A stretch of 64,000 nt of DNA from the NCBI RefSeq assembly GCF_014931565.1, contig NZ_CP063353.1, forward strand, positions 2,976,001 to 3,040,000. The letters are read 5' to 3'. The position numbers and the translations under genes are program-made. Below are positions 1 to 64,000 of the stretch, piece by piece; the first letter of the stretch is position 1, and each line of letters begins with the position of its first letter. The DNA is from Clostridium sp. 'deep sea'. Lineage in GTDB: Bacteria; Bacillota; UBA994; PWPR01. Under the pieces are notes generated by a model. It saw only the letters and a program-made list of their open reading frames with translations. It was not told where the DNA came from and ran no database searches.

Positions 1-2618
1 CAGGAATAACTATGGAGGCTACACAAGTTATTGATCTTCGTAATAGTGAGGAAGCAGTCACACCCACACCCAAAGTTAAGCAGTTTGATTTACCTAAAGA
101 TTTTACCATAAAACAAGTAATTAAAAAGGAGAATTCCCGTGTTGAGTGGGATGGAAGGGATTATAGGTGTTCACTAGAACTATTGATTGGAGAAGATAGT
201 AGAGCAATATTGTCATTTCGTAATCGACAGGATAGAGTTATGCATACATTGAAAAGCGATAACCCTATAATGACAGGCTATATTTATGATGAAAATAACA
301 TATTCTTAGTTAGCCACGCTAATGATAAGCTTCTATTAAAAAGCTATAATTATTTTGGTAAAAACACAAAGAATTATGAGTTTAATAATTTTAAACAGGG
401 TGAAGATTATAAAATTATTGCCAGTGATGTAGATAGCTTTTACTTAACTTACAGTCTCAATAAGCAAATACATATTGATTCTTTTAAAATCAATAATCAA
501 GAATTAAGCCTTATCAGTCGAGATAAACTTAGGCCAGATATAGTTAATATTTTTAGCGATAAAAACACAATCTTTCTGCAACGGCAAGCTAAGAAAGGGG
601 ATTGTATTGATATCTTAAATAAAAAATTAGCTGTGTTAGACATAGTAAAGATTGGTAGTGATAATGAGGTACTTGATATTAAGTATGAGTTTGATACAAA
701 GAATGATTTTAAAAGTGTTAGCAACTTAAATATCTACCTGCAAAATGAAGATAAGGTAATGAAGCAAACCATTCCTCAGCGCAATAACTATAATACCCTT
801 TATACCCATACAGTATTCGAGAATAAGGAGCTTGAATACAATTCTAAAAATGAGCTACACTACATAGTTTTTGATTATTATAGAGGTGTTTTTGAAAATG
901 GTTGTATAGTAGAGATGAATTTTCCATTTATCTTAGATAACAATTATGGTGATATAAACTACTTACAACTTCCAAATGGTAAAGTTGTAAAAACAAACGA
1001 AGAATATGATTATTGTTCTTTATTGATAGCTAAAGATAATGATATAGCTAAAATGTTAAAAATAGATAATTACTATATAGGTTTAAATAGGCAAGATGAG
1101 GTAACTTATATTGACCCAGATTTTAAAGATTGCATATTAAATGAAACTTTTATTGGTGTGAAGTTAACTTTTGGTCAGGTTTTTTTCAATAAAGAAACTA
1201 ATAAGGTATATTACTTTAAGATCCAGAATAATTCTATGTATCTATATAGTATAAATAGTAGTCGAGAAACTGAGCTAGTCTTAGATATTCCAGATAATAT
1301 TTGGAGGTTAGCAGTTAATGTGAAAACTATGCCATATAAATTTTTTGCTAATGATCTAGGAGTAGCTTTATTAACTGAGAACACCTATGGATACAGAATG
1401 TGTTACTATGATTTTACTACAAAGAAGTGGCAGATTTTTAAAAAAGATACTGAAATAAGAAAGGATAAAAGCAAAATATACTATGAGATTGGAGATTTAC
1501 AATACTGCTTTAACCAAGAGACAAAGCTATTTGAGCCTATGATCTTCCAGGGTAAAGAATACTATAACTGTTTAACTATAGACGATAAGATATATGTAGA
1601 TGCAGAATATAGTAGTATTGAAAACGATTCAAATTGTATCTTATATAATTCTCCATATATAGAGTATAAAATTGGTAATGAGAATTTCAAAATCACTGAT
1701 TATCAGACAATAGCTAATCATACTATAGTTAAGCAATATAAAACAGCAAACATTTATAGTATTGAAGATGACAGTTATCAAAAGCTTATTGATACAGCAG
1801 TGAGAAGGTATAGCATTTCTGAGCAGGGAATATTATACACTGGATTTGAAAATGATGTTAATCTGTATTATTATGATTTTGAGACAAAGCAGTTAAATAT
1901 ACTATACGAGGGTTTGGTGTATGATTTAGCTCTCAAGAATAACTTTGCTTATTTCATAGCCATTGAGGATAAAAATAAACTAGTTAAGCTTAATATTACT
2001 AATGGTCAAAAACAAGTATCAAAGCTCAGTGATACTGAGTTAAGTTTTCAAATAGGCGATAATTATTTAGCACTTAGTTCAAAAGATTTTAATTATATTA
2101 AGATATTTAGCTTGAGTGATTTAGAGCTTGTGGATACTATAGATGGCTTTTACTTTATCTGGTCAGAAGATAAATTATACTATAGCTGTGGTGGATATTT
2201 AGTGAGGTATAATGCCTTAAAAAAAACTATGACTTTAATTGATTATATAACTTATCCATTTACCTTAACTATAAAAGATAATTATCTCTATTATCTATGT
2301 TTTTACGATGCAGACGTACCTTTGTGTAGAACAAACCTAAATAAAGAAATTATCTTACCAAGAACTAAAACAGATTACTTATTGATTGAGATGGAAACAG
2401 ATTATCTTCAAAGATTATTGCTTTATAATGTTAAAGAAAAGCGGATATCTGAAATCATTTGTAGTAGAAGTGTTGATTATAAAATTAAGGGAAGCACTAT
2501 TCACTATAAAGGTAAGGGTTATAATGAAAATAATGACTGGCAACAACTAAAACTAAAAGAGGGTAGTGTTATTACCATTGTAGATAAAAAGGATTTATCA
2601 AGAACTAAAGAATACTAA
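1..2618 (+). CDS. Large paralogous surface lipoprotein 1 (5' end outside the window)
   Basis: I do not recognise a named family. The reading frame is open to the left edge, and the residues before the first ATG (position 12) align with residues about 30-35 of the next three paralogs, e.g. ITMEATQVIDL against VITLEATKEIDL. The true start, signal peptide and lipobox are therefore upstream, and roughly 30 codons are missing. The remaining 870 or so residues are rich in Tyr, Asn, Lys and Asp. They contain recurring short strands of the type LYYYDF and YFIAIEDKNKLVKLNI, which suggests an extracellular beta-propeller fold (inference). It is the first of four tandem copies and is followed by a strong terminator and then a tiny peptide gene. 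Function unknown. Confidence 0.85.
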   Translation, partial: GITMEATQVIDLRNSEEAVTPTPKVKQFDLPKDFTIKQVIKKENSRVEWDGRDYRCSLELLIGEDSRAILSFRNRQDRVMHTLKSDNPIMTGYIYDENNIFLVSHANDKLLLKSYNYFGKNTKNYEFNNFKQGEDYKIIASDVDSFYLTYSLNKQIHIDSFKINNQELSLISRDKLRPDIVNIFSDKNTIFLQRQAKKGDCIDILNKKLAVLDIVKIGSDNEVLDIKYEFDTKNDFKSVSNLNIYLQNEDKVMKQTIPQRNNYNTLYTHTVFENKELEYNSKNELHYIVFDYYRGVFENGCIVEMNFPFILDNNYGDINYLQLPNGKVVKTNEEYDYCSLLIAKDNDIAKMLKIDNYYIGLNRQDEVTYIDPDFKDCILNETFIGVKLTFGQVFFNKETNKVYYFKIQNNSMYLYSINSSRETELVLDIPDNIWRLAVNVKTMPYKFFANDLGVALLTENTYGYRMCYYDFTTKKWQIFKKDTEIRKDKSKIYYEIGDLQYCFNQETKLFEPMIFQGKEYYNCLTIDDKIYVDAEYSSIENDSNCILYNSPYIEYKIGNENFKITDYQTIANHTIVKQYKTANIYSIEDDSYQKLIDTAVRRYSISEQGILYTGFENDVNLYYYDFETKQLNILYEGLVYDLALKNNFAYFIAIEDKNKLVKLNITNGQKQVSKLSDTELSFQIGDNYLALSSKDFNYIKIFSLSDLELVDTIDGFYFIWSEDKLYYSCGGYLVRYNALKKTMTLIDYITYPFTLTIKDNYLYYLCFYDADVPLCRTNLNKEIILPRTKTDYLLIEMETDYLQRLLLYNVKEKRISEIICSRSVDYKIKGSTIHYKGKGYNENNDWQQLKLKEGSVITIVDKKDLSRTKEY

Positions 2619-2638
2619 TATAACCGAACTTAGCTTAA

Positions 2639-2663
2639 GGCGCCCAGTGGGCGTCTTTTTTTA
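2639..2663 (+). terminator. Intrinsic terminator after lipoprotein 1
   Basis: The GGCGCCCA / TGGGCGTC stem has a GT loop and is followed by seven T. Closely similar GGGCG hairpins end lipoprotein 4 and the peptide genes at 2870 and 12636. Confidence 0.85.
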
Positions 2664-2869
2664 TTAAGGTATTTGACTAATAACAGTTTTCTTTGGATCG
2701 GCGTATTAACAAAGTGACTTCATGTTACAAAGTAATACTGTTGTAGGGCGAACTTTGTGGTCAAGACCGATAAGTATTATTCTTAGGCAAATAAAGTTAT
2801 TATGTTAAATATATGAAAAAAAATAATATTATGGTATTATTTATATATGAGTAAAAAAGGAGGTGCAAA
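2664..2869 (+). promoter_or_regulatory. Upstream region of peptide gene 1, with palindrome
   Basis: About 200 bases without a gene. At 2746-2762 there is a degraded copy of the GGGCGAAC-TTTGT hairpin seen in the dispersed repeats. At 2821-2842 there is an 8-bp inverted repeat, AAATAATA / TATTATTT, with a 6-base spacer. It lies just ahead of the ribosome site AAAGGAGGT (2856-2864) and could be an operator or part of the promoter; the -10 is not clear. Confidence 0.4.
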
Positions 2870-2950
2870 ATGAAATTTCTTAAACCACCTGTAAAAGTTA
2901 GTCCATTATATAGATGTGATATAGTTTGCTCAATAATACAAATACCATAA
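2870..2950 (+). CDS. Tiny peptide gene 1 (26 aa), novel peptide family
   Basis: ATG follows a near-consensus Shine-Dalgarno (AAAGGAGGTGCAAA). The product begins MKFLKPP and ends with a cysteine pair, RCDIVCSIIQIP. It shares the M-x-F-(L/I)-K-x-P start and the C-terminal cysteine pair with the peptides at 6208 and 12636, although its C-terminal half is diverged. It has no hydrophobic signal peptide, no obvious leader cleavage site and no modification or export gene nearby. It has its own terminator (2974) and lies between two paralogous lipoprotein genes. The coding call rests on the ribosome site and on the two paralogs. Function unknown; a signalling peptide, a small toxin-like peptide or a precursor peptide are all possible. 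Confidence 0.6.
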   Translation: MKFLKPPVKVSPLYRCDIVCSIIQIP

Positions 2951-2973
2951 AATACTTTACTAAAGCATGTAGG

Positions 2974-2993
2974 GGCGCCCAGTGGGCGTCTTT
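2974..2993 (+). terminator. Terminator-like hairpin after peptide 1
   Basis: GGCGCCCA / TGGGCGTC, the same hairpin as after lipoprotein 1, but with only a short T run (TTTG). Confidence 0.6.
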
Positions 2994-3145
2994 GTATATT
3001 AACATATTAGTATGTCTAGGTTTGTTAGAGTATTGGTACTATTAAACTCTTCTGGTATTTATGAAAATCAACATTATTTAAGGTGGTTTTATTAGATTTA
3101 TTACCACTATAATAAAATTAATCGGTATATACTCTTTTAATGTGG

Positions 3146-3151
3146 TATAAT
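3146..3151 (+). promoter_or_regulatory. Probable -10 of lipoprotein 2
   Basis: TATAAT lies 48 bases before the start codon of lipoprotein 2. The -35 is poor. Nothing else is evident in 2994-3199. Confidence 0.4.
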
Positions 3152-3199
3152 CAGCAAATATAAAAATAGTTTTATAAAATAAGGGAGAGAGTTAGGCTT

Positions 3200-5878
3200 A
3201 TGAAAAAAAGGTATCTTATTGCCTGTTTACTTATCATTATTTTAGTTTTAACAACTGGATGTGAAAATAAAACACTTAAAAATGTAATTACTTTAGAGGC
3301 AACTAAAGAGATAGATTTAAGTCAAGGAAATATAGTTGGTGATGCTACAAAAACTATAAATGAACCAAGCTTACCTAAAAATTTTGAGGTTAAAGAGCTT
3401 ATTAAGCAAAATAATGTTTTGATTGATTGGCATGGATATTATACTACTACTAATCTTAGTTTGGCTATTGGTAAGCAAAATAATGCCATTATATCTTTTT
3501 GCACTAATCTAGATAATCAAAAAGAAAACATAGAAATAACAACAGCTAATACTATCTTAACTGGCTATATATATGATAGTAATAATGTACTGCTAATAAC
3601 AAGAGCTGATAATAATAAACTAATAATTGAGTGTTATAGCTACTACGGTGATAAAAGGGCTGAATACAAGTTTAATCATGTATCAGCTACAGATTATCAA
3701 ACTATTTCTTGTGATATATATGCCTTTTACCTAACCTACAAACTTAATAATCAAATACATATTGATACATTTAAAATAAATGATAAAAGTATTACCTTAG
3801 TTGAAAAAAATAAGTTTCGAACAGATATTGTAGAAGTTTTAAGTGATAAGAGTACTATATTTTTAAAAAGGAAAACTAACAAAGGCTTTTATTTAGATAT
3901 AACAAACAAACAGCTTGCAGTTATTGATATTTTAAAAGTAAATAAGAATGCTGAAATCTCTGCTATTAAATATCAGCGTCACGGAGAAGAATCAAAGCTT
4001 AAGCTTTACTTAAGAGAGTTAAACAAAATAAAAGAGTATGAAATAAAGCAAGAAAATAACTACTATAAGCTGTGCACCCACACCATTCTTGAAAGCAAAA
4101 TAATAAAACAAGATGATAGGTATCAAAAACACTTTGTTATTTATGATAGTTATTATGGTATTTTTGAGAATGGCATAAAATGTGACTTAAAATATGACGA
4201 TGTTTACGAAGATAGTTATAGCACAATGAATTTTTATAAAATTGAATCATGTGGCTATATTATTACTAATCATAACTATGATGTAAGCTATTTATTAACA
4301 AATAATGCTGATGTAGATAAGTTTATGAGAGTAAATGACTATTATGTTGGACTCAATGAAAACAATGAGATATGTGATGTTTATGCAAAATTTAGTTCAG
4401 AAGTCTTAAATGAAAAATTTTTAGGTGAGAAATTCGAAAACGGATTTGTGTTTGTTAATAAACAAAATAATAAGCTCTATTACTTAAATAAAGCAGATCA
4501 AGCAGTTTATAGTATTGATAGTAATAGAAATAAACAATTAGTAAGCCAAATACCTTCTGATATTTGGCAAAAAACAATAAATGAAAATACAAACTCATTA
4601 ATATTTGCTGATAATAATATGGTTGTACTATTAAATACATTCGATACAATTCAAAGTAGCATTAATTACTATAATCTAAAAACTAAAAGTTGGCATTACA
4701 TTGTTAGTGATTTTGAAATTTATTACCAAGAAGGTCAGGGTATATTGTATAACAAAGGTAGAGTATCTTATAAATTAAACCCTAAAACCAATAAGTTTGA
4801 GCGATATTATCGCAAATACCATGAGTATTATAAAAGCTTAATCGTAAACGATATTTTATATGTAAATAACAATGTCTGTTATGAAAATGATAAGAATATT
4901 GATATGCAAGCAAACTATGTTAAATATAAAACAAACAATAATACATATCGTATTATTGATATAAAAAAAACAGAATCTCATACAGTAATGAAGCAGTATT
5001 ACACTGCTCAACTTTTAAACCTAACTAACAGCGGTTTCGTAAATCCTTTTAGTACTGCGGTAAGAGCATATGATTTATCTAAAGATGGTATTTTGTACAC
5101 AGGATTTGGTGATGAAGCTATTCTATATTACTATAATTTTAAATTTGCTGAAGTTTCAACATTATATAATAAGGGTTTAATAGCTGATTTAGCTATAAAA
5201 GATAATTATGCTTATTTTGTTTCATTAGCAGAAAATAAGAGGCTAATAAAACTTAACATAACTACTGGTAAGTCTTTAGAAATACCGATTAATGATAAAG
5301 ATATCACTTTTAAACTAGCTGGTAACTATCTTGCAATTTCTAGCATGAGAAATAACAAAATTAAAATAGTAGATATCAATGAATTTGCTGTTACAGATAT
5401 TATAGATGGGAATAGTTTTATTTGGCATGACAATAAGTTAATATATGAATGTGGGGGATATTTAGTTAGTTATAATCCACTAACTAAACAAATGATAATA
5501 ATTAAACATATTGGACACGCAAGTCCCTTTGTTATCCACAAAGAAAACGTCTATTACTACTTAAATGGTAAAGAGGAAAGACCAATAAGCAAAATTTCCC
5601 TAACTAATAAAATTAATTTACCAATAGTTAAAGATGTAGATTATATTTTAATTAAGTCTGATACAAACTACACATCAAATTTAATTATGTATGATAATAA
5701 TCACAACAGACTTAATTTGATTGTAAGTGGTGCTAGAATAAAATATCAAATTAATAACAATTGTGTTAAGTACAAAAAATATGACTACGAAAATAACAAA
5801 TGGCAGCAAGAATGGAACGAGTATAAGGTTGAAAGCAATAAAGTAATCAAAGAAGCATCAATAAATGATATTTATTAA
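3200..5878 (+). CDS. Large paralogous surface lipoprotein 2
   Basis: 892 aa. The N-terminus is a textbook type II signal peptide: MKKR, a hydrophobic core (LIACLLIIILVL) and the lipobox LTTGC with the lipidated Cys at about residue 21, so the protein should be anchored on the outer face of the membrane. The ribosome site is AAGGGAGAG. It aligns along its length with the copies at 1, 6622 and 9384; shared blocks include HIDTFKIN, YYVGLNE, LYYLNK..ALYSID and ECGGYLVSYNPLTK. The strand-rich, Tyr/Asn-rich repeats suggest one or more beta-propellers (inference). No catalytic motif is visible. It sits between peptide genes 1 and 2. Family and function are unknown to me. Confidence 0.9.
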   Translation: MKKRYLIACLLIIILVLTTGCENKTLKNVITLEATKEIDLSQGNIVGDATKTINEPSLPKNFEVKELIKQNNVLIDWHGYYTTTNLSLAIGKQNNAIISFCTNLDNQKENIEITTANTILTGYIYDSNNVLLITRADNNKLIIECYSYYGDKRAEYKFNHVSATDYQTISCDIYAFYLTYKLNNQIHIDTFKINDKSITLVEKNKFRTDIVEVLSDKSTIFLKRKTNKGFYLDITNKQLAVIDILKVNKNAEISAIKYQRHGEESKLKLYLRELNKIKEYEIKQENNYYKLCTHTILESKIIKQDDRYQKHFVIYDSYYGIFENGIKCDLKYDDVYEDSYSTMNFYKIESCGYIITNHNYDVSYLLTNNADVDKFMRVNDYYVGLNENNEICDVYAKFSSEVLNEKFLGEKFENGFVFVNKQNNKLYYLNKADQAVYSIDSNRNKQLVSQIPSDIWQKTINENTNSLIFADNNMVVLLNTFDTIQSSINYYNLKTKSWHYIVSDFEIYYQEGQGILYNKGRVSYKLNPKTNKFERYYRKYHEYYKSLIVNDILYVNNNVCYENDKNIDMQANYVKYKTNNNTYRIIDIKKTESHTVMKQYYTAQLLNLTNSGFVNPFSTAVRAYDLSKDGILYTGFGDEAILYYYNFKFAEVSTLYNKGLIADLAIKDNYAYFVSLAENKRLIKLNITTGKSLEIPINDKDITFKLAGNYLAISSMRNNKIKIVDINEFAVTDIIDGNSFIWHDNKLIYECGGYLVSYNPLTKQMIIIKHIGHASPFVIHKENVYYYLNGKEERPISKISLTNKINLPIVKDVDYILIKSDTNYTSNLIMYDNNHNRLNLIVSGARIKYQINNNCVKYKKYDYENNKWQQEWNEYKVESNKVIKEASINDIY

Positions 5879-5899
5879 AGGTAGTACAACAACTTATTT

Positions 5900-5941
5900 A
5901 ATCTAGGAAAATAGTTAGAACTATTTTTCTAGATTTTTTTA
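5900..5941 (+). terminator. Intrinsic terminator after lipoprotein 2
   Basis: A stem of about 15 bp (AATCTAGGAAAATAG with CTATTTTTCTAGATT) is followed by a T tract. Confidence 0.85.
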
Positions 5942-6143
5942 TTAAGTGATTAAAGAAATAGGAAATGCATTTAGCTAATTTAATTAGTAATATTAGTGTT
6001 ATTAACTTAAAGATAAGTAAAGAGTGTAATGATTTAAATGTAAACAATGAGAAAAAATTTATAGCAATTTTAATTAGTAAATGATTAATTAAAAATAATG
6101 TATTGAAATTATAAAATAACATAAATTTTAATTTATAAAAATA

Positions 6144-6173
6144 TTGTAATATTGTGTAAGTTTATGATATAAT
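6144..6173 (+). promoter_or_regulatory. Promoter of peptide gene 2
   Basis: TTGTAA - 18 bases - TATAAT, placing transcription start about 30 bases before the peptide ATG. The rest of 5942-6143 is AT-rich with no visible gene. Confidence 0.55.
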
Positions 6174-6207
6174 TTGAATGAAATTAATATTCAAGGAGGT
6201 CAATACT

Positions 6208-6297
6208 ATGACATTTTTAAAATTACCTAACAAGAATCCAATTACTCTTGAATTTTGTTATTGGAAAAGAAAGTGCCCATTATTTGAAACAGTATAA
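6208..6297 (+). CDS. Tiny peptide gene 2 (29 aa), novel peptide family
   Basis: ATG follows AAGGAGGTCAATACT. The peptide starts MTFLKLP and contains CYWKRKCPLF near its end. The copy at 12636 has MTFIKLP and CPWKKKCPLF, the same length, and a different middle, so the two ends are conserved while the centre varies. This pattern argues that the ORF is a real gene under protein-level selection. It is cationic, has two Cys spaced five residues apart around a Trp, and lacks a signal peptide. It is flanked by its own promoter and a strong terminator, between lipoproteins 2 and 3. The Trp-Lys and Cys-x5-Cys content would suit a modified or disulfide-bonded peptide, but no maturation enzyme is in the window. 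Function unknown. Confidence 0.75.
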   Translation: MTFLKLPNKNPITLEFCYWKRKCPLFETV

Positions 6298-6343
6298 TAA
6301 TTGAATAAATTTAACTAAAAACAACTTTAGTAAGTAGTAGAAT

Positions 6344-6377
6344 AAAAGTAGGCATGAAAAAATCATGTCTACTTTTT
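6344..6377 (+). terminator. Intrinsic terminator after peptide 2
   Basis: A 14-bp stem, AAAAGTAGGCATGA / TCATGTCTACTTTT, has an AAAAA loop and ends in a short T run. Confidence 0.8.
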
Positions 6378-6621
6378 AGCATCATAAATAAATATAAGTA
6401 TTAATCTAAGTTATTACACAAGGCTCCAGTATGGTATTAAGATTTAAATAGAAGCATAATTTCTAATCGTATGATATAATATTTTGACCTAGTAAGTCTA
6501 AACATTAATTAAATTAGCACAAAAAGAACCGTCCCTAGAATGTTTTTTTTGTCTTATAACGTTATAAAGGGTTTGTTAGTATTTATTAAAAAAATATTAC
6601 ATACATAATTCGGAGGTTATT
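6378..6621 (+). other. Intergenic region before lipoprotein 3
   Basis: No gene seen. A TATAAT at 6474-6479 is a candidate -10. The region also has a GAACCGTCCC-type motif near 6527 and a T8 run at 6543. The ribosome site is TCGGAGGTT, just before the ATG at 6622. Confidence 0.4.
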
Positions 6622-9273
6622 ATGGTTAAAAGTAAGACTATTTTTCTGTGTATATTTTTAGTTTTATGTACAATTTTTTGTACGGGTTGTGAGTTTAATA
6701 AAGAAAAAGGCTTTAAGGTGACTGCCTTAAAACCTACAAAACATCTTAATATGCAAAATGGAGAGCTTGTTAATGATTACAAGCCTTATAATGACTATAA
6801 TATAAAGATGCCAACTGGTTTTAAGGTAAAAGATATGAAAATGGATGATAAGACAGTACTGCATATAGGGGAGGATAATAGAGCCTTTATAGTATTTGGA
6901 GCTGACTTTACTGACCCTCAAGAAACCTATGATCTAAAAATAGATGAAAACCTATTAACAGGTTTTGTAAATTACCGAGATGTTTTTCTTGTAACATATA
7001 CTAATAACAAACTTAGATTTAACTCTTACAGCTGTTATGATGGAGCAAAACATATTATTAGTGAGTTTAAAGATTATAATTTGGGCAGTGATTATAGAAT
7101 AATTACTAAAGACAAAAATCAATTTTATCTTACCTATCAACTAAATAATGTTTATCATATAGACACATTTAAACTAGCAGAAAACAAAGTTATTTTAGAG
7201 GAGAGTAATAAATTTCGCGCAGATGTGGTCAAGATATTCGCTGATAAAAATACCATATTCTTAGAGAGAAAGAATGGTAATAAACATTATCTCGATATCC
7301 TCAATAAAAAACTAGCTGTTTTAGATATTATTTCTTTAGAAGAAGACAATGAAATTTTAAAACTAAACTACTCTCAAGAAGATAATGAATCTTTATTACA
7401 TATGTACTATAAATCAGCAAATAATACTGTGAAAAAATGCGTAATACCACAAGAAAACAATTATAAAAGCTTAGCTAGTCATACTGTAATAGAAAATAAA
7501 AAATTTAAATATAATACTCTTTATGAAAAACACTATCTTATTTATGACAAAAAATCTGTATTCGTAAATGGAGTTTATAAAGATACTCAGTTGCAAAAAA
7601 GTATAGGGTATGGTTATTATAGAATGTCTGATGATTCTATTATTAAAACTGATTTAGAATTTAAAACTGTTTATTTTATTACAGAGCAGAGTAATGGTAC
7701 TAACGAGTATCTAAAGATAGATGATTATTATGTGGGATTAAATGAGGAAAATAAAATATGTTATATTGACCCTAGCTATCAAGATGAGATTCTAAATCAG
7801 GAATTTATAGGAGAAACTATTGGCTTTGGGGAAATTTTTAAAAACCCAAATGATAATAAACTTTACTACATTAATGAGCAAGAAAAAGCACTCTACAGTA
7901 TTGATGCTAATAGAATCAAACAGTTGGTGTTAAAGATACCAGAGGATAAGTGGCAAGATGCAATGAAAAAGGGTTATGGTGAACATATATCATATTATGT
8001 AGATAATAATGCAGTATCCATAATAGGAAATTCTGATTGGAAAAATGACATTCATAAAATGCATTATTATAACTTACATAAAAAAGAGTGGAAAACTATA
8101 ACTAAAAAATCAGAGATATATATTAGTGAATTAGGACTTACTTATAATGGCATAGGAGAATTAGTTTATATTTTTAATGGAGCAACTCTCTCATTTGAGC
8201 CCTGTTATATAAACAATCAAAAATATTTTAATACCTTTATATTAGATAATATATTATATGTTTATGGTTATCATCACAACATAAAAAATGACTCAAGCTT
8301 TAAAATATGTAATTCGCAATATATACTTTATAATTCAAAATACGGGATCTATAATATTACTGATGCAAAAAATGAAAAAGATCACAGTGTGTTAAAAGAA
8401 TACCAAACTAATACGCTTATAAAGCTAACCAATGAAGGTATAACTAAGCCCATTGATATGTCGGTTAGATTATTCGATGTATCTAAAAAAGGCATTTTAT
8501 TTTCTGGCTATAAACAAGATGCTATTTTGTATTACTATGATTACAACACAAAAAAAGTAGCTACTCTAAGTGACAAGGGTTTAATTACAGAATTAGCCTT
8601 AAATGATAATTTTGCAATTTTCACCTCACTATACAAAGGAGATAATTACCTCAATAAATACAACTTTAATACTGGAGAAGTATTGCAGTTAAAAATAAAA
8701 GAGGTACCTTCTGAGTTTAAACTTTCAGGTAATTATTTAGCAGTTAGCCTATCAAATAGCTATACAATAGATATTGTTGATATAAACAAATTTAAAATAG
8801 TTGATACAATTGATGGTTCTGATTTTACTTGGCATGATAATGAGTTATATTATGCTTGTGGAGGCCTTTTAGTAAAGTATAGTACCCAAAGTAAAACTGC
8901 CATTATACTTAGGTCTTGGCAGTATTCATATCCCTGTGTCTATCATCAGAATAGTTTATACTGTTGTTATTCTCCTGGTGATGCAGGATGGGCTTTGCTT
9001 AAGTATGATATAAAGGAAATTAAGCTACCACAAGAAAAAAATATAGATTTTTATATTATTAAAGCAGAAACAGATTTTTTAGCAGATTTATCAATTTATG
9101 ATATTAACAATAAAAGATTGAATTTTATCAAAAGTGGTACAAAAATAAAATATCAAATTGATAAAAATACTATTAAGTATCAAGTAAAAAATCAATATTT
9201 TGGCAAATGGATAAATCATAACTATAAAGTAGAAAAAGAAAAAGTAATTAAGAAATTAAGAATAGCTAATTGA
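6622..9273 (+). CDS. Large paralogous surface lipoprotein 3
   Basis: 883 aa. The signal peptide MVKSKTIFLCIFLVLCTI is followed by the lipobox FCTGC, giving a predicted surface lipoprotein. It is the closest relative of the copy at 9384: the ribosome site, the first 20 or so codons and long internal blocks (e.g. YYVGLNEENKICYIDP and GESIGFGEIFKNP in the next gene against GETIGFGEIFKNP here) are nearly the same, which indicates a recent tandem duplication. Repeated strand motifs such as LYYYDYNTKK and DNNKLYYINEQEKALYSID suggest a beta-propeller (inference). It stops at TGA. There is no strong terminator before the next copy, so 3 and 4 may be co-transcribed. Function unknown. Confidence 0.9.
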   Translation: MVKSKTIFLCIFLVLCTIFCTGCEFNKEKGFKVTALKPTKHLNMQNGELVNDYKPYNDYNIKMPTGFKVKDMKMDDKTVLHIGEDNRAFIVFGADFTDPQETYDLKIDENLLTGFVNYRDVFLVTYTNNKLRFNSYSCYDGAKHIISEFKDYNLGSDYRIITKDKNQFYLTYQLNNVYHIDTFKLAENKVILEESNKFRADVVKIFADKNTIFLERKNGNKHYLDILNKKLAVLDIISLEEDNEILKLNYSQEDNESLLHMYYKSANNTVKKCVIPQENNYKSLASHTVIENKKFKYNTLYEKHYLIYDKKSVFVNGVYKDTQLQKSIGYGYYRMSDDSIIKTDLEFKTVYFITEQSNGTNEYLKIDDYYVGLNEENKICYIDPSYQDEILNQEFIGETIGFGEIFKNPNDNKLYYINEQEKALYSIDANRIKQLVLKIPEDKWQDAMKKGYGEHISYYVDNNAVSIIGNSDWKNDIHKMHYYNLHKKEWKTITKKSEIYISELGLTYNGIGELVYIFNGATLSFEPCYINNQKYFNTFILDNILYVYGYHHNIKNDSSFKICNSQYILYNSKYGIYNITDAKNEKDHSVLKEYQTNTLIKLTNEGITKPIDMSVRLFDVSKKGILFSGYKQDAILYYYDYNTKKVATLSDKGLITELALNDNFAIFTSLYKGDNYLNKYNFNTGEVLQLKIKEVPSEFKLSGNYLAVSLSNSYTIDIVDINKFKIVDTIDGSDFTWHDNELYYACGGLLVKYSTQSKTAIILRSWQYSYPCVYHQNSLYCCYSPGDAGWALLKYDIKEIKLPQEKNIDFYIIKAETDFLADLSIYDINNKRLNFIKSGTKIKYQIDKNTIKYQVKNQYFGKWINHNYKVEKEKVIKKLRIAN

Positions 9274-9383
9274 TTATTTAAAATTTGTAAAAGTACTTTG
9301 AATAAATGGGATTTTTTTTGAAAATTGTTTAGGTTTATTTAATACTATAAAATAATGAATATTACACTAATTCGGAGGTTTTT

Positions 9384-12134
9384 ATGTTTAAAAGTAAGAC
9401 TATTTTTCTGTGTATTTTTTTAGTTTTTTGCACAATTTTTTGTACCAGTTGTGAATTTAATAAAGAAAAAGCTGTTGAGGTAACTACCTTAACAGCAACA
9501 AAACAACTTAATATGCAAAATGGAGAGGTTGTTGATGATTACAAGCCTTATAATAACTATAATATAAAGTTACCAACTGGTTTTAAGGTAAAAGAAACAA
9601 TTGTTTATGATGATATTGCACTACATATTGGTAAAGACAATAGAGCTTTTTTAGTATATGGAACTGATTTTGCAAATCCTAAAAAAAACTATGATATAAA
9701 TGTAAATGAAAGTTTACTAACAGGTTTTGTAAATTATCGAGATGTTTTTCTTGTAACATATGCTAACAATAAACTAAGATTTGACTCTTATAAGAGCTCA
9801 TCTGAAGTTAAACATAGGTATGATGGAGTTAAATATAGTATTAATGAGTTTGATAATTATCAATTAGGCACTGATTATAAAAAAATAGCAAGTGATGAAT
9901 TTGATAATTATGAATTAGGTACTGACTATAAAATAATAGTAAGTGATAAAGATGAGTTATACCTTACCTATAAGCTAAATAATAATTATTATGTAGATAC
10001 ATTTAAGATAGTTAGCAATGGTGAGATTAGCAAAGTACTTTTAGAACAAAGAAATAAACTGAGAGCTGATGTGGTAAATATTTTTTCTAGCAAAAATACT
10101 ATTTTTCTAGAAAGAAAAAATGGAGATAAACATTATTTAGATATTGTGAACAAGGAGTTAGCTGCTTTAGACATAATCTCTTTAGAGAAAGATTATGAAA
10201 TTTTAGATATAAAGTATTGCCAAGATAAAGATAAAAACAAGTCGTTTTTACATATGTATTATAGTGCAGCAGATAATGTTATAAAAAAATGCTTGATACC
10301 TCAAGAAAATAATTATAACAAATTATTTAGTCATACAGTAGTAGAAAATAAAGAATCTAAGTACAATCCACTTTTTGAAAAGCATTATATCATCTACGAT
10401 AGAGAATTAATCTTTGAAAATGGTATTTATAAAGATATTCAATTAGAAAAACACTTAGGATATGGCTATTATAGAACGACTAATGATTTTATTATTAAAA
10501 CTGCGTTAGTGTATAATACAGCCTATTTTATTACCGAGCAGAGTAATGATGTTTATGATTATTTAAAGATAGATGATTATTATGTAGGATTAAATGAGGA
10601 AAATAAAATATGTTATATTGACCCTAACTATCAAGATGAGGTTCTAAATGAGCAATTTATGGGAGAATCTATTGGCTTTGGGGAGATTTTTAAAAACCCA
10701 AATAATAATAAACTTTACTACATCAATAAGCAAGAAAAAGCCTTGTACAGTATTGATGAGAATAGAAACAAACAGCTGGTGTTAAATATCCCTGGAGATA
10801 AGTGGAAAGATACAATTCAAGAAGATTCCACTGGTAAATGGATAATATTCTATGCAAGTAATCAAGGAGTAGCCTTGCTAGGCCAAGGTAATAATCGTAC
10901 TATATATTATTATGGCTTTGCTAATAAAGTATGGAATACTATTACAGCTGAACATAGTCTTTTTGTTAATGAGTTAGGGGTTTATTACAAAGAGGATTCT
11001 GTACCTGAGTTGCTGTATGTTTTTAATGAAGATACTCTGTGCTTTAAGCCTTATTATCAACAAACTGATATGCCATTTAATTATTTTAAATTAAATGGGG
11101 TAATGTACGTTGAAGGTTACAGTTGTTTGGATGAGGACGGTTATGTTGATGAGGACGAAAGTGATTTTAAATTAATTGACTATAAGTTTGTTCAATATGA
11201 ATCGGATTATGGGGTATTTAATGTTATTGATTGTAAAGAAATGCCTACTCATACTGTTATAAAACAATTTGAAACAAATCAACTTGTAAAAATTACTGAA
11301 AACGCAGTTACTAAACCTATAGATATGGCAATAAGGGTATATGATATATCTGAAAAAGGAATTTTGTTTTCTGGTTATGGAAAAGAGTCATTATTGTACT
11401 TTTATGATTATAATCAGCAAAGAATAACTACCCTTTACAGTGAAGGCCTAGTACATGATTTAGTGCTCAAAGATAATTATGCCTATTTTACCGTTACTAA
11501 TAGCGATGGAAATAGTCTAATAAAGTACGATATTATCGCAGGAACATCCTCTCAACTAAAACTAAAGAATCTACCAGTAAAATTTGAGTTAGGGGATAAT
11601 TATATTGCTTTAGCATCTAAAAATAGTAAAGAAATTAAAATAATTAATAAAAAAACACTTAAAATAATTGATACTTTTGATGGTGGTGATTTCATATGGC
11701 ATAAAGATTATTTATACTTTAATTATAGTGATTTCTTAGTTAAATATAGTCCTTTAGATAAAACAATGATACCAATTGATGAATCTTATAACTGCTTTCT
11801 GCTAGCTGTTTATAATGATTTTATATACACATCTTGGCAATATATGGAGACTTCACTATCTAAAACAAGTATTCATGAATCAATGATTTTTACCGAAGGC
11901 AATGACGTATGGGTTGATTACTACATAATAACAAATGGTAATGAATTCAGGGAATATCCAACTTATCTACATATATACGATGCTAATAAAAAGAGGTTTA
12001 AATTTATAGCTGAAGCATGGAGATTAAAGTATAAAATTGTAGGCAACACTGTACTATATAAGGGTGAAGAACAGAAAGAATGGAAAGAGTATAAAGTAGA
12101 AGAAGGTAAGGTAATTAAAGCAGATTATGAGTAA
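9384..12134 (+). CDS. Large paralogous surface lipoprotein 4, with internal 17-residue duplication
   Basis: 916 aa. The signal peptide MFKSKTIFLCIFLVFCTI is followed by the lipobox FCTSC. It is the most recent sister of the copy at 6622 and has the same TTCGGAGGTTT ribosome site. It is longer than the others partly because a 51-bp segment is duplicated in tandem at 9846-9896 and 9897-9947, giving EFDNYQLGTDYKKIASD followed by EFDNYELGTDYKIIVSD. There is also an Asp/Glu-rich insertion around 11140-11175. As in the other copies, Tyr/Asn-rich strand repeats suggest a propeller-type extracellular domain (inference). A GGGCGC terminator follows, then peptide gene 3 after about 500 bases. Function unknown. 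Confidence 0.9.
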   Translation: MFKSKTIFLCIFLVFCTIFCTSCEFNKEKAVEVTTLTATKQLNMQNGEVVDDYKPYNNYNIKLPTGFKVKETIVYDDIALHIGKDNRAFLVYGTDFANPKKNYDINVNESLLTGFVNYRDVFLVTYANNKLRFDSYKSSSEVKHRYDGVKYSINEFDNYQLGTDYKKIASDEFDNYELGTDYKIIVSDKDELYLTYKLNNNYYVDTFKIVSNGEISKVLLEQRNKLRADVVNIFSSKNTIFLERKNGDKHYLDIVNKELAALDIISLEKDYEILDIKYCQDKDKNKSFLHMYYSAADNVIKKCLIPQENNYNKLFSHTVVENKESKYNPLFEKHYIIYDRELIFENGIYKDIQLEKHLGYGYYRTTNDFIIKTALVYNTAYFITEQSNDVYDYLKIDDYYVGLNEENKICYIDPNYQDEVLNEQFMGESIGFGEIFKNPNNNKLYYINKQEKALYSIDENRNKQLVLNIPGDKWKDTIQEDSTGKWIIFYASNQGVALLGQGNNRTIYYYGFANKVWNTITAEHSLFVNELGVYYKEDSVPELLYVFNEDTLCFKPYYQQTDMPFNYFKLNGVMYVEGYSCLDEDGYVDEDESDFKLIDYKFVQYESDYGVFNVIDCKEMPTHTVIKQFETNQLVKITENAVTKPIDMAIRVYDISEKGILFSGYGKESLLYFYDYNQQRITTLYSEGLVHDLVLKDNYAYFTVTNSDGNSLIKYDIIAGTSSQLKLKNLPVKFELGDNYIALASKNSKEIKIINKKTLKIIDTFDGGDFIWHKDYLYFNYSDFLVKYSPLDKTMIPIDESYNCFLLAVYNDFIYTSWQYMETSLSKTSIHESMIFTEGNDVWVDYYIITNGNEFREYPTYLHIYDANKKRFKFIAEAWRLKYKIVGNTVLYKGEEQKEWKEYKVEEGKVIKADYE

Positions 12135-12160
12135 TAGTATAAACACTAATTCCTTGTATA

Positions 12161-12186
12161 GGCGCCCATTGGGCGCTTTTTTGGTT
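12161..12186 (+). terminator. Intrinsic terminator after lipoprotein 4
   Basis: GGCGCCCA-TT-GGGCGC stem followed by six T. Confidence 0.85.
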
Positions 12187-12544
12187 TATTGGCTTTAGCC
12201 AGTTGAGAACGTGGAACTACGAAATAATAAACCACCCACTATGCGGCGAGGAAACGAAAGTTATACAGAGAATAGAACTTACCTCTAAGTGTAGAATGAT
12301 ATTTTTAAGGTAATGATTTTACTGCACAGCTGACAACATAAAGCCTCTTTAGGGTCTGGTTTGCACAAGTGTTAAAGATAATGTGGCTTGAGTGAAAGCC
12401 AGCGTCTTAAGGAGCTTGTCCGTATCAACCCCTTATAGGGGTGATCATGATTAAATAATATCTATTAAGATTTTGGTTATATCATTGCAATAATTCGCTC
12501 ATCCAAAGTGGAAGATTGAGCATGAAAAATAGCTTGAGAAAACC
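12187..12544 (+). other. Non-coding region with possible structured elements
   Basis: About 360 bases with no gene. It has a less AT-rich, unusual texture, including the hairpin ACCCC-TTAT-AGGGGT near 12429-12444, GTGGCTTGAGTGAAAGCC near 12380, and an ATTTTGGTT / AACCAAAAT pair at 12471 and 12540 enclosing GCTCATCC / GATTGAGC. It could be the remnant of a structured RNA or mobile intron, but I cannot identify it. Confidence 0.3.
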
Positions 12545-12598
12545 AAAATGTCATTTTATGAAATGATATGACATTTTTTACTGGTGTTGTTGTATAAT
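12545..12598 (+). promoter_or_regulatory. Promoter and palindrome before peptide gene 3
   Basis: The inverted repeat AAAATGTCAT (12545-12554) / ATGACATTTT (12568-12577) overlaps a -35-like ATGACA (12568). The -10 TATAAT is at 12593-12598, 19 bases downstream. A symmetric site over the -35 suggests a repressor operator (inference). Confidence 0.45.
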
Positions 12599-12635
12599 TG
12601 TTTTGTAGTAAGAAAACTTAAGGTGGTGAAATAGT

Positions 12636-12725
12636 ATGACATTTATAAAATTACCTAAGTCTGAAATTCAATCAGATCCATTCTGCCCATGGAAGAAAAA
12701 GTGTCCATTATTCCAGTTTGAGTAA
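12636..12725 (+). CDS. Tiny peptide gene 3 (29 aa), novel peptide family
   Basis: ATG follows AAGGTGGTGAAATAGT. The product begins MTFIKLP and carries FCPWKKKCPLF close to its C-terminus. It has the same length as the peptide at 6208, with matching ends and an unrelated middle section. It is cationic in its C-terminal half, with two Cys separated by five residues including Trp and three Lys. There is no signal peptide or transmembrane segment. The gene has its own promoter with a symmetric site and is followed by two GC-rich terminators. It closes the lipoprotein array on the right. No processing enzyme, transporter or receptor kinase is adjacent. I infer a co-evolved peptide/lipoprotein system but cannot assign a function. 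Confidence 0.75.
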   Translation: MTFIKLPKSEIQSDPFCPWKKKCPLFQFE

Positions 12726-12745
12726 AATAAGTTATAATTAGTGTG

Positions 12746-12808
12746 AACGCCCACTGGGCGTTTTTTTTTAACCCAAATTCCCAAGGGGCGCGCATTGCGC
12801 GTCTTTTT
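12746..12808 (+). terminator. Two consecutive GC-rich terminators after peptide 3
   Basis: AACGCCCA / TGGGCGTT plus nine T (12746-12769), then GGCGCGC-AT-TGCGCGTC plus five T (12787-12808). Confidence 0.8.
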
Positions 12809-12851
12809 GTAAGGTGTTTAAGAAACAGAACGCTTAATAAAATAATCGATA

Positions 12852-13260
12852 TCGCAAACCTCACGGCTTGCTAATTTTAAGTAACTCATGTTTACAAATG
12901 CCAGTTGTTATAACAGGACATGTCATTCGGGTAAAGCCACCCACCACTGTGCAAAGAAAGATTTACTGAAAGATGTAAAGTTACCTGAAGTAAATGCCTC
13001 AAGATGTGTCCCTCCGTAGAGGCTTGAAGATATGTTTTGGTTGCAGCCTTCGTAGGGCCGTATGGCAATACTCCCGTGTCTGGAACAACGTAAACCACAT
13101 TAAAACCTCCAAACGTTGGGCATACTTCACGGTGGAGTCTGACCTCTTTTACACAAGCTTGACCTAACTTATTTAGTTAAATCAATTTTACATAGGCAAC
13201 CCTAAAAATTAAGGCACAGGTCTGACCCTTGTTACAATCAAACCGTTAGGCATAAGAAGC
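12852..13260 (+). repeat. Mosaic of dispersed hairpin repeats
   Basis: This stretch holds GCAAACC-TCAC-GGCTTGC (12854), a GGACATGTCATTCGG ... AAGATGTGTCCC element (12915-13012), a GGCCGTAT-GGCA-ATACTCC hairpin (about 13053), and a diverged copy of the main repeat, GGAGTCTGACCTC ... AGGTCTGACCC ... CCGTTAGGCATAAG (13134-13256). The same modules recur near 34.6-35.2 kb and 49.7-50.2 kb. No gene is present. Confidence 0.7.
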
Positions 13261-13332
13261 AGCTCACTTAAAAGCAATTATGAAAGCGTCCATAGAAAGA
13301 GACGTATACCTCAGGAACTAAAAGTGCATAAT

Positions 13333-13422
13333 AGTCAAGAAAAGTCAAAAATACTATTGACAACAATTAAATCATTGTTTAATATAATGTCAAGGAAGGT
13401 CAAAAAGTTAGTTAAGGTCAAA
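13333..13422 (+). promoter_or_regulatory. ctsR operon promoter with CtsR boxes
   Basis: TTGACA at 13357, with -10 TAATAT/TATAAT at 13380-13388. It is flanked by heptad direct repeats with 3-base spacing: AGTCAAG-aaa-AGTCAAA (13333-13349) and TGTCAAG-gaa-GGTCAAA (13388-13404), plus a further AGGTCAAA (13415-13422). These match the known CtsR operator (GGTCAAA, NAN, GGTCAAA), so the operon should be autoregulated. Confidence 0.8.
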
Positions 13423-13437
13423 TAGTGAGGTGATAAT

Positions 13438-13878
13438 ATGGCTAGTATGGCAGACATTATAGCCATTTATTTACAGGAACAGTTGCAAGATAGTAGTAAT
13501 TATATAGAGGTTAGTAGAAAAGAATTAGCAGATTATTTTGATTGTGTACCTTCTCAAATAACATATGTGCTGCAAACTCGTTTCACGCCGAGAAATGGTT
13601 ATCGCGTAGTTAGTGTTCGTGGTGGAGGCGGATATATTCGGATATTTAAAAGAGTAGTAGATCATAAAGCTTTACCTATTATTGAAGATGCTATTAGTGA
13701 AAAATCAGCTCAGTTGTTAATAGATTCACTATACAATCAAAGATATATAGATACAGAGCAACATTTAATATTAAGAACCACTACAAGCAATCATACCTTT
13801 GGCTTTAGTGGTACGGAAGCAGACAAGTTGCGTAGTAGACTATTGAGATCTTTGTTTAACATTATGTTAGTAAAGTAG
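13438..13878 (+). CDS. ctsR: Transcriptional repressor CtsR
   Basis: 146 aa, usual length for the family. CtsR is the dimeric winged-helix repressor of class III heat-shock genes (clp, mcs) in Firmicutes. The N-terminal HTH (residues about 5-60) includes YIEVSRKELADYFDCVPSQITYVLQTRF and the glycine-rich wing VVSVRGGGGYIRI, the part that senses heat in characterised members. The C-terminal domain follows. It is the first gene of ctsR-mcsA-mcsB-clpC, with ribosome site GTGAGGTGAT and CtsR boxes directly upstream, consistent with negative autoregulation. McsB arginine phosphorylation is known to mark CtsR for ClpCP in related bacteria. Confidence 0.97.
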   Translation: MASMADIIAIYLQEQLQDSSNYIEVSRKELADYFDCVPSQITYVLQTRFTPRNGYRVVSVRGGGGYIRIFKRVVDHKALPIIEDAISEKSAQLLIDSLYNQRYIDTEQHLILRTTTSNHTFGFSGTEADKLRSRLLRSLFNIMLVK

Positions 13879-13891
13879 AAGGGGTGATAAA

Positions 13892-14416
13892 ATGAAATGT
13901 AATGTTTGTGGTCAAAAAGAAGCCAATGTAAAAATAGTTAAGGTTATTAATGGTGAAAAAACAGTTATCCATTTATGTGAGGATTGTGCTAAAAATCATG
14001 GAGATCTAACCTTTAATCAGCAGGGTTTTAACTTGTCTAATTTAATCTCTGACTTTTTTAGTTCAAGTTTTTCAACACCACAATTTAATGCCTTACAGAA
14101 TAACGAATTAAAGTGCAGTAAATGTGGTTTATCATGGCGAGGCTTTCAGGAGCATAGTAGATTAGGATGTAGTGAATGTTACAACACATTTAAAGATCAG
14201 CTCTTACCGTTAATTCGAAGAATGCATGGTAATGCTCTTCATCAAGGGCAAATACCTAAAACAAAACAACCTGATTTGCTCAAGAAAAAGCAATTAAAAG
14301 ATAAAAAAATAAAATTGCAAGAGGCAATACTAGAAGAACGATATGAAGATGCCGCTAAATTTAGAGATGAAATAAAAACAATAGAACACGAAATAGAGGG
14401 TATTAAAAATGAATAA
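13892..14416 (+). CDS. mcsA: McsA, activator of the McsB arginine kinase
   Basis: 174 aa. Zinc-binding Cys pairs occur at the N-terminus (CNVCGQKEA, then CEDC) and again around residue 72 (CSKCG ... GCSECY). The C-terminus is a UVR-type coiled coil (KKLKLQEAILEERYEDAAKFRDEI region). In Bacillus, McsA stimulates McsB and helps CtsR control. The gene starts 13 bases after ctsR behind AGGGGTGAT, and its end overlaps the mcsB start by 8 bases, so translation is probably coupled. Confidence 0.95.
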   Translation: MKCNVCGQKEANVKIVKVINGEKTVIHLCEDCAKNHGDLTFNQQGFNLSNLISDFFSSSFSTPQFNALQNNELKCSKCGLSWRGFQEHSRLGCSECYNTFKDQLLPLIRRMHGNALHQGQIPKTKQPDLLKKKQLKDKKIKLQEAILEERYEDAAKFRDEIKTIEHEIEGIKNE

Positions 14417-15446
14417 GCCAGTTAATAATATTAATTGTGCTTGGATTAATGAAGCCAAAGCCACAGACTATATTGTTGTAAGTAGTAGGGTTAGGTTAGC
14501 ACGTAATCTACAAGAGTTTGTATTTCCTACAAATATAAACTTGCAAGACTCCCAAAAAGTAGTGAATAAACTAAAAGAAATAATTACTAAAAATGAGCAG
14601 TTTAATTACTATAAATTATCTGATTTAAACAACCTATCTAAACTAGTTTTAGTAGAAAAACATCTTATTAGCCCTCAGTTTGCTAATGTGACTAATAGAG
14701 ATGGAGCTGTTTTAATTAATAATGAGGGTAGTATTAGCATAATGGTAAATGAAGAGGATCATTTAAGGCTACAATGTATTTTACCTGGACTTAACTTAAA
14801 TGAGTGTTATAACAAAGTTAATGAAATAGATGAGAGTTTTGAAAAAGAGTTAAATTATGCTTACGATTCACAATTAGGCTATTTAACATCTTGCCCTACT
14901 AATATAGGTACCGGAATGAGAGCATCAGTTATGCTTCACTTACCAGCCTTAGTTAAAACCAAGAATATTGCTAAAGCTTTTGATACAGCTGCTAAGTTTG
15001 GTTTTGTAGCAAGAGGTATTTATGGTGAAGGAACAGAGGGACTAGGCAACATGTTTCAAATCAGTAATCAAATAACGCTTGGTAGGTCAGAGGAAGATAT
15101 TATTAATAGTCTTTCTAACCTTGTTAAACAATTAGTAGATTATGAAATAAATGCTCGCAAATATTTAGTAGAACATTATCAATTAGAGCTAGAAGATAGC
15201 ATTGGTAGAGCCTGGGGCATAATGACTGGAGCTCGTAAAATGAGCAGTGAAGAAGCAATGAAGTTATTGTCTAATTTAAGATTAGGGGCAGAAAGAGATC
15301 TTGTTGTTAAAATTACTGCTCAAGAGTTAAATAAAATAATGTTAGAGATACAACCTGCTTCATTACAGCATACTGTAAATGAACGACTAAATGCGGATAA
15401 TAGAGATATTATGAGAGCAACAATATTGAGACAGCGTTTACAATAA
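14409..15446 (+). CDS. mcsB: Protein arginine kinase McsB
   Basis: 345 aa, of the phosphagen-kinase fold. It phosphorylates arginine residues on proteins, marking them for ClpC-ClpP. Nucleotide-binding Arg residues are seen in VVSSRVRLARN (residues about 24-34), with further family motifs CPTNIGTGMRASVMLHLPAL and FQISNQITLGRSEEDII. A McsA/UVR-linked system is implied by its neighbours. It overlaps mcsA and precedes clpC by 16 bases. It is intact with no missing motif. Confidence 0.96.
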   Translation: MNKPVNNINCAWINEAKATDYIVVSSRVRLARNLQEFVFPTNINLQDSQKVVNKLKEIITKNEQFNYYKLSDLNNLSKLVLVEKHLISPQFANVTNRDGAVLINNEGSISIMVNEEDHLRLQCILPGLNLNECYNKVNEIDESFEKELNYAYDSQLGYLTSCPTNIGTGMRASVMLHLPALVKTKNIAKAFDTAAKFGFVARGIYGEGTEGLGNMFQISNQITLGRSEEDIINSLSNLVKQLVDYEINARKYLVEHYQLELEDSIGRAWGIMTGARKMSSEEAMKLLSNLRLGAERDLVVKITAQELNKIMLEIQPASLQHTVNERLNADNRDIMRATILRQRLQ

Positions 15447-15462
15447 TAAGGGGGGATTTTAT

Positions 15463-17925
15463 ATGTTTGATCGTTTTTCAAGTACAGCCAGAAAAGCTAT
15501 TATGAAAGCCCAAGAAGAATCAATTGATTTAGGTCATAATTTAGTAGGTACAGAACACCTGCTCTTAGGATTAATAGCTATAGATGAAGGACTAGCAGCT
15601 AAGGCATTAAAGAATGCTGGTTTAAGTTCTGAAAAAATAAAGCAACGTATTACTGAAATAGTAAAGCCAATGCCAAATCAAATGCTTCAAAACTTACCAG
15701 CCCAATCTGTCGCTATAACACCACGTGTTAAGCGTATTATTGAATTAGCGATGATAGCTGCTAGAGACTTAGGCCACAACTATATAGGAACAGAGCATCT
15801 GCTTATTGGTTTAATACGAGAAGGTGAAGGTGTTGCTATTAGGGTTATTGTAGATTTGGGTTTAAGTAAAACTAGGATTCAAAATGAAATACTAAAGCTT
15901 TTACAGAATTCACCAAATAATAAAAATATGAGTTCTAAAACAGGCAATAATGAGGGATCAAAAGATGTACTGGAGCAGTATGGCAGAGATCTTACTGATT
16001 TAGCTCGTAAAGGCGACATAGACCCTGTAATAGGTAGAAGTAAAGAAATTCAAAGAGTAGTGCAAATACTAACACGTAGAACAAAAAATAATCCAGTATT
16101 AATTGGTGAACCCGGAGTTGGAAAAACAGCAATTGCCGAAGGATTAGCTCAAAGTATAGTTGATGGAAAAGTCCCAGAACTATTACAGAATAAAAGACTC
16201 TTTTCATTAGATATGGGTTCTTTAGTTGCTGGCACTAAATACAGAGGAGAGTTTGAAGATCGTCTTAAAAATGTTATAAAGGAACTTTCGGAGCAAAAGG
16301 ATACCATTTTATTTGTTGATGAACTACACACAATAGTGGGTGCTGGAGGTGCTGAAGGCGCAATAGATGCCTCAAACATGTTAAAACCAGCCCTTGCAAG
16401 AGGTGAGCTACAGGTTATTGGTGCAACAACTTTAGATGAATATCGTAAGTATGTAGAAAAAGACGCTGCTTTAGAAAGACGTTTTCAGCCAATAGATGTG
16501 GATGAACCCTCTGTAGAAGAAACAATTGCTATCCTAAAAGGTATTAGAGATAAATATGAGGCTCATCATAAGGTTAAAATTTCTGATAAAGCCTTAGAGC
16601 AGGCAGCTGTTTTATCTGATAGATATATTTCAGATCGATTTTTGCCAGATAAAGCTATTGATTTAATAGATGAAGCAGCCTCAAAGGTAAGACTAAAACA
16701 TGCCATACTGCCTCCAGATTTAAAAGGTATTCAGCAAAAGCTGGAGAAGTACAAAGCAGAAAAAATGGCGGCAATAGAAGAGCAAGACTTCGAAAAAGCA
16801 GCCAATATAAGAGACAAAGAGACTGAGCTAATTCAAAAACAACGTAATCTTAAAAAAGACTGGGAGACAGAAAAATTCTCACGTAGTGTGGTTGTTGGTG
16901 CAGAAGATATTGCAGACATTGTTTCCGACTGGACAGGTATTCCGTTAAATAAATTGGCTGAAAGTGAAAGTGAAAGACTCTTAAAATTAGAAGAAGTATT
17001 ACATGAAAGAGTTATTGGCCAGCATGAAGCCATTGGCGCTGTTTCTAAGGCAGTAAGGCGAGCTAGAGCAGGTCTAAAAGATCCTAGCCGACCAATAGGT
17101 TCATTTATCTTTTTAGGTCCTACTGGTGTTGGTAAAACTGAGCTAGTAAAGACTTTAGCTGAGGTATTATTTGGCGATGAAGATGCAGTTGTAAGAATAG
17201 ATATGTCAGAATATATGGATAGGTTTAATGTATCTCGTTTAGTGGGAGCCCCCCCTGGCTACGTAGGTTATGATGAGGGTGGTCAGCTAACAGAGAGTGT
17301 AAGACGCAAACCTTATTCAGTTGTATTATTAGATGAAATAGAAAAAGCTCACCCAGAAGTGTTTAATATTTTACTACAGGTGTTAGATGATGGTCGCTTA
17401 ACAGATTCACAGGGTCGCACTGTAGACTTTAGAAACACTGTAATAATAATGACCTCTAATGTTGGTGCTAGAGCTATGAATAAAAAAGGTGGTTTAGGAT
17501 TCCAGTCGGGTGAAGAAGATAGTAAAAGTCAATATAAAGAAATGAAAACAAATGTATTGGCTGAAATGCGTAGAACCTTTAGGCCGGAGTTTATAAATAG
17601 AGTTGATGAAACAATAGTCTTTCATTCTCTTAATGAAGAGCATATTAGTGAAATAGTAGACATTATGTTAAAAGAGGTAATAGAGCGTTTGGCCGATATG
17701 TCTATTACAATTAAGTTTACAGCTAATGCTAAAAAACTATTAGCTAGCCTTGGATATGACCCGGAGTATGGTGCAAGGCCTTTGCGTAGGGTTATAAGAA
17801 GAAGCATAGAAGATGAATTATCTGAAAAACTGCTTAGTAAGGAAATTGAGTCTGGCATGAAGGTTACCGTTGGTGCAAGAGATAACCAATTTACCTTTAA
17901 AGTATTTCAGAATAGTAATGACTAA
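15463..17925 (+). CDS. clpC: ATP-dependent Clp protease ATPase subunit ClpC
   Basis: 820 aa AAA+ unfoldase that feeds substrates to ClpP. There are two Clp-N repeats (residues 1-145), AAA1 with Walker A GEPGVGKT and Walker B TILFVDE, a UVR-containing middle domain (residues about 415-460: [28 protein letters not shown]), and AAA2 with Walker A GPTGVGKT and Walker [10 protein letters not shown]. The C-terminal D2-small domain ([15 protein letters not shown]) completes it. The ribosome site is AAGGGGGGAT. It is the last gene of the CtsR operon, followed by a strong terminator. The middle domain is the M-domain typical of ClpC rather than ClpB. Confidence 0.98.
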
Positions 17926-17992
17926 TTAGCTACAGATGAGTAATAAGCAGTTAAACAGGTTAAAATAGTTTGTAGTTTTCTTAATCTAATAG

Positions 17993-18036
17993 CTACACAT
18001 TAGCATGTTTTGCATGTTAGTGTGTAGTTTTGTTTT
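17993..18036 (+). terminator. Terminator of the ctsR-clpC operon
   Basis: A 15-bp stem, CTACACATTAGCATG / CATGTTAGTGTGTAG, has a TTTTG loop and is followed by TTTTGTTTTT. Confidence 0.85.
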
Positions 18037-18119
18037 TGCACTAAAAGCAGACAGAAAACTAACAGTTTTATTTTAATAATATATTTAGGTATAATTATAT
18101 TATTAAATGAATGTAAAGG

Positions 18120-18980
18120 ATGATGAAGTTGTCTGTAATAGATAATATAAAATATAATTTTAAAAACTTGAGTCAAACTCAAAAAACAATTGCAGATTTT
18201 ATTATTAATAAACCAGAAGTAGCATGTTTTTGCTCCCTAAAAGAGATGAGCGAAAAAGTTAATGTTACAGAAGTTACTATACTCAAATTTGCTAAGAAAC
18301 TTGGATATGCTAGTTTTCTAGAACTTAAAAAAGAGCTACAAAAATATATTCAAAATAAACTTTCACCCAATGAAAGGCTTGTTGTTGCTGTAAAAGATAT
18401 TAAAAAAGATGTAAAAGATAACTATTTAGAAATTATAGATTCAGAGATTCAAGCTCTTGTTAATACTACCAAGCTATTAAATGTAAATGATATAGATAGA
18501 GCTGTTAAGTGTATTAGAGATGCCCCAAGAATTTTCTTGGTTGGAGATATGGTTTCTAAAACTGTAGTAAAATATTTGCAAGTCAGGTTAAGAAGTTTGG
18601 GCATCAATGCAATAACATATGATCTATCGACTTACACAGATATAAGCCACCAATTGTTAGATGTAAACTCAGATGATGTTTTTATTCTTAGTTGTTTCCC
18701 GAGATACTCAGGGAGAACTGTAAGGGTGTTTAACTATTTAAGAGAGCGTAAAGTTAAAGTAATAGCATTTACGGATAAGTTAACATCTCCAATAGCGGAG
18801 AATAGCTTTGTAACCTTTCGTTGTATAACAGATACATCAGTTTTTTATAACTCTATGAATCCCCCAATTGCATTAGCTAATATACTTATATCAAGTTTAG
18901 CTATAGTTATAAAAGATAGATTTGAAAATACTGAAAAGAAAGCCCAAGTAATTAATAGCTTTTTGCATGATTGTTATTAA
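18120..18980 (+). CDS. RpiR/MurR-type transcriptional regulator
   Basis: 286 aa. The N-terminal helix-turn-helix of the RpiR family spans residues about 1-80 (SQTQKTIADFIINKPEVACFCSLKEMSEKVNVTEVTILKFAKKLGYASFLELK). A SIS sugar-phosphate-binding domain follows (residues about 110-250: IFLVGDMVSKTVVKYLQVRL, DVFILSCFPRYSGRTVR). Such proteins usually sense a phosphosugar. Here the gene lies upstream of an oligopeptide importer, so it may control that transporter (inference from position). Possible starts are ATG 18120, ATG 18123 or TTG 18129; the AAAGG at 18115 is best spaced for TTG. Confidence 0.88.
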   Translation: MMKLSVIDNIKYNFKNLSQTQKTIADFIINKPEVACFCSLKEMSEKVNVTEVTILKFAKKLGYASFLELKKELQKYIQNKLSPNERLVVAVKDIKKDVKDNYLEIIDSEIQALVNTTKLLNVNDIDRAVKCIRDAPRIFLVGDMVSKTVVKYLQVRLRSLGINAITYDLSTYTDISHQLLDVNSDDVFILSCFPRYSGRTVRVFNYLRERKVKVIAFTDKLTSPIAENSFVTFRCITDTSVFYNSMNPPIALANILISSLAIVIKDRFENTEKKAQVINSFLHDCY

Positions 18981-19005
18981 TAAACTTTAATTTAGTATAA
19001 AATAG

Positions 19006-19048
19006 GAAAACTCCTAACTTTAGATTTCTAAAATTGGGAGTTTTTTTA
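19006..19048 (+). terminator. Terminator after the RpiR-type regulator
   Basis: The AAAACTCC... / ...GGGAGTTTT hairpin is followed by T7. It separates the regulator from the importer genes. Confidence 0.85.
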
Positions 19049-19089
19049 TTTTAAAACGTGTATTATGGATATATTAATATAGTAAATGC

Positions 19090-19118
19090 TTTACATGGAA
19101 TAGTAAATACAATATAAT
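19090..19118 (+). promoter_or_regulatory. Promoter of the peptide-importer operon
   Basis: TTTACA - 17 bases - TATAAT, 33 bases upstream of the solute-binding protein start. Confidence 0.7.
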
Positions 19119-19151
19119 TATTACGTTATTATATAAATATTAGGAGGAAAA

Positions 19152-20885
19152 ATGATGTTGAAAAAGCCTGTTTTTTTATTTGTTGCATTGCTTACGTTAA
19201 TATCTGTTTTTTTTACTGCATGTTCATCTAATGTTCAGCCAGCAGATAACGATGTTAACAAACCTGTTGTATATCGAACAACTGGTAGTAAGATTTCTAC
19301 CCTAAATCCACATGTATACCAGTTATCTGCTGAAAGAACTGATATGGATAGAATTTATAGTAGCTTATACTTTGCTATTGTAGATCCTGAAACTAAAAAT
19401 TTAAAATTTGTGCCGTATGATGCAGCAGAAGAGCCTGTAATTAATGAGGATTCTAGTGTTTGGTCATTTAAAATTAAAAAAGATCTTTTATGGGAAGATG
19501 GAGATGTTTTAGATGCAAATGACTATGAATATTCATATAAAATGTTATTAGATCCTAAGCTTAAAAACTCTCGTGCTACTTCTTTATTTGGTGGAGCTTT
19601 AGTTATAAAAAATGCAGAGCAGTACTGGAAAGGTGAAGTAACGTGGGACAAAGTTGGAATAAAAGCTATAGACAATACACTTCAACTAACTTTTAAATAT
19701 CCTACTCCTAAAATAGATGTGATGAGTGCATTTTCATACTCAGGACCACTTTCACCAGTAAATGAACGATTATATAGTGGTGGTATGAATGATGATAAAA
19801 CAGAAACCAACTATGCTACAAGTTTAGAAACTATATCGTCTTCTGGTATATTTGTTATGACAGAATGGATAAGAGATCAAAATAAAGAGTTTGATAAGAG
19901 ATTAAAAACACCTTTAAGTGACTATATAACAGTAGATAAAGTTACCGTAAGAATTGTTAATTCTTCATCTACAAAACTTCAACTATTTGAGAACAATGAG
20001 ACAGATTATGTATCTCTAAGTGGTAAAAATTATGATAAATACTCTGATGATCCTCGTGTAATATTCTCTGAGGCTACAGGTGTTCGATGTATGTATATTA
20101 ATATGGAGAATCAAGAAAAGCCATTCTTGACTGATATAAACTTTAGACAAGCTATGTTTTGGGCCATGAATCGTGAATCAATTGCTAAGAATATTTATAA
20201 AACAGCTATACCAGCTACATACATAATAGCAACAGGTGGCATAGTTGATATTGATAATGGTTTAAGATATCGAGATACAGAACCTGCAAAGAGTGTTTTA
20301 GTACAAGACAATGGATTTAATCAAGATAAGGCTGTAGAGTATTTTAATAAAGCTTACAAAAAATATGGTAAACAAATGGTTGTAGAGTTACAGTATTTTG
20401 AAGGCAGTGACTCTATGAAAAATATGGCGGAGTATGTTGAAGAAAGTTTCCAAAATTTATTTGGACCAGACAAGCTTGATATTAAGTTAAGAGCGGTTCC
20501 TACAAGTAGTGTGTATCAAAACATGCGAGATGGTAAATATGAGATGGCATTTGGTAGATGGAATGCTGGAAGGTTTAATCCTTGGTCATTCTTAACAATT
20601 CATACCTCAGACCATACAGGAAAACTAGATAGAATGAGAAATAAAGAGTTCGATTTATTATTAGAAAGATGTCTTACTGGTGATTTATTACTTAAATCTC
20701 AAGAGAGAATAGAGGCTTTAGCAGAATTAGAAAAAATTATGTTAAGTGAGTTACCTAAGATTCCTATATATGAAGATAGATATGCAAGTATGATTCACGA
20801 CAGAATAACACTGATAACCGATGGCAGATATGTTCCTGGCGTAGGCTTTGGTGTTTTACAATCAGATTTTGCTGAACTAGATTAG
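19152..20885 (+). CDS. oppA: ABC importer substrate-binding lipoprotein (oligopeptide/dipeptide type, SBP family 5)
   Basis: 577 aa. A type II signal peptide with lipobox FFTAC anchors it outside the membrane (Cys at about residue 24). Family 5 features include TGSKISTLNPHVYQ near the start, the WSFKIKKDLLWEDGDVLDANDYEYSYK block typical of OppA/DppA, and LTDINFRQAMFWAMNRESIAKN. It delivers oligopeptides or related ligands to the permease encoded downstream; the exact ligand cannot be read from the sequence. The ribosome site is AGGAGGAAAA. A hairpin with a T run follows, which would let this subunit be made in excess over the permease. Confidence 0.92.
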   Translation: MMLKKPVFLFVALLTLISVFFTACSSNVQPADNDVNKPVVYRTTGSKISTLNPHVYQLSAERTDMDRIYSSLYFAIVDPETKNLKFVPYDAAEEPVINEDSSVWSFKIKKDLLWEDGDVLDANDYEYSYKMLLDPKLKNSRATSLFGGALVIKNAEQYWKGEVTWDKVGIKAIDNTLQLTFKYPTPKIDVMSAFSYSGPLSPVNERLYSGGMNDDKTETNYATSLETISSSGIFVMTEWIRDQNKEFDKRLKTPLSDYITVDKVTVRIVNSSSTKLQLFENNETDYVSLSGKNYDKYSDDPRVIFSEATGVRCMYINMENQEKPFLTDINFRQAMFWAMNRESIAKNIYKTAIPATYIIATGGIVDIDNGLRYRDTEPAKSVLVQDNGFNQDKAVEYFNKAYKKYGKQMVVELQYFEGSDSMKNMAEYVEESFQNLFGPDKLDIKLRAVPTSSVYQNMRDGKYEMAFGRWNAGRFNPWSFLTIHTSDHTGKLDRMRNKEFDLLLERCLTGDLLLKSQERIEALAELEKIMLSELPKIPIYEDRYASMIHDRITLITDGRYVPGVGFGVLQSDFAELD

Positions 20886-20915
20886 TTTTAAAAATAAATT
20901 AATAAATACAATTAT

Positions 20916-20957
20916 GGCTGATAGAAATTTAAACTATCAGCCGTAAATGATTTTTTT
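20916..20957 (+). terminator. Partial terminator between binding protein and permease genes
   Basis: A perfect 9-bp stem, GGCTGATAG / CTATCAGCC, is followed after 8 bases by T7. It probably gives higher expression of the binding protein than of the membrane components (inference). Confidence 0.7.
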
Positions 20958-20987
20958 ATGAACCTATAAATAAACAGGAGGAGAAAA

Positions 20988-21941
20988 ATGGGTAGATACC
21001 TATTAAAGAGAATCATTGCTTTAGGCATTACTTTATTAATTATTGTTAGCTTAGCTTTTGTTACAATTAGATTTATGCCGGGAAGCTTTATTGATGACCC
21101 CCTAATGACTGAGGATGTTAAAAAGGCTATTGAAGATAAGTATCATCTTAACGACCCACTTTATGTTCAATATGGTTATTTTCTAAAAGACTTTATTAAA
21201 TTAGACTTTGGAGTTTCTGTAGCAATCCAAAAGAAAGTACCTGTTAATGAAATATTAAAAAAGAAAATTCCTGTATCAATGCAGTTAAATATATTCTCAT
21301 TATTACTTACTATACCATTTGGAATATTGTTTGGCATTATTGCTGCGATAAAAAAGAACAAAATACCAGATCATTTGATTTCTATTATGGTTATATTGTT
21401 TATATCAGTGCCATCATTTATTTTCGCAAGCCTATTACAATACTTTTTAGCATTTAAACTTAAATTGTTTCCAATACTACTATCAACAGATCCGGGCTTA
21501 ACATTGAATAAGCTCTATTCAATTATACTACCTGTTTTAGCATTATCATTCTGGGGTATTGCAGTAATCACGAGGTATTTGAGAGCGGAACTATGTGATG
21601 CAATAAATTCTGAATATATGTTATTAGCTAGAGCTAAAGGACTTTCTAATTTTCAAGCTGTGGTTAGGCATGCAATACGTAATTCTTTTATTCCTTTAGC
21701 TAATATAATAATTCCAATGTTTACTTCAATTTTGGGAGGTTCATTAGTTATAGAGAAGATATTTGGAGTACCAGGTATGGGAGGTCTTCTTATTGAAGCG
21801 ATTAATACCAATGACCATTCAGTTACTGTAGGTATATTATTTTGGTATTCGTTAATTACCTTATTAACAGTTTTAATTGTAGATTTATCATATGGAGTAA
21901 TTGATCCTAGAATTAGAATAGGTGGTAGTAAAAATGAGTAA
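20988..21941 (+). CDS. oppB: Oligopeptide ABC importer permease, OppB type
   Basis: 317 aa inner-membrane permease with six predicted transmembrane stretches, beginning GRYLLKRIIALGITLLIIVSLAFVTIRFMPG, a typical OppB/DppB start. The cytoplasmic EAA loop that contacts the ATPase reads EYMLLARAKGLSNFQAVVRHAIRNSFIPL. The ribosome site is CAGGAGGAG. The last codons overlap the oppC start (ATGAGTAA), implying translational coupling. Confidence 0.95.
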   Translation: MGRYLLKRIIALGITLLIIVSLAFVTIRFMPGSFIDDPLMTEDVKKAIEDKYHLNDPLYVQYGYFLKDFIKLDFGVSVAIQKKVPVNEILKKKIPVSMQLNIFSLLLTIPFGILFGIIAAIKKNKIPDHLISIMVILFISVPSFIFASLLQYFLAFKLKLFPILLSTDPGLTLNKLYSIILPVLALSFWGIAVITRYLRAELCDAINSEYMLLARAKGLSNFQAVVRHAIRNSFIPLANIIIPMFTSILGGSLVIEKIFGVPGMGGLLIEAINTNDHSVTVGILFWYSLITLLTVLIVDLSYGVIDPRIRIGGSKNE

Positions 21942-23061
21942 CAACACAATTCCAGAATATAAAATTGATAAAAGTGACTTTAAGCTTGTAGAAAGAAAGA
22001 ATGAGATTAAAGATGACAAGATGCAAGGTAAAGCGATAGGTTTTTTTAGAGATGCCTTACAAAGATTTATTAAAAATAAAGCCTCAATAATAGCATTTTG
22101 TGTTATATCATTTATTGTATTAATGTCTTTAATTGGACCTAGTATGAATGCCTATACTTTTAGGCAACAGAATGTTGAGTGGTCTTATTTACCTCCTAAA
22201 ATTAAAATGTTAGAAAAAACGCCATGGTTTAATGGTTATGCAAACAAAGAGATTTTAAAGAGTAATATGGAAACTAAATATAAAGGTTCAATTGTTAAAG
22301 TTATTAAGGAATATACTAAAAAGAACAAAGAAATGGCAACAGTTCAACTTGATATGTATAAGTATAAAGGTGCAGAAGGTAAATATTTTTGGTTTGGTAC
22401 CGATTCATTAGGAAGAGATCAATGGACTAGGCTCTGGAGGGGAGCACGAATATCTTTTATTATTGCACTGTTAGCAGTAAGTGTTAATATGTGTATTGGC
22501 GTAACTTATGGCTCAATTTCCGGCTATTTTGGGGGAACAATTGATCTTTTTATGCAACGATTTATTGAGATTTTAAACGGAATACCTCGAATAGTAATTG
22601 TTGTTTTGTTTGTTTTTTATGTTGGGCCAGGTATAGTGCCTATTGCTTTATCCTTTGTTATTAAGGGATGGATAGGAATGAGTAGAATGATAAGAGCCCA
22701 GTTTTTTAGGTATAAAAATATGGAATATGTTTTGGCTTCAAGAACTATGGGGGCCTCTAATAAGCTCTTAATTTTTAGGCATATATTACCAAACGCAATT
22801 GGTCCAATTATTACAAAGACTACCTTGGCGATACCTGGGGCTATTTTTAGTGAAGCATTTTTGGCCTATATTGGTTTAGGTCTACAGGCTCCAGAGCCAT
22901 CAATTGGTGTATTATTAGCAGCTGGTCAGGAAGTTCTTTTAGAATATCCATTTATGACTATATATCCAGCCATTTTAATATCATTGCTAATGGTTTCATT
23001 TAATTTATTTGGTAATGGTTTAAGAGATGCGTTTGATCCTACATTAAGAGGTGTTGAATAA
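21934..23061 (+). CDS. oppC: Oligopeptide ABC importer permease, OppC type
   Basis: 375 aa from ATG 21934; a GTG at 21922 is also in frame, but the ATGAGTAA overlap with the upstream gene supports 21934. The cytoplasmic N-terminus is followed by a first transmembrane segment and a longer than usual extracytoplasmic loop (residues about 60-150). The EAA loop MEYVLASRTMGASNKLLIFRHILPNAIGPI and the C-terminal transmembrane segments follow. It pairs with OppB to form the channel. The stop overlaps the next ATG (TAATG). Confidence 0.94.
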   Translation: MSNNTIPEYKIDKSDFKLVERKNEIKDDKMQGKAIGFFRDALQRFIKNKASIIAFCVISFIVLMSLIGPSMNAYTFRQQNVEWSYLPPKIKMLEKTPWFNGYANKEILKSNMETKYKGSIVKVIKEYTKKNKEMATVQLDMYKYKGAEGKYFWFGTDSLGRDQWTRLWRGARISFIIALLAVSVNMCIGVTYGSISGYFGGTIDLFMQRFIEILNGIPRIVIVVLFVFYVGPGIVPIALSFVIKGWIGMSRMIRAQFFRYKNMEYVLASRTMGASNKLLIFRHILPNAIGPIITKTTLAIPGAIFSEAFLAYIGLGLQAPEPSIGVLLAAGQEVLLEYPFMTIYPAILISLLMVSFNLFGNGLRDAFDPTLRGVE

Positions 23062-25067
23062 TGAGCCGCAAGAAAATATTAGAAGTAAAGAACATAGATA
23101 TAACATTTAATACATATTCGGGAGTAGTAAAAGCTGTAAGAGATGTCAGCTTTAATCTCTTTGAGGGTGAAACTTTAGCAATTGTAGGTGAGTCAGGGTC
23201 TGGTAAATCGGTAACAGCAAAAACTATAATGGGACTACTGGCTAAAAATGCGAATATTGAAAATGGTAAAATTATATATGAAGATAAGAATATCTTATTA
23301 CATAGTGAAGATCAAATGGTCAAGTTAAGAGGCTCTAAAATTGGTATGATTTTTCAAGATCCTATGTCATCGCTTGACCCTATCATGAAAATTGGGAAAC
23401 AAATAACTGAGGCAATAATCTTAAGAAAAGAGTGTAGTAAGGAAGAAGCAAGAATAAAAGCTATAGAATTAATGAAATCCGTAGGAATCGATCAAGTTGA
23501 AAAAAGATTTGAGCAATTTCCTTTTCAATTTTCTGGTGGCATGAGACAAAGAATTGTAATTGCCATAGCTTTGGCTGGTGATCCTAATGTTTTAATTTGT
23601 GATGAACCTACTACAGCTTTAGATGTAACAATTCAAGCCCAAATACTAGACCTAATAAAAGATATACAGCAGAAAAGAAATTTGTCTGTAATTTTCATTA
23701 CTCATGATTTAGGAGTAGTTGCTAGTATAGCAGATAGAGTTTGTGTTATGTATGCTGGAAAAATAATTGAAAAAGGTTTAACAAAAGAGGTTTTTTATAA
23801 CCCAAAATCACCATATACTTGGGCCTTACTATCTTCAATGCCTGATGTTAATATGAGCTCAAATGTAGATCTTTATACAATAAAAGGAACACCTCCTAAT
23901 ATGCTTTATCCACCAATAGGCGATGCATTTGCTTCGCGAAATGAATACGCCTTAGAAATAGATTATAAAAAAGAACCACCTATGTTTAAGGTGTCGGATA
24001 CCCATTATGCCTCAACTTGGTTATTACATGACTATGCTCCAAAAGTTGAAATGCCTAAAATATTGCAAGATAGAATAACACGAAAGTTAGAACCAATTAA
24101 ACAGCACTATAAAAATACTATAGATAATAAGCAAAGCAATGAAGTTGTGTTATCTGTAACAGATTTAAAGCAATATTTTTCCGCAGGCAGAGGTAAGAAA
24201 AAAATAACCGTTAAAGCTGTGGATGGCATTAGTTTTGATATTAAAAAAGGTGAAACATTTGGTTTGGTTGGAGAATCTGGTTGCGGTAAAACAACTACAG
24301 GTAGAACTATAATTAGACTATACAAGCCGACCTCTGGAACGGTAGAGTTTAAACAAGAGATAATATCTTCAAAATTAAATAAAGTAACACGTAAATTAGT
24401 AACTAGTGGAATACAAATGATTTTTCAAGACCCTATAGCGTCACTTAATCCCAGAATGACTGTAAAAGAAATAATCGCTGAGGGATTAAAAATTAACAAG
24501 CTATGTGATAGTAAACAAGAAATTGATAAAAAGGTATATGAAGCATTAGAGTTAGTTGGCTTAACCTCAGAACATGCCACAAGGTATCCACACGAATTTT
24601 CTGGAGGGCAGAGACAAAGAATTGGAATTGCTAGGGCAATAATTTCAAAGCCTAAATTAATAATTGCAGATGAACCTATATCTGCTTTAGATGTATCAAT
24701 ACAGGCTCAGGTTCTAAACTTGTTAAATGAGTTGAAGCGTAAATTAGGATTAACTATTTTATTCATTGCCCATGACCTATCAGTAGTTAAATACTTCTGC
24801 GATACAATAGCAGTAATGCATAAAGGAAAAATTGTTGAAAAAGCTAAATCTAATGAACTGTACAGTAACCCAATACATCCGTATACAAAATCACTATTAT
24901 CAGCGATTCCAGTGCCAGATCCAGACTATGAAAAAAAACGTAAGAGAATAACTTATAAACACTTAGAAAATGAAAATATGGCTAGTGAACTAAGAGAAAT
25001 AACTACTAATCATTATGTTCATTGCACTAAGGATGAGTATAAAAACTATTTAAGCATAATTAGTTAA
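23061..25067 (+). CDS. Fused oligopeptide ABC importer ATPase (OppD-OppF in one chain)
   Basis: 668 aa with two complete ABC ATPase domains. The first has Walker A GESGSGKS (residues about 44-51), signature FSGGMRQR and Walker B VLICDEPTTALD. The second has Walker A GESGCGKT (about residue 405), signature FSGGQRQR and Walker B LIIADEPISALD. The OppD-type C-terminal motif SPYTWALLSSMP follows the first domain and its OppF equivalent HPYTKSLLSAIPVPDP follows the second. It powers the OppBC channel. Such DF fusions are known (e.g. E. coli GsiA, YejF), but separate genes are commoner in Firmicutes. Confidence 0.95.
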   Translation: MSRKKILEVKNIDITFNTYSGVVKAVRDVSFNLFEGETLAIVGESGSGKSVTAKTIMGLLAKNANIENGKIIYEDKNILLHSEDQMVKLRGSKIGMIFQDPMSSLDPIMKIGKQITEAIILRKECSKEEARIKAIELMKSVGIDQVEKRFEQFPFQFSGGMRQRIVIAIALAGDPNVLICDEPTTALDVTIQAQILDLIKDIQQKRNLSVIFITHDLGVVASIADRVCVMYAGKIIEKGLTKEVFYNPKSPYTWALLSSMPDVNMSSNVDLYTIKGTPPNMLYPPIGDAFASRNEYALEIDYKKEPPMFKVSDTHYASTWLLHDYAPKVEMPKILQDRITRKLEPIKQHYKNTIDNKQSNEVVLSVTDLKQYFSAGRGKKKITVKAVDGISFDIKKGETFGLVGESGCGKTTTGRTIIRLYKPTSGTVEFKQEIISSKLNKVTRKLVTSGIQMIFQDPIASLNPRMTVKEIIAEGLKINKLCDSKQEIDKKVYEALELVGLTSEHATRYPHEFSGGQRQRIGIARAIISKPKLIIADEPISALDVSIQAQVLNLLNELKRKLGLTILFIAHDLSVVKYFCDTIAVMHKGKIVEKAKSNELYSNPIHPYTKSLLSAIPVPDPDYEKKRKRITYKHLENENMASELREITTNHYVHCTKDEYKNYLSIIS

Positions 25068-25082
25068 ATAAACTAACAAAGA

Positions 25083-25172
25083 ATTATACCCTTGTAGAGA
25101 AAATGTAAAAAGCCGATATTTCCTCCACATAGCCAGGTGTACCTATTGGTGCACCTCTACAAGGGTTATAAT
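25083..25172 (+). other. Palindromic intergenic element with competing stems
   Basis: The outer arms ACCCTTGTAGAG (25088-25099) and CTCTACAAGGGT (25155-25166) pair perfectly and extend five more pairs past a one-base bulge. An inner hairpin, AGGTGTACC-TATT-GGTGCACCT (25135-25156), shares two bases with the outer arm. It may be a small mobile element with inverted ends, or a terminator-like RNA structure; there is no T tract. The rest of 25173-25365 shows no gene. Confidence 0.55.
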
Positions 25173-25365
25173 ATTAAAACAAAAAAATATCTATTAAAAC
25201 AGAAATATAGCTAAGAGTTAAACTCAAGATGTGCTGTAAGCTAATTTCTGTTTTTGTTCTCTACCATAAAAATTGAGTAAAAAGATATAAATTTTTGTAA
25301 AAATCTCAATAGATCCACTAACAAGAGCTCTTTTTTAGCTATAATAGAGAAAAGAGGGTGAAGGT

Positions 25366-26727
25366 ATGTCTAAAAATAAAACAGTGTTTGTTTGTAATGA
25401 GTGTGGCTCCGAGACCCCGCGTTGGTCTGGTAAATGTACCTCATGTGGAGCATGGAACACTTTAGTTGAAGTTATAGTCAATAAAAAAAGTAAGGCATCT
25501 ACTAATAAGCATATGGCTGGTCAAACAAGTAAGCCAGTTTTATTAAATAAAATTGTTTCAGGAAATGAAATTAGATTTAGCAGTGGTATTAAGGAGCTTA
25601 ATAGAGTATTAGGTGGTGGTATAGTTCCTGGTGAAATGGCTCTTATAGGAGGAGATCCAGGCATAGGTAAATCTACCCTACTACTACAAATGGCCATTAA
25701 ACTTACCCAAAATGGAATTAAGGTTTTTTATGTTACGGGTGAGGAATCTGTTCAGCAGGTTAAAATGAGAGCTGAACGATTAGCTGGAGAGAATGAAGAT
25801 ATTTATTTAATGGCTGAAACAGATGTGGATTTAATAATTCAAAATATCCATCAAATTAATCCGCAAATAGTTATCATAGATTCTATCCAAACTTTAGTAA
25901 CTAGTGAGATAGGGTCAGCTCCAGGTAGTGTTAGTCAGGTTAGAGAGTGTGCTGGTAGATTACTAAAAATAGCTAAAGCCAAAGAAATAGCGGTATTTTT
26001 AGTTGGTCATGTTACTAAAGAGGGTTCAATTGCTGGACCACGGGTACTAGAGCACATGGTAGATTGTGTATTATACTTTGAGGGAGATAATTATAACTCT
26101 TTTAGAATATTAAGGGCAGTTAAAAATCGCTTTGGTTCCACTAATGAAATAGGAGTATTTACTATGGAAGGTCATGGTTTAGAAGAGGTTAGTAATCCCT
26201 CTGCTCATTTATTAAGAGAGCGAGAGTCTTCTGCCATAGGATCTGTTGTAACTGCAACAATGGAGGGAACTCGACCTGTTTTGGTGGAGATTCAATCACT
26301 GCTAACAGACACTAATTATGGAACACCTCGTAGAATGACTAATGGCGTAGACTATAATAGAACAGCAATGTTGATGGCCGTTTTACAGAAAAGAGCAGGC
26401 CTCTATTTAAGTCAGCAAGATGCCTATGTAAACGCTATTGGAGGTATAAGAGTTAATGAGCCAGCAGCAGATTTAGCTATTTGTTTATCAATCTACTCTA
26501 GCTTAAACAATAATGAAGTATCACCAAGCCTTTTGGCGGTTGGTGAGGTAGGTTTAACAGGAGAAGTAAGGGCAATTTCTCAGTTATCTTTACGGGTTGC
26601 AGAGGCTGAAAAAATGGGTTTTAAATCAATAATAGTTCCTAAACAAAGCCTAAAAAACCTTAAACAAAAATATGTAATAGAGGTTATTGCAGTTAAAAAT
26701 ATTAATGAGGCATTACGAAAAATATAA
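25366..26727 (+). CDS. radA: DNA repair protein RadA
   Basis: 453 aa, standard length. An N-terminal zinc finger (FVCNECGSETPRWSGKCTSCGAW) is followed by a RecA-like ATPase with Walker A GGDPGIGKS and Walker B VVIIDSIQ, then the RadA signature KNRFGST (about residue 253). A Lon-protease-like C-terminal domain completes it (residues about 290-450). It promotes branch migration of recombination intermediates. It starts after GAGGGTGAAGGT. Downstream, the usual disA partner is missing. Confidence 0.97.
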   Translation: MSKNKTVFVCNECGSETPRWSGKCTSCGAWNTLVEVIVNKKSKASTNKHMAGQTSKPVLLNKIVSGNEIRFSSGIKELNRVLGGGIVPGEMALIGGDPGIGKSTLLLQMAIKLTQNGIKVFYVTGEESVQQVKMRAERLAGENEDIYLMAETDVDLIIQNIHQINPQIVIIDSIQTLVTSEIGSAPGSVSQVRECAGRLLKIAKAKEIAVFLVGHVTKEGSIAGPRVLEHMVDCVLYFEGDNYNSFRILRAVKNRFGSTNEIGVFTMEGHGLEEVSNPSAHLLRERESSAIGSVVTATMEGTRPVLVEIQSLLTDTNYGTPRRMTNGVDYNRTAMLMAVLQKRAGLYLSQQDAYVNAIGGIRVNEPAADLAICLSIYSSLNNNEVSPSLLAVGEVGLTGEVRAISQLSLRVAEAEKMGFKSIIVPKQSLKNLKQKYVIEVIAVKNINEALRKI

Positions 26728-26729
26728 AA

Positions 26730-26753
26730 CTGACCACTAAATTAAGTGGTCAG
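26730..26753. terminator. Bidirectional terminator between convergent genes
   Basis: The 9-bp stem CTGACCACT / AGTGGTCAG is flanked by A/T-rich sequence on both sides. It serves radA and the minus-strand gene facing it. Confidence 0.7.
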
Positions 26754-26793
26754 CATTAAAAAATAACCATAATAATATAATAATAATACGTAA

Positions 26794-27192
26794 CTACGAT
26801 AATCTGTAAATACCAAAAGTATCAATTCTATTTTGTTCTTTTGCAATAATATTATCTAATTTTAATCCAAAAATATTTAATAATGCCGACATATAGAATA
26901 GACATCTACCAAGCTCGTTCTCAATAGCATCTTTACAAGAGTTACATAACTCACCAGAAAGGTGATTGCTCATGTGCTCTTTAACTTCGTGGTATGATGT
27001 AATATTGTTAGGTATGTTTTGACATTCGCCCTTAATAGTTACACAGCCACAACTGGTCACTGCTTTAGCAATGGCACGGTTAAGACGGGCATTAGATTCT
27101 TGAAGTTTAGAAGTAATATCCAGAATACTGCGGTGACGTATTAAGTTTTCATCAACAGACTCCTGGAATTTAGAGAATTGTGAATTTTCCAT
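26794..27192 (-). CDS. Small conserved Cys-rich protein (clostridial, function unknown)
   Basis: 132 aa from the ATG at 27192, which has an AGAGGTGAACGGC ribosome site; an upstream in-frame ATG at 27255 lacks one. The chain resembles conserved clostridial hypothetical proteins (sometimes labelled DUF1573; recalled, not checked), with FQESVDENLIRHRSILDITSKLQESNARLNRAIAKAVTSCGC followed by a second cysteine cluster, LSGELCNSCKDAIENELG. Five cysteines (CGC, one further Cys, CNSC) could bind metal. It is mostly helical, with no signal peptide. It faces radA on the opposite strand. Function not assigned. Confidence 0.8.
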   Translation of the reverse strand: MENSQFSKFQESVDENLIRHRSILDITSKLQESNARLNRAIAKAVTSCGCVTIKGECQNIPNNITSYHEVKEHMSNHLSGELCNSCKDAIENELGRCLFYMSALLNIFGLKLDNIIAKEQNRIDTFGIYRLS

Positions 27193-27527
27193 GCCGTTCA
27201 CCTCTCGTCTCAATTTCACACTAAAATTATACTTATCTATCTTGTATAATGTCAAATTTATTTGAATAAAAATTAAATAAAATTTGTCGCTGTGTGTAAA
27301 GTAACTAAAATATGTATCATATGTGTAGAATTTTTGATAATTTAAGGTGGACTTTTTAAATATATGTATAAAGATATATTTGTTTAATTACACTAACAGA
27401 ATAATTTTTTTTAACTATAAGATTATGTTAAAATATAAACTATAACTTAATATTAATGAATACTCTTTAATTATTGGCGTAGATACTTTATAATGTGCAT
27501 TGTATACGAAAGAGGGGGGTGTAGCTA

Positions 27528-28601
27528 GTGAAATTAATGCGTTGGGTAATAGCCATAGTAGCACTTTTAATTGGGTATCAGTTAACATTTGATGCCTTGC
27601 CAACAGTGCTTAATTTCTTTAACGTTACAGCTGATAAATCAACACAAAATATCATAACAATATTTAGTAGCTTAATCTTTGCAATTATATTTTTTATTAT
27701 TACTCCCTACATCTTCCGTAGAATGGTATACTATGTTGACTCAGTGAATATTCGTTTTCAGAAAACCCCTGCTCAAGACATAGTTGTGTGTATAGTTGGT
27801 TTAGTGTCTGGACTTATATTAGCTAATTTATTAACTATACCATTAGTGAAAATACCTTTTATAGGATCTTATCTGCCTGTAGTAGCTAATGTGTTACTTG
27901 GCTACTTGGGCTTGATGATAGCTTGGCGAAAACGAGATGAACTGGCAATTTTATTGGCCTTAAATAAAAATAGATCTACATCAAAAAATGCTCAAATGGC
28001 TGCCATAAAAGTGCTAGACACTAGTGTAATTATTGATGGAAGAATCGCAGACATCTGTAGTACTGGAATAATTGAAGGCACAATAGGAATACCTATATTT
28101 GTATTGCAGGAGCTTCAATACATAGCTGATTCTGCAGATGCATTAAGGCGAAACCGTGGACGTAGAGGTTTAGATGTTTTAAATCGAATGCAAAAAGAAC
28201 TTGGGACCCAAGTAAAGATATTTGAGAGAGATTATCCAGATATAACTGAGGTAGATAGCAAACTAATAAGCTTAGCACAAGATCTAAATGCTACAATAAT
28301 TACAAATGACTATAACCTTAATAAAGTATGTAGAGTACAAAGTGTTGAGGTTCTTAATATTAACGAATTAGCCAACTCGGTAAAACCAGTAGTATTGCCT
28401 GGTGAAGAGATGTCGGTTTTAATTATCAAAGATGGAAAAGAAAACAGTCAGGGTATTGGTTATCTCGATGACGGTACTATGATTGTAGTAGAAGGTGGCA
28501 GAAAGTTCATAAATGAAGCTGTTAAAGTAGTTGTAACAAGTGTATTGCAAACAGCTGCTGGACGTATGATATTTACAAAGCTCTCTGAGAAAGCGAGTTA
28601 A
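27528..28601 (+). CDS. PIN/TRAM-domain membrane protein (YacL family)
   Basis: 357 aa, GTG start. Four predicted transmembrane segments (residues 1-130) are followed by a PIN nuclease-fold domain with the acidic residues LDTSVIIDGRIADI (about 163) and ITNDYNL, then a C-terminal TRAM RNA-binding domain (residues about 290-350: GEEMSVLIIKDGKENSQGIGYLDDGTMIVVEGG). YacL-type proteins sit in the same radA-ispD context in many Firmicutes; their RNA target is not established. The ribosome site is AGAGGGGGGTG. ispD starts 6 bases after the stop. Confidence 0.92.
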   Translation: MKLMRWVIAIVALLIGYQLTFDALPTVLNFFNVTADKSTQNIITIFSSLIFAIIFFIITPYIFRRMVYYVDSVNIRFQKTPAQDIVVCIVGLVSGLILANLLTIPLVKIPFIGSYLPVVANVLLGYLGLMIAWRKRDELAILLALNKNRSTSKNAQMAAIKVLDTSVIIDGRIADICSTGIIEGTIGIPIFVLQELQYIADSADALRRNRGRRGLDVLNRMQKELGTQVKIFERDYPDITEVDSKLISLAQDLNATIITNDYNLNKVCRVQSVEVLNINELANSVKPVVLPGEEMSVLIIKDGKENSQGIGYLDDGTMIVVEGGRKFINEAVKVVVTSVLQTAAGRMIFTKLSEKAS

Positions 28602-28607
28602 AAAATA

Positions 28608-29288
28608 ATGAATGTAAGCTCAATAATATTAGCAGCTGGTAAAGGAACTAGAATGAACACCTCGAGTAATAAGATACTCTTAACTCTTGGTGGACATTCT
28701 CTTTTATCTTATAGCGTTAATATTTTTAATAAAGCCGAAAAAATAAACGAAATAATAATTGTACATGCCTTAAATGAAAAAAAACATTTAATAGAAAGTC
28801 TCAAAGAAATTAACTTTGTTAAACCAGTAAAGTATGTTTTAGGAGGTAAATCACGCCAAGAGTCTGTTCAAAACGGAATAAAAGCCGTAGATAACAGCTG
28901 TGAATATATAGCAATTCACGATGGGGCACGCCCCTTTATATCAGTTGATTTTCTTAATGATATACTAATTAAAGCCATTGAAACAGGTGCTGTGATACCT
29001 GCGTTACCTGTGAAAGATACAATTAAAATGGTTGAAAACAATAAAGTTATAGGTACCTTAGAGCGGAAAAAACTCTATGCTGTACAAACCCCACAAATTT
29101 TTAAACTTAAAACATTTTTAATACATCAAAACAAACAAATAGCTGTAACTGATGACGCTTCATTAATTGAGGGTAATTACCCTGTTACAATTTTTCCTGG
29201 AAGTTATTATAATAAAAAAATAACTACTCCAGAGGATCTTTTATTTGCCGAGGCAGTTATAAGAAAGGTTGAACATCTAAAATGGTAA
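28608..29288 (+). CDS. ispD: 2-C-methyl-D-erythritol 4-phosphate cytidylyltransferase
   Basis: 226 aa. It converts MEP and CTP to CDP-ME in the non-mevalonate isoprenoid pathway. The nucleotide-binding motif SIILAAGKGTRM at the N-terminus, the GGKSRQESVQNG block and the IHDGARPF signature are all present, as is VTDDASLIE. It has no clear own promoter and overlaps ispF by 7 bases, so the two pathway enzymes are co-translated. Confidence 0.95.
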   Translation: MNVSSIILAAGKGTRMNTSSNKILLTLGGHSLLSYSVNIFNKAEKINEIIIVHALNEKKHLIESLKEINFVKPVKYVLGGKSRQESVQNGIKAVDNSCEYIAIHDGARPFISVDFLNDILIKAIETGAVIPALPVKDTIKMVENNKVIGTLERKKLYAVQTPQIFKLKTFLIHQNKQIAVTDDASLIEGNYPVTIFPGSYYNKKITTPEDLLFAEAVIRKVEHLKW

Positions 29289-30181
29289 AAACGGGATTTG
29301 GCATAGATATTCACCAGCTAAAGCAAGGTAGAAAATGCATTTTAGGGGGAATTGAAATACCCTCAGATATTGGACCATATGGACATTCAGATGCAGATGT
29401 AGTAATTCATGCGCTAATAGATGGATTATTAGGTGCTACGGCTCTTGGTGATATTGGGCAGTGGTTTCCAGATACAGATGATAAATATAAAGATATTGAT
29501 AGTGCAATTTTACTTACAGAAGTTGTAAATACCCTCGGCCAAAAAAACTATATAATTAACCATATAGATATAAATATAGTAGCTGAAAAGCCTAAAATTG
29601 CCCCTTATGTTGTTGCAATAAGAGAGAACCTAGCTAGTCTATTAAGAGTAAATTTTAACTCTGTTAGTGTTAAAGCAACTACTGCTGAAAAAATAGGTTT
29701 TATAGGTAGAAAAGAAGGCATAATGGCAACGGCTACTGTAACAATATTTGAACAAACAAATAATAAAAAAAAACTAGACTATAAAGTAGACTATAAAAAA
29801 TTAACTCCTATGGCACTTGCCTATATGGGTGATGCTGTTTTAGAGCTTTATGTAAGAAGGTATCTTTTATCAAGGGGAGTAAAGAAAGGTGCCCAGCTCC
29901 AAAAATTAGCCTTAGAATTTGTGTCAGCTAAAGCCCAAGCCCAAATGATTAAAGATAATATGCACTTGCTTACTGAAAAAGAGCATGATGTTTGGCGCTG
30001 GGGTAGAAACTCAAGGGGTGGTAATGTGCCCAAAAACACTGATCCAGTAAGCTATAGATTCAGCACAGGACTAGAGACCCTTATTGGTTATATTTATTTT
30101 AGTGAAGATATGGAACGTTTAGAGGAGCTTATAAACATCTTAATAGAAAATAAAAAAAATAAAGTGGAGGAACTAAAATGA
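29282..30181 (+). CDS. ispF: Fusion: IspF (MEcPP synthase) + Mini-ribonuclease III (MrnC)
   Basis: 299 aa, about twice the length of IspF. Residues 1-157 are a complete 2-C-methyl-D-erythritol 2,4-cyclodiphosphate synthase, with metal ligands in GIDIHQL and GHSDADV and the [11 protein letters not shown] motif. After a short lysine-rich linker ([14 protein letters not shown]), residues about 172-295 are a complete Mini-III RNase, the dimeric enzyme that matures 23S r[23 protein letters not shown] holds the catalytic Asp, and [17 protein letters not shown] and [15 protein letters not shown] the conserved core with the second acidic residue. Usually mrnC is a separate gene after cysS. There is no stop or frameshift between the halves. 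It overlaps thyX by 4 bases. Confidence 0.95.
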
Positions 30182-30849
30182 TAAAAGTTAACTTGCTTGC
30201 TCATACCCCCAACCCAGAGAGAACAGTAGCAGCAGCTGCACGTTTGTGTTATTCAGCTGTTGGTGCTGAAGATTTACACAAAGACTTATCTGAAAAACAA
30301 GTGAAAAACCTAATAAAAAAACTAGGATCAATGGGACACACCTCTACTTTTGAGCATGCCTCATTTACCTTTGCCATAGAGGGAGTAAGTAGAGTATTAA
30401 CTCATCAATTAGTTCGTCATAGAATAGCCTCTTATAGCCAAAAATCTCAGCGTTATGTAACCGAAAAGGATTTTGAGTATATAGTGCCAAAGGCAATTGC
30501 TGAAAACCAAGAAGCCCTAAAAATCTATGAAAAACAAATGCAATCAGCACATGAATCATATGTTAAACTAATGCAATTAGTCCATAAAGAAGACGCCCGT
30601 TATGTATTGCCTAATGCTACAGAGACTAAAATAGTAGTAACAATGAATGCTCGTACTTTATTGCATTTCTTTAGCAAACGTTGCTGCTTAAGAGCCCAAA
30701 CAGAAATAAGAGAACTGGCAGACAAAATGTTAGCTTTAGTTAAAGAAGTAGCACCCAATCTTTTTGAAGTAGCAGGACCCTCATGTGTAACAGAGGGTGT
30801 ATGTTATGAGGGTAAATTAACCTGTGGACGAGCTAAAATAGTGAAGTAA
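30178..30849 (+). CDS. thyX: Flavin-dependent thymidylate synthase ThyX
   Basis: 223 aa. It makes dTMP from dUMP using FAD, NADPH and methylenetetrahydrofolate. The signature RHRxxSxxxxSxR appears as [14 protein letters not shown] (residue about 80). The flanking motifs [36 protein letters not shown] and [12 protein letters not shown] fit the family. The ATGA overlap with the upstream fusion gene suggests one operon. In many related genomes thyX also sits beside rlmB. Confidence 0.96.
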
Positions 30850-30999
30850 TACTAATCAATATTTAATAGACAATTAAAATGTTTGCTGTTAAGGCTCTAA
30901 ACTTTTACAGGCAAAGGTAGTACATTAGTATGTTTTTGGTTGTGGAAGTTTGTAGAACGCAGAGAGCAAACTATTTTAGCAGTCTAAGGAGGTAGTCAT

Positions 31000-31734
31000 A
31001 TGCAACTTGAAGGCAGACAATTAGTGATAAGTGCCTTAAAGGAAAACAAACAAATTGAAAAAATACAAATGTTACGAAATGCTTCGGGCGATATAATTAA
31101 TGAAATATACAAACTAGCTAAAGATAAAAGGGTACCAATAATTAGGGTAGAGCGACAAAAACTAAATTCCATAAGTAAAACCAATAATCATCAAGGTGTC
31201 ATAGCTATATTACCAACATGGCAGTATAGCGAATTAGATGATGTACTGACAAAATGCTCCAAAAAAGATGGTTATCCATTTTTACTTATGCTCGACCACT
31301 TAAATGACCCCCATAACTTCGGTTCTATAATAAGAACTGCCGATGCTGCTGGAGTAGATGGTATAATAATTCCACACCGCAGAAGTGTTGGCATAACCGA
31401 GGTAGTAATGAAGGTTAGTGCAGGTGCAATAACCAACGTACCAATTGTAAAGGTAACAAAGCTTAACAATGTACTTCAAGACCTTAAAAAACAAGGTTTT
31501 TGGGTAGTTGGTACCGATGCCAATACCGATAAAATGATTTATGATGTAGACCTAAAAATGCCCATAGTAATGCTAATAGGTAGTGAGGGCAAAGGATTAG
31601 GTAAACCTATAAAAGACAAGTGTGACTTTTTAGTAAAGCTACCCATGAAAGGACACGTATCATCCCTAAACGCCTCAGTAGCGGCAGGGATTTGTATGTT
31701 TGAGGTAGTAAGACAACAAGAGGCTGTTCGATAG
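31000..31734 (+). CDS. rlmB: 23S rRNA (guanosine-2'-O-)-methyltransferase RlmB (SpoU/TrmH family)
   Basis: 244 aa. An N-terminal substrate-binding domain (EGRQLVISALKENKQIEKIQML) is followed by a knotted SpoU methyltransferase domain with its three motifs: LDHLNDPHNFGSIIRTA, IVMLIGSEGKGLG and LPMKGHVSSLNASVAAGICMFE. It starts after AAGGAGGTAG. Its last codons lie inside a 17-bp perfect inverted repeat. 30850-30999 holds no other gene. Confidence 0.95.
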   Translation: MQLEGRQLVISALKENKQIEKIQMLRNASGDIINEIYKLAKDKRVPIIRVERQKLNSISKTNNHQGVIAILPTWQYSELDDVLTKCSKKDGYPFLLMLDHLNDPHNFGSIIRTADAAGVDGIIIPHRRSVGITEVVMKVSAGAITNVPIVKVTKLNNVLQDLKKQGFWVVGTDANTDKMIYDVDLKMPIVMLIGSEGKGLGKPIKDKCDFLVKLPMKGHVSSLNASVAAGICMFEVVRQQEAVR

Positions 31735-31753
31735 AGCAGCCTCTTGTTGTCTT
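31710..31753 (+). terminator. Long perfect hairpin over the rlmB stop codon
   Basis: AAGACAACAAGAGGCTG (31710-31726) pairs perfectly with 31737-31753 around a 10-base loop that contains the TAG stop. It has no T tract, so it may terminate weakly, block 3' decay, or act as a repeat insertion boundary. Confidence 0.6.
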
Positions 31754-31761
31754 ATGTATCT

Positions 31762-32520
31762 GCAATGCCCAATATAGGGGATGGCCTTGTGCCATCCTAT
31801 GTTAATTATAAAGTTAAACCCAACAAAAACACTTTCCCCAAAAACAAGTGACTAACCACAAGGTGGGGTCTGGCCTCAACAGGACTAACTTTACCTAATT
31901 ATCTAGTAAACATTATGGCTGAAAGAAATAACTATCTTACAGCACGAGGCCTGACCCCTGTTACAATTAACCCGTTAGGCAATAAGATATCAGTATGTAC
32001 AATTTACATGATAATTAATGCATAAATGCAATATCCAATGTAAGGGATGGCCTTGTGCCATCCTATGTTAATTATAAAGTTAAACCCAACAAAAAACCTC
32101 CCTCCCAAAACGTTTGACCAACCTCAAAGTGGGGTCTGGCCTCAACAGGACTAACTTTACCTAATTATCTAGTAAACATTATGGCTGAAAGAAATAACTA
32201 TATCACCAGCACGAGGCCTGACCCCTGTTACAATTAAACTGTTAGGCAATAAGATATCAGTATGTACAATTTACATGATAATTAATGCATAAATGCAATA
32301 CCCAATGTAGGGGATGGCCTTGTGCCATCCTATGTTAATTATAAAGTTAAACCCAACAAAAACACTTTCCCCAAAAACAAGTGACTAACCACAAGGTGGG
32401 GTCTGGCCTCAACAGGACTAACTTTACCTAATTATCTAGTAAACATTATGGCTAAAAGAAATAACTATCTTACAGCACGAGGCCTGACCCCTGTTACAAT
32501 TAAAGCGTTAGGCAATAATA
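31762..32520 (+). repeat. Tandem array: three copies of a ~267-bp structured repeat
   Basis: The copies start at 31762, 32028 and 32295 (266/267-bp period) and are nearly identical. Each holds a GGATGGC-CTTGT-GCCATCC hairpin (31779, 32045, 32312). Each also holds a long-range inverted repeat, GGGGTCTGGCCTC (31865, 32131, 32398) with GAGGCCTGACCCC (31946, 32213, 32479), ending TGTTACAATTAA..CGTTAGGCAATAA. No coding sequence is present. Confidence 0.9.
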
Positions 32521-32603
32521 AACCATTTGCAAAAAGATGTCAGTGTTGTTGAGTAATTATTAAATTATATGTTAAAATATAGGTAAAAATGTAGAGGTGA
32601 GAT

Positions 32604-33191
32604 ATGAGAGACATTAAAGGTGAGAGTAATACTATAAATATTTTTGAAGGAGACATAAAAAATAAAGAAAGTATTGATAACTTTGTAATTGGCACACAAA
32701 TTATTAATAATCCAACTCAAAAGCAAGATGAAATTAAATATGAAATAAAGCAAGGAAAGTTAAGACTTAACAAAAATGTGATTTCAATAGTAGGTGGGTC
32801 ATTCTCTTTAGTAGGATTACTAGGGTTTATATCAAGTATATTTACAATAGTTGGAGGTATAAAAGACGGACAATTTTTGGAGTTAACCCCCATTAGTAAT
32901 TATTATTTTATTTCATTACTCATTGGAATACTAGTTTTATTCTTCAGTATTAAATTGAGGAAAAAAAGAATAGTTAGCATATTTTCAAAGTATATATTTG
33001 GCTTTCAATTAGGGTTGTTTAAAGATGGGACAGTAGCTAGGTTAAAGATAGCTAGTAGCTGTCCAAAACAAAATTGTGGCGGTAAGCTAAATTTTTACTA
33101 TAACGAGAATGAAGATAAGTACTATTTTATATGTTCAAGAAATTCGAGTCAACATAGATTTGAGTTTGATTTTACCACATTAGAGTATTAA
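32604..33191 (+). CDS. Membrane protein with C-terminal zinc-ribbon-like domain, function unknown
   Basis: 195 aa; I do not recognise the family. The soluble N-terminus (residues 1-60) contains INIFEGDIKNKESIDNFVIGTQIINN. It is followed by two hydrophobic transmembrane stretches (about 66-92 and 104-121) and a cytoplasmic-looking C-terminal domain with CPKQNCGG and FICSRNSSQHRFEF, a possible zinc site. The ribosome site is TAGAGGTGAG. It lies in a repeat-flanked accessory island, with the HEPN-like gene following in the same direction after about 170 bases, so they may work as a pair. Codon use is very AT-rich compared with the flanking housekeeping genes. Confidence 0.75.
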   Translation: MRDIKGESNTINIFEGDIKNKESIDNFVIGTQIINNPTQKQDEIKYEIKQGKLRLNKNVISIVGGSFSLVGLLGFISSIFTIVGGIKDGQFLELTPISNYYFISLLIGILVLFFSIKLRKKRIVSIFSKYIFGFQLGLFKDGTVARLKIASSCPKQNCGGKLNFYYNENEDKYYFICSRNSSQHRFEFDFTTLEY

Positions 33192-33364
33192 CAAATTGCT
33201 TGCTAGTTATATAAAAATTGCTAGTGCCTTGGTTGATGTATATTTCTGAAGTTTCTATTTAGGAGATAATATAACTTTGATTGAATAATTGAACATGTTT
33301 GATTACATATTTGATATATCATATTGTATTTATTTAATATTTCATATAAAAGAGGGTGCTATTA

Positions 33365-34231
33365 TTGAAAATCGCAACAGTAACCAGAGAGAATCATTTT
33401 GACGTAAAAGATATCAGTGAATTATTAGTTAAAGAATTATACTCATATAATGAAATATTAACAGATTTCAAAAGTATGAATGAACCTTATCAATTAATAT
33501 GTCGTTCATATAGTCATTTTCTTGAAAATATAAAGCAAAGTAACTATAAAAAGCCTATGCAAGTAAAACATGATATTATTAATACATTAAATTCCTTTTT
33601 ATCATCATCTCAGAAATATCTGGATAAGGTTAAAAGAATATTAATAAAAACATTTCCCAATGAGATACCTACTCCTTCTCACATTATAAAAAGAACGAAA
33701 AATAAGAACATAAAAGAAGGTGAGAAAATATATTTGGAAATAACAATGAAAATTTATGACTCTAGTTTTGAATATAGGTTAACTTATAATATGAGAAATT
33801 ATTGTCAACATACAGGACATCAAGCATTTACGATACTTAAAAATAAAAATGGAATTAATATATTACTTTCTAAGAATGAATATTTAAATGACCATTTGGG
33901 TATTCAAAATCCTTTGAAAAAAGAGTTAGTGAAAATGAACATAGATGATTTAGATATTCTCAATATTTTCAGTAAATATATGAGTGATATTAAGGGAATG
34001 AATAATGAGTTTCTTAATATAATGATTAAAGAAAAAATAGCAGATGCAATAGTTGCAGGATATCAAATATTACATAAATTTCCAGAAAGAAAGGTTTATG
34101 AAGAATGGGTGTTTATTAAGGATAGTAGCTTTGACGGTGAAAATTTTAATGGTGACATAATTTCTTTCAACTATGTATTAGCTAATGATTTAGCAAAAGA
34201 TAACTTAAGGAGTTTTCATTCTCTGGTGTAA
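33365..34231 (+). CDS. Hypothetical protein with HEPN-like R-N-x3-H motif
   Basis: 288 aa from TTG 33365 (spaced correctly after AGAGGG); GTG 33356 is also in frame but too close to that site. It is mainly helical. Around residue 135 the sequence YRLTYNMRNYCQHTG contains R-N-Y-C-Q-H, matching the Rx4-6H signature with a polar residue after Arg that marks HEPN-type RNases and toxins (inference from the motif only). The rest is unlike any family I can name. The frame ends at 34231, but a different frame stays open for another 70 codons, so the 3' end may be frameshifted. It is paired with the membrane protein upstream and could be a small defence or stress module. Confidence 0.65.
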   Translation: MKIATVTRENHFDVKDISELLVKELYSYNEILTDFKSMNEPYQLICRSYSHFLENIKQSNYKKPMQVKHDIINTLNSFLSSSQKYLDKVKRILIKTFPNEIPTPSHIIKRTKNKNIKEGEKIYLEITMKIYDSSFEYRLTYNMRNYCQHTGHQAFTILKNKNGINILLSKNEYLNDHLGIQNPLKKELVKMNIDDLDILNIFSKYMSDIKGMNNEFLNIMIKEKIADAIVAGYQILHKFPERKVYEEWVFIKDSSFDGENFNGDIISFNYVLANDLAKDNLRSFHSLV

Positions 34232-34443
34232 ATAGTTATTTAACTAATAATGGATTTCCAAAAATTGAAGATAGTATGATTTTCAATGGCTTAGATTTAG
34301 TAAAAACTAATGATTATTCTTGGGAAAAGTATTATGAAAATTACTCATTTAATGGTGAGTATTACGCTTTGTATTTTCCTTTATTTATGGAGGCAAACAA
34401 CAAGAAAAAGATATTTGATAAAATAGTAGGTAATAGGAAGTAG
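34204..34443 (+). pseudogene. Possible frameshifted C-terminal part of the HEPN-like gene
   Basis: A frame shifted by one relative to the upstream gene is open from 34204 to TAG 34443. It reads as plausible protein: SYLTNNGFPKIEDSMIF, then WEKYYENYSFNGEYYALYF. It has no ribosome site or start of its own near its left end. A single-base slip near 34204-34228 (e.g. at the TTTT) would join the two frames into one protein of about 360 aa. It could also be a short independent ORF. Confidence 0.45.
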
Positions 34444-34579
34444 GTCTGTTTAATGTTAGAACATAAATCACTCCTAACAACATTTATTATAAATTTGAAA
34501 ATACCTTACGATTACAAGGTAATTGTTCTCACGCATTGTGTCTTTTTTGCATGCGTATTTAACAAGCTTACTTGAAATA

Positions 34580-35250
34580 AACAGTTTGTTTAGCAGAGCT
34601 CACGTCTTATTAGTTTTTAAGTAAGCTATGGTTCAACTGCCAATGTTCGCCACTGAATGGCCTTGTGCCATCCTATGATTAATATAAAGCAAACCCACCA
34701 AAAACCCTCTTGGATGGAATAAATAACTATATCACCAGCACGAGGCCTGACCCCTGTTACAATTAAACTGTTAGGCATTAATAAAAGCTCTGATAAAACC
34801 TGTTTAACACATCACAGCTTAATCAAACGTTATTCCGCAGAGCCTTACGGCTTGCTAGTTTTTAAGTAAGAAACCGTATGCAAATGCCAGTATATGCTGC
34901 TGGGACACATCATTCGGGTTGTGGTTTTTACCACTTTGTTAGTTAAATGAAACTTTAAGCTGTAAAGCTACGTAGGATATTGCCTCAAGAAATGTCCCGA
35001 GTTTCAGGCTGTCGGTACGTTTGGTCATCAGTCTTCGTAGCGGCGTATGGCAATACGCCTTATGTACCAAAGGCACACTTCATATGCCGTAAAGCATACT
35101 TCATCCCTAAGAGGTACTTCATTTGCGAAGTGTCTTCATGTGCTAAAGCACACTTTAGGACTGTGACAATTAACCCGTTAGGTATTAAGATATGTGTAAG
35201 CATAAAAAGCAATTTCCAAAGCGTCCGTGGAAAGAAAATACCCCCCAATT
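34580..35250 (+). repeat. Mosaic of dispersed hairpin repeats before sigH
   Basis: No gene seen. In order: an AATGGC-CTTGT-GCCATCC hairpin (34656); a truncated main repeat keeping only GAGGCCTGACCCC (34742-34754) and its CTGTTAGGCATTAA tail; AGAGCCTTACGGCTTGC (34839); GGGACACATCATTCGG ... AAGAAATGTCCC (34902-34998); GGCGTAT-GGCA-ATACGCC (35042); and a run of CTTCAT-linked mini-hairpins (35077-35155) ending ACAATTAACCCGTTAGG. Confidence 0.7.
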
Positions 35251-35327
35251 TGACGATTAAACAATATACCAGTATAATATTAGTTACGTTGTAACAGGTC
35301 GAATTATGTATAATGGGGGCGATATAT

Positions 35328-35969
35328 GTGGATATGATGTGCCAAAGAGAGGTAGCATCTCCGTTTGAGTTTCTACCCGAAGAGAAGATTGTTGAAGCAG
35401 CAAAAGATGGTAGCCATTATGCATATGAGTTTATTTTTAGTCGCTATCGAGGCTTTGTTAGAGCTAAGGCGCGCTCTTACTTTTTAATAGGAGCAGATAG
35501 AGAAGATATAGTTCAAGAGGGAATGATAGGTTTGTATAAAGCTATCCGTGACTATAGAACAGATAAGCTTGCCTCATTTAGAGCCTTTGCTGAGCTGTGT
35601 GTTACTCGTCAAATAATTACCGCAATAAAAACTGCAACACGCCAAAAGCACATACCATTAAACTCATATGTATCACTGAATAAACCCGTATATGACGAAG
35701 AATCAGACCGAACTTTATTAGATGTGTTAAAAGGAAGTAAAATAACTAATCCTGAGCAATTAGTGATAAACTTAGAAGCCTATCAAGCCATAGAACATAA
35801 GCTAACAGAAATTCTTAGTGAACTCGAATGGCAAGTGTTAATGTTTTATCTTGATGGTAAATCGTATCAAGAAATTGCTGTAGATTTAAACCGACATGTT
35901 AAGTCTGTAGATAACGCTTTACAGAGGGTAAAAAGAAAGCTAGAAAAATACTTGGAAGATAGAGAATAA
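35328..35969 (+). CDS. sigH: RNA polymerase sigma-H factor
   Basis: About 213 aa. Sigma-70 regions 2 and 4 are clear: YRGFVRAKARSYFLIGADREDIVQEGMIGLYKAIRDY (region 2, core and -10 recognition) and LDGKSYQEIAVDLNRHVKSVDNALQRVKRKLEKYL (region 4, -35 recognition). These match Bacillus SigH almost residue for residue. In endospore formers SigH drives early sporulation and transition-state genes. I prefer GTG 35328, 8 bases after GGGGG; the ATG at 35313 has no ribosome site. The location between rlmB and the tRNA/tuf/rpmG block is the conserved one. Confidence 0.95.
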   Translation: MDMMCQREVASPFEFLPEEKIVEAAKDGSHYAYEFIFSRYRGFVRAKARSYFLIGADREDIVQEGMIGLYKAIRDYRTDKLASFRAFAELCVTRQIITAIKTATRQKHIPLNSYVSLNKPVYDEESDRTLLDVLKGSKITNPEQLVINLEAYQAIEHKLTEILSELEWQVLMFYLDGKSYQEIAVDLNRHVKSVDNALQRVKRKLEKYLEDRE

Positions 35970-35985
35970 AAAAACTAAAAAGCTA

Positions 35986-36014
35986 TTGACATTTGCAGGT
36001 GACTTATATATAAT
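35986..36014 (+). promoter_or_regulatory. Promoter of the tRNA cluster
   Basis: Perfect sigma-A consensus: TTGACA - 17 - TATAAT. Confidence 0.9.
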
Positions 36015-36046
36015 TTATTACGCGTCCTGAATCCATAGGGTGTTTA

Positions 36047-36131
36047 GGAGAGATGCCCGAGTGGCTAAAGGGGGCGGACTGTAAATCCGTTAGCGAAGCT
36101 TACACTGGTTCGAATCCAGTTCTCTCCACCA
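36047..36131 (+). tRNA. tRNA-Tyr (anticodon GTA)
   Basis: The 5' GGAGAGA pairs with TCTCTCC. The anticodon loop is CTGTAAA, the variable arm is long (class II), the T-loop is GGTTCGAATCC, and CCA is encoded. Confidence 0.97.
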
Positions 36132-36135
36132 ATAC

Positions 36136-36209
36136 GCGGGTGTAGCTCAATGGTAGAGCCCCAGCCTTCCAAGCTGGTCATGAGGGTTCGATTCCCTTCA
36201 CCCGCTCCA
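36136..36209 (+). tRNA. tRNA-Gly (anticodon TCC)
   Basis: GCGGGTG pairs with CACCCGC. The anticodon stem is CCAGC / GCTGG around CTTCCAA, the T-loop is GGTTCGATTCC, and CCA is encoded. It lies 4 bases after tRNA-Tyr. Confidence 0.97.
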
Positions 36210-36248
36210 TTTATTTAAATGGGGTGTTTTTTTTTACCTATAAATTAT

Positions 36249-36324
<76 letters not shown>

Positions 36325-36331
36325 TATAAAG

Positions 36332-36356
36332 AACTGCCGTTTAGGCAGTTTTTTTG
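36332..36356 (+). terminator. Terminator of the tRNA cluster
   Basis: AACTGCC-GTTTA-GGCAGTT followed by T7. Confidence 0.9.
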
Positions 36357-36371
36357 TGCATTAAATTACCA

Positions 36372-36610
36372 ACGTAGGGGCTAACCTTGTGTTCGCTTGT
36401 GTTTGACATTATGTAACCCCACCAAAAAACTCCTACCCCAAACGGCATGACATAACCTCACGGCGGGGTCTGGCCTCAACAGGACTAATTTTACCTTAAT
36501 CATTTAGTAAGCATATGGCTGAAAGAAATAACTACTTTACCAGCACGAGGCCTGACCCCTGTTACAATTAACCCGTCAGGATTTAAGCTACAGTAAGAGA
36601 TAGCTCAATT
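36372..36610 (+). repeat. Single copy of the dispersed structured repeat, upstream of tuf
   Basis: The GGGCTAAC-CTTGT-GTTCGCTT hairpin (36377) is followed by GGGGTCTGGCCTC (36465-36477) and GAGGCCTGACCCC (36547-36559), then the TGTTACAATTAACCCGTCAGG tail. It lies between the tRNA terminator and the tuf promoter. Confidence 0.85.
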
Positions 36611-36668
36611 ATGAAAGCGTCAGTGGAAAGAAAGTATAACAAAAATTATGTTACTACAGTATATATTA

Positions 36669-36697
36669 TTGACTAACTAAGTACATACTGGTAAAAT
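36669..36697 (+). promoter_or_regulatory. Promoter of tuf copy 1
   Basis: TTGACT - 17 - TAAAAT. Confidence 0.8.
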
Positions 36698-36742
36698 GTC
36701 GATGAAATCCAATGGTAATTATATTTCTAAGGAGGTCAGGAA

Positions 36743-37945
36743 ATGGCTAAACAGAAGTTTGAACGCAATAAACCACACGTTAATATCGGAACAATAGGTC
36801 ACATTGACCACGGTAAAACAACTTTAACAGCGGCTATTACAAAAGTTTTAGCAGCAGCAGGAACTTCAGAAGAAGTTAAATTTGAAGATATCGATAAGGC
36901 TCCAGAAGAGAGAGAGCGCGGTATTACAATTAATACAGCTCACGTTGAATATGAAACAGCTGACAGGCATTACGCTCATGTAGACTGCCCAGGTCACGCT
37001 GACTACGTTAAAAACATGATTACTGGTGCAGCACAAATGGATGGAGCTATTTTAGTAGTATCAGCTGCTGATGGCCCAATGCCTCAAACACGTGAGCACA
37101 TTCTTTTAAGTCACCAAGTAAACGTACCTTATATCGTAGTATTTATGAATAAGGCAGACATGGTAGATGATGAAGAGCTTATTGAATTAGTAGAAATGGA
37201 AGTACGTGAATTATTAGACCAATACAAATTCCCAGGAGATGACACTCCATTCGTAGCAGGATCAGCCTTAAAGGCTTTAGAATGTGGTTGTGGAAGTCGT
37301 GACTGTGAGTGGTGTGGTCAAATTCTAAAATTAATGGATGAAGTAGATGCCTACATTCCATTGCCAGAGCGTGCTGTAGATAAGCCATTCTTAATGCCAA
37401 TTGAGGACGTATTCTCAATTACAGGCCGTGGTACAGTAGCTACAGGCAGAATCGAACGTGGAATTGTTCACGTAGGTGATGAAGTAGAAATCGTAGGTAT
37501 GATGGATCAGCCTCGCAAAACAACCTGTACAGGTGTTGAAATGTTCCGTAAATTAATGGACGAAGGTATGGCTGGAGACAACGTAGGTTGTTTATTACGT
37601 GGTATTGGTCGTGCTGAGATTGAGCGTGGTCAAGTATTAGCTAAACCAGGTAGTATTAATCCACATACTCATTTTAACGGAGAGGTATACGTATTAAAAA
37701 AAGAAGAGGGCGGACGTCATAAACCATTCTTCGCAGGATACCGTCCACAGTTTTTCTTTAGCACAACAGATGTTACAGGCGTTATTGAGTTACCAGAAGG
37801 TGTAGAAATGGTTATGCCTGGAGATAACGTACAAATGACAATTAAATTAATCACCCCAATTGCTATTGAGCAAGGTACAAGTTTTGCTATCCGTGAGGGT
37901 GGAAGAACTGTTGGTGCTGGAATTGTTACTTCTATTATTGAGTAG
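36743..37945 (+). CDS. tuf: Elongation factor Tu, copy 1
   Basis: 400 aa translation GTPase that carries aminoacyl-tRNA to the ribosome. G motifs: GHIDHGKT (P-loop), [12 protein letters not shown] (switch I), DCPGH, NKADM and SALKAL. Unlike the common form, the loop before helix LMDEVD carries a cysteine cluster, C181-G-C183-(x4)-C188-E-W-C191, which could bind a metal or act as a redox switch (inference). It differs from the copy at 56284 by only two residues (Ala/Thr in GR-A-EIERG, Val/Ile in VTG-V-IEL), which points to gene conversion. It has its own promoter, separate from the str operon. Confidence 0.98.
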
Positions 37946-37979
37946 TAAATCGCAAAATAACTAACAATTTAAAATAATA

Positions 37980-38013
37980 GGTATATTGAGTTGTTAACAC
38001 AACTCAATATACC
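37980..38013 (+). terminator. Long perfect hairpin after tuf copy 1
   Basis: GGTATATTGAGTTGT - TAAC - ACAACTCAATATACC, a 15-bp perfect stem with no T tract. It could be a terminator of the non-canonical kind or a 3' stabiliser. Confidence 0.6.
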
Positions 38014-38357
38014 AATATACATTAGCAATAATATTCATTTGACTTTAAAGGTATATTAAATTAGGTAAATAATAATATGCATAGGTGTATTATTCCAAAG
38101 TATACCTATGTAAATTAAGGCTAATTTCATGAAACTATGAGGGCGAATTAGTAATGCAATTTGGCATTAAGGTAGTTGTACAAAGCAGTTAAAAAGCCTT
38201 GAGCTTGTTTTCGGCTTTAATTACAGCTTTTTTTATTGTAAATTAAAATAGTTTTATTGACATGTATTTTAATATGTGGTAGTTTTATTGGGTACCCTTA
38301 TGAGTGCATCGAGGTTTAGTATACCTTAAGATATAAATATAGATGGAGGTGCCCGTT
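38014..38357 (+). promoter_or_regulatory. Region upstream of rpmG
   Basis: No gene. A second imperfect palindrome CATAGGTGTA / TATACCTATG (38080-38109) is followed by an AAAGCC / GGCTTT hairpin (38192-38216) and T7. TTGACA at 38257 is a candidate -35 for the rpmG-secE-nusG operon; the -10 is poor. Confidence 0.4.
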
Positions 38358-38507
38358 ATGCGCGTGGGAATTACTTTGGCTTGTACAGAGTGTAAGCAAC
38401 GTAATTATAGGACAAGTAAGAACCGTCGAACCCATAATAACCGTATTGAGTTAAACAAATATTGCAAGTTTTGCCGAAAGCATACCCTGCATCGGGAGAC
38501 CAGATAG
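38358..38507 (+). CDS. rpmG: 50S ribosomal protein L33
   Basis: 49 aa. The ribosome site is TGGAGGTGCC. It has the zinc-type L33 pattern, with CTEC near residue 9 and CKFC near residue 36, and the family motif [11 protein letters not shown]33 lies on the large subunit near the E site. It begins rpmG-secE-nusG, a conserved order. Confidence 0.95.
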
Positions 38508-38531
38508 GCAATAAAAAAGGATGTGTCACTT

Positions 38532-38738
38532 ATGTCTACAAAAGCTCAACCCCAAAAAAAGAAGTCGAGATTTAAGTTTTTTAAGGAAGTTCGTGCCGAG
38601 TTAAGAAAAGTTAATTGGCCTGGACGATCTGAGTTAGTTACAGCTACAGGAGTTGTAATAGCAACTGTAGCGGGTGTAGCTATGCTCGTACTATTGTTTG
38701 ATTCTGCTTTCTCTCAACTCTTACAACTAGTTTTATAA
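38532..38738 (+). CDS. secE: Preprotein translocase subunit SecE
   Basis: 68 aa from ATG 38532; the in-frame GTG at 38523 sits too close to AAAAAGG. The basic amphipathic stretch FFKEVRAELRKVNWPGRSELVTAT is followed by one transmembrane helix (VVIATVAGVAMLVLLFDSAF), the single-helix form usual in Gram-positives. It clamps SecY in the translocation channel. Confidence 0.95.
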   Translation: MSTKAQPQKKKSRFKFFKEVRAELRKVNWPGRSELVTATGVVIATVAGVAMLVLLFDSAFSQLLQLVL

Positions 38739-38773
38739 TGAGTAACGAGGAGGGAACGGTTTAACCGGTAAGA

Positions 38774-39304
38774 ATGTCAGATAAAAGATGGTATGTCGTT
38801 CATACTTATTCTGGTTATGAGAATAAGGTAAAAACTAATATGGAAAAACGTATAGAGTCTATGGAAGTATCTGATAAGATTTTTCGCGTAGAGGTACCTA
38901 CTGAGGAAGTTACGGAAGTCAAGAACGGGCAAACCCGTACTGTCGAACGTAAAATATTTCCTGGGTATGTTCTTGTGCAAATGATTATGACAGATCATTC
39001 ATGGTACGTTGTACGTAACACGCCTGGTGTTACTGGTTTTGTTGGACCAGGATCACGTCCTGTGCCATTAGAGGATCACGAGGTGGATAATTTATTGGGC
39101 GAAGCTGAATTAGAAGACGTAGTGCTAAAGGTTAGTTATGAAGTTGGTGAAGTCGTTGTTGTTACAGACGGACCATTCAAAAACTTTAGTGGAGTTATTG
39201 AAGAAGTGTCAGCTCCAAGACAACGCCTAAAAGTACGTGTTTCTATGTTTGGTAGAAATACACCTTTGGAACTCGATTTTAATCAAGTAAAAAAAATTAA
39301 TTAA
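38774..39304 (+). CDS. nusG: Transcription elongation/termination factor NusG
   Basis: 176 aa. An N-terminal NGN domain ([46 protein letters not shown]) is joined to a C-terminal KOW domain ([21 protein letters not shown]). It binds RNA polymerase and links it to ribosomes or Rho. The GAGGAGGG ribosome site is unusually far from the ATG; the intervening AACGGTTTAACCGGT may fold and shorten the distance (inference). Confidence 0.97.
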
Positions 39305-39325
39305 AGGATTTAAGGAGGTGCAAAC

Positions 39326-39754
39326 ATGGCTAAAAAAGTTATTAATTTAGTTAAATTGCAAATACCTGCAGGTAAAGCTAATCCAGCTCCTCCAGTTGGA
39401 CCAGCATTAGGTCAGGCTGGCGTTAACATAATGCAATTTTGTAAAGAGTTTAATGCCCGCACTCAAAAGGATAATGGTTTAATTATTCCTGTAGTAATTA
39501 CTGTATATCAGGATAGAAGTTTTACATTTATCACTAAAACACCACCTGCAGCAGTATTATTAAAGAAAGCGGCTGGCGTTGAGTCTGGTTCTGGTGAGCC
39601 TAATCGAACAAAAGTTGCAACTGTTACAAAACAACAGGTTAAAGAAATTGCTGAGCAAAAAATGCCTGATTTAAACGCAGCTAACATTGAGTCAGCTATG
39701 CGTATGATTGAAGGTACAGCTCGCAGCATGGGATTCGTAGTTAAAGAAAACTAA
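39326..39754 (+). CDS. rplK: 50S ribosomal protein L11
   Basis: 142 aa. It has the proline-rich start [35 protein letters not shown], where thiostrepton binds in homologs, and the RNA-binding C-terminal domain ([22 protein letters not shown]). The ribosome site is AAGGAGGTG. It is part of the GTPase-associated centre. Confidence 0.98.
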
Positions 39755-39809
39755 TTGAATTATTTAATGTGGGAGAGAATTATCGTTTGAACCACTAGGA
39801 GGTATAGAA

Positions 39810-40505
39810 ATGGCAAAACAAGGAAAACGCTATTCAGCAGCTAAAGAGCTTGTGGATCGTGATCGTTTGTATGATCCACTAGAAGCGCTAGAATTAGTTA
39901 AAAAGAATGCTACTGCAAAATTTGACGAGACAATTGAATTAGCTGTTAAGCTGGGTGTTAACCCACGTCATGCTGATCAACAAGTTCGTGGTGCTGTAAC
40001 AATGCCTGCTGGTTTAGGCCGTACAGTACGCATGGTAGTTTTTGCTAAAGATGATGCGGCAGAGGCAGCTAAAGCAGCTGGTGCTGATATGATCGGTGAC
40101 GAAGAAGTAGCTAAAAAAATTCAAGGCGGCTGGATGGATTTTGATTTAGTATTAGCGACACCAGATATGATGAGAGTAGTTGGTCGTTTAGGTAGAGTAT
40201 TGGGTCCTCGTGGTTTAATGCCTAACCCTAAAGCTGGTACTGTAACTGCTGATATCGCTAATGCGGTTAAAGAGTTTAAGGCTGGTAAAATTGAGTACCG
40301 TGTTGAGCGTGCTGGTATTGTACATGCTCCAATCGGTAAAGCGTCATTCAGCGTAGAAGATTTGAAATCAAACTTTAATGCTTTAATGGGAGCTCTTATG
40401 CGTGCTCGCCCTGCGGCTGCTAAAGGTCAATACGTTAAAAGCGTAGCTGTATCATCTACAATGGGACCTGGCATCAAGATTAACCAACAAAAAGCTTCAG
40501 AGTAA
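39810..40505 (+). CDS. rplA: 50S ribosomal protein L1
   Basis: 231 aa. It forms the L1 stalk, which moves deacylated tRNA out of the E site. Family motifs: [25 protein letters not shown], the conserved [15 protein letters not shown] loop and the C-terminal STMGPGIKI. It starts after TAGGAGGTAT and is co-directional with rplK. The next gene has its own promoter and leader. Confidence 0.98.
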
Positions 40506-40554
40506 TTGCATTAATAACCGATTAACCTAATAAACACTATTGTAAAATTATTTA

Positions 40555-40583
40555 TTGACAGATTAAAAATTATATAGTAAAAT
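40555..40583 (+). promoter_or_regulatory. Promoter of rplJ-rplL
   Basis: TTGACA - 17 - TAAAAT. Confidence 0.85.
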
Positions 40584-40590
40584 ACTTTTT

Positions 40591-40707
40591 GGCTGTAGAC
40601 AGTAGGAGCCTTTGGCTTAATATCCTACCGAGGTTCTTAGGTTAATTAATTACGCTATGATGCGTTTGTTATACCTGCCTCTATGTCTATACCATAGAGG
40701 CTTTTTA
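40591..40707 (+). promoter_or_regulatory. Ribosomal protein L10 leader with attenuator
   Basis: GGCTGTAGACAGTAGGAGCC followed by TTAATATCCTACCGAGG is the conserved L10-leader fold that binds the L10-(L7/L12) complex in Firmicutes. A hairpin CCTCTATG / CATAGAGG with TTTTT (40678-40706) is the likely attenuator, giving autogenous control of rplJ-rplL. Confidence 0.85.
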
Positions 40708-40774
40708 ATTTATATAAATTTTTATCGTAACAATTTGATTATACAAATCGCACATTTGTTAAGGAGGTGGAAAA

Positions 40775-41308
40775 ATGAGTATGCGTGAAGATAAGCAGCG
40801 TCAAGTTTCAGAAATTCGTGAGAGATTTGAGAAAGCTAAATCAGTAATTCTAACCGATTACCGTGGAATTAACGTAGCGGATATGACTGAACTTCGAAAG
40901 CAATTACGTGAAGCAGGTATTGAGTATAAGGTATTGAAAAATACATTAGTTAAAATTGCTTTAGAGGGTAAAGAGGTTGATGAAATAAAAGACTCTTTAC
41001 AAGGCCCAACAGCTTTAGCATTTGGATATGATGATCCTGTTACAGCAGCTAAAATTTTAAGTGATTTCAGTAAAAACCACGAAAACAATTTACCTGTTGT
41101 TAAAGCCGGTATTTTAGAAGGTAAAGTAATTGATACCGCTGGTGTTACAGCTTTAGCAGACCTTCCATCAAGAGAGGTATTACTTTCTATGGTTTTAAGT
41201 GGTATGCAGGCTCCTATTACTGGTTTTGTACGTGCATCAAACGGTATTATCTCAAGTTTAGTATATGCATTAAATGCTGTTCGTGAACAGAAAGAACAAG
41301 CATCTTAA
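40775..41308 (+). CDS. rplJ: 50S ribosomal protein L10
   Basis: 177 aa. The N-terminal RNA-binding domain (REDKQRQVSEIRERFEKAKSVILTDYRGINVADMTELRKQLREAGIEYKVLKNTL) is followed by the GPTALAF motif and a C-terminal helix that carries L7/L12 dimers. The ribosome site is AAGGAGGTGG. It is preceded by its leader element. Confidence 0.98.
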   Translation: MSMREDKQRQVSEIRERFEKAKSVILTDYRGINVADMTELRKQLREAGIEYKVLKNTLVKIALEGKEVDEIKDSLQGPTALAFGYDDPVTAAKILSDFSKNHENNLPVVKAGILEGKVIDTAGVTALADLPSREVLLSMVLSGMQAPITGFVRASNGIISSLVYALNAVREQKEQAS

Positions 41309-41335
41309 AATAAAAAAAATTGTGGAGGTACAATT

Positions 41336-41704
41336 ATGAATAAAGAGCAAATTATTGAAGCTATTAAGAATATGACTGTTATGGAGTTATCTGAGTTAGT
41401 TAAAGAGATGGAAGAAATTTTTGGTGTTTCTGCTTCTGCTCCTATGGCTATGGCTATGCCTGGTGCTGGTGCTGCTGCTGAAGTTGAAGAGCAAACAGAA
41501 TTTGACGTAATCTTAAAGAGCTTTGGTGCTAAGAAGATTGCTGTAGTTAAAGCTGTTCGTGGAATCACAGGTTTAGGTCTTGTTGATGCTAAGAAATTAG
41601 TAGACGAGTGCCCATCTACAATTAAAGAAGCTGTCTCTAAAGAGGAAGCTGAAGAGTTCAAGAAGCAGCTAGTGGAAGCTGGCGCTGAAGTAGAACTTAA
41701 GTAA
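41336..41704 (+). CDS. rplL: 50S ribosomal protein L7/L12
   Basis: 122 aa. The N-terminal dimerisation helix pair, the Ala/Met-rich hinge ([18 protein letters not shown]) and the C-terminal factor-binding domain ([44 protein letters not shown]) are all present. It is multicopy on the stalk. A terminator follows directly. Confidence 0.98.
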
Positions 41705-41721
41705 TAGTATAAAAAAAATAA

Positions 41722-41747
41722 AAAAGCACTTAAAGTGCTTTTTTTTT
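41722..41747 (+). terminator. Terminator after rplL
   Basis: AAGCACTT / AAGTGCTT hairpin followed by a long T run. Confidence 0.9.
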
Positions 41748-41757
41748 ATCAAATAAT

Positions 41758-41786
41758 TTGACAAATCATCAATAATTTGTTATCAT
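41758..41786 (+). promoter_or_regulatory. Promoter of rpoBC
   Basis: TTGACA - 17 - TATCAT. rpoBC is thus separable from rplJL. Confidence 0.75.
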
Positions 41787-41910
41787 TTTTTATTGCTATG
41801 ATTTTGTAAAGACAAGCGATTAAAGCTAATTATAGTGTTTATGAAAATGAGTCTAAAAACAGGTTGATTAACGTTTGAGATTCATAATATATGGCAGAAA
41901 ATTGTCGAAT

Positions 41911-41949
41911 TAGCAATCGTTTGCTGATGAGGGGGATTCCCTCTTTTTT
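41911..41949 (+). promoter_or_regulatory. Attenuator-like hairpins in the rpoB leader
   Basis: AGCAA-TCGT-TTGCT (41911-41925) is followed by GAGGG-GGATT-CCCTC and T6 (41929-41949), an intrinsic-terminator shape 40 bases before the rpoB start. It suggests premature termination control of rpoBC. Confidence 0.6.
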
Positions 41950-41989
41950 GCTTTTGCTGAAAAAAAACAACCAAGGGGTGAAGATCTGT

Positions 41990-44900
41990 ATGACGACCCA
42001 AAAGGTTAGGCTAGGACGCCGTACCAGACACACATTTGCTCGTACACAAGAAGTTTTGGAAATGCCAGATCTTATCGAAATTCAACGAGAATCTTATCGT
42101 TGGTTTGAACAGGTAGGATTAAGAGAAGCATTTGATGGTATTTCTCCAATTCAAGATTTTACAGGAAATCTAAAGCTTGAGTTTTTAGATTACTATTTTG
42201 GTAAGCCAAAATATTCTGTTGATGAAGCCAGAGAAAGAGATGTAACTTACTCTAGACCATTAAGAGGTAAGGTTAGACTTATTAATCAAGAAACTGGTGA
42301 GGTTAAAGAGCAAGAGGTCTTTATGGGAGATTTCCCAATAATGACTGAAACAGGTACATTTATTTACAATGGAGCTGAACGAGTAATTGTTAGTCAATTA
42401 GTGCGTTCTCCAGGAGCCTATTACAAGAATCCTGTTGATAAAAATGGAAACCAACTAGTTGAAGCAAAGGTTATACCTAATAGAGGTGCATGGATAGAAT
42501 ATAATTATGACAGACGTGGAATTGTTACGGTAAGAATAGACCGTAGTAGAAAAGTACCAGTAACCACTTTTATTAGAGCTTTAGGTTATGGTTCAGATGC
42601 CCAGATTTATGATTTATTAGGTCAGGGTGCTAGAGTGGCAGCAACATTAGAAAAAGATTCTACTAAGAGTGAAGAAGAAGGTTTACTCGAAGTATATCGT
42701 AAAATTAGACCAGGTGAGCCACCCACAGTTGAAACATCTAAATCTTTGTTAAATGCTATGTTTTTCCAAAATAAAAGATACGATTTAGCTAAGGTTGGAA
42801 GATATAAATTTAATAAAAAACTTGCTCTATCTAAACGCATTAAGGGATGTATCTCAGCTGAAACAATATTAGCTACAGAAGATATTTACCAAGGAAAAAC
42901 GGTTGTTAATCAAGATACAGGTGAGATTATTTCTCAAATTGGAGAACTAATTGTTGCCAAAGGTGAAGTTTTAGTTGAATCGGGTCAAAAGATTACTGAT
43001 GAGATTATTATTAAACTACAAAAATCTGGAATTAACAGTTTATGCGTGACTTTAGAGGATAATAGAATTATAAGAATTATTGGTAATGGCTTTGATAAAA
43101 AAACATGGCAAGATAAGCTCTTAAAAAGAACTATTACAGAGCCTATTCTTGTTAACGATGAAGTAATTATTCCTAAAAATACTTATATAGATGAAGACCA
43201 ATTAAAGCTCGTAGAAAGTAATTTAGAAGAATTATATGGTGCTTTAGTTACATTGAAAACATTGAAGGAACAAACAGTACAAGTAGTATTGGCAGATGAA
43301 TATTTGCCTAATAATGCCAAGTGTTTAGTAAAAGCAGATATCATTGCTACAATTAGTTATATCTTTAACCTCCTTGAGGGAATAGGTAGATTTGATGATA
43401 TAGACCATTTAGGTAATAGAAGACTACGCTGTGTAGGTGAACTATTACAAAACGAATTCCGTACAGGTTTATCTCGTATGGAGCGTGTTGTAAGAGAACG
43501 TATGACCATTCAGGATACTGAATCTGTAACACCACAGGCGCTTATAAATATAAGACCTGTAGTTGCTAAAGTTAAAGAATTCTTTGGCAGTAGTCAGTTA
43601 AGTCAATTTATGGATCAAACAAACCCACTAGCAGAGTTATCTAACAAAAGAACTCTAAGTGCCTTAGGTCCTGGTGGATTAAATCGTGATCGGGCAAGTT
43701 TTGACGTTCGTGATGTACATCACTCACACTTTGGCAGAATTTGTCCAATTGAAACACCTGAGGGTCCTAACATTGGTTTAATAGGCCGTTTAGGTACCTA
43801 TACTAGAGTTAATGAGTACGGTTTTATGCAAACTCCTTATCGAGTAGTAGATAAAGAGACACATTCCGTAACAGATGAAATAAGGTATTTTACAGCTGAT
43901 GAAGAGGAAGGATATTTCTTTGGTCAATCAGATGTAAACTTAGATTCAGAAACAGGGCGTATTTTAGATGAGCAGGTGCCAGTTCGTGTAAATAAAGACG
44001 TAAGGGCAGTGAGGCCTGATAAAGTTGACTTTATTGATGTTTCACCAAAGCAAATCTTTAGTATAGCCACAGCCTTAATACCATTCTTAGAGAATGATGA
44101 TGCGAGTAGAGCCCTAATGGGAGCAAACATGCAGAAGCAGGCTGTACCGCTTTTAGTGCCCCAGGCCCCTATAGTAGGTACTGGCATGGAGCATAAAGCC
44201 GCAAAAGACTCTGGCCATGTTATTATTGCTAAAAATAAAGGCAGAGTAAGCTATGTTTCTGGCAGAAGAATAGAAATAACTACCGAGAATGGTAGAGTAG
44301 ATAAATATAAACTAAAGAAATTTGAGAGATCTAATCAAGGTACATGTATCAATCAAAGACCTTTAGTAGCCTTTAATGAAGAAATTAATAAAGGTGACAT
44401 TATTGCTGATGGTCCTTCTGTAGATAAGGGAGAATTAGCTTTAGGTCGTAATATGTTAGTTGGATTTTTAACCTGGAATGGTTATAACTATGAGGATGCT
44501 ATCATTATTAATGAGAACATTGTAAAAGACGATGTATTAACATCTATTCATATAGAAGAATACGAGGCTGAAGCCCGTGACACTAAGCTAGGTCCAGAGG
44601 AAATTACTCGAGACATTCCTAACGTAGGTGAAGATGCCTTAAAAGATCTTGACGAACGTGGAATAGTTAGGATTGGTGCGGAAGTTAAGTCTGGAGATAT
44701 TTTAGTAGGTAAGGTTACTCCTAAAGGAGAAACAGAGTTAACTGCTGAAGAGCGTTTGTTAAGAGCCATTTTTGGTGAAAAAGCTCGTGAAGTAAGAGAT
44801 ACCTCTACTCGAGTACCTAATGGTGCTGAGGGTATGGTTGTTGATGTTAACGTATTTACCCGTGAGAACGGTGATGAACTGCCACCAGGGGTAGACCAAC

Positions 44901-45907
44901 TAGTTAGAGTATACGTTGCTCAAAAGCGTAAAATCTCTGTTGGTGACAAAATGGCTGGACGCCATGGTAATAAAGGTATTGTTGCACGTATTGTACCAGA
45001 AGAAGATATGCCATTCTTACCAGATGGAAGACCACTTGACATAGTGTTAACACCACTAGGAATTCCTTCTCGTATGAATATTGGTCAGCTCTTTGAGACC
45101 CACTTAGGCTGGGCAGCCAGTGAGTTAGGTGTGCATATAGCAACTCCAGTTTTTGATGGTGCTACAGAAGATCAAATTAGAGAATGGCTTAAAAGAGCTG
45201 GCTTACCCGAAAAAGGTAAAACAGTACTTTATGATGGTCGTACTGGTGAAAGATTCCAAAATGAAGTAACTGTGGGATACATTTATATGCTTAAGTTATT
45301 CCATTTAGTAGACGATAAAATTCACGCGCGTTCAACTGGTCCTTACTCTTTAGTAACCCAACAACCACTAGGTGGTAAAGCGCAGTTCGGTGGACAGCGT
45401 TTTGGTGAGATGGAAGTATGGGCATTAGAGGCTTATGGTGCGGCTTACACCTTGCAGGAAATGTTAACTGTTAAGTCAGATGACGTTGTAGGTCGTGTTA
45501 AAACCTATGAGGCAATTGTAAAAGGCGAAAACATACCTGAGCCTGGAATACCCGAATCGTTTAAGGTACTAATAAAAGAAATGCAAAGCTTAGGTTTAGA
45601 CGTTAGAATTACTTCAGGTGAAGATGTGGTAGAAGCAGAGTTCGAAGATAATGCCAACAATGATGTAGAGATTGAAAACGAGCTAAAGAATGTTCCTACT
45701 CCAGAGCCTAAAACTCAAGAACAGGATCCACAAGATTATGAAGCTGAGAATGATGAAAGTGAAGCATATTCTAATGAAGATGAAGCAGAATCAGAGGCTA
45801 TTGCTATAGCAAGTGCTGAAAGTGAAGTTGAAGATAAAGAAATGACTCTTGAAGAGCGAATTGCCAAACTTAGTGAATTAATTAGACCACGAGATGATCT
45901 AAACTAA
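41990..45907 (+). CDS. rpoB: DNA-directed RNA polymerase subunit beta
   Basis: 1305 aa from ATG 41990, placed 9 bases after AAGGGGTG; an in-frame ATG at 41891 would add 33 residues unlike RpoB and would read through the leader hairpin. All RpoB regions are present: the [25 protein letters not shown] start, the rifampicin pocket (about residue 540), [12 protein letters not shown] and [24 protein letters not shown]. In the pocket, N552 and T555 replace the usual His and Arg (E. coli H526, R529). The last 90 residues form a Glu/Asp-rich tail ending [20 protein letters not shown], longer than in Bacillus. Confidence 0.97.
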
Positions 45908-45954
45908 AATATGGATGAATTAGTATCTAAAAAATTGAAGGGAGCGTGCCCCTT

Positions 45955-48900
45955 TTGATAGACCACAACAAATTTGATGCAATGTTAATAGGATTAGCTT
46001 CTCCAGAGAAGATTCGATCTTGGTCAAAAGGTGAAGTAAAGAAGCCTGAAACAATAAATTACCGAACCCTTAAGCCGGAACGTGATGGTTTGTTTTGTGA
46101 GCGTATATTTGGACCACAAAAAGACTGGGAATGTCATTGTGGAAAATATAAGAGAATTAGATATAAAGGTGTAGTATGTGATCGCTGTGGCGTTGAAGTT
46201 ACAAGATCACGAGTGCGCCGTGAACGAATGGGACATATTGAGTTAGCAGCTCCAGTATCGCATATTTGGTACTTTAAAGGGGTTCCTAGTCGTATAGGAT
46301 ATGTATTAGGTATGTCTCCACGTTTGCTCGAAAAAGTGCTGTATTTTGCTTCATATGTTGTACTAGATGCTGGTGATACAGCGTTGACAAAAAAACAAGT
46401 ATTAACCGAAGTAGAATATCGCGAAGCCAGAGATAAATATGGTCAAGCATTTACTGTTGGCATGGGTGCAGAGGCTATTAAAGTATTATTGAGTGAAGTG
46501 GAGCTAGGCAAAGAAGCTACCGCTTTGAGACAAGAAATAGCCGATACCTCAGGCCAAAGAAAAAAACGAGCCATGAGAAGACTGGAGATTATCGATGCCT
46601 TCTCAAAATCTGGCAATAATCCTGAGTGGATGATATTAGATGTAATTCCTGTTATACCGCCTGACTTAAGACCAATGGTTCAATTAGATGGTGGTAGATT
46701 CGCTACATGCGATTTAAACGATTTATATAGAAGAGTAATTAACCGAAACAACCGTTTAAAGAGATTATTAGATTTAGGTGCTCCAGACATAATTGTACGT
46801 AACGAAAAACGTATGTTACAAGAGGCTGTAGATGCTTTAATCGATAACGGTCGTCGAGGAAGACCTGTTACAGGTCCCGGAAACCGTGCTCTAAAGTCTT
46901 TAAGTGATATGCTTAAAGGTAAACAGGGTCGTTTCCGTCAAAACCTACTTGGTAAGCGTGTTGACTACTCTGGTCGTTCAGTTATTGTAGTTGGTCCTGA
47001 GCTAAAGTTGTATCAGTGCGGGCTACCTAAAGAAATGGCTCTTGAGCTATTTAAGCCTTTTGTAATGAAAGAGCTTGTTGAAAATGGCAGTGCCACAAAT
47101 ATTAAATCAGCTAAAAAGAAAGTAGAGCGGATGCATGATGAGGTATGGGATGTATTGGAGTATGTTATTAAAGATCACCCTGTGCTGTTAAACCGTGCAC
47201 CTACTTTACACAGATTAGGTATCCAGGCCTTTGAGCCAAAGTTGGTTGAAGGAAAAGCCATACAAGTACATCCACTAGTGTGTTCTGGTTATAATGCTGA
47301 CTTTGATGGTGACCAAATGGCTGTACATGTACCATTATCTGCTGAAGCACAAGCTGAGTGTAGAATACTTCTATTATCAGCCCATAACTTATTAAACCCT
47401 AAGGATGGTAGCCCTGAGTCCGTACCAGCCAAAGACATGGTATTGGGTATCTACTTTATGACTATGTTAAGACCTGGTGATTTAGGCGAGGGTAAAATCT
47501 TTAGTTCATATGAAGAAGCCTTAATGGCTTACCAAACAAATAATATTGGTTTACAGGCTGGTATTAAAGTTTATTTAAAAGCAAACGGAAAACGTCAGTT
47601 AGTGGATACAACTATTGGGCGCTTAATTCTTAATGAGTTTATTCCTCAGGATTTAGGATTTGTAGACCGTAGTATTCCGAGTAATGAATGTTTACCAGAA
47701 ATAAACTTTAAGGTTGCCAAAAAGCAACTAGGTAAAATAGTAGACCAGTGTTACAGATGTCATGGTAATACTATTACAGCTGGTGTTCTTGATGATTTAA
47801 AACGTTTAGGTTTTCAGAACTCAACGTTATCTGGGATTTCAATTGGTGTTAATGATATTATTATACCTAAAGAAAAACACGAGATTATTGAGAAAGCCGA
47901 TATTGAAGTAGAAAGAATTAAACGTGCTTTTAGACGTGGTCTTTTAAGTGAAGAAGAACGTTATAAGCGTATTATAGAAATATGGCATGGTGTAAAAGCT
48001 GATGTTACTAAGGCTTTACAGAGCGCTATACCTGAGTTTAATACTTTAGGTATTATGCATGTCTCAGGTGCGAGGGGTAACATATCTCAGTTAACTCAGA
48101 TGGGCGGAATGCGTGGGCTAATGGCAGACCCATCCGGCCGAGAAATTGAGTTGCCAATAAAAGCCAACTTCCGAGAGGGACTAGATGTATTAGAGTATTT
48201 CACATCAACCCACGGAACACGTAAAGGTCTTGCAGATACAGCTTTACGAACAGCTGACTCAGGTTATTTAACCAGACGTTTAGTAGATGTGTCTCAAGAT
48301 GTAATTGTAAGAGATATAGACTGTAATACAACTAGTGGAACTTATACTGAGGATATATACAGTGACTCTACCGTAATTGTTCCTATAAGTGAGCGTATTC
48401 AAGGTAGAACAGCTGCTGAAGATATTTGTTATCCAGTTTATGTTGATCCTATTACAGGAGAGCTTAACGATAATGAAAAGATTATTGTTGATGAGAATGA
48501 AATGGTTAGCTACGCAGATGCAGAGTTAATTCAAACATTTGGTATCATCAAAGCTCCTATATCAGGAAAAATTAAAGTTAAAGCAGATAGATTAGAAATT
48601 AAAGGTGACGGTGGTACTGAAATAAGATATATTTCACCAGATCACGAAGTTTTAGTAAAAAATAACGATGAAGTATCTGCTGGAGATAAATTAACAAGTC
48701 GCTTGATTCATGGCGTATATATTAGAACTGTACTAAACTGCCGTAGTAAGCAGGGTGTGTGTGCTAAGTGTTATGGTCGTGATATGGCTACAGGTAACCA
48801 TGTAACAGTTGGTGAGGCTATTGGTACTGTGGCTGCTCAATCAATTGGTGAGCCTGGTACTCAGTTAACAATGCGTACATTCCATACTGGTGGTGTAGCT

Positions 48901-49686
48901 GGTAATGATATTACCCAAGGTTTGCCACGTGTAGAAGAATTATTTGAAGCCCGTAATCCAAAGGGTCAAGCAATAATAACTGAAGTTGATGGTAGAATTC
49001 ATATAGAAGAAGAACGTGAGCATCGTTTAATTTCTGTAATAACAGAAGAGGGTGAGGCTCAAAGTTATAAAGTTCCATATAGTATGCGCTTAAAAGTTAA
49101 AGAAAATGTAGAGGTCGAAGCAGGTCAGCCATTAACAGAGGGTTCAATTAATCCACATGAATTATTAGATATTAGTGGTTTAAGAGCTGTTCAGCTTTAT
49201 CTATTAAGTGAGGTGCAAAAAGTATATAGAATGCAGGGTGTAGACATTAATGATAAACATATTGAGGTTATTGTACGTCAAATGTTACGTAAAGTTAAAG
49301 TCGAAGAGGCCTGTGATTCAAGATTGCTTCCTGGTAGTTTAGTAGATATCTTTGCTTTTGAGGATGCAAATGAAGAGGCTTTAATGAAAGGTGGCTTGCC
49401 AGCAACCGCAAGACCTGTGTTGCTAGGTATTACTAAAGCATCATTAGCTACCGATTCATTCTTATCAGCTGCTTCATTCCAAGAAACAACAAGAGTTCTT
49501 ACAGACGCAGCTATAAAAGGTAAACGTGATCCATTATTAGGTCTAAAAGAAAACGTAATAATCGGTAAGCTAATACCAGCCGGAACAGGCTTAGCTAAGT
49601 ACCGCGATTTAGTAGTAAGTAATATCGAAGAAGATATACTAGAAGTTGAAGATGATGCTATAGCAGTATCTCTTGAAGAAAACTAA
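45955..49686 (+). CDS. rpoC: DNA-directed RNA polymerase subunit beta'
   Basis: 1243 aa. I choose TTG 45955, about 10 bases after GAAGGGAG, giving [10 protein letters not shown] like homologs; a GTG at 45946 is in frame but only 2-3 bases from that site. The catalytic NADFDGDQM holds the Mg-binding Asp triad. The N-terminal zinc finger is [20 protein letters not shown], and the second zinc site includes [11 protein letters not shown]. Also seen are the lid/rudder region [20 protein letters not shown] and the trigger-loop area [18 protein letters not shown]. It is followed by a strong terminator instead of the usual L7Ae-like gene. Confidence 0.97.
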
Positions 49687-49697
49687 AATAATTAAAA

Positions 49698-49725
49698 GGC
49701 TCACTCGTAAGAGTGAGTCTTTTTT
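49698..49725 (+). terminator. Terminator after rpoC
   Basis: GGCTCACTC-GTAA-GAGTGAGTC followed by six T. Confidence 0.9.
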
Positions 49726-49751
49726 AGTATGTACTTTTCATAATAATTAAC

Positions 49752-50180
49752 GTAGGGGATGGCTTTGTGCCATTCTGTGTTAGGTGTTAAACCTACAAAA
49801 AACCTCCCATTCAAAACGTTTGGTAAACCACCCAGTGGGGTCTGGCCTCAACATAATAAGCAATATCTGTATTCTTTGTATAATATAAATCTAAAAGCAG
49901 TGACTTTCTTACCAGCAAGAGGCCTGACCCCTGTTATAATTAAACCGTTAGGCATTAAGAAGGTTTTGGTTATACTTGCTTAACATATCACTGCTCAATC
50001 AAAACTCTACTCCGCAAGCCTTATGGCTTGCTAATTTTTAAGGTAATCAGCGGTTGCTAATGCCAATGTTTGCCACTGGGACACATCATTCGGTTTATAG
50101 CTCCTACCACTGTGTAAAGTTAAATGAAACAATAAGTTGTAAAGACGCGTAAGTTAATGCCTCAAGAAATGTCCCGACTA
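49752..50180 (+). repeat. Dispersed structured repeats after rpoC
   Basis: GGATGGC-TTTGT-GCCATTC (49758); the main repeat GGGGTCTGGCCTC (49837-49849) / GAGGCCTGACCCC (49919-49931) with tail CCGTTAGGCATTAAG; then GCAAGCC-TTAT-GGCTTGC (50015) and GGGACACATCATTCGG ... AAGAAATGTCCC (50078-50175). The apparent 74-codon ORF here lies wholly in repeat sequence. Confidence 0.8.
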
Positions 50181-50270
50181 AAAGTCCAACGAAATATAAC
50201 TGCCACCAACAATGTTATACTTTCTGATTGAATCAGCCTTACATGGTATACTATAAAAAGAGGTGAAATA

Positions 50271-51179
50271 ATGAAAATAGATAGACTTCTAGGAATTCTT
50301 ATGCAACTAATAAACAAAAAAAAGATTACTGCTAAACAATTGGCAGATTATTATGAGGTATCTGTAAGAACTATTCATAGAGATATGGAGACACTTAATA
50401 TGGCTGGAATTCCGCTGTACGGTGATGTTGGAAAAAATGGTGGTTATGCACTGCTTGATAACTATAGACTTGATAAAAGCTTTCTCAGCAAAAATGAAGC
50501 AAATATACTTATAAAATTCTTAGAAGACCTCAGTAACATTGGTGCATCAAAAGAAATCAGTTCTATTTACAATAAAATCCAACTTACAAATAGTATTGAA
50601 GACGATGAAAAGCTGGTTATTCAATTAAACCCCTTAATCAGTGATGAGTTCTTTAAAGAAAACCTTAAATGCCTGTCTTCAGCTAGGGATTCATTGAATA
50701 AGGTACACATTAAATACTATGATGTTAATTTTAAGGAGACTCATAGAATAATTAATCCATACACACTGCTTATGACTACTACAAAATGGTATGTATACGC
50801 GTATTGTGAACTACGAAAAGACTTTAGATTATTTAAGCTCAATAGAATTATCTCAGTTGAAGTCTTGAAAGAGAAATTTAATAAAATTGAACTGCCTGAG
50901 GTGAAACCTTGGCAGACAAGTGGTGAAGGAAATAGTGATTTAGAAAGCATCATTCTAAAGGTTGACATAAACCTGCTTGGTAGGGTTGCTGAAATATTCA
51001 AATACCATACCTGTGATATACGAGAGGACTATATACTAATAAACATAAATGCAAAACTGGATGAATGGTTATTTGCAACTATACTTTCACTAACCCCATA
51101 TGTTGAGATAATAGAGCCATCTCACCTTAAAATAGAATATAAAGATAGACTAAATAAGGGACTAAGTAAAAACTGTTAA
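50271..51179 (+). CDS. WYL-domain transcriptional regulator (YafY type)
   Basis: 302 aa. The N-terminal winged HTH (residues 1-60: RLLGILMQLINKKKITAKQLADYYEVSVRTIHRDMETLNMAGIPLYGD) is of the HTH_11 type. A WYL ligand-sensing domain (residues about 135-210) includes VHIKYYDVNFKETHRIINPYTLLMTTTKWYVYAYCELRKDFRLFKLNRI, followed by a WCX-type C-terminus. Such proteins bind nucleic acids or ligands and often control stress genes. The next gene, 70 bases on in the same direction, encodes a GyrI-like ligand-binding protein, a common partner. The ribosome site is AGAGGTGAA. Confidence 0.92.
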   Translation: MKIDRLLGILMQLINKKKITAKQLADYYEVSVRTIHRDMETLNMAGIPLYGDVGKNGGYALLDNYRLDKSFLSKNEANILIKFLEDLSNIGASKEISSIYNKIQLTNSIEDDEKLVIQLNPLISDEFFKENLKCLSSARDSLNKVHIKYYDVNFKETHRIINPYTLLMTTTKWYVYAYCELRKDFRLFKLNRIISVEVLKEKFNKIELPEVKPWQTSGEGNSDLESIILKVDINLLGRVAEIFKYHTCDIREDYILININAKLDEWLFATILSLTPYVEIIEPSHLKIEYKDRLNKGLSKNC

Positions 51180-51249
51180 CCATGACATACTGCTGTCAGT
51201 ATTACTCCTACATAATTAAGATATAATCTTAAGAAAGTGAGACGATAGT

Positions 51250-51693
51250 ATGAACTATACAATTGGAGAGAAAAAGGGTTTTATGTTAGTTGGTATGAAG
51301 TACTACGGGAATAACTCAAATGAAATAGGAAAACTTTGGGATAACTTCGTAGCCAGAATTGGAGAAATAAGAAATAGAGTTGATGTGGATATTCACTATG
51401 GATATGATACTTGGACAGCAGAGATAAATACCAATGGCAAGTTTACCTATTATGCAGCAGTTAAAGTGGCAGATGATTCATGCGTTCCGGCTGGAATGGA
51501 TCTAATAAAAATCCCTGCTAATAAATATGCAATATTCAAAATTGAGAACTATAATGAGTATCCTAATTACGATAATATAGTTCAACATATATATAAAGAA
51601 GTTCTACCTAAAGAAGGATTAATAATTAGTAGTAATTATGATTTTGAAGAGACCGGTAAAAAAGACATGTATTTTCATGTGCCTATTAAATAA
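51250..51693 (+). CDS. GyrI-like / AraC-effector-binding-domain protein
   Basis: 147 aa stand-alone small-molecule-binding (SHV2/GyrI-like) domain. Typical features are the GFMLVGMKYYGNNSNEIGKLWDNF start, the FTYYAAVKVADD strand with the following IPANKYAIFKIE, and the C-terminal EVLPKEGLIISSNYDFEE. Such domains bind hydrophobic ligands or buffer toxins. It is probably co-expressed with the WYL regulator (70-base gap, AAAGTGAG ribosome site). The ligand is unknown. Confidence 0.85.
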   Translation: MNYTIGEKKGFMLVGMKYYGNNSNEIGKLWDNFVARIGEIRNRVDVDIHYGYDTWTAEINTNGKFTYYAAVKVADDSCVPAGMDLIKIPANKYAIFKIENYNEYPNYDNIVQHIYKEVLPKEGLIISSNYDFEETGKKDMYFHVPIK

Positions 51694-51712
51694 CCCTAAA
51701 ATCTATAAAGTC

Positions 51713-51742
51713 AAAAAGCTTACCTAATAGGGTGAGCTTTTT
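51713..51742 (+). terminator. Terminator after the GyrI-like gene
   Basis: AAAAAGCTTACC pairs with GGTGAGCTTTTT and ends in a T run. Confidence 0.85.
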
Positions 51743-51941
51743 CGATAGACAGTACTTATAGCCAAGTAAAATACTGCAAATGATATAATTTAAAATAAAT
51801 TACATATATGTAACAAAATGTAGTAACGGTATGCCTTTAAATTCGCTCTGTAAGGCATTTTTTTACTATTTAAAGGTAACAACATAGACTCACGGCTAAA
51901 CCTTTTCTATGGACGAATCCTGTGTATTATGTAAAAAACGA

Positions 51942-52822
51942 CTTTCGTAGGGCGAACCTTGTGTTCGCCTGTGTCTGTTATAACATAAATCTACCAAAAA
52001 AATTCTTCAACTAAACGCCTGGCTAACCTGACAGTGGGGTCTGGCCTCAACATGACTAACTATGAATTAATTATTTAGTTAACATAGAACTGAAAGCAAT
52101 AAGTTTCATACCAGCAAGAGGCCTGACCCCTGTTACAATCAAAGCGTTAGGAATTAAGGCACACGATAATTAAAAAAGAATTTGATAAAACGTCTACTTA
52201 GTAGAAAACCTCCAACAAAAACGTCTGGTTAACCTCATGGTGGGGTCTGGCCTCAACATGATTAACTATGAATTAATTATTTAGTTAACATAGAACTGAA
52301 AGCAATAAGTCTCAATCAGCAAGAGGCCTGACCCCTGTTACAATCAAAGCGTTAGGAATTAAGGCACACGATAATTAAAAAAGAATTTGATAAAACGTCT
52401 ACTTAGTAGAAAACCTCCAACAAAAACGTGTGGCTAACCTCACGGTGGGGTCTGGCCTCAACATGACTAACTATGAATTAATTATTTAGTTAACATAGAA
52501 CTGAAAGCAATAAGTTTCATACCAGCAAGAGGCCTGACCCCTGTTACAATCAAAGCGTTAGGAATTAAGGGACACGATAATTAAAAAAGAATTTGATAAA
52601 ACGTCAAATTAGTAAAAAACCTCCAACAAAAACGCCTAGCTAGCCTCACGGTGGGGTCTGGCCTCAACATGACTAACTATGGCTTAATTATTTAGTTAAC
52701 ATAGAACTGAAAGCAATAAGTCTCAATCAGCAAGAGGCCTGACCCCTGTTACAATCAAAGCGCTAGGAATTAAGGCACACGATATTTAAAAATGAATTTG
52801 ATAAAACGTCAACTTTGTTCAA
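51942..52822 (+). repeat. Tandem array: four copies of a ~206-bp structured repeat
   Basis: GGGGTCTGGCCTC recurs at 52036, 52242, 52447 and 52653 (period 205-206), each followed 82 or so bases later by GAGGCCTGACCCC, then TGTTACAATCAAAGCG(T/C)TAGGAATTAAGG. Only the first copy is preceded by the small hairpin, here GGGCGAAC-CTTGT-GTTCGCCT (51950-51970). Copies are about 95% alike by eye. No gene is present. Confidence 0.9.
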
Positions 52823-52854
52823 TCGGTGGAAAAAACTACAAACTAAAAAAAACT

Positions 52855-53088
52855 GTTGACTATCTAAACCTAACCTGTTAAACTAGCCGAGTATGCAAAA
52901 AGCCTAGGGGTGAGGGGTTTAATTACTACTCATATCATCATCTATGAGTAAAATCACACCCAAAAGGCAAAAATAAATACTAAGATAATAATTTTAAGTA
53001 TCAAACAGCTAAAAACACTGCATTTTTTCATTCTTACTAATGCTTGTACGTCTGTTACTGTACTTAACAAAAAATTCTTAAAAATATT
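52855..53088 (+). promoter_or_regulatory. Far-upstream region of the str operon
   Basis: TTGACT (52855) with TTAAACT about 17 bases on is a candidate promoter. Downstream, GGGTG ... CACCC encloses TACTACTCAT / ATGAGTA (52914-52962), a possible structured leader. No gene: the L7Ae-like ORF expected before rpsL is not found. Confidence 0.4.
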
Positions 53089-53089
53089 G

Positions 53090-53118
53090 TTGACATAACG
53101 TTATTATAGTGTTAAAAT
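53090..53118 (+). promoter_or_regulatory. Promoter of rpsL-rpsG-fusA-tuf
   Basis: TTGACA - 17 - TAAAAT. Confidence 0.85.
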
Positions 53119-53163
53119 GAGCGAGTCTGTAAAATACTACAATGTATTTACGCTGCTTGTAGT

Positions 53164-53209
53164 CACATTGAAAATGTGGCTTTTTGACCGGGTGACGTTG
53201 CCGCGCGGT
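53164..53209 (+). promoter_or_regulatory. Leader hairpins of the str operon
   Basis: CACATT-GAA-AATGTG followed by GGCTTTTT resembles an attenuator (53164-53185). A second stem, GACCG / CGGTC (53186-53209), follows. They lie between the promoter and rpsL. Confidence 0.5.
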
Positions 53210-53259
53210 CATATTCTATTGCTAAAAAGAAATTCGGTACAACCGAGGGAGGTGCAATG

Positions 53260-53631
53260 ATGCCGACCATTAATCAATTAGTACGTAAAGGACGTCATAC
53301 TTCAAAGAAGAAGTCTGCTTCTCGTAAGTTAGGTGGTTCTCCACAACGTAGGGGAATGTGTGTTCAGGTCCGTACTATGAATCCAAAAAAACCAAACTCA
53401 GCGATTCGTAAAATTGCTAGGGTAAGGTTAACTAATGGTGAAGAGGTTACAGCTTACATCCCTGGAATTGGTCACAATTTACAGGAGCACTCAGTAGTTT
53501 TAGTGCGTGGTGGTCGTGTTAAAGATTTACCTGGTGTACGTTTTCACATCGTAAGAGGTACTCTTGACACAGCTGGTGTTGAAGGACGTAAGCAAAGCCG
53601 TTCTAAATACGGTGCTAGACGCCCTAAGTAA
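53260..53631 (+). CDS. rpsL: 30S ribosomal protein S12
   Basis: 123 aa from the second of two adjacent ATGs ([12 protein letters not shown] as in homologs). The decoding-centre loops are intact: [11 protein letters not shown] with both Lys and [11 protein letters not shown], so no streptomycin-resistance substitution is visible. The ribosome site is GGGAGGTG. It is first in the str operon. Confidence 0.98.
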
Positions 53632-53670
53632 AAGATTAATTGTGTAGTCTATCGTAAAGGAGGTTGCAAA

Positions 53671-54141
53671 ATGCCCCGTAAAGGTCCCGTTCCAAAACGC
53701 GATGTATTACCAGATCCAATTTATAAGAGCAAATTGGTGACACGTTTTATAAATAAATTAATGCTTGATGGTAAACGTGGTGTTGCTCAACGCATTTTTT
53801 ATGGTGCTATGGAAATAGTAGAGCAAAAAAGCGGAAAACCTGCTTTAGAAGTATTTGAGACAGCAATCAAGAACGTTTCTCCAATTCTAGAGGTAAAATC
53901 TCGTCGTGTTGGTGGTGCTACTTATCAGGTACCAACAGAAGTTAGTTCTCGCCGTCAGTTAATGCTTTCTATTCGTTGGTTAGTATCGTACGCCCGGTCG
54001 CGTGGTGAAAGAACCATGGTCGAGCGTTTGTCAGGTGAAATCTTAGATGCCTCTAATAACCAAGGTGGCGCTATTAAGAAGAGAGAAGATACTCACCGTA
54101 TGGCAGAAGCAAATAGAGCTTTCGCACACTACCGTTGGTAG
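53671..54141 (+). CDS. rpsG: 30S ribosomal protein S7
   Basis: 156 aa primary 16S-binding protein of the head. Motifs: [20 protein letters not shown], the conserved [19 protein letters not shown] hairpin and [13 protein letters not shown] at the C-terminus. The ribosome site is AAAGGAGGTTG. It sits between rpsL and fusA as usual. Confidence 0.98.
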
Positions 54142-54186
54142 TATAAATTAAACATAAATAAATATTAAGAGAAAGGGGGCTTCTGT

Positions 54187-56256
54187 ATGTCTGCAAGTAA
54201 TGCACTAAATAATGTTCGAAATATTGGAATTATGGCTCACATTGATGCTGGCAAAACTACTACAACTGAACGTATTTTGTTTTATACTGGACGCGTTCAT
54301 AGATTAGGGGAAGTGCATGAAGGTTCTGCTACTATGGACTGGATGGTTCAAGAGCAGGAAAGAGGAATTACCATAACTTCTGCTGCAACTACTTGTCATT
54401 GGAAAGGGAAAACAGTAAATATTATTGATACACCCGGACACGTGGATTTTACTGTAGAGGTAGAACGTTCGTTGCGCGTACTAGATGGCTCCGTAGCTGT
54501 TTTTTGTGCTAAAGGCGGAGTAGAGCCTCAATCAGAGACGGTATGGCGACAGGCAACTAGATATAATGTTCCAATAATAGCTTATGTAAATAAGATGGAT
54601 ACACTAGGAGCCGATTTCTACAATGTAGTAGAAATGATGCGAGACCGACTAAGCGCTAATGCAGTGCCTTTACAGATGCCAATAGGTGCTGAGGACAGTT
54701 TCTCTGGTATTATTGATTTGGTAGCTAACAAGATGATTTCTTATAAAGATGATCTTGGTAAAGAAATTGAAGTAATCAGCATACCTGAAGAATACAAAGA
54801 TGAAGCAGAAATAAGAAGAATCGAGATGATCGAAGCTGTAGCTGAGTTCGATGATGAGCTAATGATGACTTATCTCGAGGGTGAAGAAGTTTCTGAAGAA
54901 GTTCTTAAAGATATAATTCGCAAGGTGACTTTAGCTAGCAAGATCGTACCAGTTTTTTGCGGTTCATCTTATAAAAACAAAGGTGTACAGTTAATCCTAG
55001 ACGCTATTGTAGATTATTTACCTTCTCCGCTGGAAGTAATACCTGTAACTGGTACATCTCCAGATAGTGGTGAAGAGGTTGTTCGCAAAGCAGATAATGA
55101 TGAACCTTTTGCAGCATTGGCGTTTAAAATAATGGCTGACAACTATGTAGGTAAACTAGCCTTTTGTCGAGTTTACTCAGGTGTGTTGGAGTCAGGTTCT
55201 TATGTCTATAACTCTACCAAAGGAAAGCGTGAGCGTGTAGGAAGAATTTTAAGAATGCATGCTAATCGCCGTGAAGAGATAAGTAAGGTAACAGCTGGAG
55301 ACATAATTGCTATAGTAGGACTTAAAAATACAGCAACGGGTGATACCCTTTGTGTGGAAGATAATCCAGTTATTTTAGAGTCAATGGAGTTTCCTGAGCC
55401 TGTAATTGAGCAGGCAATTGAGCCTAAAACACGAAATGATGAAGACAAGTTGACAGCAGCACTTGTTAGGTTATCTGAAGAAGATCCAACATTTAAGGCC
55501 TATACAAACCATGATACAGGCCAAACAATTATCTCGGGTATGGGTGAGTTGCACTTAGAAATTATTGCAGATCGTTTATTAAGAGAGTTTGGTGTAAAGG
55601 CTAGTATTGGTAAACCACAGGTAGCTTATAGAGAGACTATTATGAAGCCAGCAAGGGCTGAAGCAAAGTTTGCTCGTCAAAGTGGTGGTCGTGGTCAATA
55701 TGGTCATGTAGTTATTGATGTTGAGCCAATTGAAGGTTATGTTGGTTATGAATTTGAGTCTAAAATTGTAGGTGGAGCAATACCACGAGAATACTGGGCA
55801 GCAGTTGATCAAGGTATTCAAGACGCAATGGTTAACGGAAGTATAGCAGGATATCCAGTAAGCGGAGTAAAGGTAACATTAATAGATGGTAGCTATCATG
55901 AGGTGGATTCATCTGAGATTGCCTTTAAAGTTGCTGGTTCTATGGCTATTAAAGATGCATTGCATAAAGCTCACTCACAGTTGCTTGAGCCAATTATGAA
56001 AGTTGAAGTAGTGGTTCCTGAAGAGTATCTAGGTGACGTCATTGGAGATATTAACTCTAGACGTGGTCGAATTGAAGGAATGGACGAACGCTCAGGCGCA
56101 AGAGTAGTGAATGCAATGGTGCCTTTAGCATGTATGTTTGGTTATGCCACAGACATGCGATCACGCACACAAGGACGCGGATCTTATAGTATGGAGTTTG
56201 CTCAGTATGATCCAGTGCCAACCCAAGTAGCTGAAAAAATTATCAAACATATTTGA
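54187..56256 (+). CDS. fusA: Elongation factor G
   Basis: 689 aa translocation GTPase. G1 AHIDAGKT, switch I/G2 in [12 protein letters not shown]3 DTPGH, G4 NKMD, then domains II-V, ending with the domain IV loop and [20 protein letters not shown]. It is the regular bacterial length and ends at a TGA stop. It is linked to rpsG (45-base gap) and tuf (27-base gap). Confidence 0.98.
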
Positions 56257-56283
56257 TGAAAAATATCTCAGGAGGTCACGATA

Positions 56284-57486
56284 ATGGCTAAACAGAAGTT
56301 TGAACGTAATAAACCACACGTTAATATCGGAACAATTGGTCACATTGACCACGGTAAAACAACTTTAACAGCTGCAATTACAAAAGTTTTAGCAGCAGCT
56401 GGAACTTCAGAAGAAGTTAAATTTGAAGATATCGATAAGGCTCCAGAAGAGAGAGAACGCGGTATTACAATTAACACAGCTCACGTTGAATATGAAACAG
56501 CTGACAGGCATTACGCCCACGTAGACTGCCCAGGCCATGCTGACTATGTTAAAAACATGATCACAGGTGCAGCCCAAATGGATGGAGCTATTTTAGTAGT
56601 ATCAGCTGCTGATGGCCCAATGCCTCAAACACGTGAGCACATTCTTTTAAGTCACCAAGTAAACGTACCTTATATCGTAGTATTTATGAATAAGGCAGAC
56701 ATGGTAGATGATGAAGAGCTTATTGAATTAGTAGAAATGGAAGTACGTGAATTATTAGACCAATACAAATTCCCAGGAGATGACACTCCATTCGTAGCAG
56801 GATCAGCCTTAAAGGCTTTAGAATGTGGTTGTGGAAGTCGTGACTGTGAGTGGTGTGGTCAAATTCTAAAATTAATGGATGAAGTAGATGCCTACATTCC
56901 ATTGCCAGAGCGTGCTGTAGATAAGCCATTCTTAATGCCAATTGAGGATGTATTCTCAATTACAGGTCGTGGTACAGTAGCTACAGGCAGAATCGAACGT
57001 GGAATTGTTCACGTAGGTGATGAAGTAGAAATCGTAGGTATGATGGATCAGCCTCGCAAAACAACCTGTACAGGTGTTGAAATGTTCCGTAAATTAATGG
57101 ACGAAGGTATGGCTGGAGACAACGTAGGTTGTTTATTACGTGGTATTGGTCGTACTGAGATTGAGCGTGGTCAAGTATTAGCTAAACCAGGTAGTATTAA
57201 TCCTCATACTCATTTTAACGGAGAGGTATACGTATTAAAAAAAGAAGAGGGCGGACGTCATAAGCCATTCTTCGCAGGATACCGTCCACAGTTTTTCTTT
57301 AGTACAACAGACGTTACAGGTATTATTGAATTGCCAGAAGGCGTAGAAATGGTTATGCCTGGAGATAACGTACAAATGACAATTAAATTAATCACACCAA
57401 TCGCTATTGAGCAAGGTACAAGTTTTGCTATCCGTGAGGGTGGAAGAACTGTTGGTGCTGGAATTGTTACTTCTATTATTGAGTAG
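56284..57486 (+). CDS. tuf: Elongation factor Tu, copy 2
   Basis: 400 aa, the str-operon copy, with the same GTPase motifs and the same C181-x-C183-x4-C188-x2-C191 cluster as the copy at 36743. The two differ at two residues only and are nearly identical in DNA over the whole coding length, while their flanks are unrelated; this is the usual mark of gene conversion between duplicate tuf genes. The ribosome site is CAGGAGGTCAC, shared with copy 1 in form. Confidence 0.98.
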
Positions 57487-57614
57487 TAATAACTCTACTA
57501 AGGCTCAAATTTGAGTCATATTAACCTAAATGCTATGAAGCAGAAGGTTGCCACCCTTTATTTGTGGGGAATTTCTGTGGAGCATAGTCCCACTTAAGGA
57601 CAAGGAGGAGAAAA
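57487..57614 (+). promoter_or_regulatory. Gap between tuf copy 2 and rpsJ
   Basis: It holds the perfect 12-base palindrome CTCAAATTTGAG (near 57504) and a GCCACCC / GTGGGG pairing further on. It may be a leader for the S10 operon. No promoter is obvious. Confidence 0.35.
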
Positions 57615-57923
57615 ATGCCTAAACAAGTTATTCGTATTCGTTTAAAAGCATTTGATCACACAGTGTTAGATGCATCTGCAACTAAAATTGTTGATACTGC
57701 AACAAGAACTGGTGCTTCGGTTTCTGGTCCAGTACCACTACCGACAGAGAGACACCTATTTACAATCTTAAGATCAACATTTAAGAGTAAAGACAGTCGT
57801 GAGCAGTTTGAAATGCGCACACACAAGAGACTAATAGATATTATCGAGCCTACACCACAAACAGTTGACGCTTTAATGCGCCTTGACTTACCAGCTGGTG
57901 TAGACATTGAGATAAAATTGTAA
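57615..57923 (+). CDS. rpsJ: 30S ribosomal protein S10
   Basis: 102 aa, also NusE in antitermination. Motifs: [36 protein letters not shown] and the C-terminal [11 protein letters not shown]. The ribosome site is CAAGGAGGAG. It opens the S10 gene order. Confidence 0.98.
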
Positions 57924-57948
57924 AGGATAGACGGGAGGTGCCAGTGCA

Positions 57949-58584
57949 ATGAAAAAAGCTATTCTTGGAAAAAAGATAGGCATGACCCAAGTGTTTACTG
58001 AAGATGGCAGCTTAGTTCCAGTAACAGTTATTCAGGCTGGTCCATGTGTTGTCACTCAAGTGAAAACAGTTGAGAATGATGGCTATGACGCCATTCAAGT
58101 AGGTTTCATTGATATGCCAGAACGCAAAACTAACAAACCATTAAAAGGTCATTTTGCAAAAGCTGGAGTTAAGCCTAAGCGTCATCTGACAGAATTTCGA
58201 TTGGATGATATCAAAGGTTACGAAGTTGGTAGCGAAGTGAAAGCTGACATTTTCAGTTCGGGAGATTTTATTGATGTAACAGCTACTTCTAAAGGTAAGG
58301 GTTACCAAGGACCAATTAAGCGTCATGGTTTCTCAAGAGGACCTATGTCACATGGTTCTAAGTACCACCGCGGAGTAGGTTCATTAGGAGCTTCAGCTGG
58401 AATTAGTCATGTTATGAAGGGTAAAAAGATGGCTGGCCGCATGGGCGGAGAGCGTATCACTACTCAAAACTTAACTATCGTTCGTGTTGATATCGATAAA
58501 AACCTTATCTTAGTTAAAGGGGCAGTTCCGGGTCCACGCGGTGCTAAGGTATGCATCCGTAACGCGGTTAAAAGCCTTGTTTAA
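57949..58584 (+). CDS. rplC: 50S ribosomal protein L3
   Basis: 211 aa. It reaches the peptidyl transferase centre. Motifs: [17 protein letters not shown] at the start and the central loop [23 protein letters not shown] ... [14 protein letters not shown]. The ribosome site is GGGAGGTGCC. Intact. Confidence 0.98.
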
Positions 58585-58615
58585 CCTGTTGGTGTACAGG
58601 AAGGAGGCGTAGCAA

Positions 58616-59239
58616 ATGCCTGCAGTGGCTTTATACAATACTAAAGGGGACCAAATCGGCAATGTTGATTTAACAGAAGCTGTATTTGGCGCAGAAGTAA
58701 ATCAAAGTTTAATGCATCAAGCTGTTGTTATGTATTTGGCAGCACAGCGTCGTGGCACTGCAAGTGTAAAAACACGCGGTGAAGTAAGGGGAGGCGGCCG
58801 TAAACCTTGGAGACAAAAGGGAACAGGTCGTGCCCGTATCGGTACTATCCGTGCTCCACATTGGACCGGTGGTGGTACTGTATTCGGACCAACTCCACGC
58901 GATTACACTAAGAAGATGAACAAAAAAGCCAGACGTCAAGCAATTCGTTCAGCTTTATCTGCTAAAGTAGCAGCTGGCGAGTTAATCGTTGTAGATGAAC
59001 TACAATTTGATAAGCCAAAAACAAAAGAAATGGTTGGAGTTTTACAAAACATTAAGGCTGGTAAAAAAGTATTAGTGGTAACTCCAATTGGCCATGAGAA
59101 TGTAGTATTATCAGCTCGTAATATTCCTAGTGTTTACACAGCGGCAGCTTCAATGGTGAATGTTTACCAGGTATTAAACTGTGATTCACTAGTTATGACA
59201 AAAGAAGCAGTTCAGAAGGTTGAGGAGGTGTTCGCATAA
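58616..59239 (+). CDS. rplD: 50S ribosomal protein L4
   Basis: 207 aa. The extended loop lining the exit tunnel is seen as [39 protein letters not shown]4 autoregulates the operon in some bacteria; no such leader is proven here. The ribosome site is AAGGAGGCG. The stop overlaps the rplW ATG. Confidence 0.98.
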
Positions 59240-59526
59240 TGCATGTACGCGACATTATAATTAAACCTATCGTAACTGAGCGCACATCTGAGTTAATGGA
59301 AGAAAACAAATACACATTTCAAGTGGCAAAGAACGCTAATAAAATTCAAATTAAGAATGCAATAGAAGAAGTCTTTGGCGTTAAAGTAGCAAGCGTAAAC
59401 ACAATGAACATGCAAGGTAAGAAAAAGCGCATGGGCGTTCACGTTGGCCGCAGAGCTGACTGGAAAAAAGCAATTGTTACATTAACCCCAGACAGTAAAA
59501 CTATTGAGATTTTTGAAGGCGTATAA
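59239..59526 (+). CDS. rplW: 50S ribosomal protein L23
   Basis: 95 aa at the tunnel exit, docking site for trigger factor and SRP. Motifs: [45 protein letters not shown] and the basic loop [24 protein letters not shown]. It overlaps rplD by one base (TAATG). Confidence 0.97.
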
Positions 59527-59554
59527 GCCTCTTAGATAAAGGAGGGAAACTACC

Positions 59555-60385
59555 GTGGCACTTAAAAAGTTTAAGCCAACCTCTCCAGGTCGTCGTACTA
59601 TGACGGTTTCAACTTTTGAAGAAATTACACGAACAGCACCGGAGAAGTCTTTAACAGTTACACTAAAGAAGACTGGTGGCAGAAACAATAAAGGTCGTGT
59701 TACAGTACGTCACCGTGGTGGTGGACATAAGCGCCGTTATAGAATAATTGACTTTAAGCGTAGTAAAGACGATATTCCTGCAAGAGTTGCTCATATTGAA
59801 TATGATCCAAATCGTTCAGCTCGAATTGCGTTATTACACTATGTTGATGGAGAAAAGCGATATATTATTGCACCTGTAGGTTTAGAAGTTGGTCAAATGG
59901 TTATGTCTGGCCCTAAAGCAGACATTATACCAGGAAACTCTTTAAAGCTTAAGGATATACCATTAGGTACAGTTGTTCATAACCTAGAGTTAAAGCCTGG
60001 AAAAGGCGGCCAATTAGTAAGATCTGCTGGTTCATCTGCGCAGGTTATGGCTAAAGAAGGAAGTTACGCTCATATTCGTCTTCCAAGTGGCGAAGTTCGC
60101 TTAATTCACTTAGAGTGTAGAGCAACTATTGGTCAGGTTGGTAATGTAGAGCATGAGATAATATCTATTGGTAAAGCTGGACGTAATCGTTGGTTAGGTA
60201 AACGCCCAACAGTACGTGGTAGTGTAATGAACCCAGTAGATCACCCACACGGTGGTGGTGAAGGTCGCGCTCCTATCGGACGTAAATCACCAATGACACC
60301 ATGGGGTAAACCAGCGCTTGGCGCTAAAACACGTAAGCGTAAGCAAAGCGATAAATATATTGTGCGACGTAGGCATGATAAATAA
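59555..60385 (+). CDS. rplB: 50S ribosomal protein L2
   Basis: 276 aa, GTG start after AAAGGAGGG. It binds domain IV of 23S rRNA and is needed for subunit joining. The conserved C-terminal segment [31 protein letters not shown] includes the essential His. Intact. Confidence 0.98.
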
Positions 60386-60415
60386 TTTTGCTTCACAAGG
60401 AAAGGAGGCCACAAG

Positions 60416-60700
60416 GTGAGTCGTTCTACCAAAAAAGGGCCCTTTGTAGATGTTAAATTGCTTAAACGCATTGAAGATATGAATGAAAAGAACGAGAAAA
60501 AGGTACTTAAGACTTGGTCAAGAGCTTCAACAATTTTTCCACAAATGGTTGGACATACAATTGCAGTTCACGATGGTCGTAAACATGTACCTGTATACGT
60601 TACCGAAGATATGGTTGGTCACAAATTAGGTGAATTTGCACCAACTAGAACATACCGCGGCCATGATGATAAAAGCGGCCGTAGCAGTTCGGTAAGATAA
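60416..60700 (+). CDS. rpsS: 30S ribosomal protein S19
   Basis: 94 aa, GTG start after AAAGGAGGCC. Motifs: [62 protein letters not shown]. It lies in the head of the small subunit near S13. Confidence 0.98.
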
Positions 60701-60719
60701 ATCAGGGAGGTATAGCAGC

Positions 60720-61055
60720 ATGGAAGCAAAAGCTAAAGCACGTTTCGTGCGCGTTACTCCACGAAAAGCGCGTCAAGTTATCGATGAAATTCGTGGCAAA
60801 GATGTTGCCGAAGCCCTGGCCGTTCTACGCTTTACTCGTCGTAAATCTGCCGACATCATTTATAAAGTGGTTGCCTCTGCAGCATCAAACGCTGAGCACA
60901 ACTTTGAAATGAACAAAGACAGCCTATATATTGCTGAGGCGTTCGTTGATGGTGGTCCGGTATTAAAAAGATTTAAAGCACGAGCTCAAGGACGCGCCTA
61001 TCCGATACTAAAGAGAACCAGCCACATCACAGTGGTAGTTAAAGAGCGTTCATAA
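60720..61055 (+). CDS. rplV: 50S ribosomal protein L22
   Basis: 111 aa. It has [22 protein letters not shown] at the start, the long beta-hairpin that lines the exit tunnel, and [17 protein letters not shown] at the end. The ribosome site is AGGGAGGTA. Confidence 0.98.
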
Positions 61056-61069
61056 GGAGGGGCAAAAAA

Positions 61070-61702
61070 TTGGGTCAAAAAGTAAATCCAAACGGATTAC
61101 GCATAGGCATTATTCGTGATTGGGATTCTAAATGGTATGCAGAAAAAGACTTTGCTAACTATTTAGTAGAAGATGATAAAATTCGTAAATTTGTTAAGAA
61201 GTCATTTTACGATGCTGGAATTGCAAAAGTAATAATTGAGAGAACAGCTAATATTATTAGACTTTCTCTAAATACAGCTAAGCCAGGAATGATTATTGGT
61301 AAAAATGGTGCAGGAGTAGATGCTCTTCGCGCGCAGTTAACCAAAATGACTGGTAAGCAGATTTTCATAAATGTTGTAGAAATTAAAAAACCAGAAATAG
61401 ATGCCGCTTTAGTAGCAGAGAATATTGCTAGTCAGCTTGAGCGTCGCATTACTTATAGAAGAGCAATGCGTCAAGTTATGACTAGAGCTATGCGTGCTAA
61501 TGCTCAAGGAATTAAGGTTATGATTTCTGGAAGATTAAATGGTGCAGAAATAGCTCGATGTGAGTGGGATCGTATGGGACGTATTCCCCTACAGACCTTA
61601 CGCGCTGATATCGATTACGGTGTGGCTACTGCATATACCACATATGGTCAACTTGGTATCAAAGTGTGGATTTATAAAGGTGAGGTTTTACCTCGTAAAT
61701 AA
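61070..61702 (+). CDS. rpsC: 30S ribosomal protein S3
   Basis: 210 aa with a TTG start, fixed by AAGGAGGGG and by the universal [24 protein letters not shown] beginning. The KH domain carries [10 protein letters not shown] (G-x-x-G loop). The C-terminal domain is [29 protein letters not shown]. It helps form the mRNA entry channel. Confidence 0.98.
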
Positions 61703-61735
61703 AAGACCGTAGCTTCAAAAAAGGAGGTCGCCATT

Positions 61736-62161
61736 ATGTTAATGCCAAAACGCGTAAAGTATCGCCGACATCACCGCGGCCGCATGAAAGGCAAAGCCAA
61801 AGGCGGAACCACTGTTGCACATGGTGAATATGGTTTACAAGCTCAAGAGCCTGGTTGGATTACCAGTCGTCAAATAGAGGCAGCTCGTGTAGCTTTAACT
61901 AGATCCATAAAACGTGGTGGTCAAGTGTGGATAAATATATTCCCTCATAAACCTGTTACAGCTAAACCTGCTGAAACTCGTATGGGTAGTGGTAAGGGTG
62001 CTCCAGAGTACTGGGTAGCTGTTGTTAAGCCAAACAGAGTTATGTTTGAGCTAAGCGGAGTTCCTGAGGAGATAGCTCGCGAAGCGATTAGATTGGCATC
62101 TCATAAGTTGCCAATAAAGTGTAAGTTTGTTAAACGTGAAGAACTGGGTGGTGAAGAATAA
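61736..62161 (+). CDS. rplP: 50S ribosomal protein L16
   Basis: 141 aa. Start [19 protein letters not shown] after AAAGGAGGTC. It contacts the A-site tRNA region; [16 protein letters not shown] and [10 protein letters not shown] are family motifs. The stop overlaps rpmC (TAATG). Confidence 0.98.
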
Positions 62162-62361
62162 TGCGAGTAAATGAAATTCGCGTATTAAGTGATCAAGACC
62201 TAGGAAAGAAACTTGATGATTTAAAAGAGGAATTGTTCAATTTACGGTTTCGTTCAGCCGTTGGGCAATTAGAAAACCCAATGCGCATTCGCACAGTGAG
62301 AAAGTCTATTGCTCGTATTAAAACTGTTATGCGCGAGCGTGAACTGGGAATCAACCAGTAG
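62161..62361 (+). CDS. rpmC: 50S ribosomal protein L29
   Basis: 66 aa, two-helix protein near the exit tunnel. Motif [37 protein letters not shown]. It is translationally coupled to rplP. Confidence 0.97.
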
Positions 62362-62383
62362 TTGAAGGGAGGCCGACCCGATA

Positions 62384-62638
62384 ATGGAAAGAAATAATCG
62401 TAAGGTGCGACAGGGAGTTGTATTAAGCGATAAGATGGATAAAACCGTTGTTGTCAATGTTGAACGGATTACCCGTCATCCTTTGTACGGCAAGAAAATG
62501 AAGCGTAGTAAGAAGTATCATGCTCATGATGTTGAGAATGTTTGTCGTCAAGGTGATATAGTTGAAATAATGGAAACACGACCATTGAGTAAAACTAAGC
62601 GTTGGCGTGTTGTCCGCATTGTTAAAAAAGCCGAGTAG
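62384..62638 (+). CDS. rpsQ: 30S ribosomal protein S17
   Basis: 84 aa OB-fold primary binder of 16S rRNA. Motifs: [59 protein letters not shown]. The ribosome site is AAGGGAGGCC. Confidence 0.98.
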
Positions 62639-62658
62639 GTTGAAGGGAGGAACACGCT

Positions 62659-63027
62659 GTGATTCAAAGCGAAAGCAGACTGCGTGTTGCAGATAACTCC
62701 GGAGCTAAAGAAGTATTATGTATTCGTGTACTTGGAGGCTCTAAACGTCGGTACGCAAGCATCGGTGATATTATTGTCGCTACCGTTAAGGAAGCAACAC
62801 CCGGCGGAGTTGTTAAGAAAGGTGAAGTAGTTAAGGCGGTTGTAGTCCGTACTAAGTACGGTGTTAGTCGAACAGACGGAAGTCTAATTAGATTTGACGA
62901 TAACGCAGTCGTTATTCTTGACGACAATCATAACCCACGTGGCACACGTATATTTGGGCCTGTGGCACGTGAAATTCGAGAAAAGAATTTCATGAAAATT
63001 GTTTCACTCGCCCCCGAAGTATTTTAA
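62659..63027 (+). CDS. rplN: 50S ribosomal protein L14
   Basis: 122 aa, GTG start after AAGGGAGGAA. Motifs: [70 protein letters not shown]. It sits at the subunit interface. Confidence 0.98.
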
Positions 63028-63045
63028 TTGCTAGGAGGGAAAGCG

Positions 63046-63375
63046 ATGAGTCAGAAAAAACTTCATGTCAAAAAAGATGATAAAGTTCTTATTTTGGCAG
63101 GCAAAGATAAGGGCAAATCTGGTAAAGTGTTAAAAGCTATGCCAGCAGAGAACCGTGTTATTGTTGAAAGTGCCAGCAGAGAACCGTGTTATTGTTGACC
63201 AGGTAAAATGGGTCAAGATAGTGGAATTATTGAAAGAGAAGCTCCACTAAATGTATCAAACGTTATGCTTGTTTGCCCTAGCTGCAAAGAAGCTAGTCGC
63301 ACAGGCATGAAAATCCTAGAAGATGGTGCCAAAGTACGTTACTGCAAAAAATGCGGTCAAACGATTGATAAGTAG
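63046..63375 (+). pseudogene. rplX: 50S ribosomal protein L24 gene with in-frame stop (templated local replacement)
   Basis: Read straight through, this is a normal-length L24 (109 codons plus stop). The N-terminal KOW part is [36 protein letters not shown] and the C-terminal part GIIEREAPLNVSNVMLVCPSCKEASRTGMKILEDGAKVRYCKKCGQTID. At codons 42-51 the expected basic segment (typically GVN.VKRHTK) is replaced by SASREPCYC and a TGA at 63196. The replacement is the second copy of a 28-base direct repeat (63140-63167 and 63171-63198, offset 31). The downstream frame is unchanged because exactly 30 bases were swapped. The C-terminal Cys pairs are intact. Either a real inactivating event or a sequencing/assembly artefact; since L24 is nearly always kept, I favour an artefact. 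Confidence 0.9.
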
Positions 63376-63400
63376 TAAATGACGGAAAGGAGGATCATCC

Positions 63401-63940
63401 GTGTCTAGGCTAAAAGAAAAATATATTTCTGAAGTTAAACCAGCAATGCAAGAGAAGTTTAACTACGACAATGTTATGGAAATTCCTAAGATTGAAAAGA
63501 TTTCTGTAAATATGGGTGTAGGTAGAGCTGTTGAAGACAAAAAGTTAATTGACTATGCTGTTGCAGATTTAGCAACAATCACTGGTCAAAAACCTGTTGT
63601 TAACAATGCAAGACGATCTGTATCAAACTTTAAGCTTCGTGCTGGTATGCCAATTGGATGTAAAGTTACACTTCGCGGTAAGCGAATGTATGACTTTTTA
63701 GATAAACTAATTAGTATTAACTTACCACGTGTAAGAGATTTTCGTGGTATTTCTCCTGAGGCCTTTGATGGTCGAGGAAACTATACTCTTGGTGTAAAAG
63801 AGCAACTCATATTCCCAGAAATCCGTTACGATCAAGTACAACATGTACAAGGTATGAATATTACAATCGTAACTACAGCGAAATCTGATGAGGAAGCTCA
63901 TGAGTTGTTAACCTTAATGGGTATGCCGTTTAAGAGATAA
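63401..63940 (+). CDS. rplE: 50S ribosomal protein L5
   Basis: 179 aa, GTG start after AAAGGAGGATC. It binds 5S rRNA and contacts the P-site tRNA. Motifs: [53 protein letters not shown] and [30 protein letters not shown]. It is intact, directly after the damaged rplX. Confidence 0.98.
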
Positions 63941-63952
63941 GGGGGTAGACTC

Positions 63953-64000
63953 GTGGCTAAGAAATCAATGATCGCCAAGCAAAAGCGTAAGCAAAAATTC
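63953..64000 (+). CDS. rpsN: 30S ribosomal protein S14, zinc type (3' end outside the window)
   Basis: GTG start after AAGGGGGTAG. The first 16 residues, MAKKSMIAKQKRKQKF, match the short zinc-binding S14 (rpsZ form) that follows rplE. The rest is beyond the window. Confidence 0.9.
   Translation, partial: MAKKSMIAKQKRKQKF

Follow-up and report, generated by a model that had tools for sequence, protein, structure and literature searches.

An in-frame ispF–mrnC fusion in a deep-sea Clostridium lineage, most likely derived from adjacent operon genes

A single open reading frame in Clostridium sp. 'deep sea' (G000) appears to encode both IspF, the MEcPP synthase of isoprenoid biosynthesis, and Mini-ribonuclease III (MrnC), which matures 23S rRNA. 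The locus, which lies within a 64,000-nucleotide stretch of contig NZ_CP063353.1 (positions 2,976,001 to 3,040,000; hereafter the window, to which coordinates refer unless another source is given), raises the questions of whether the two enzymes are really made as one polypeptide, how genes of such different function came to be joined, and whether their joining has functional consequences. The reading that we favour, with a probability of about 85%, is that of a lineage-specific fusion of operon neighbours, so that a single chain carries two enzymes which act independently.

The open reading frame and its two domains

The fusion ORF lies between ispD and thyX, with an rlmB-type methyltransferase gene following (Table 1); the order of the operon up to rlmB is the same in the sister species (G001) and in three other genomes of the class (G003, G004, G008).

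Table 1. Features of the ispD to rlmB region, in window coordinates
Feature	Position	Strand	Basis and remarks
ispD	28608..29288	+	PF01128 and TIGR00453 above cut-offs; separate gene, last bases overlap the fusion start codon
ispF–mrnC fusion ORF	29282..30181 including stop	+	299 aa in one open frame (299 open codons from ATG 29282; stop at 30179-30181); orthologous fusion in G001/L034
IspF (MEcPP synthase) domain	29282..29752	+	residues 1-157; YgbB, TIGR00151, alignment to 5iwx, AF2, Foldseek
linker	29753..29788	+	approximately residues 158-169; A9 run, then TAG in another frame
Mini-RNase III (MrnC) domain	29789..30178	+	approximately residues 170-299; Ribonuclease_3, phmmer, all-helical AF2 model
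thyX	30178..30849	+	PF02511; ATGA overlap with the fusion stop
rlmB-type 23S rRNA 2'-O-methyltransferase (SpoU family)	31000..31734	+	PF00588, PF08032

The N-terminal part of the translated frame matches the Pfam family YgbB (PF02542) at residues 3-155, with 210 bits against a cut-off of 26.7, and scores 198.7 bits with the NCBIfam ispF model (TIGR00151; cut-off 116.45). It aligns without gaps to Bacillus subtilis IspF (5IWX), with 51% identity over 157 aligned columns, and the corresponding half of the predicted structure matches 5iwx with a TM score of 0.97 by target length (Foldseek). The B. subtilis residues Asp9, His11, His43, Asp57, Gly59, Thr133 and Thr134 have been named in work on that enzyme (PMC5821942); at the same numbering all are kept in the fusion, including the metal ligands (D9, H11, H43) and the CMP/ribose contacts (D57, G59, T133, T134). 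By contrast with the fusion, B. subtilis IspF is a stand-alone homotrimer lacking a C-terminal extension.

The C-terminal part, in which Mini-RNase III spans approximately residues 173-290, matches the Pfam family Ribonuclease_3 (PF00636) at residues 178-274 (75.9 bits, cut-off 27). Its best solved relatives are the Mini-III structures 1u61, 4oun and 6tnn (the last as 6tnn_H; phmmer, E 2.5e-29 to 4.4e-27), whereas the class 1 RNase III model TIGR02191 reaches only some 19-20 bits against a cut-off of 166, so that by sequence the C-terminal half is nearer to Mini-III than to class 1 RNase III. No Pfam match to a double-stranded RNA binding domain (dsRBD) was found on the fusion ORF, which stops soon after the RNase III fold. 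The putative catalytic residues D184 (in a GDA motif) and E265 (in STGLE, corresponding to an ST-x-x-E motif) align, respectively, with the Asp that is changed in 6tnn and the Glu that is changed in 4oun, both of which we take to be catalytic, from what is generally known of RNase III enzymes. Thus, in lacking a dsRBD, in its Asp/Glu positions and in its operon neighbourhood (cysS/thyX/rlmB in relatives), the C-terminal half resembles MrnC (RNase III class 4), as represented by the B. subtilis enzyme (4OUN, 6TNN) and 1U61; it differs in carrying an N-terminal IspF. The RNase III domain has been described as making up the whole of Mini-III, without further domains (PMC4357697), a description from which the proteins of G000 and G001 depart, each having IspF N-terminal to MrnC on the same chain.

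In the AF2 monomer model the chain forms two confident domains (mean pLDDT 90; 93-99 within the IspF domain) separated by a linker of low confidence, where pLDDT drops to its minimum (mean 54 at residues 161-170, below 50 at residues 163-166). Judged by sequence, the occurrence of IspF and MrnC on one chain is a true fusion with both sets of active site residues intact. The original prediction, that one unbroken ORF contains both enzymes complete with their catalytic residues, is borne out in each respect, i.e. both families score above their cut-offs on the one 299-residue frame and the residues are present in alignments to 5iwx, 6tnn and 4oun.

Comparison with the sister species

The most direct challenge to such a fusion is that the frame is an artefact of assembly or sequencing, in which two separate genes are joined through a missed stop or through an indel within the A9 run. 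The homopolymer coincides with the junction and is directly followed by a TAG in another frame, and ispF and mrnC abut or overlap in the closest non-fused relatives; a stop or frameshift near position 29760 had been named from the outset as an observation that could overturn the claim. The evidence from the sister species G001 (also L034, JANQLZ010000110.1), which belongs to the same genus and comes from a separate assembly, makes this explanation extremely improbable. The same in-frame fusion is present there, with approximately 75% overall amino-acid identity to that of G000 (76% for IspF, 79% for MrnC), even though its linker differs, having only 33% identity over residues 157-172 and a one-codon in-frame indel, and even though it has A6 in place of A9 at the junction. 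The nonsynonymous differences between the two (pN 0.15 for IspF and 0.13 for MrnC) are far below the synonymous (pS approximately 0.70-0.77). An artefact of the A9 run, whether frameshift or missed stop, was rejected since the fusion is shared by G001, which has no A9, and more generally a missed stop is effectively excluded because two diverged species keep the frame across an unconserved linker, with both sides of it under purifying selection. Further, were the frames separate, Met176 would be the first in-frame start available to mrnC past the junction; no ribosome-binding site is evident for it, and MrnC made from it would be about 10 residues shorter than in relatives. The claim of a continuous frame therefore stands.

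The G001 frame was read from two contigs of the same bin. One of these (C65) covers, in a single frame, the chain from residue 52 onwards, including the linker and the whole of MrnC; the N-terminal part (the first 125 residues) is on the other (C62), which overlaps C65 with strain-level differences. At the reversed end of C65 (L102) the first approximately 75 bases are an inverted, foldback-like sequence, which looks like an assembly artefact that splits the fusion over the two contigs.

A continuous frame may still give rise to more than one product, e.g. if slippage on the A9 run, initiation at the ATG at 29720 or proteolysis in the linker were to free IspF or MrnC alongside the fusion. Several features of the G000 sequence are consistent with such a scheme: a frameshift on the A9 run would end IspF at the TAG that follows in the other frame, the ATG at 29720 has an AGAAGG upstream at a plausible distance, and the linker is lysine-rich and of low confidence in the AF2 model. 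However, G001 has neither the A9/TAG arrangement (having A6) nor the ATG (which is CTT there), and the AGAAGG is accounted for by its being the coding sequence of the GRKEG segment of IspF; overall we regard the production of two products from the one gene as unlikely. Other than the ATG at 29720 there is no in-frame ATG, GTG or TTG between the IspF domain and Met176, and a conserved internal start for MrnC was dropped as a candidate, given the replacement of that ATG by CTT and a linker with no other potential start codon. A single translation product is taken as the default because there is no usable conserved internal start.

No second copy of ispF or of mrnC is present in the G000 genome, which also has ispE and dxr (the MEP-pathway genes tested) and, elsewhere, an ordinary rnc. 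Because neither gene has a second copy, both activities probably depend on the fusion protein. Gene fusions can leave a passive domain, and it could be argued that one half of the chain is a non-enzymatic relic, kept only through its fusion to the other. The single-copy status of each enzyme, the intactness of both active sites, the equal strength of purifying selection on the two halves (pN values as above) and the presence of dxr and ispE all speak against a relic, the probability of which appears minimal.

Operon rearrangement and the probable origin of the fusion

Comparison within the class suggests how the two genes came to be joined. In one family (f2) cysS lies between ispF and mrnC, with gltX there too in G003. 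In another (f3), which has neither cysS nor gltX in the operon, ispF and mrnC are separate but direct neighbours (G004, G006, G008, G010); they are separated by gaps of 21 nt in G008 (where mrnC has a TTG start) and 9 nt in G010, or overlap by 4 nt, as ATGA in G006 and GTGA in G004. The order ispD-ispF-mrnC-thyX-rlmB was read in two of these f3 genomes (G004, G008). The f3 arrangement is thus like that of the fusion in the direct adjacency of the two genes, but unlike it in that the two ORFs remain separate, either through a difference in frame or through an intervening stop.

The original prediction also held that cysS, together with gltX, had been lost. This is so for the locus, but not for the genome, because both genes are present elsewhere in G000 (cysS at G000:C1:792139-793509, L113; gltX at 2046109-2047521); moreover, their departure from the operon predates the fusion, having occurred in a wider clade. 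In G006 cysS is likewise outside the operon (L116, 4333-5745). The cysS sequences of f3 and of the family to which G000 belongs (f1) are 53-56% identical to each other and 33-38% identical to the in-operon f2 cysS of G003, a different type, which suggests that the native cysS was replaced, possibly via horizontal transfer.

The simplest history consistent with these comparisons, we infer, begins with replacement of the in-operon cysS, and its loss from the operon, in a common ancestor of f1 and f3; adjacency followed, and the fusion then came about in f1. The grouping of f1 with f3 rests here on the shared cysS type and the shared adjacency rather than on a species tree. Under such a scheme, cysS (and gltX) would have left the space between ispF and mrnC in the common ancestor, with a cysS of the different type sitting elsewhere; ispF and mrnC would then have become immediate, and subsequently overlapping, neighbours, as they still are in f3; finally, in the f1 genus, a small event would have removed the boundary and put the two genes in one frame. 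The fusion thus most likely arose from operon adjacency, not from linked functions of the two enzymes. The class appears to keep the successive stages, i.e. cysS (in one genome with gltX) between the genes, abutting genes, a 4-nt overlap and fusion, and hence provides a clean natural example of the compaction of an operon leading to a multidomain protein with unrelated functions.

The fusion was found in two genomes only, G000 and G001. A third f1 genome, which is 72% complete, gave no match to either the IspF or the MrnC part. No other fusion was present among the matches listed from 398 genomes of the phylum, in which a fused match would rank top by score, and a non-exhaustive scan of approximately 85,000 species genomes by short peptide patterns gave only the sister species as fused. 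Two candidates with matches extending past residue 180 (L064, L052) were rejected as fusions, there being stop codons after IspF. Our literature search found no description of an IspF–MrnC fusion, and the domain architecture appears to be undescribed before; it is a new domain combination reached by a well-known route, the fusion of adjacent genes.

Fusion of IspF to the product of an operon neighbour has precedent in the bifunctional IspDF enzymes (of Campylobacter jejuni, Helicobacter pylori and others), in which, as here, the partner is natively a dimer. By contrast with IspDF, the partner in the fusion is C-terminal and is an endoribonuclease rather than an enzyme of the MEP pathway, and ispD is a separate gene. 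The IspDF profile NF006899 scores 218 on the fusion against a cut-off of 417; with ispD being a separate ORF, the fusion is not an IspDF. The f2 genome G003 has an IspD–IspF fusion at the same operon position (L118, 1836-2969). Within one class, therefore, ispF is found fused on either side, to ispD in G003 and to mrnC in G000.

Assembly and possible roles of the fused chain

On the favoured reading the 299-residue chain would be made as one product, with a flexible tether of some 12 residues between the IspF and MrnC domains. The IspF domain would carry out its usual reaction, i.e. conversion of CDP-ME2P to MEcPP, as a trimer, and the MrnC domain, dimeric and acting on the 50S precursor, its usual trimming of 23S rRNA ends; MrnC is reported to dimerise and to trim 23S rRNA (PMC8708148; PMC4357697). 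An IspF trimer would probably present three MrnC domains, which may dimerise within or between trimers, one possible assembly being two IspF trimers held together by three MrnC dimers. The activity of both domains, the oligomeric state and the absence of regulatory coupling are proposed here from sequence.

The combination of a trimeric with a dimeric enzyme on one chain had been put forward as a stoichiometric puzzle; it is not a new one, since IspDF already joins dimeric IspD to trimeric IspF. IspD of B. subtilis is a dimer (PMC5821942), and the C. jejuni IspDF, going by the title of a 2004 report by Gabrielsen cited in the same work, joins IspD with trimeric IspF in a hexamer. The fusion would then add to IspDF another case in which to examine how a trimeric and a dimeric enzyme can be accommodated on the same chain.

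It had also been proposed that the fusion joins isoprenoid synthesis to 23S rRNA maturation, which is correct for the polypeptide; no evidence was found for functional coupling. Coupling could take the form of control of MrnC, and so of 50S maturation, by the state of IspF or by an MEP-pathway metabolite, or of a clustering of MrnC by the trimer that gives avidity for the pre-50S particle. That the fusion has been kept until synonymous sites are near saturation, and that both enzymes share an operon with an rRNA methylase, could be seen as consistent with such a role. However, the linker is unconserved and of low confidence, which speaks against a precise interface, and neither an extra domain nor a conserved interface was identified in the fusion. 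Further, the f3 relatives do without it, the simple route via adjacency explains its existence, and among the matches listed from the 398 phylum genomes it is limited to one genus. A fusion that serves coupling is thus, in our view, decidedly improbable, and the specific proposal that IspF was incorporated into a nuclease of ribosome maturation, allowing isoprenoid flux or a trimeric scaffold to tune 23S maturation in this genus, is best treated as speculation with little chance of being correct. Were it true, it would link the supply of lipid precursors to ribosome assembly.

Just past rlmB, at window positions 31761-32518, a 267-bp unit is repeated in tandem 2.8 times (92% match), each copy carrying the same stem-loop, GGGATGGCCTTGTGCCATCC. 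Stretches related to this unit occur at approximately 28 sites across the genome, several being in tandem or clustered, i.e. they form a dispersed repeat family. The window also contains some ordinary features, namely an L10 ribosomal protein leader (40575-40716), an S10-Clostridia leader (57527-57611) and three tRNAs (36047-36321).
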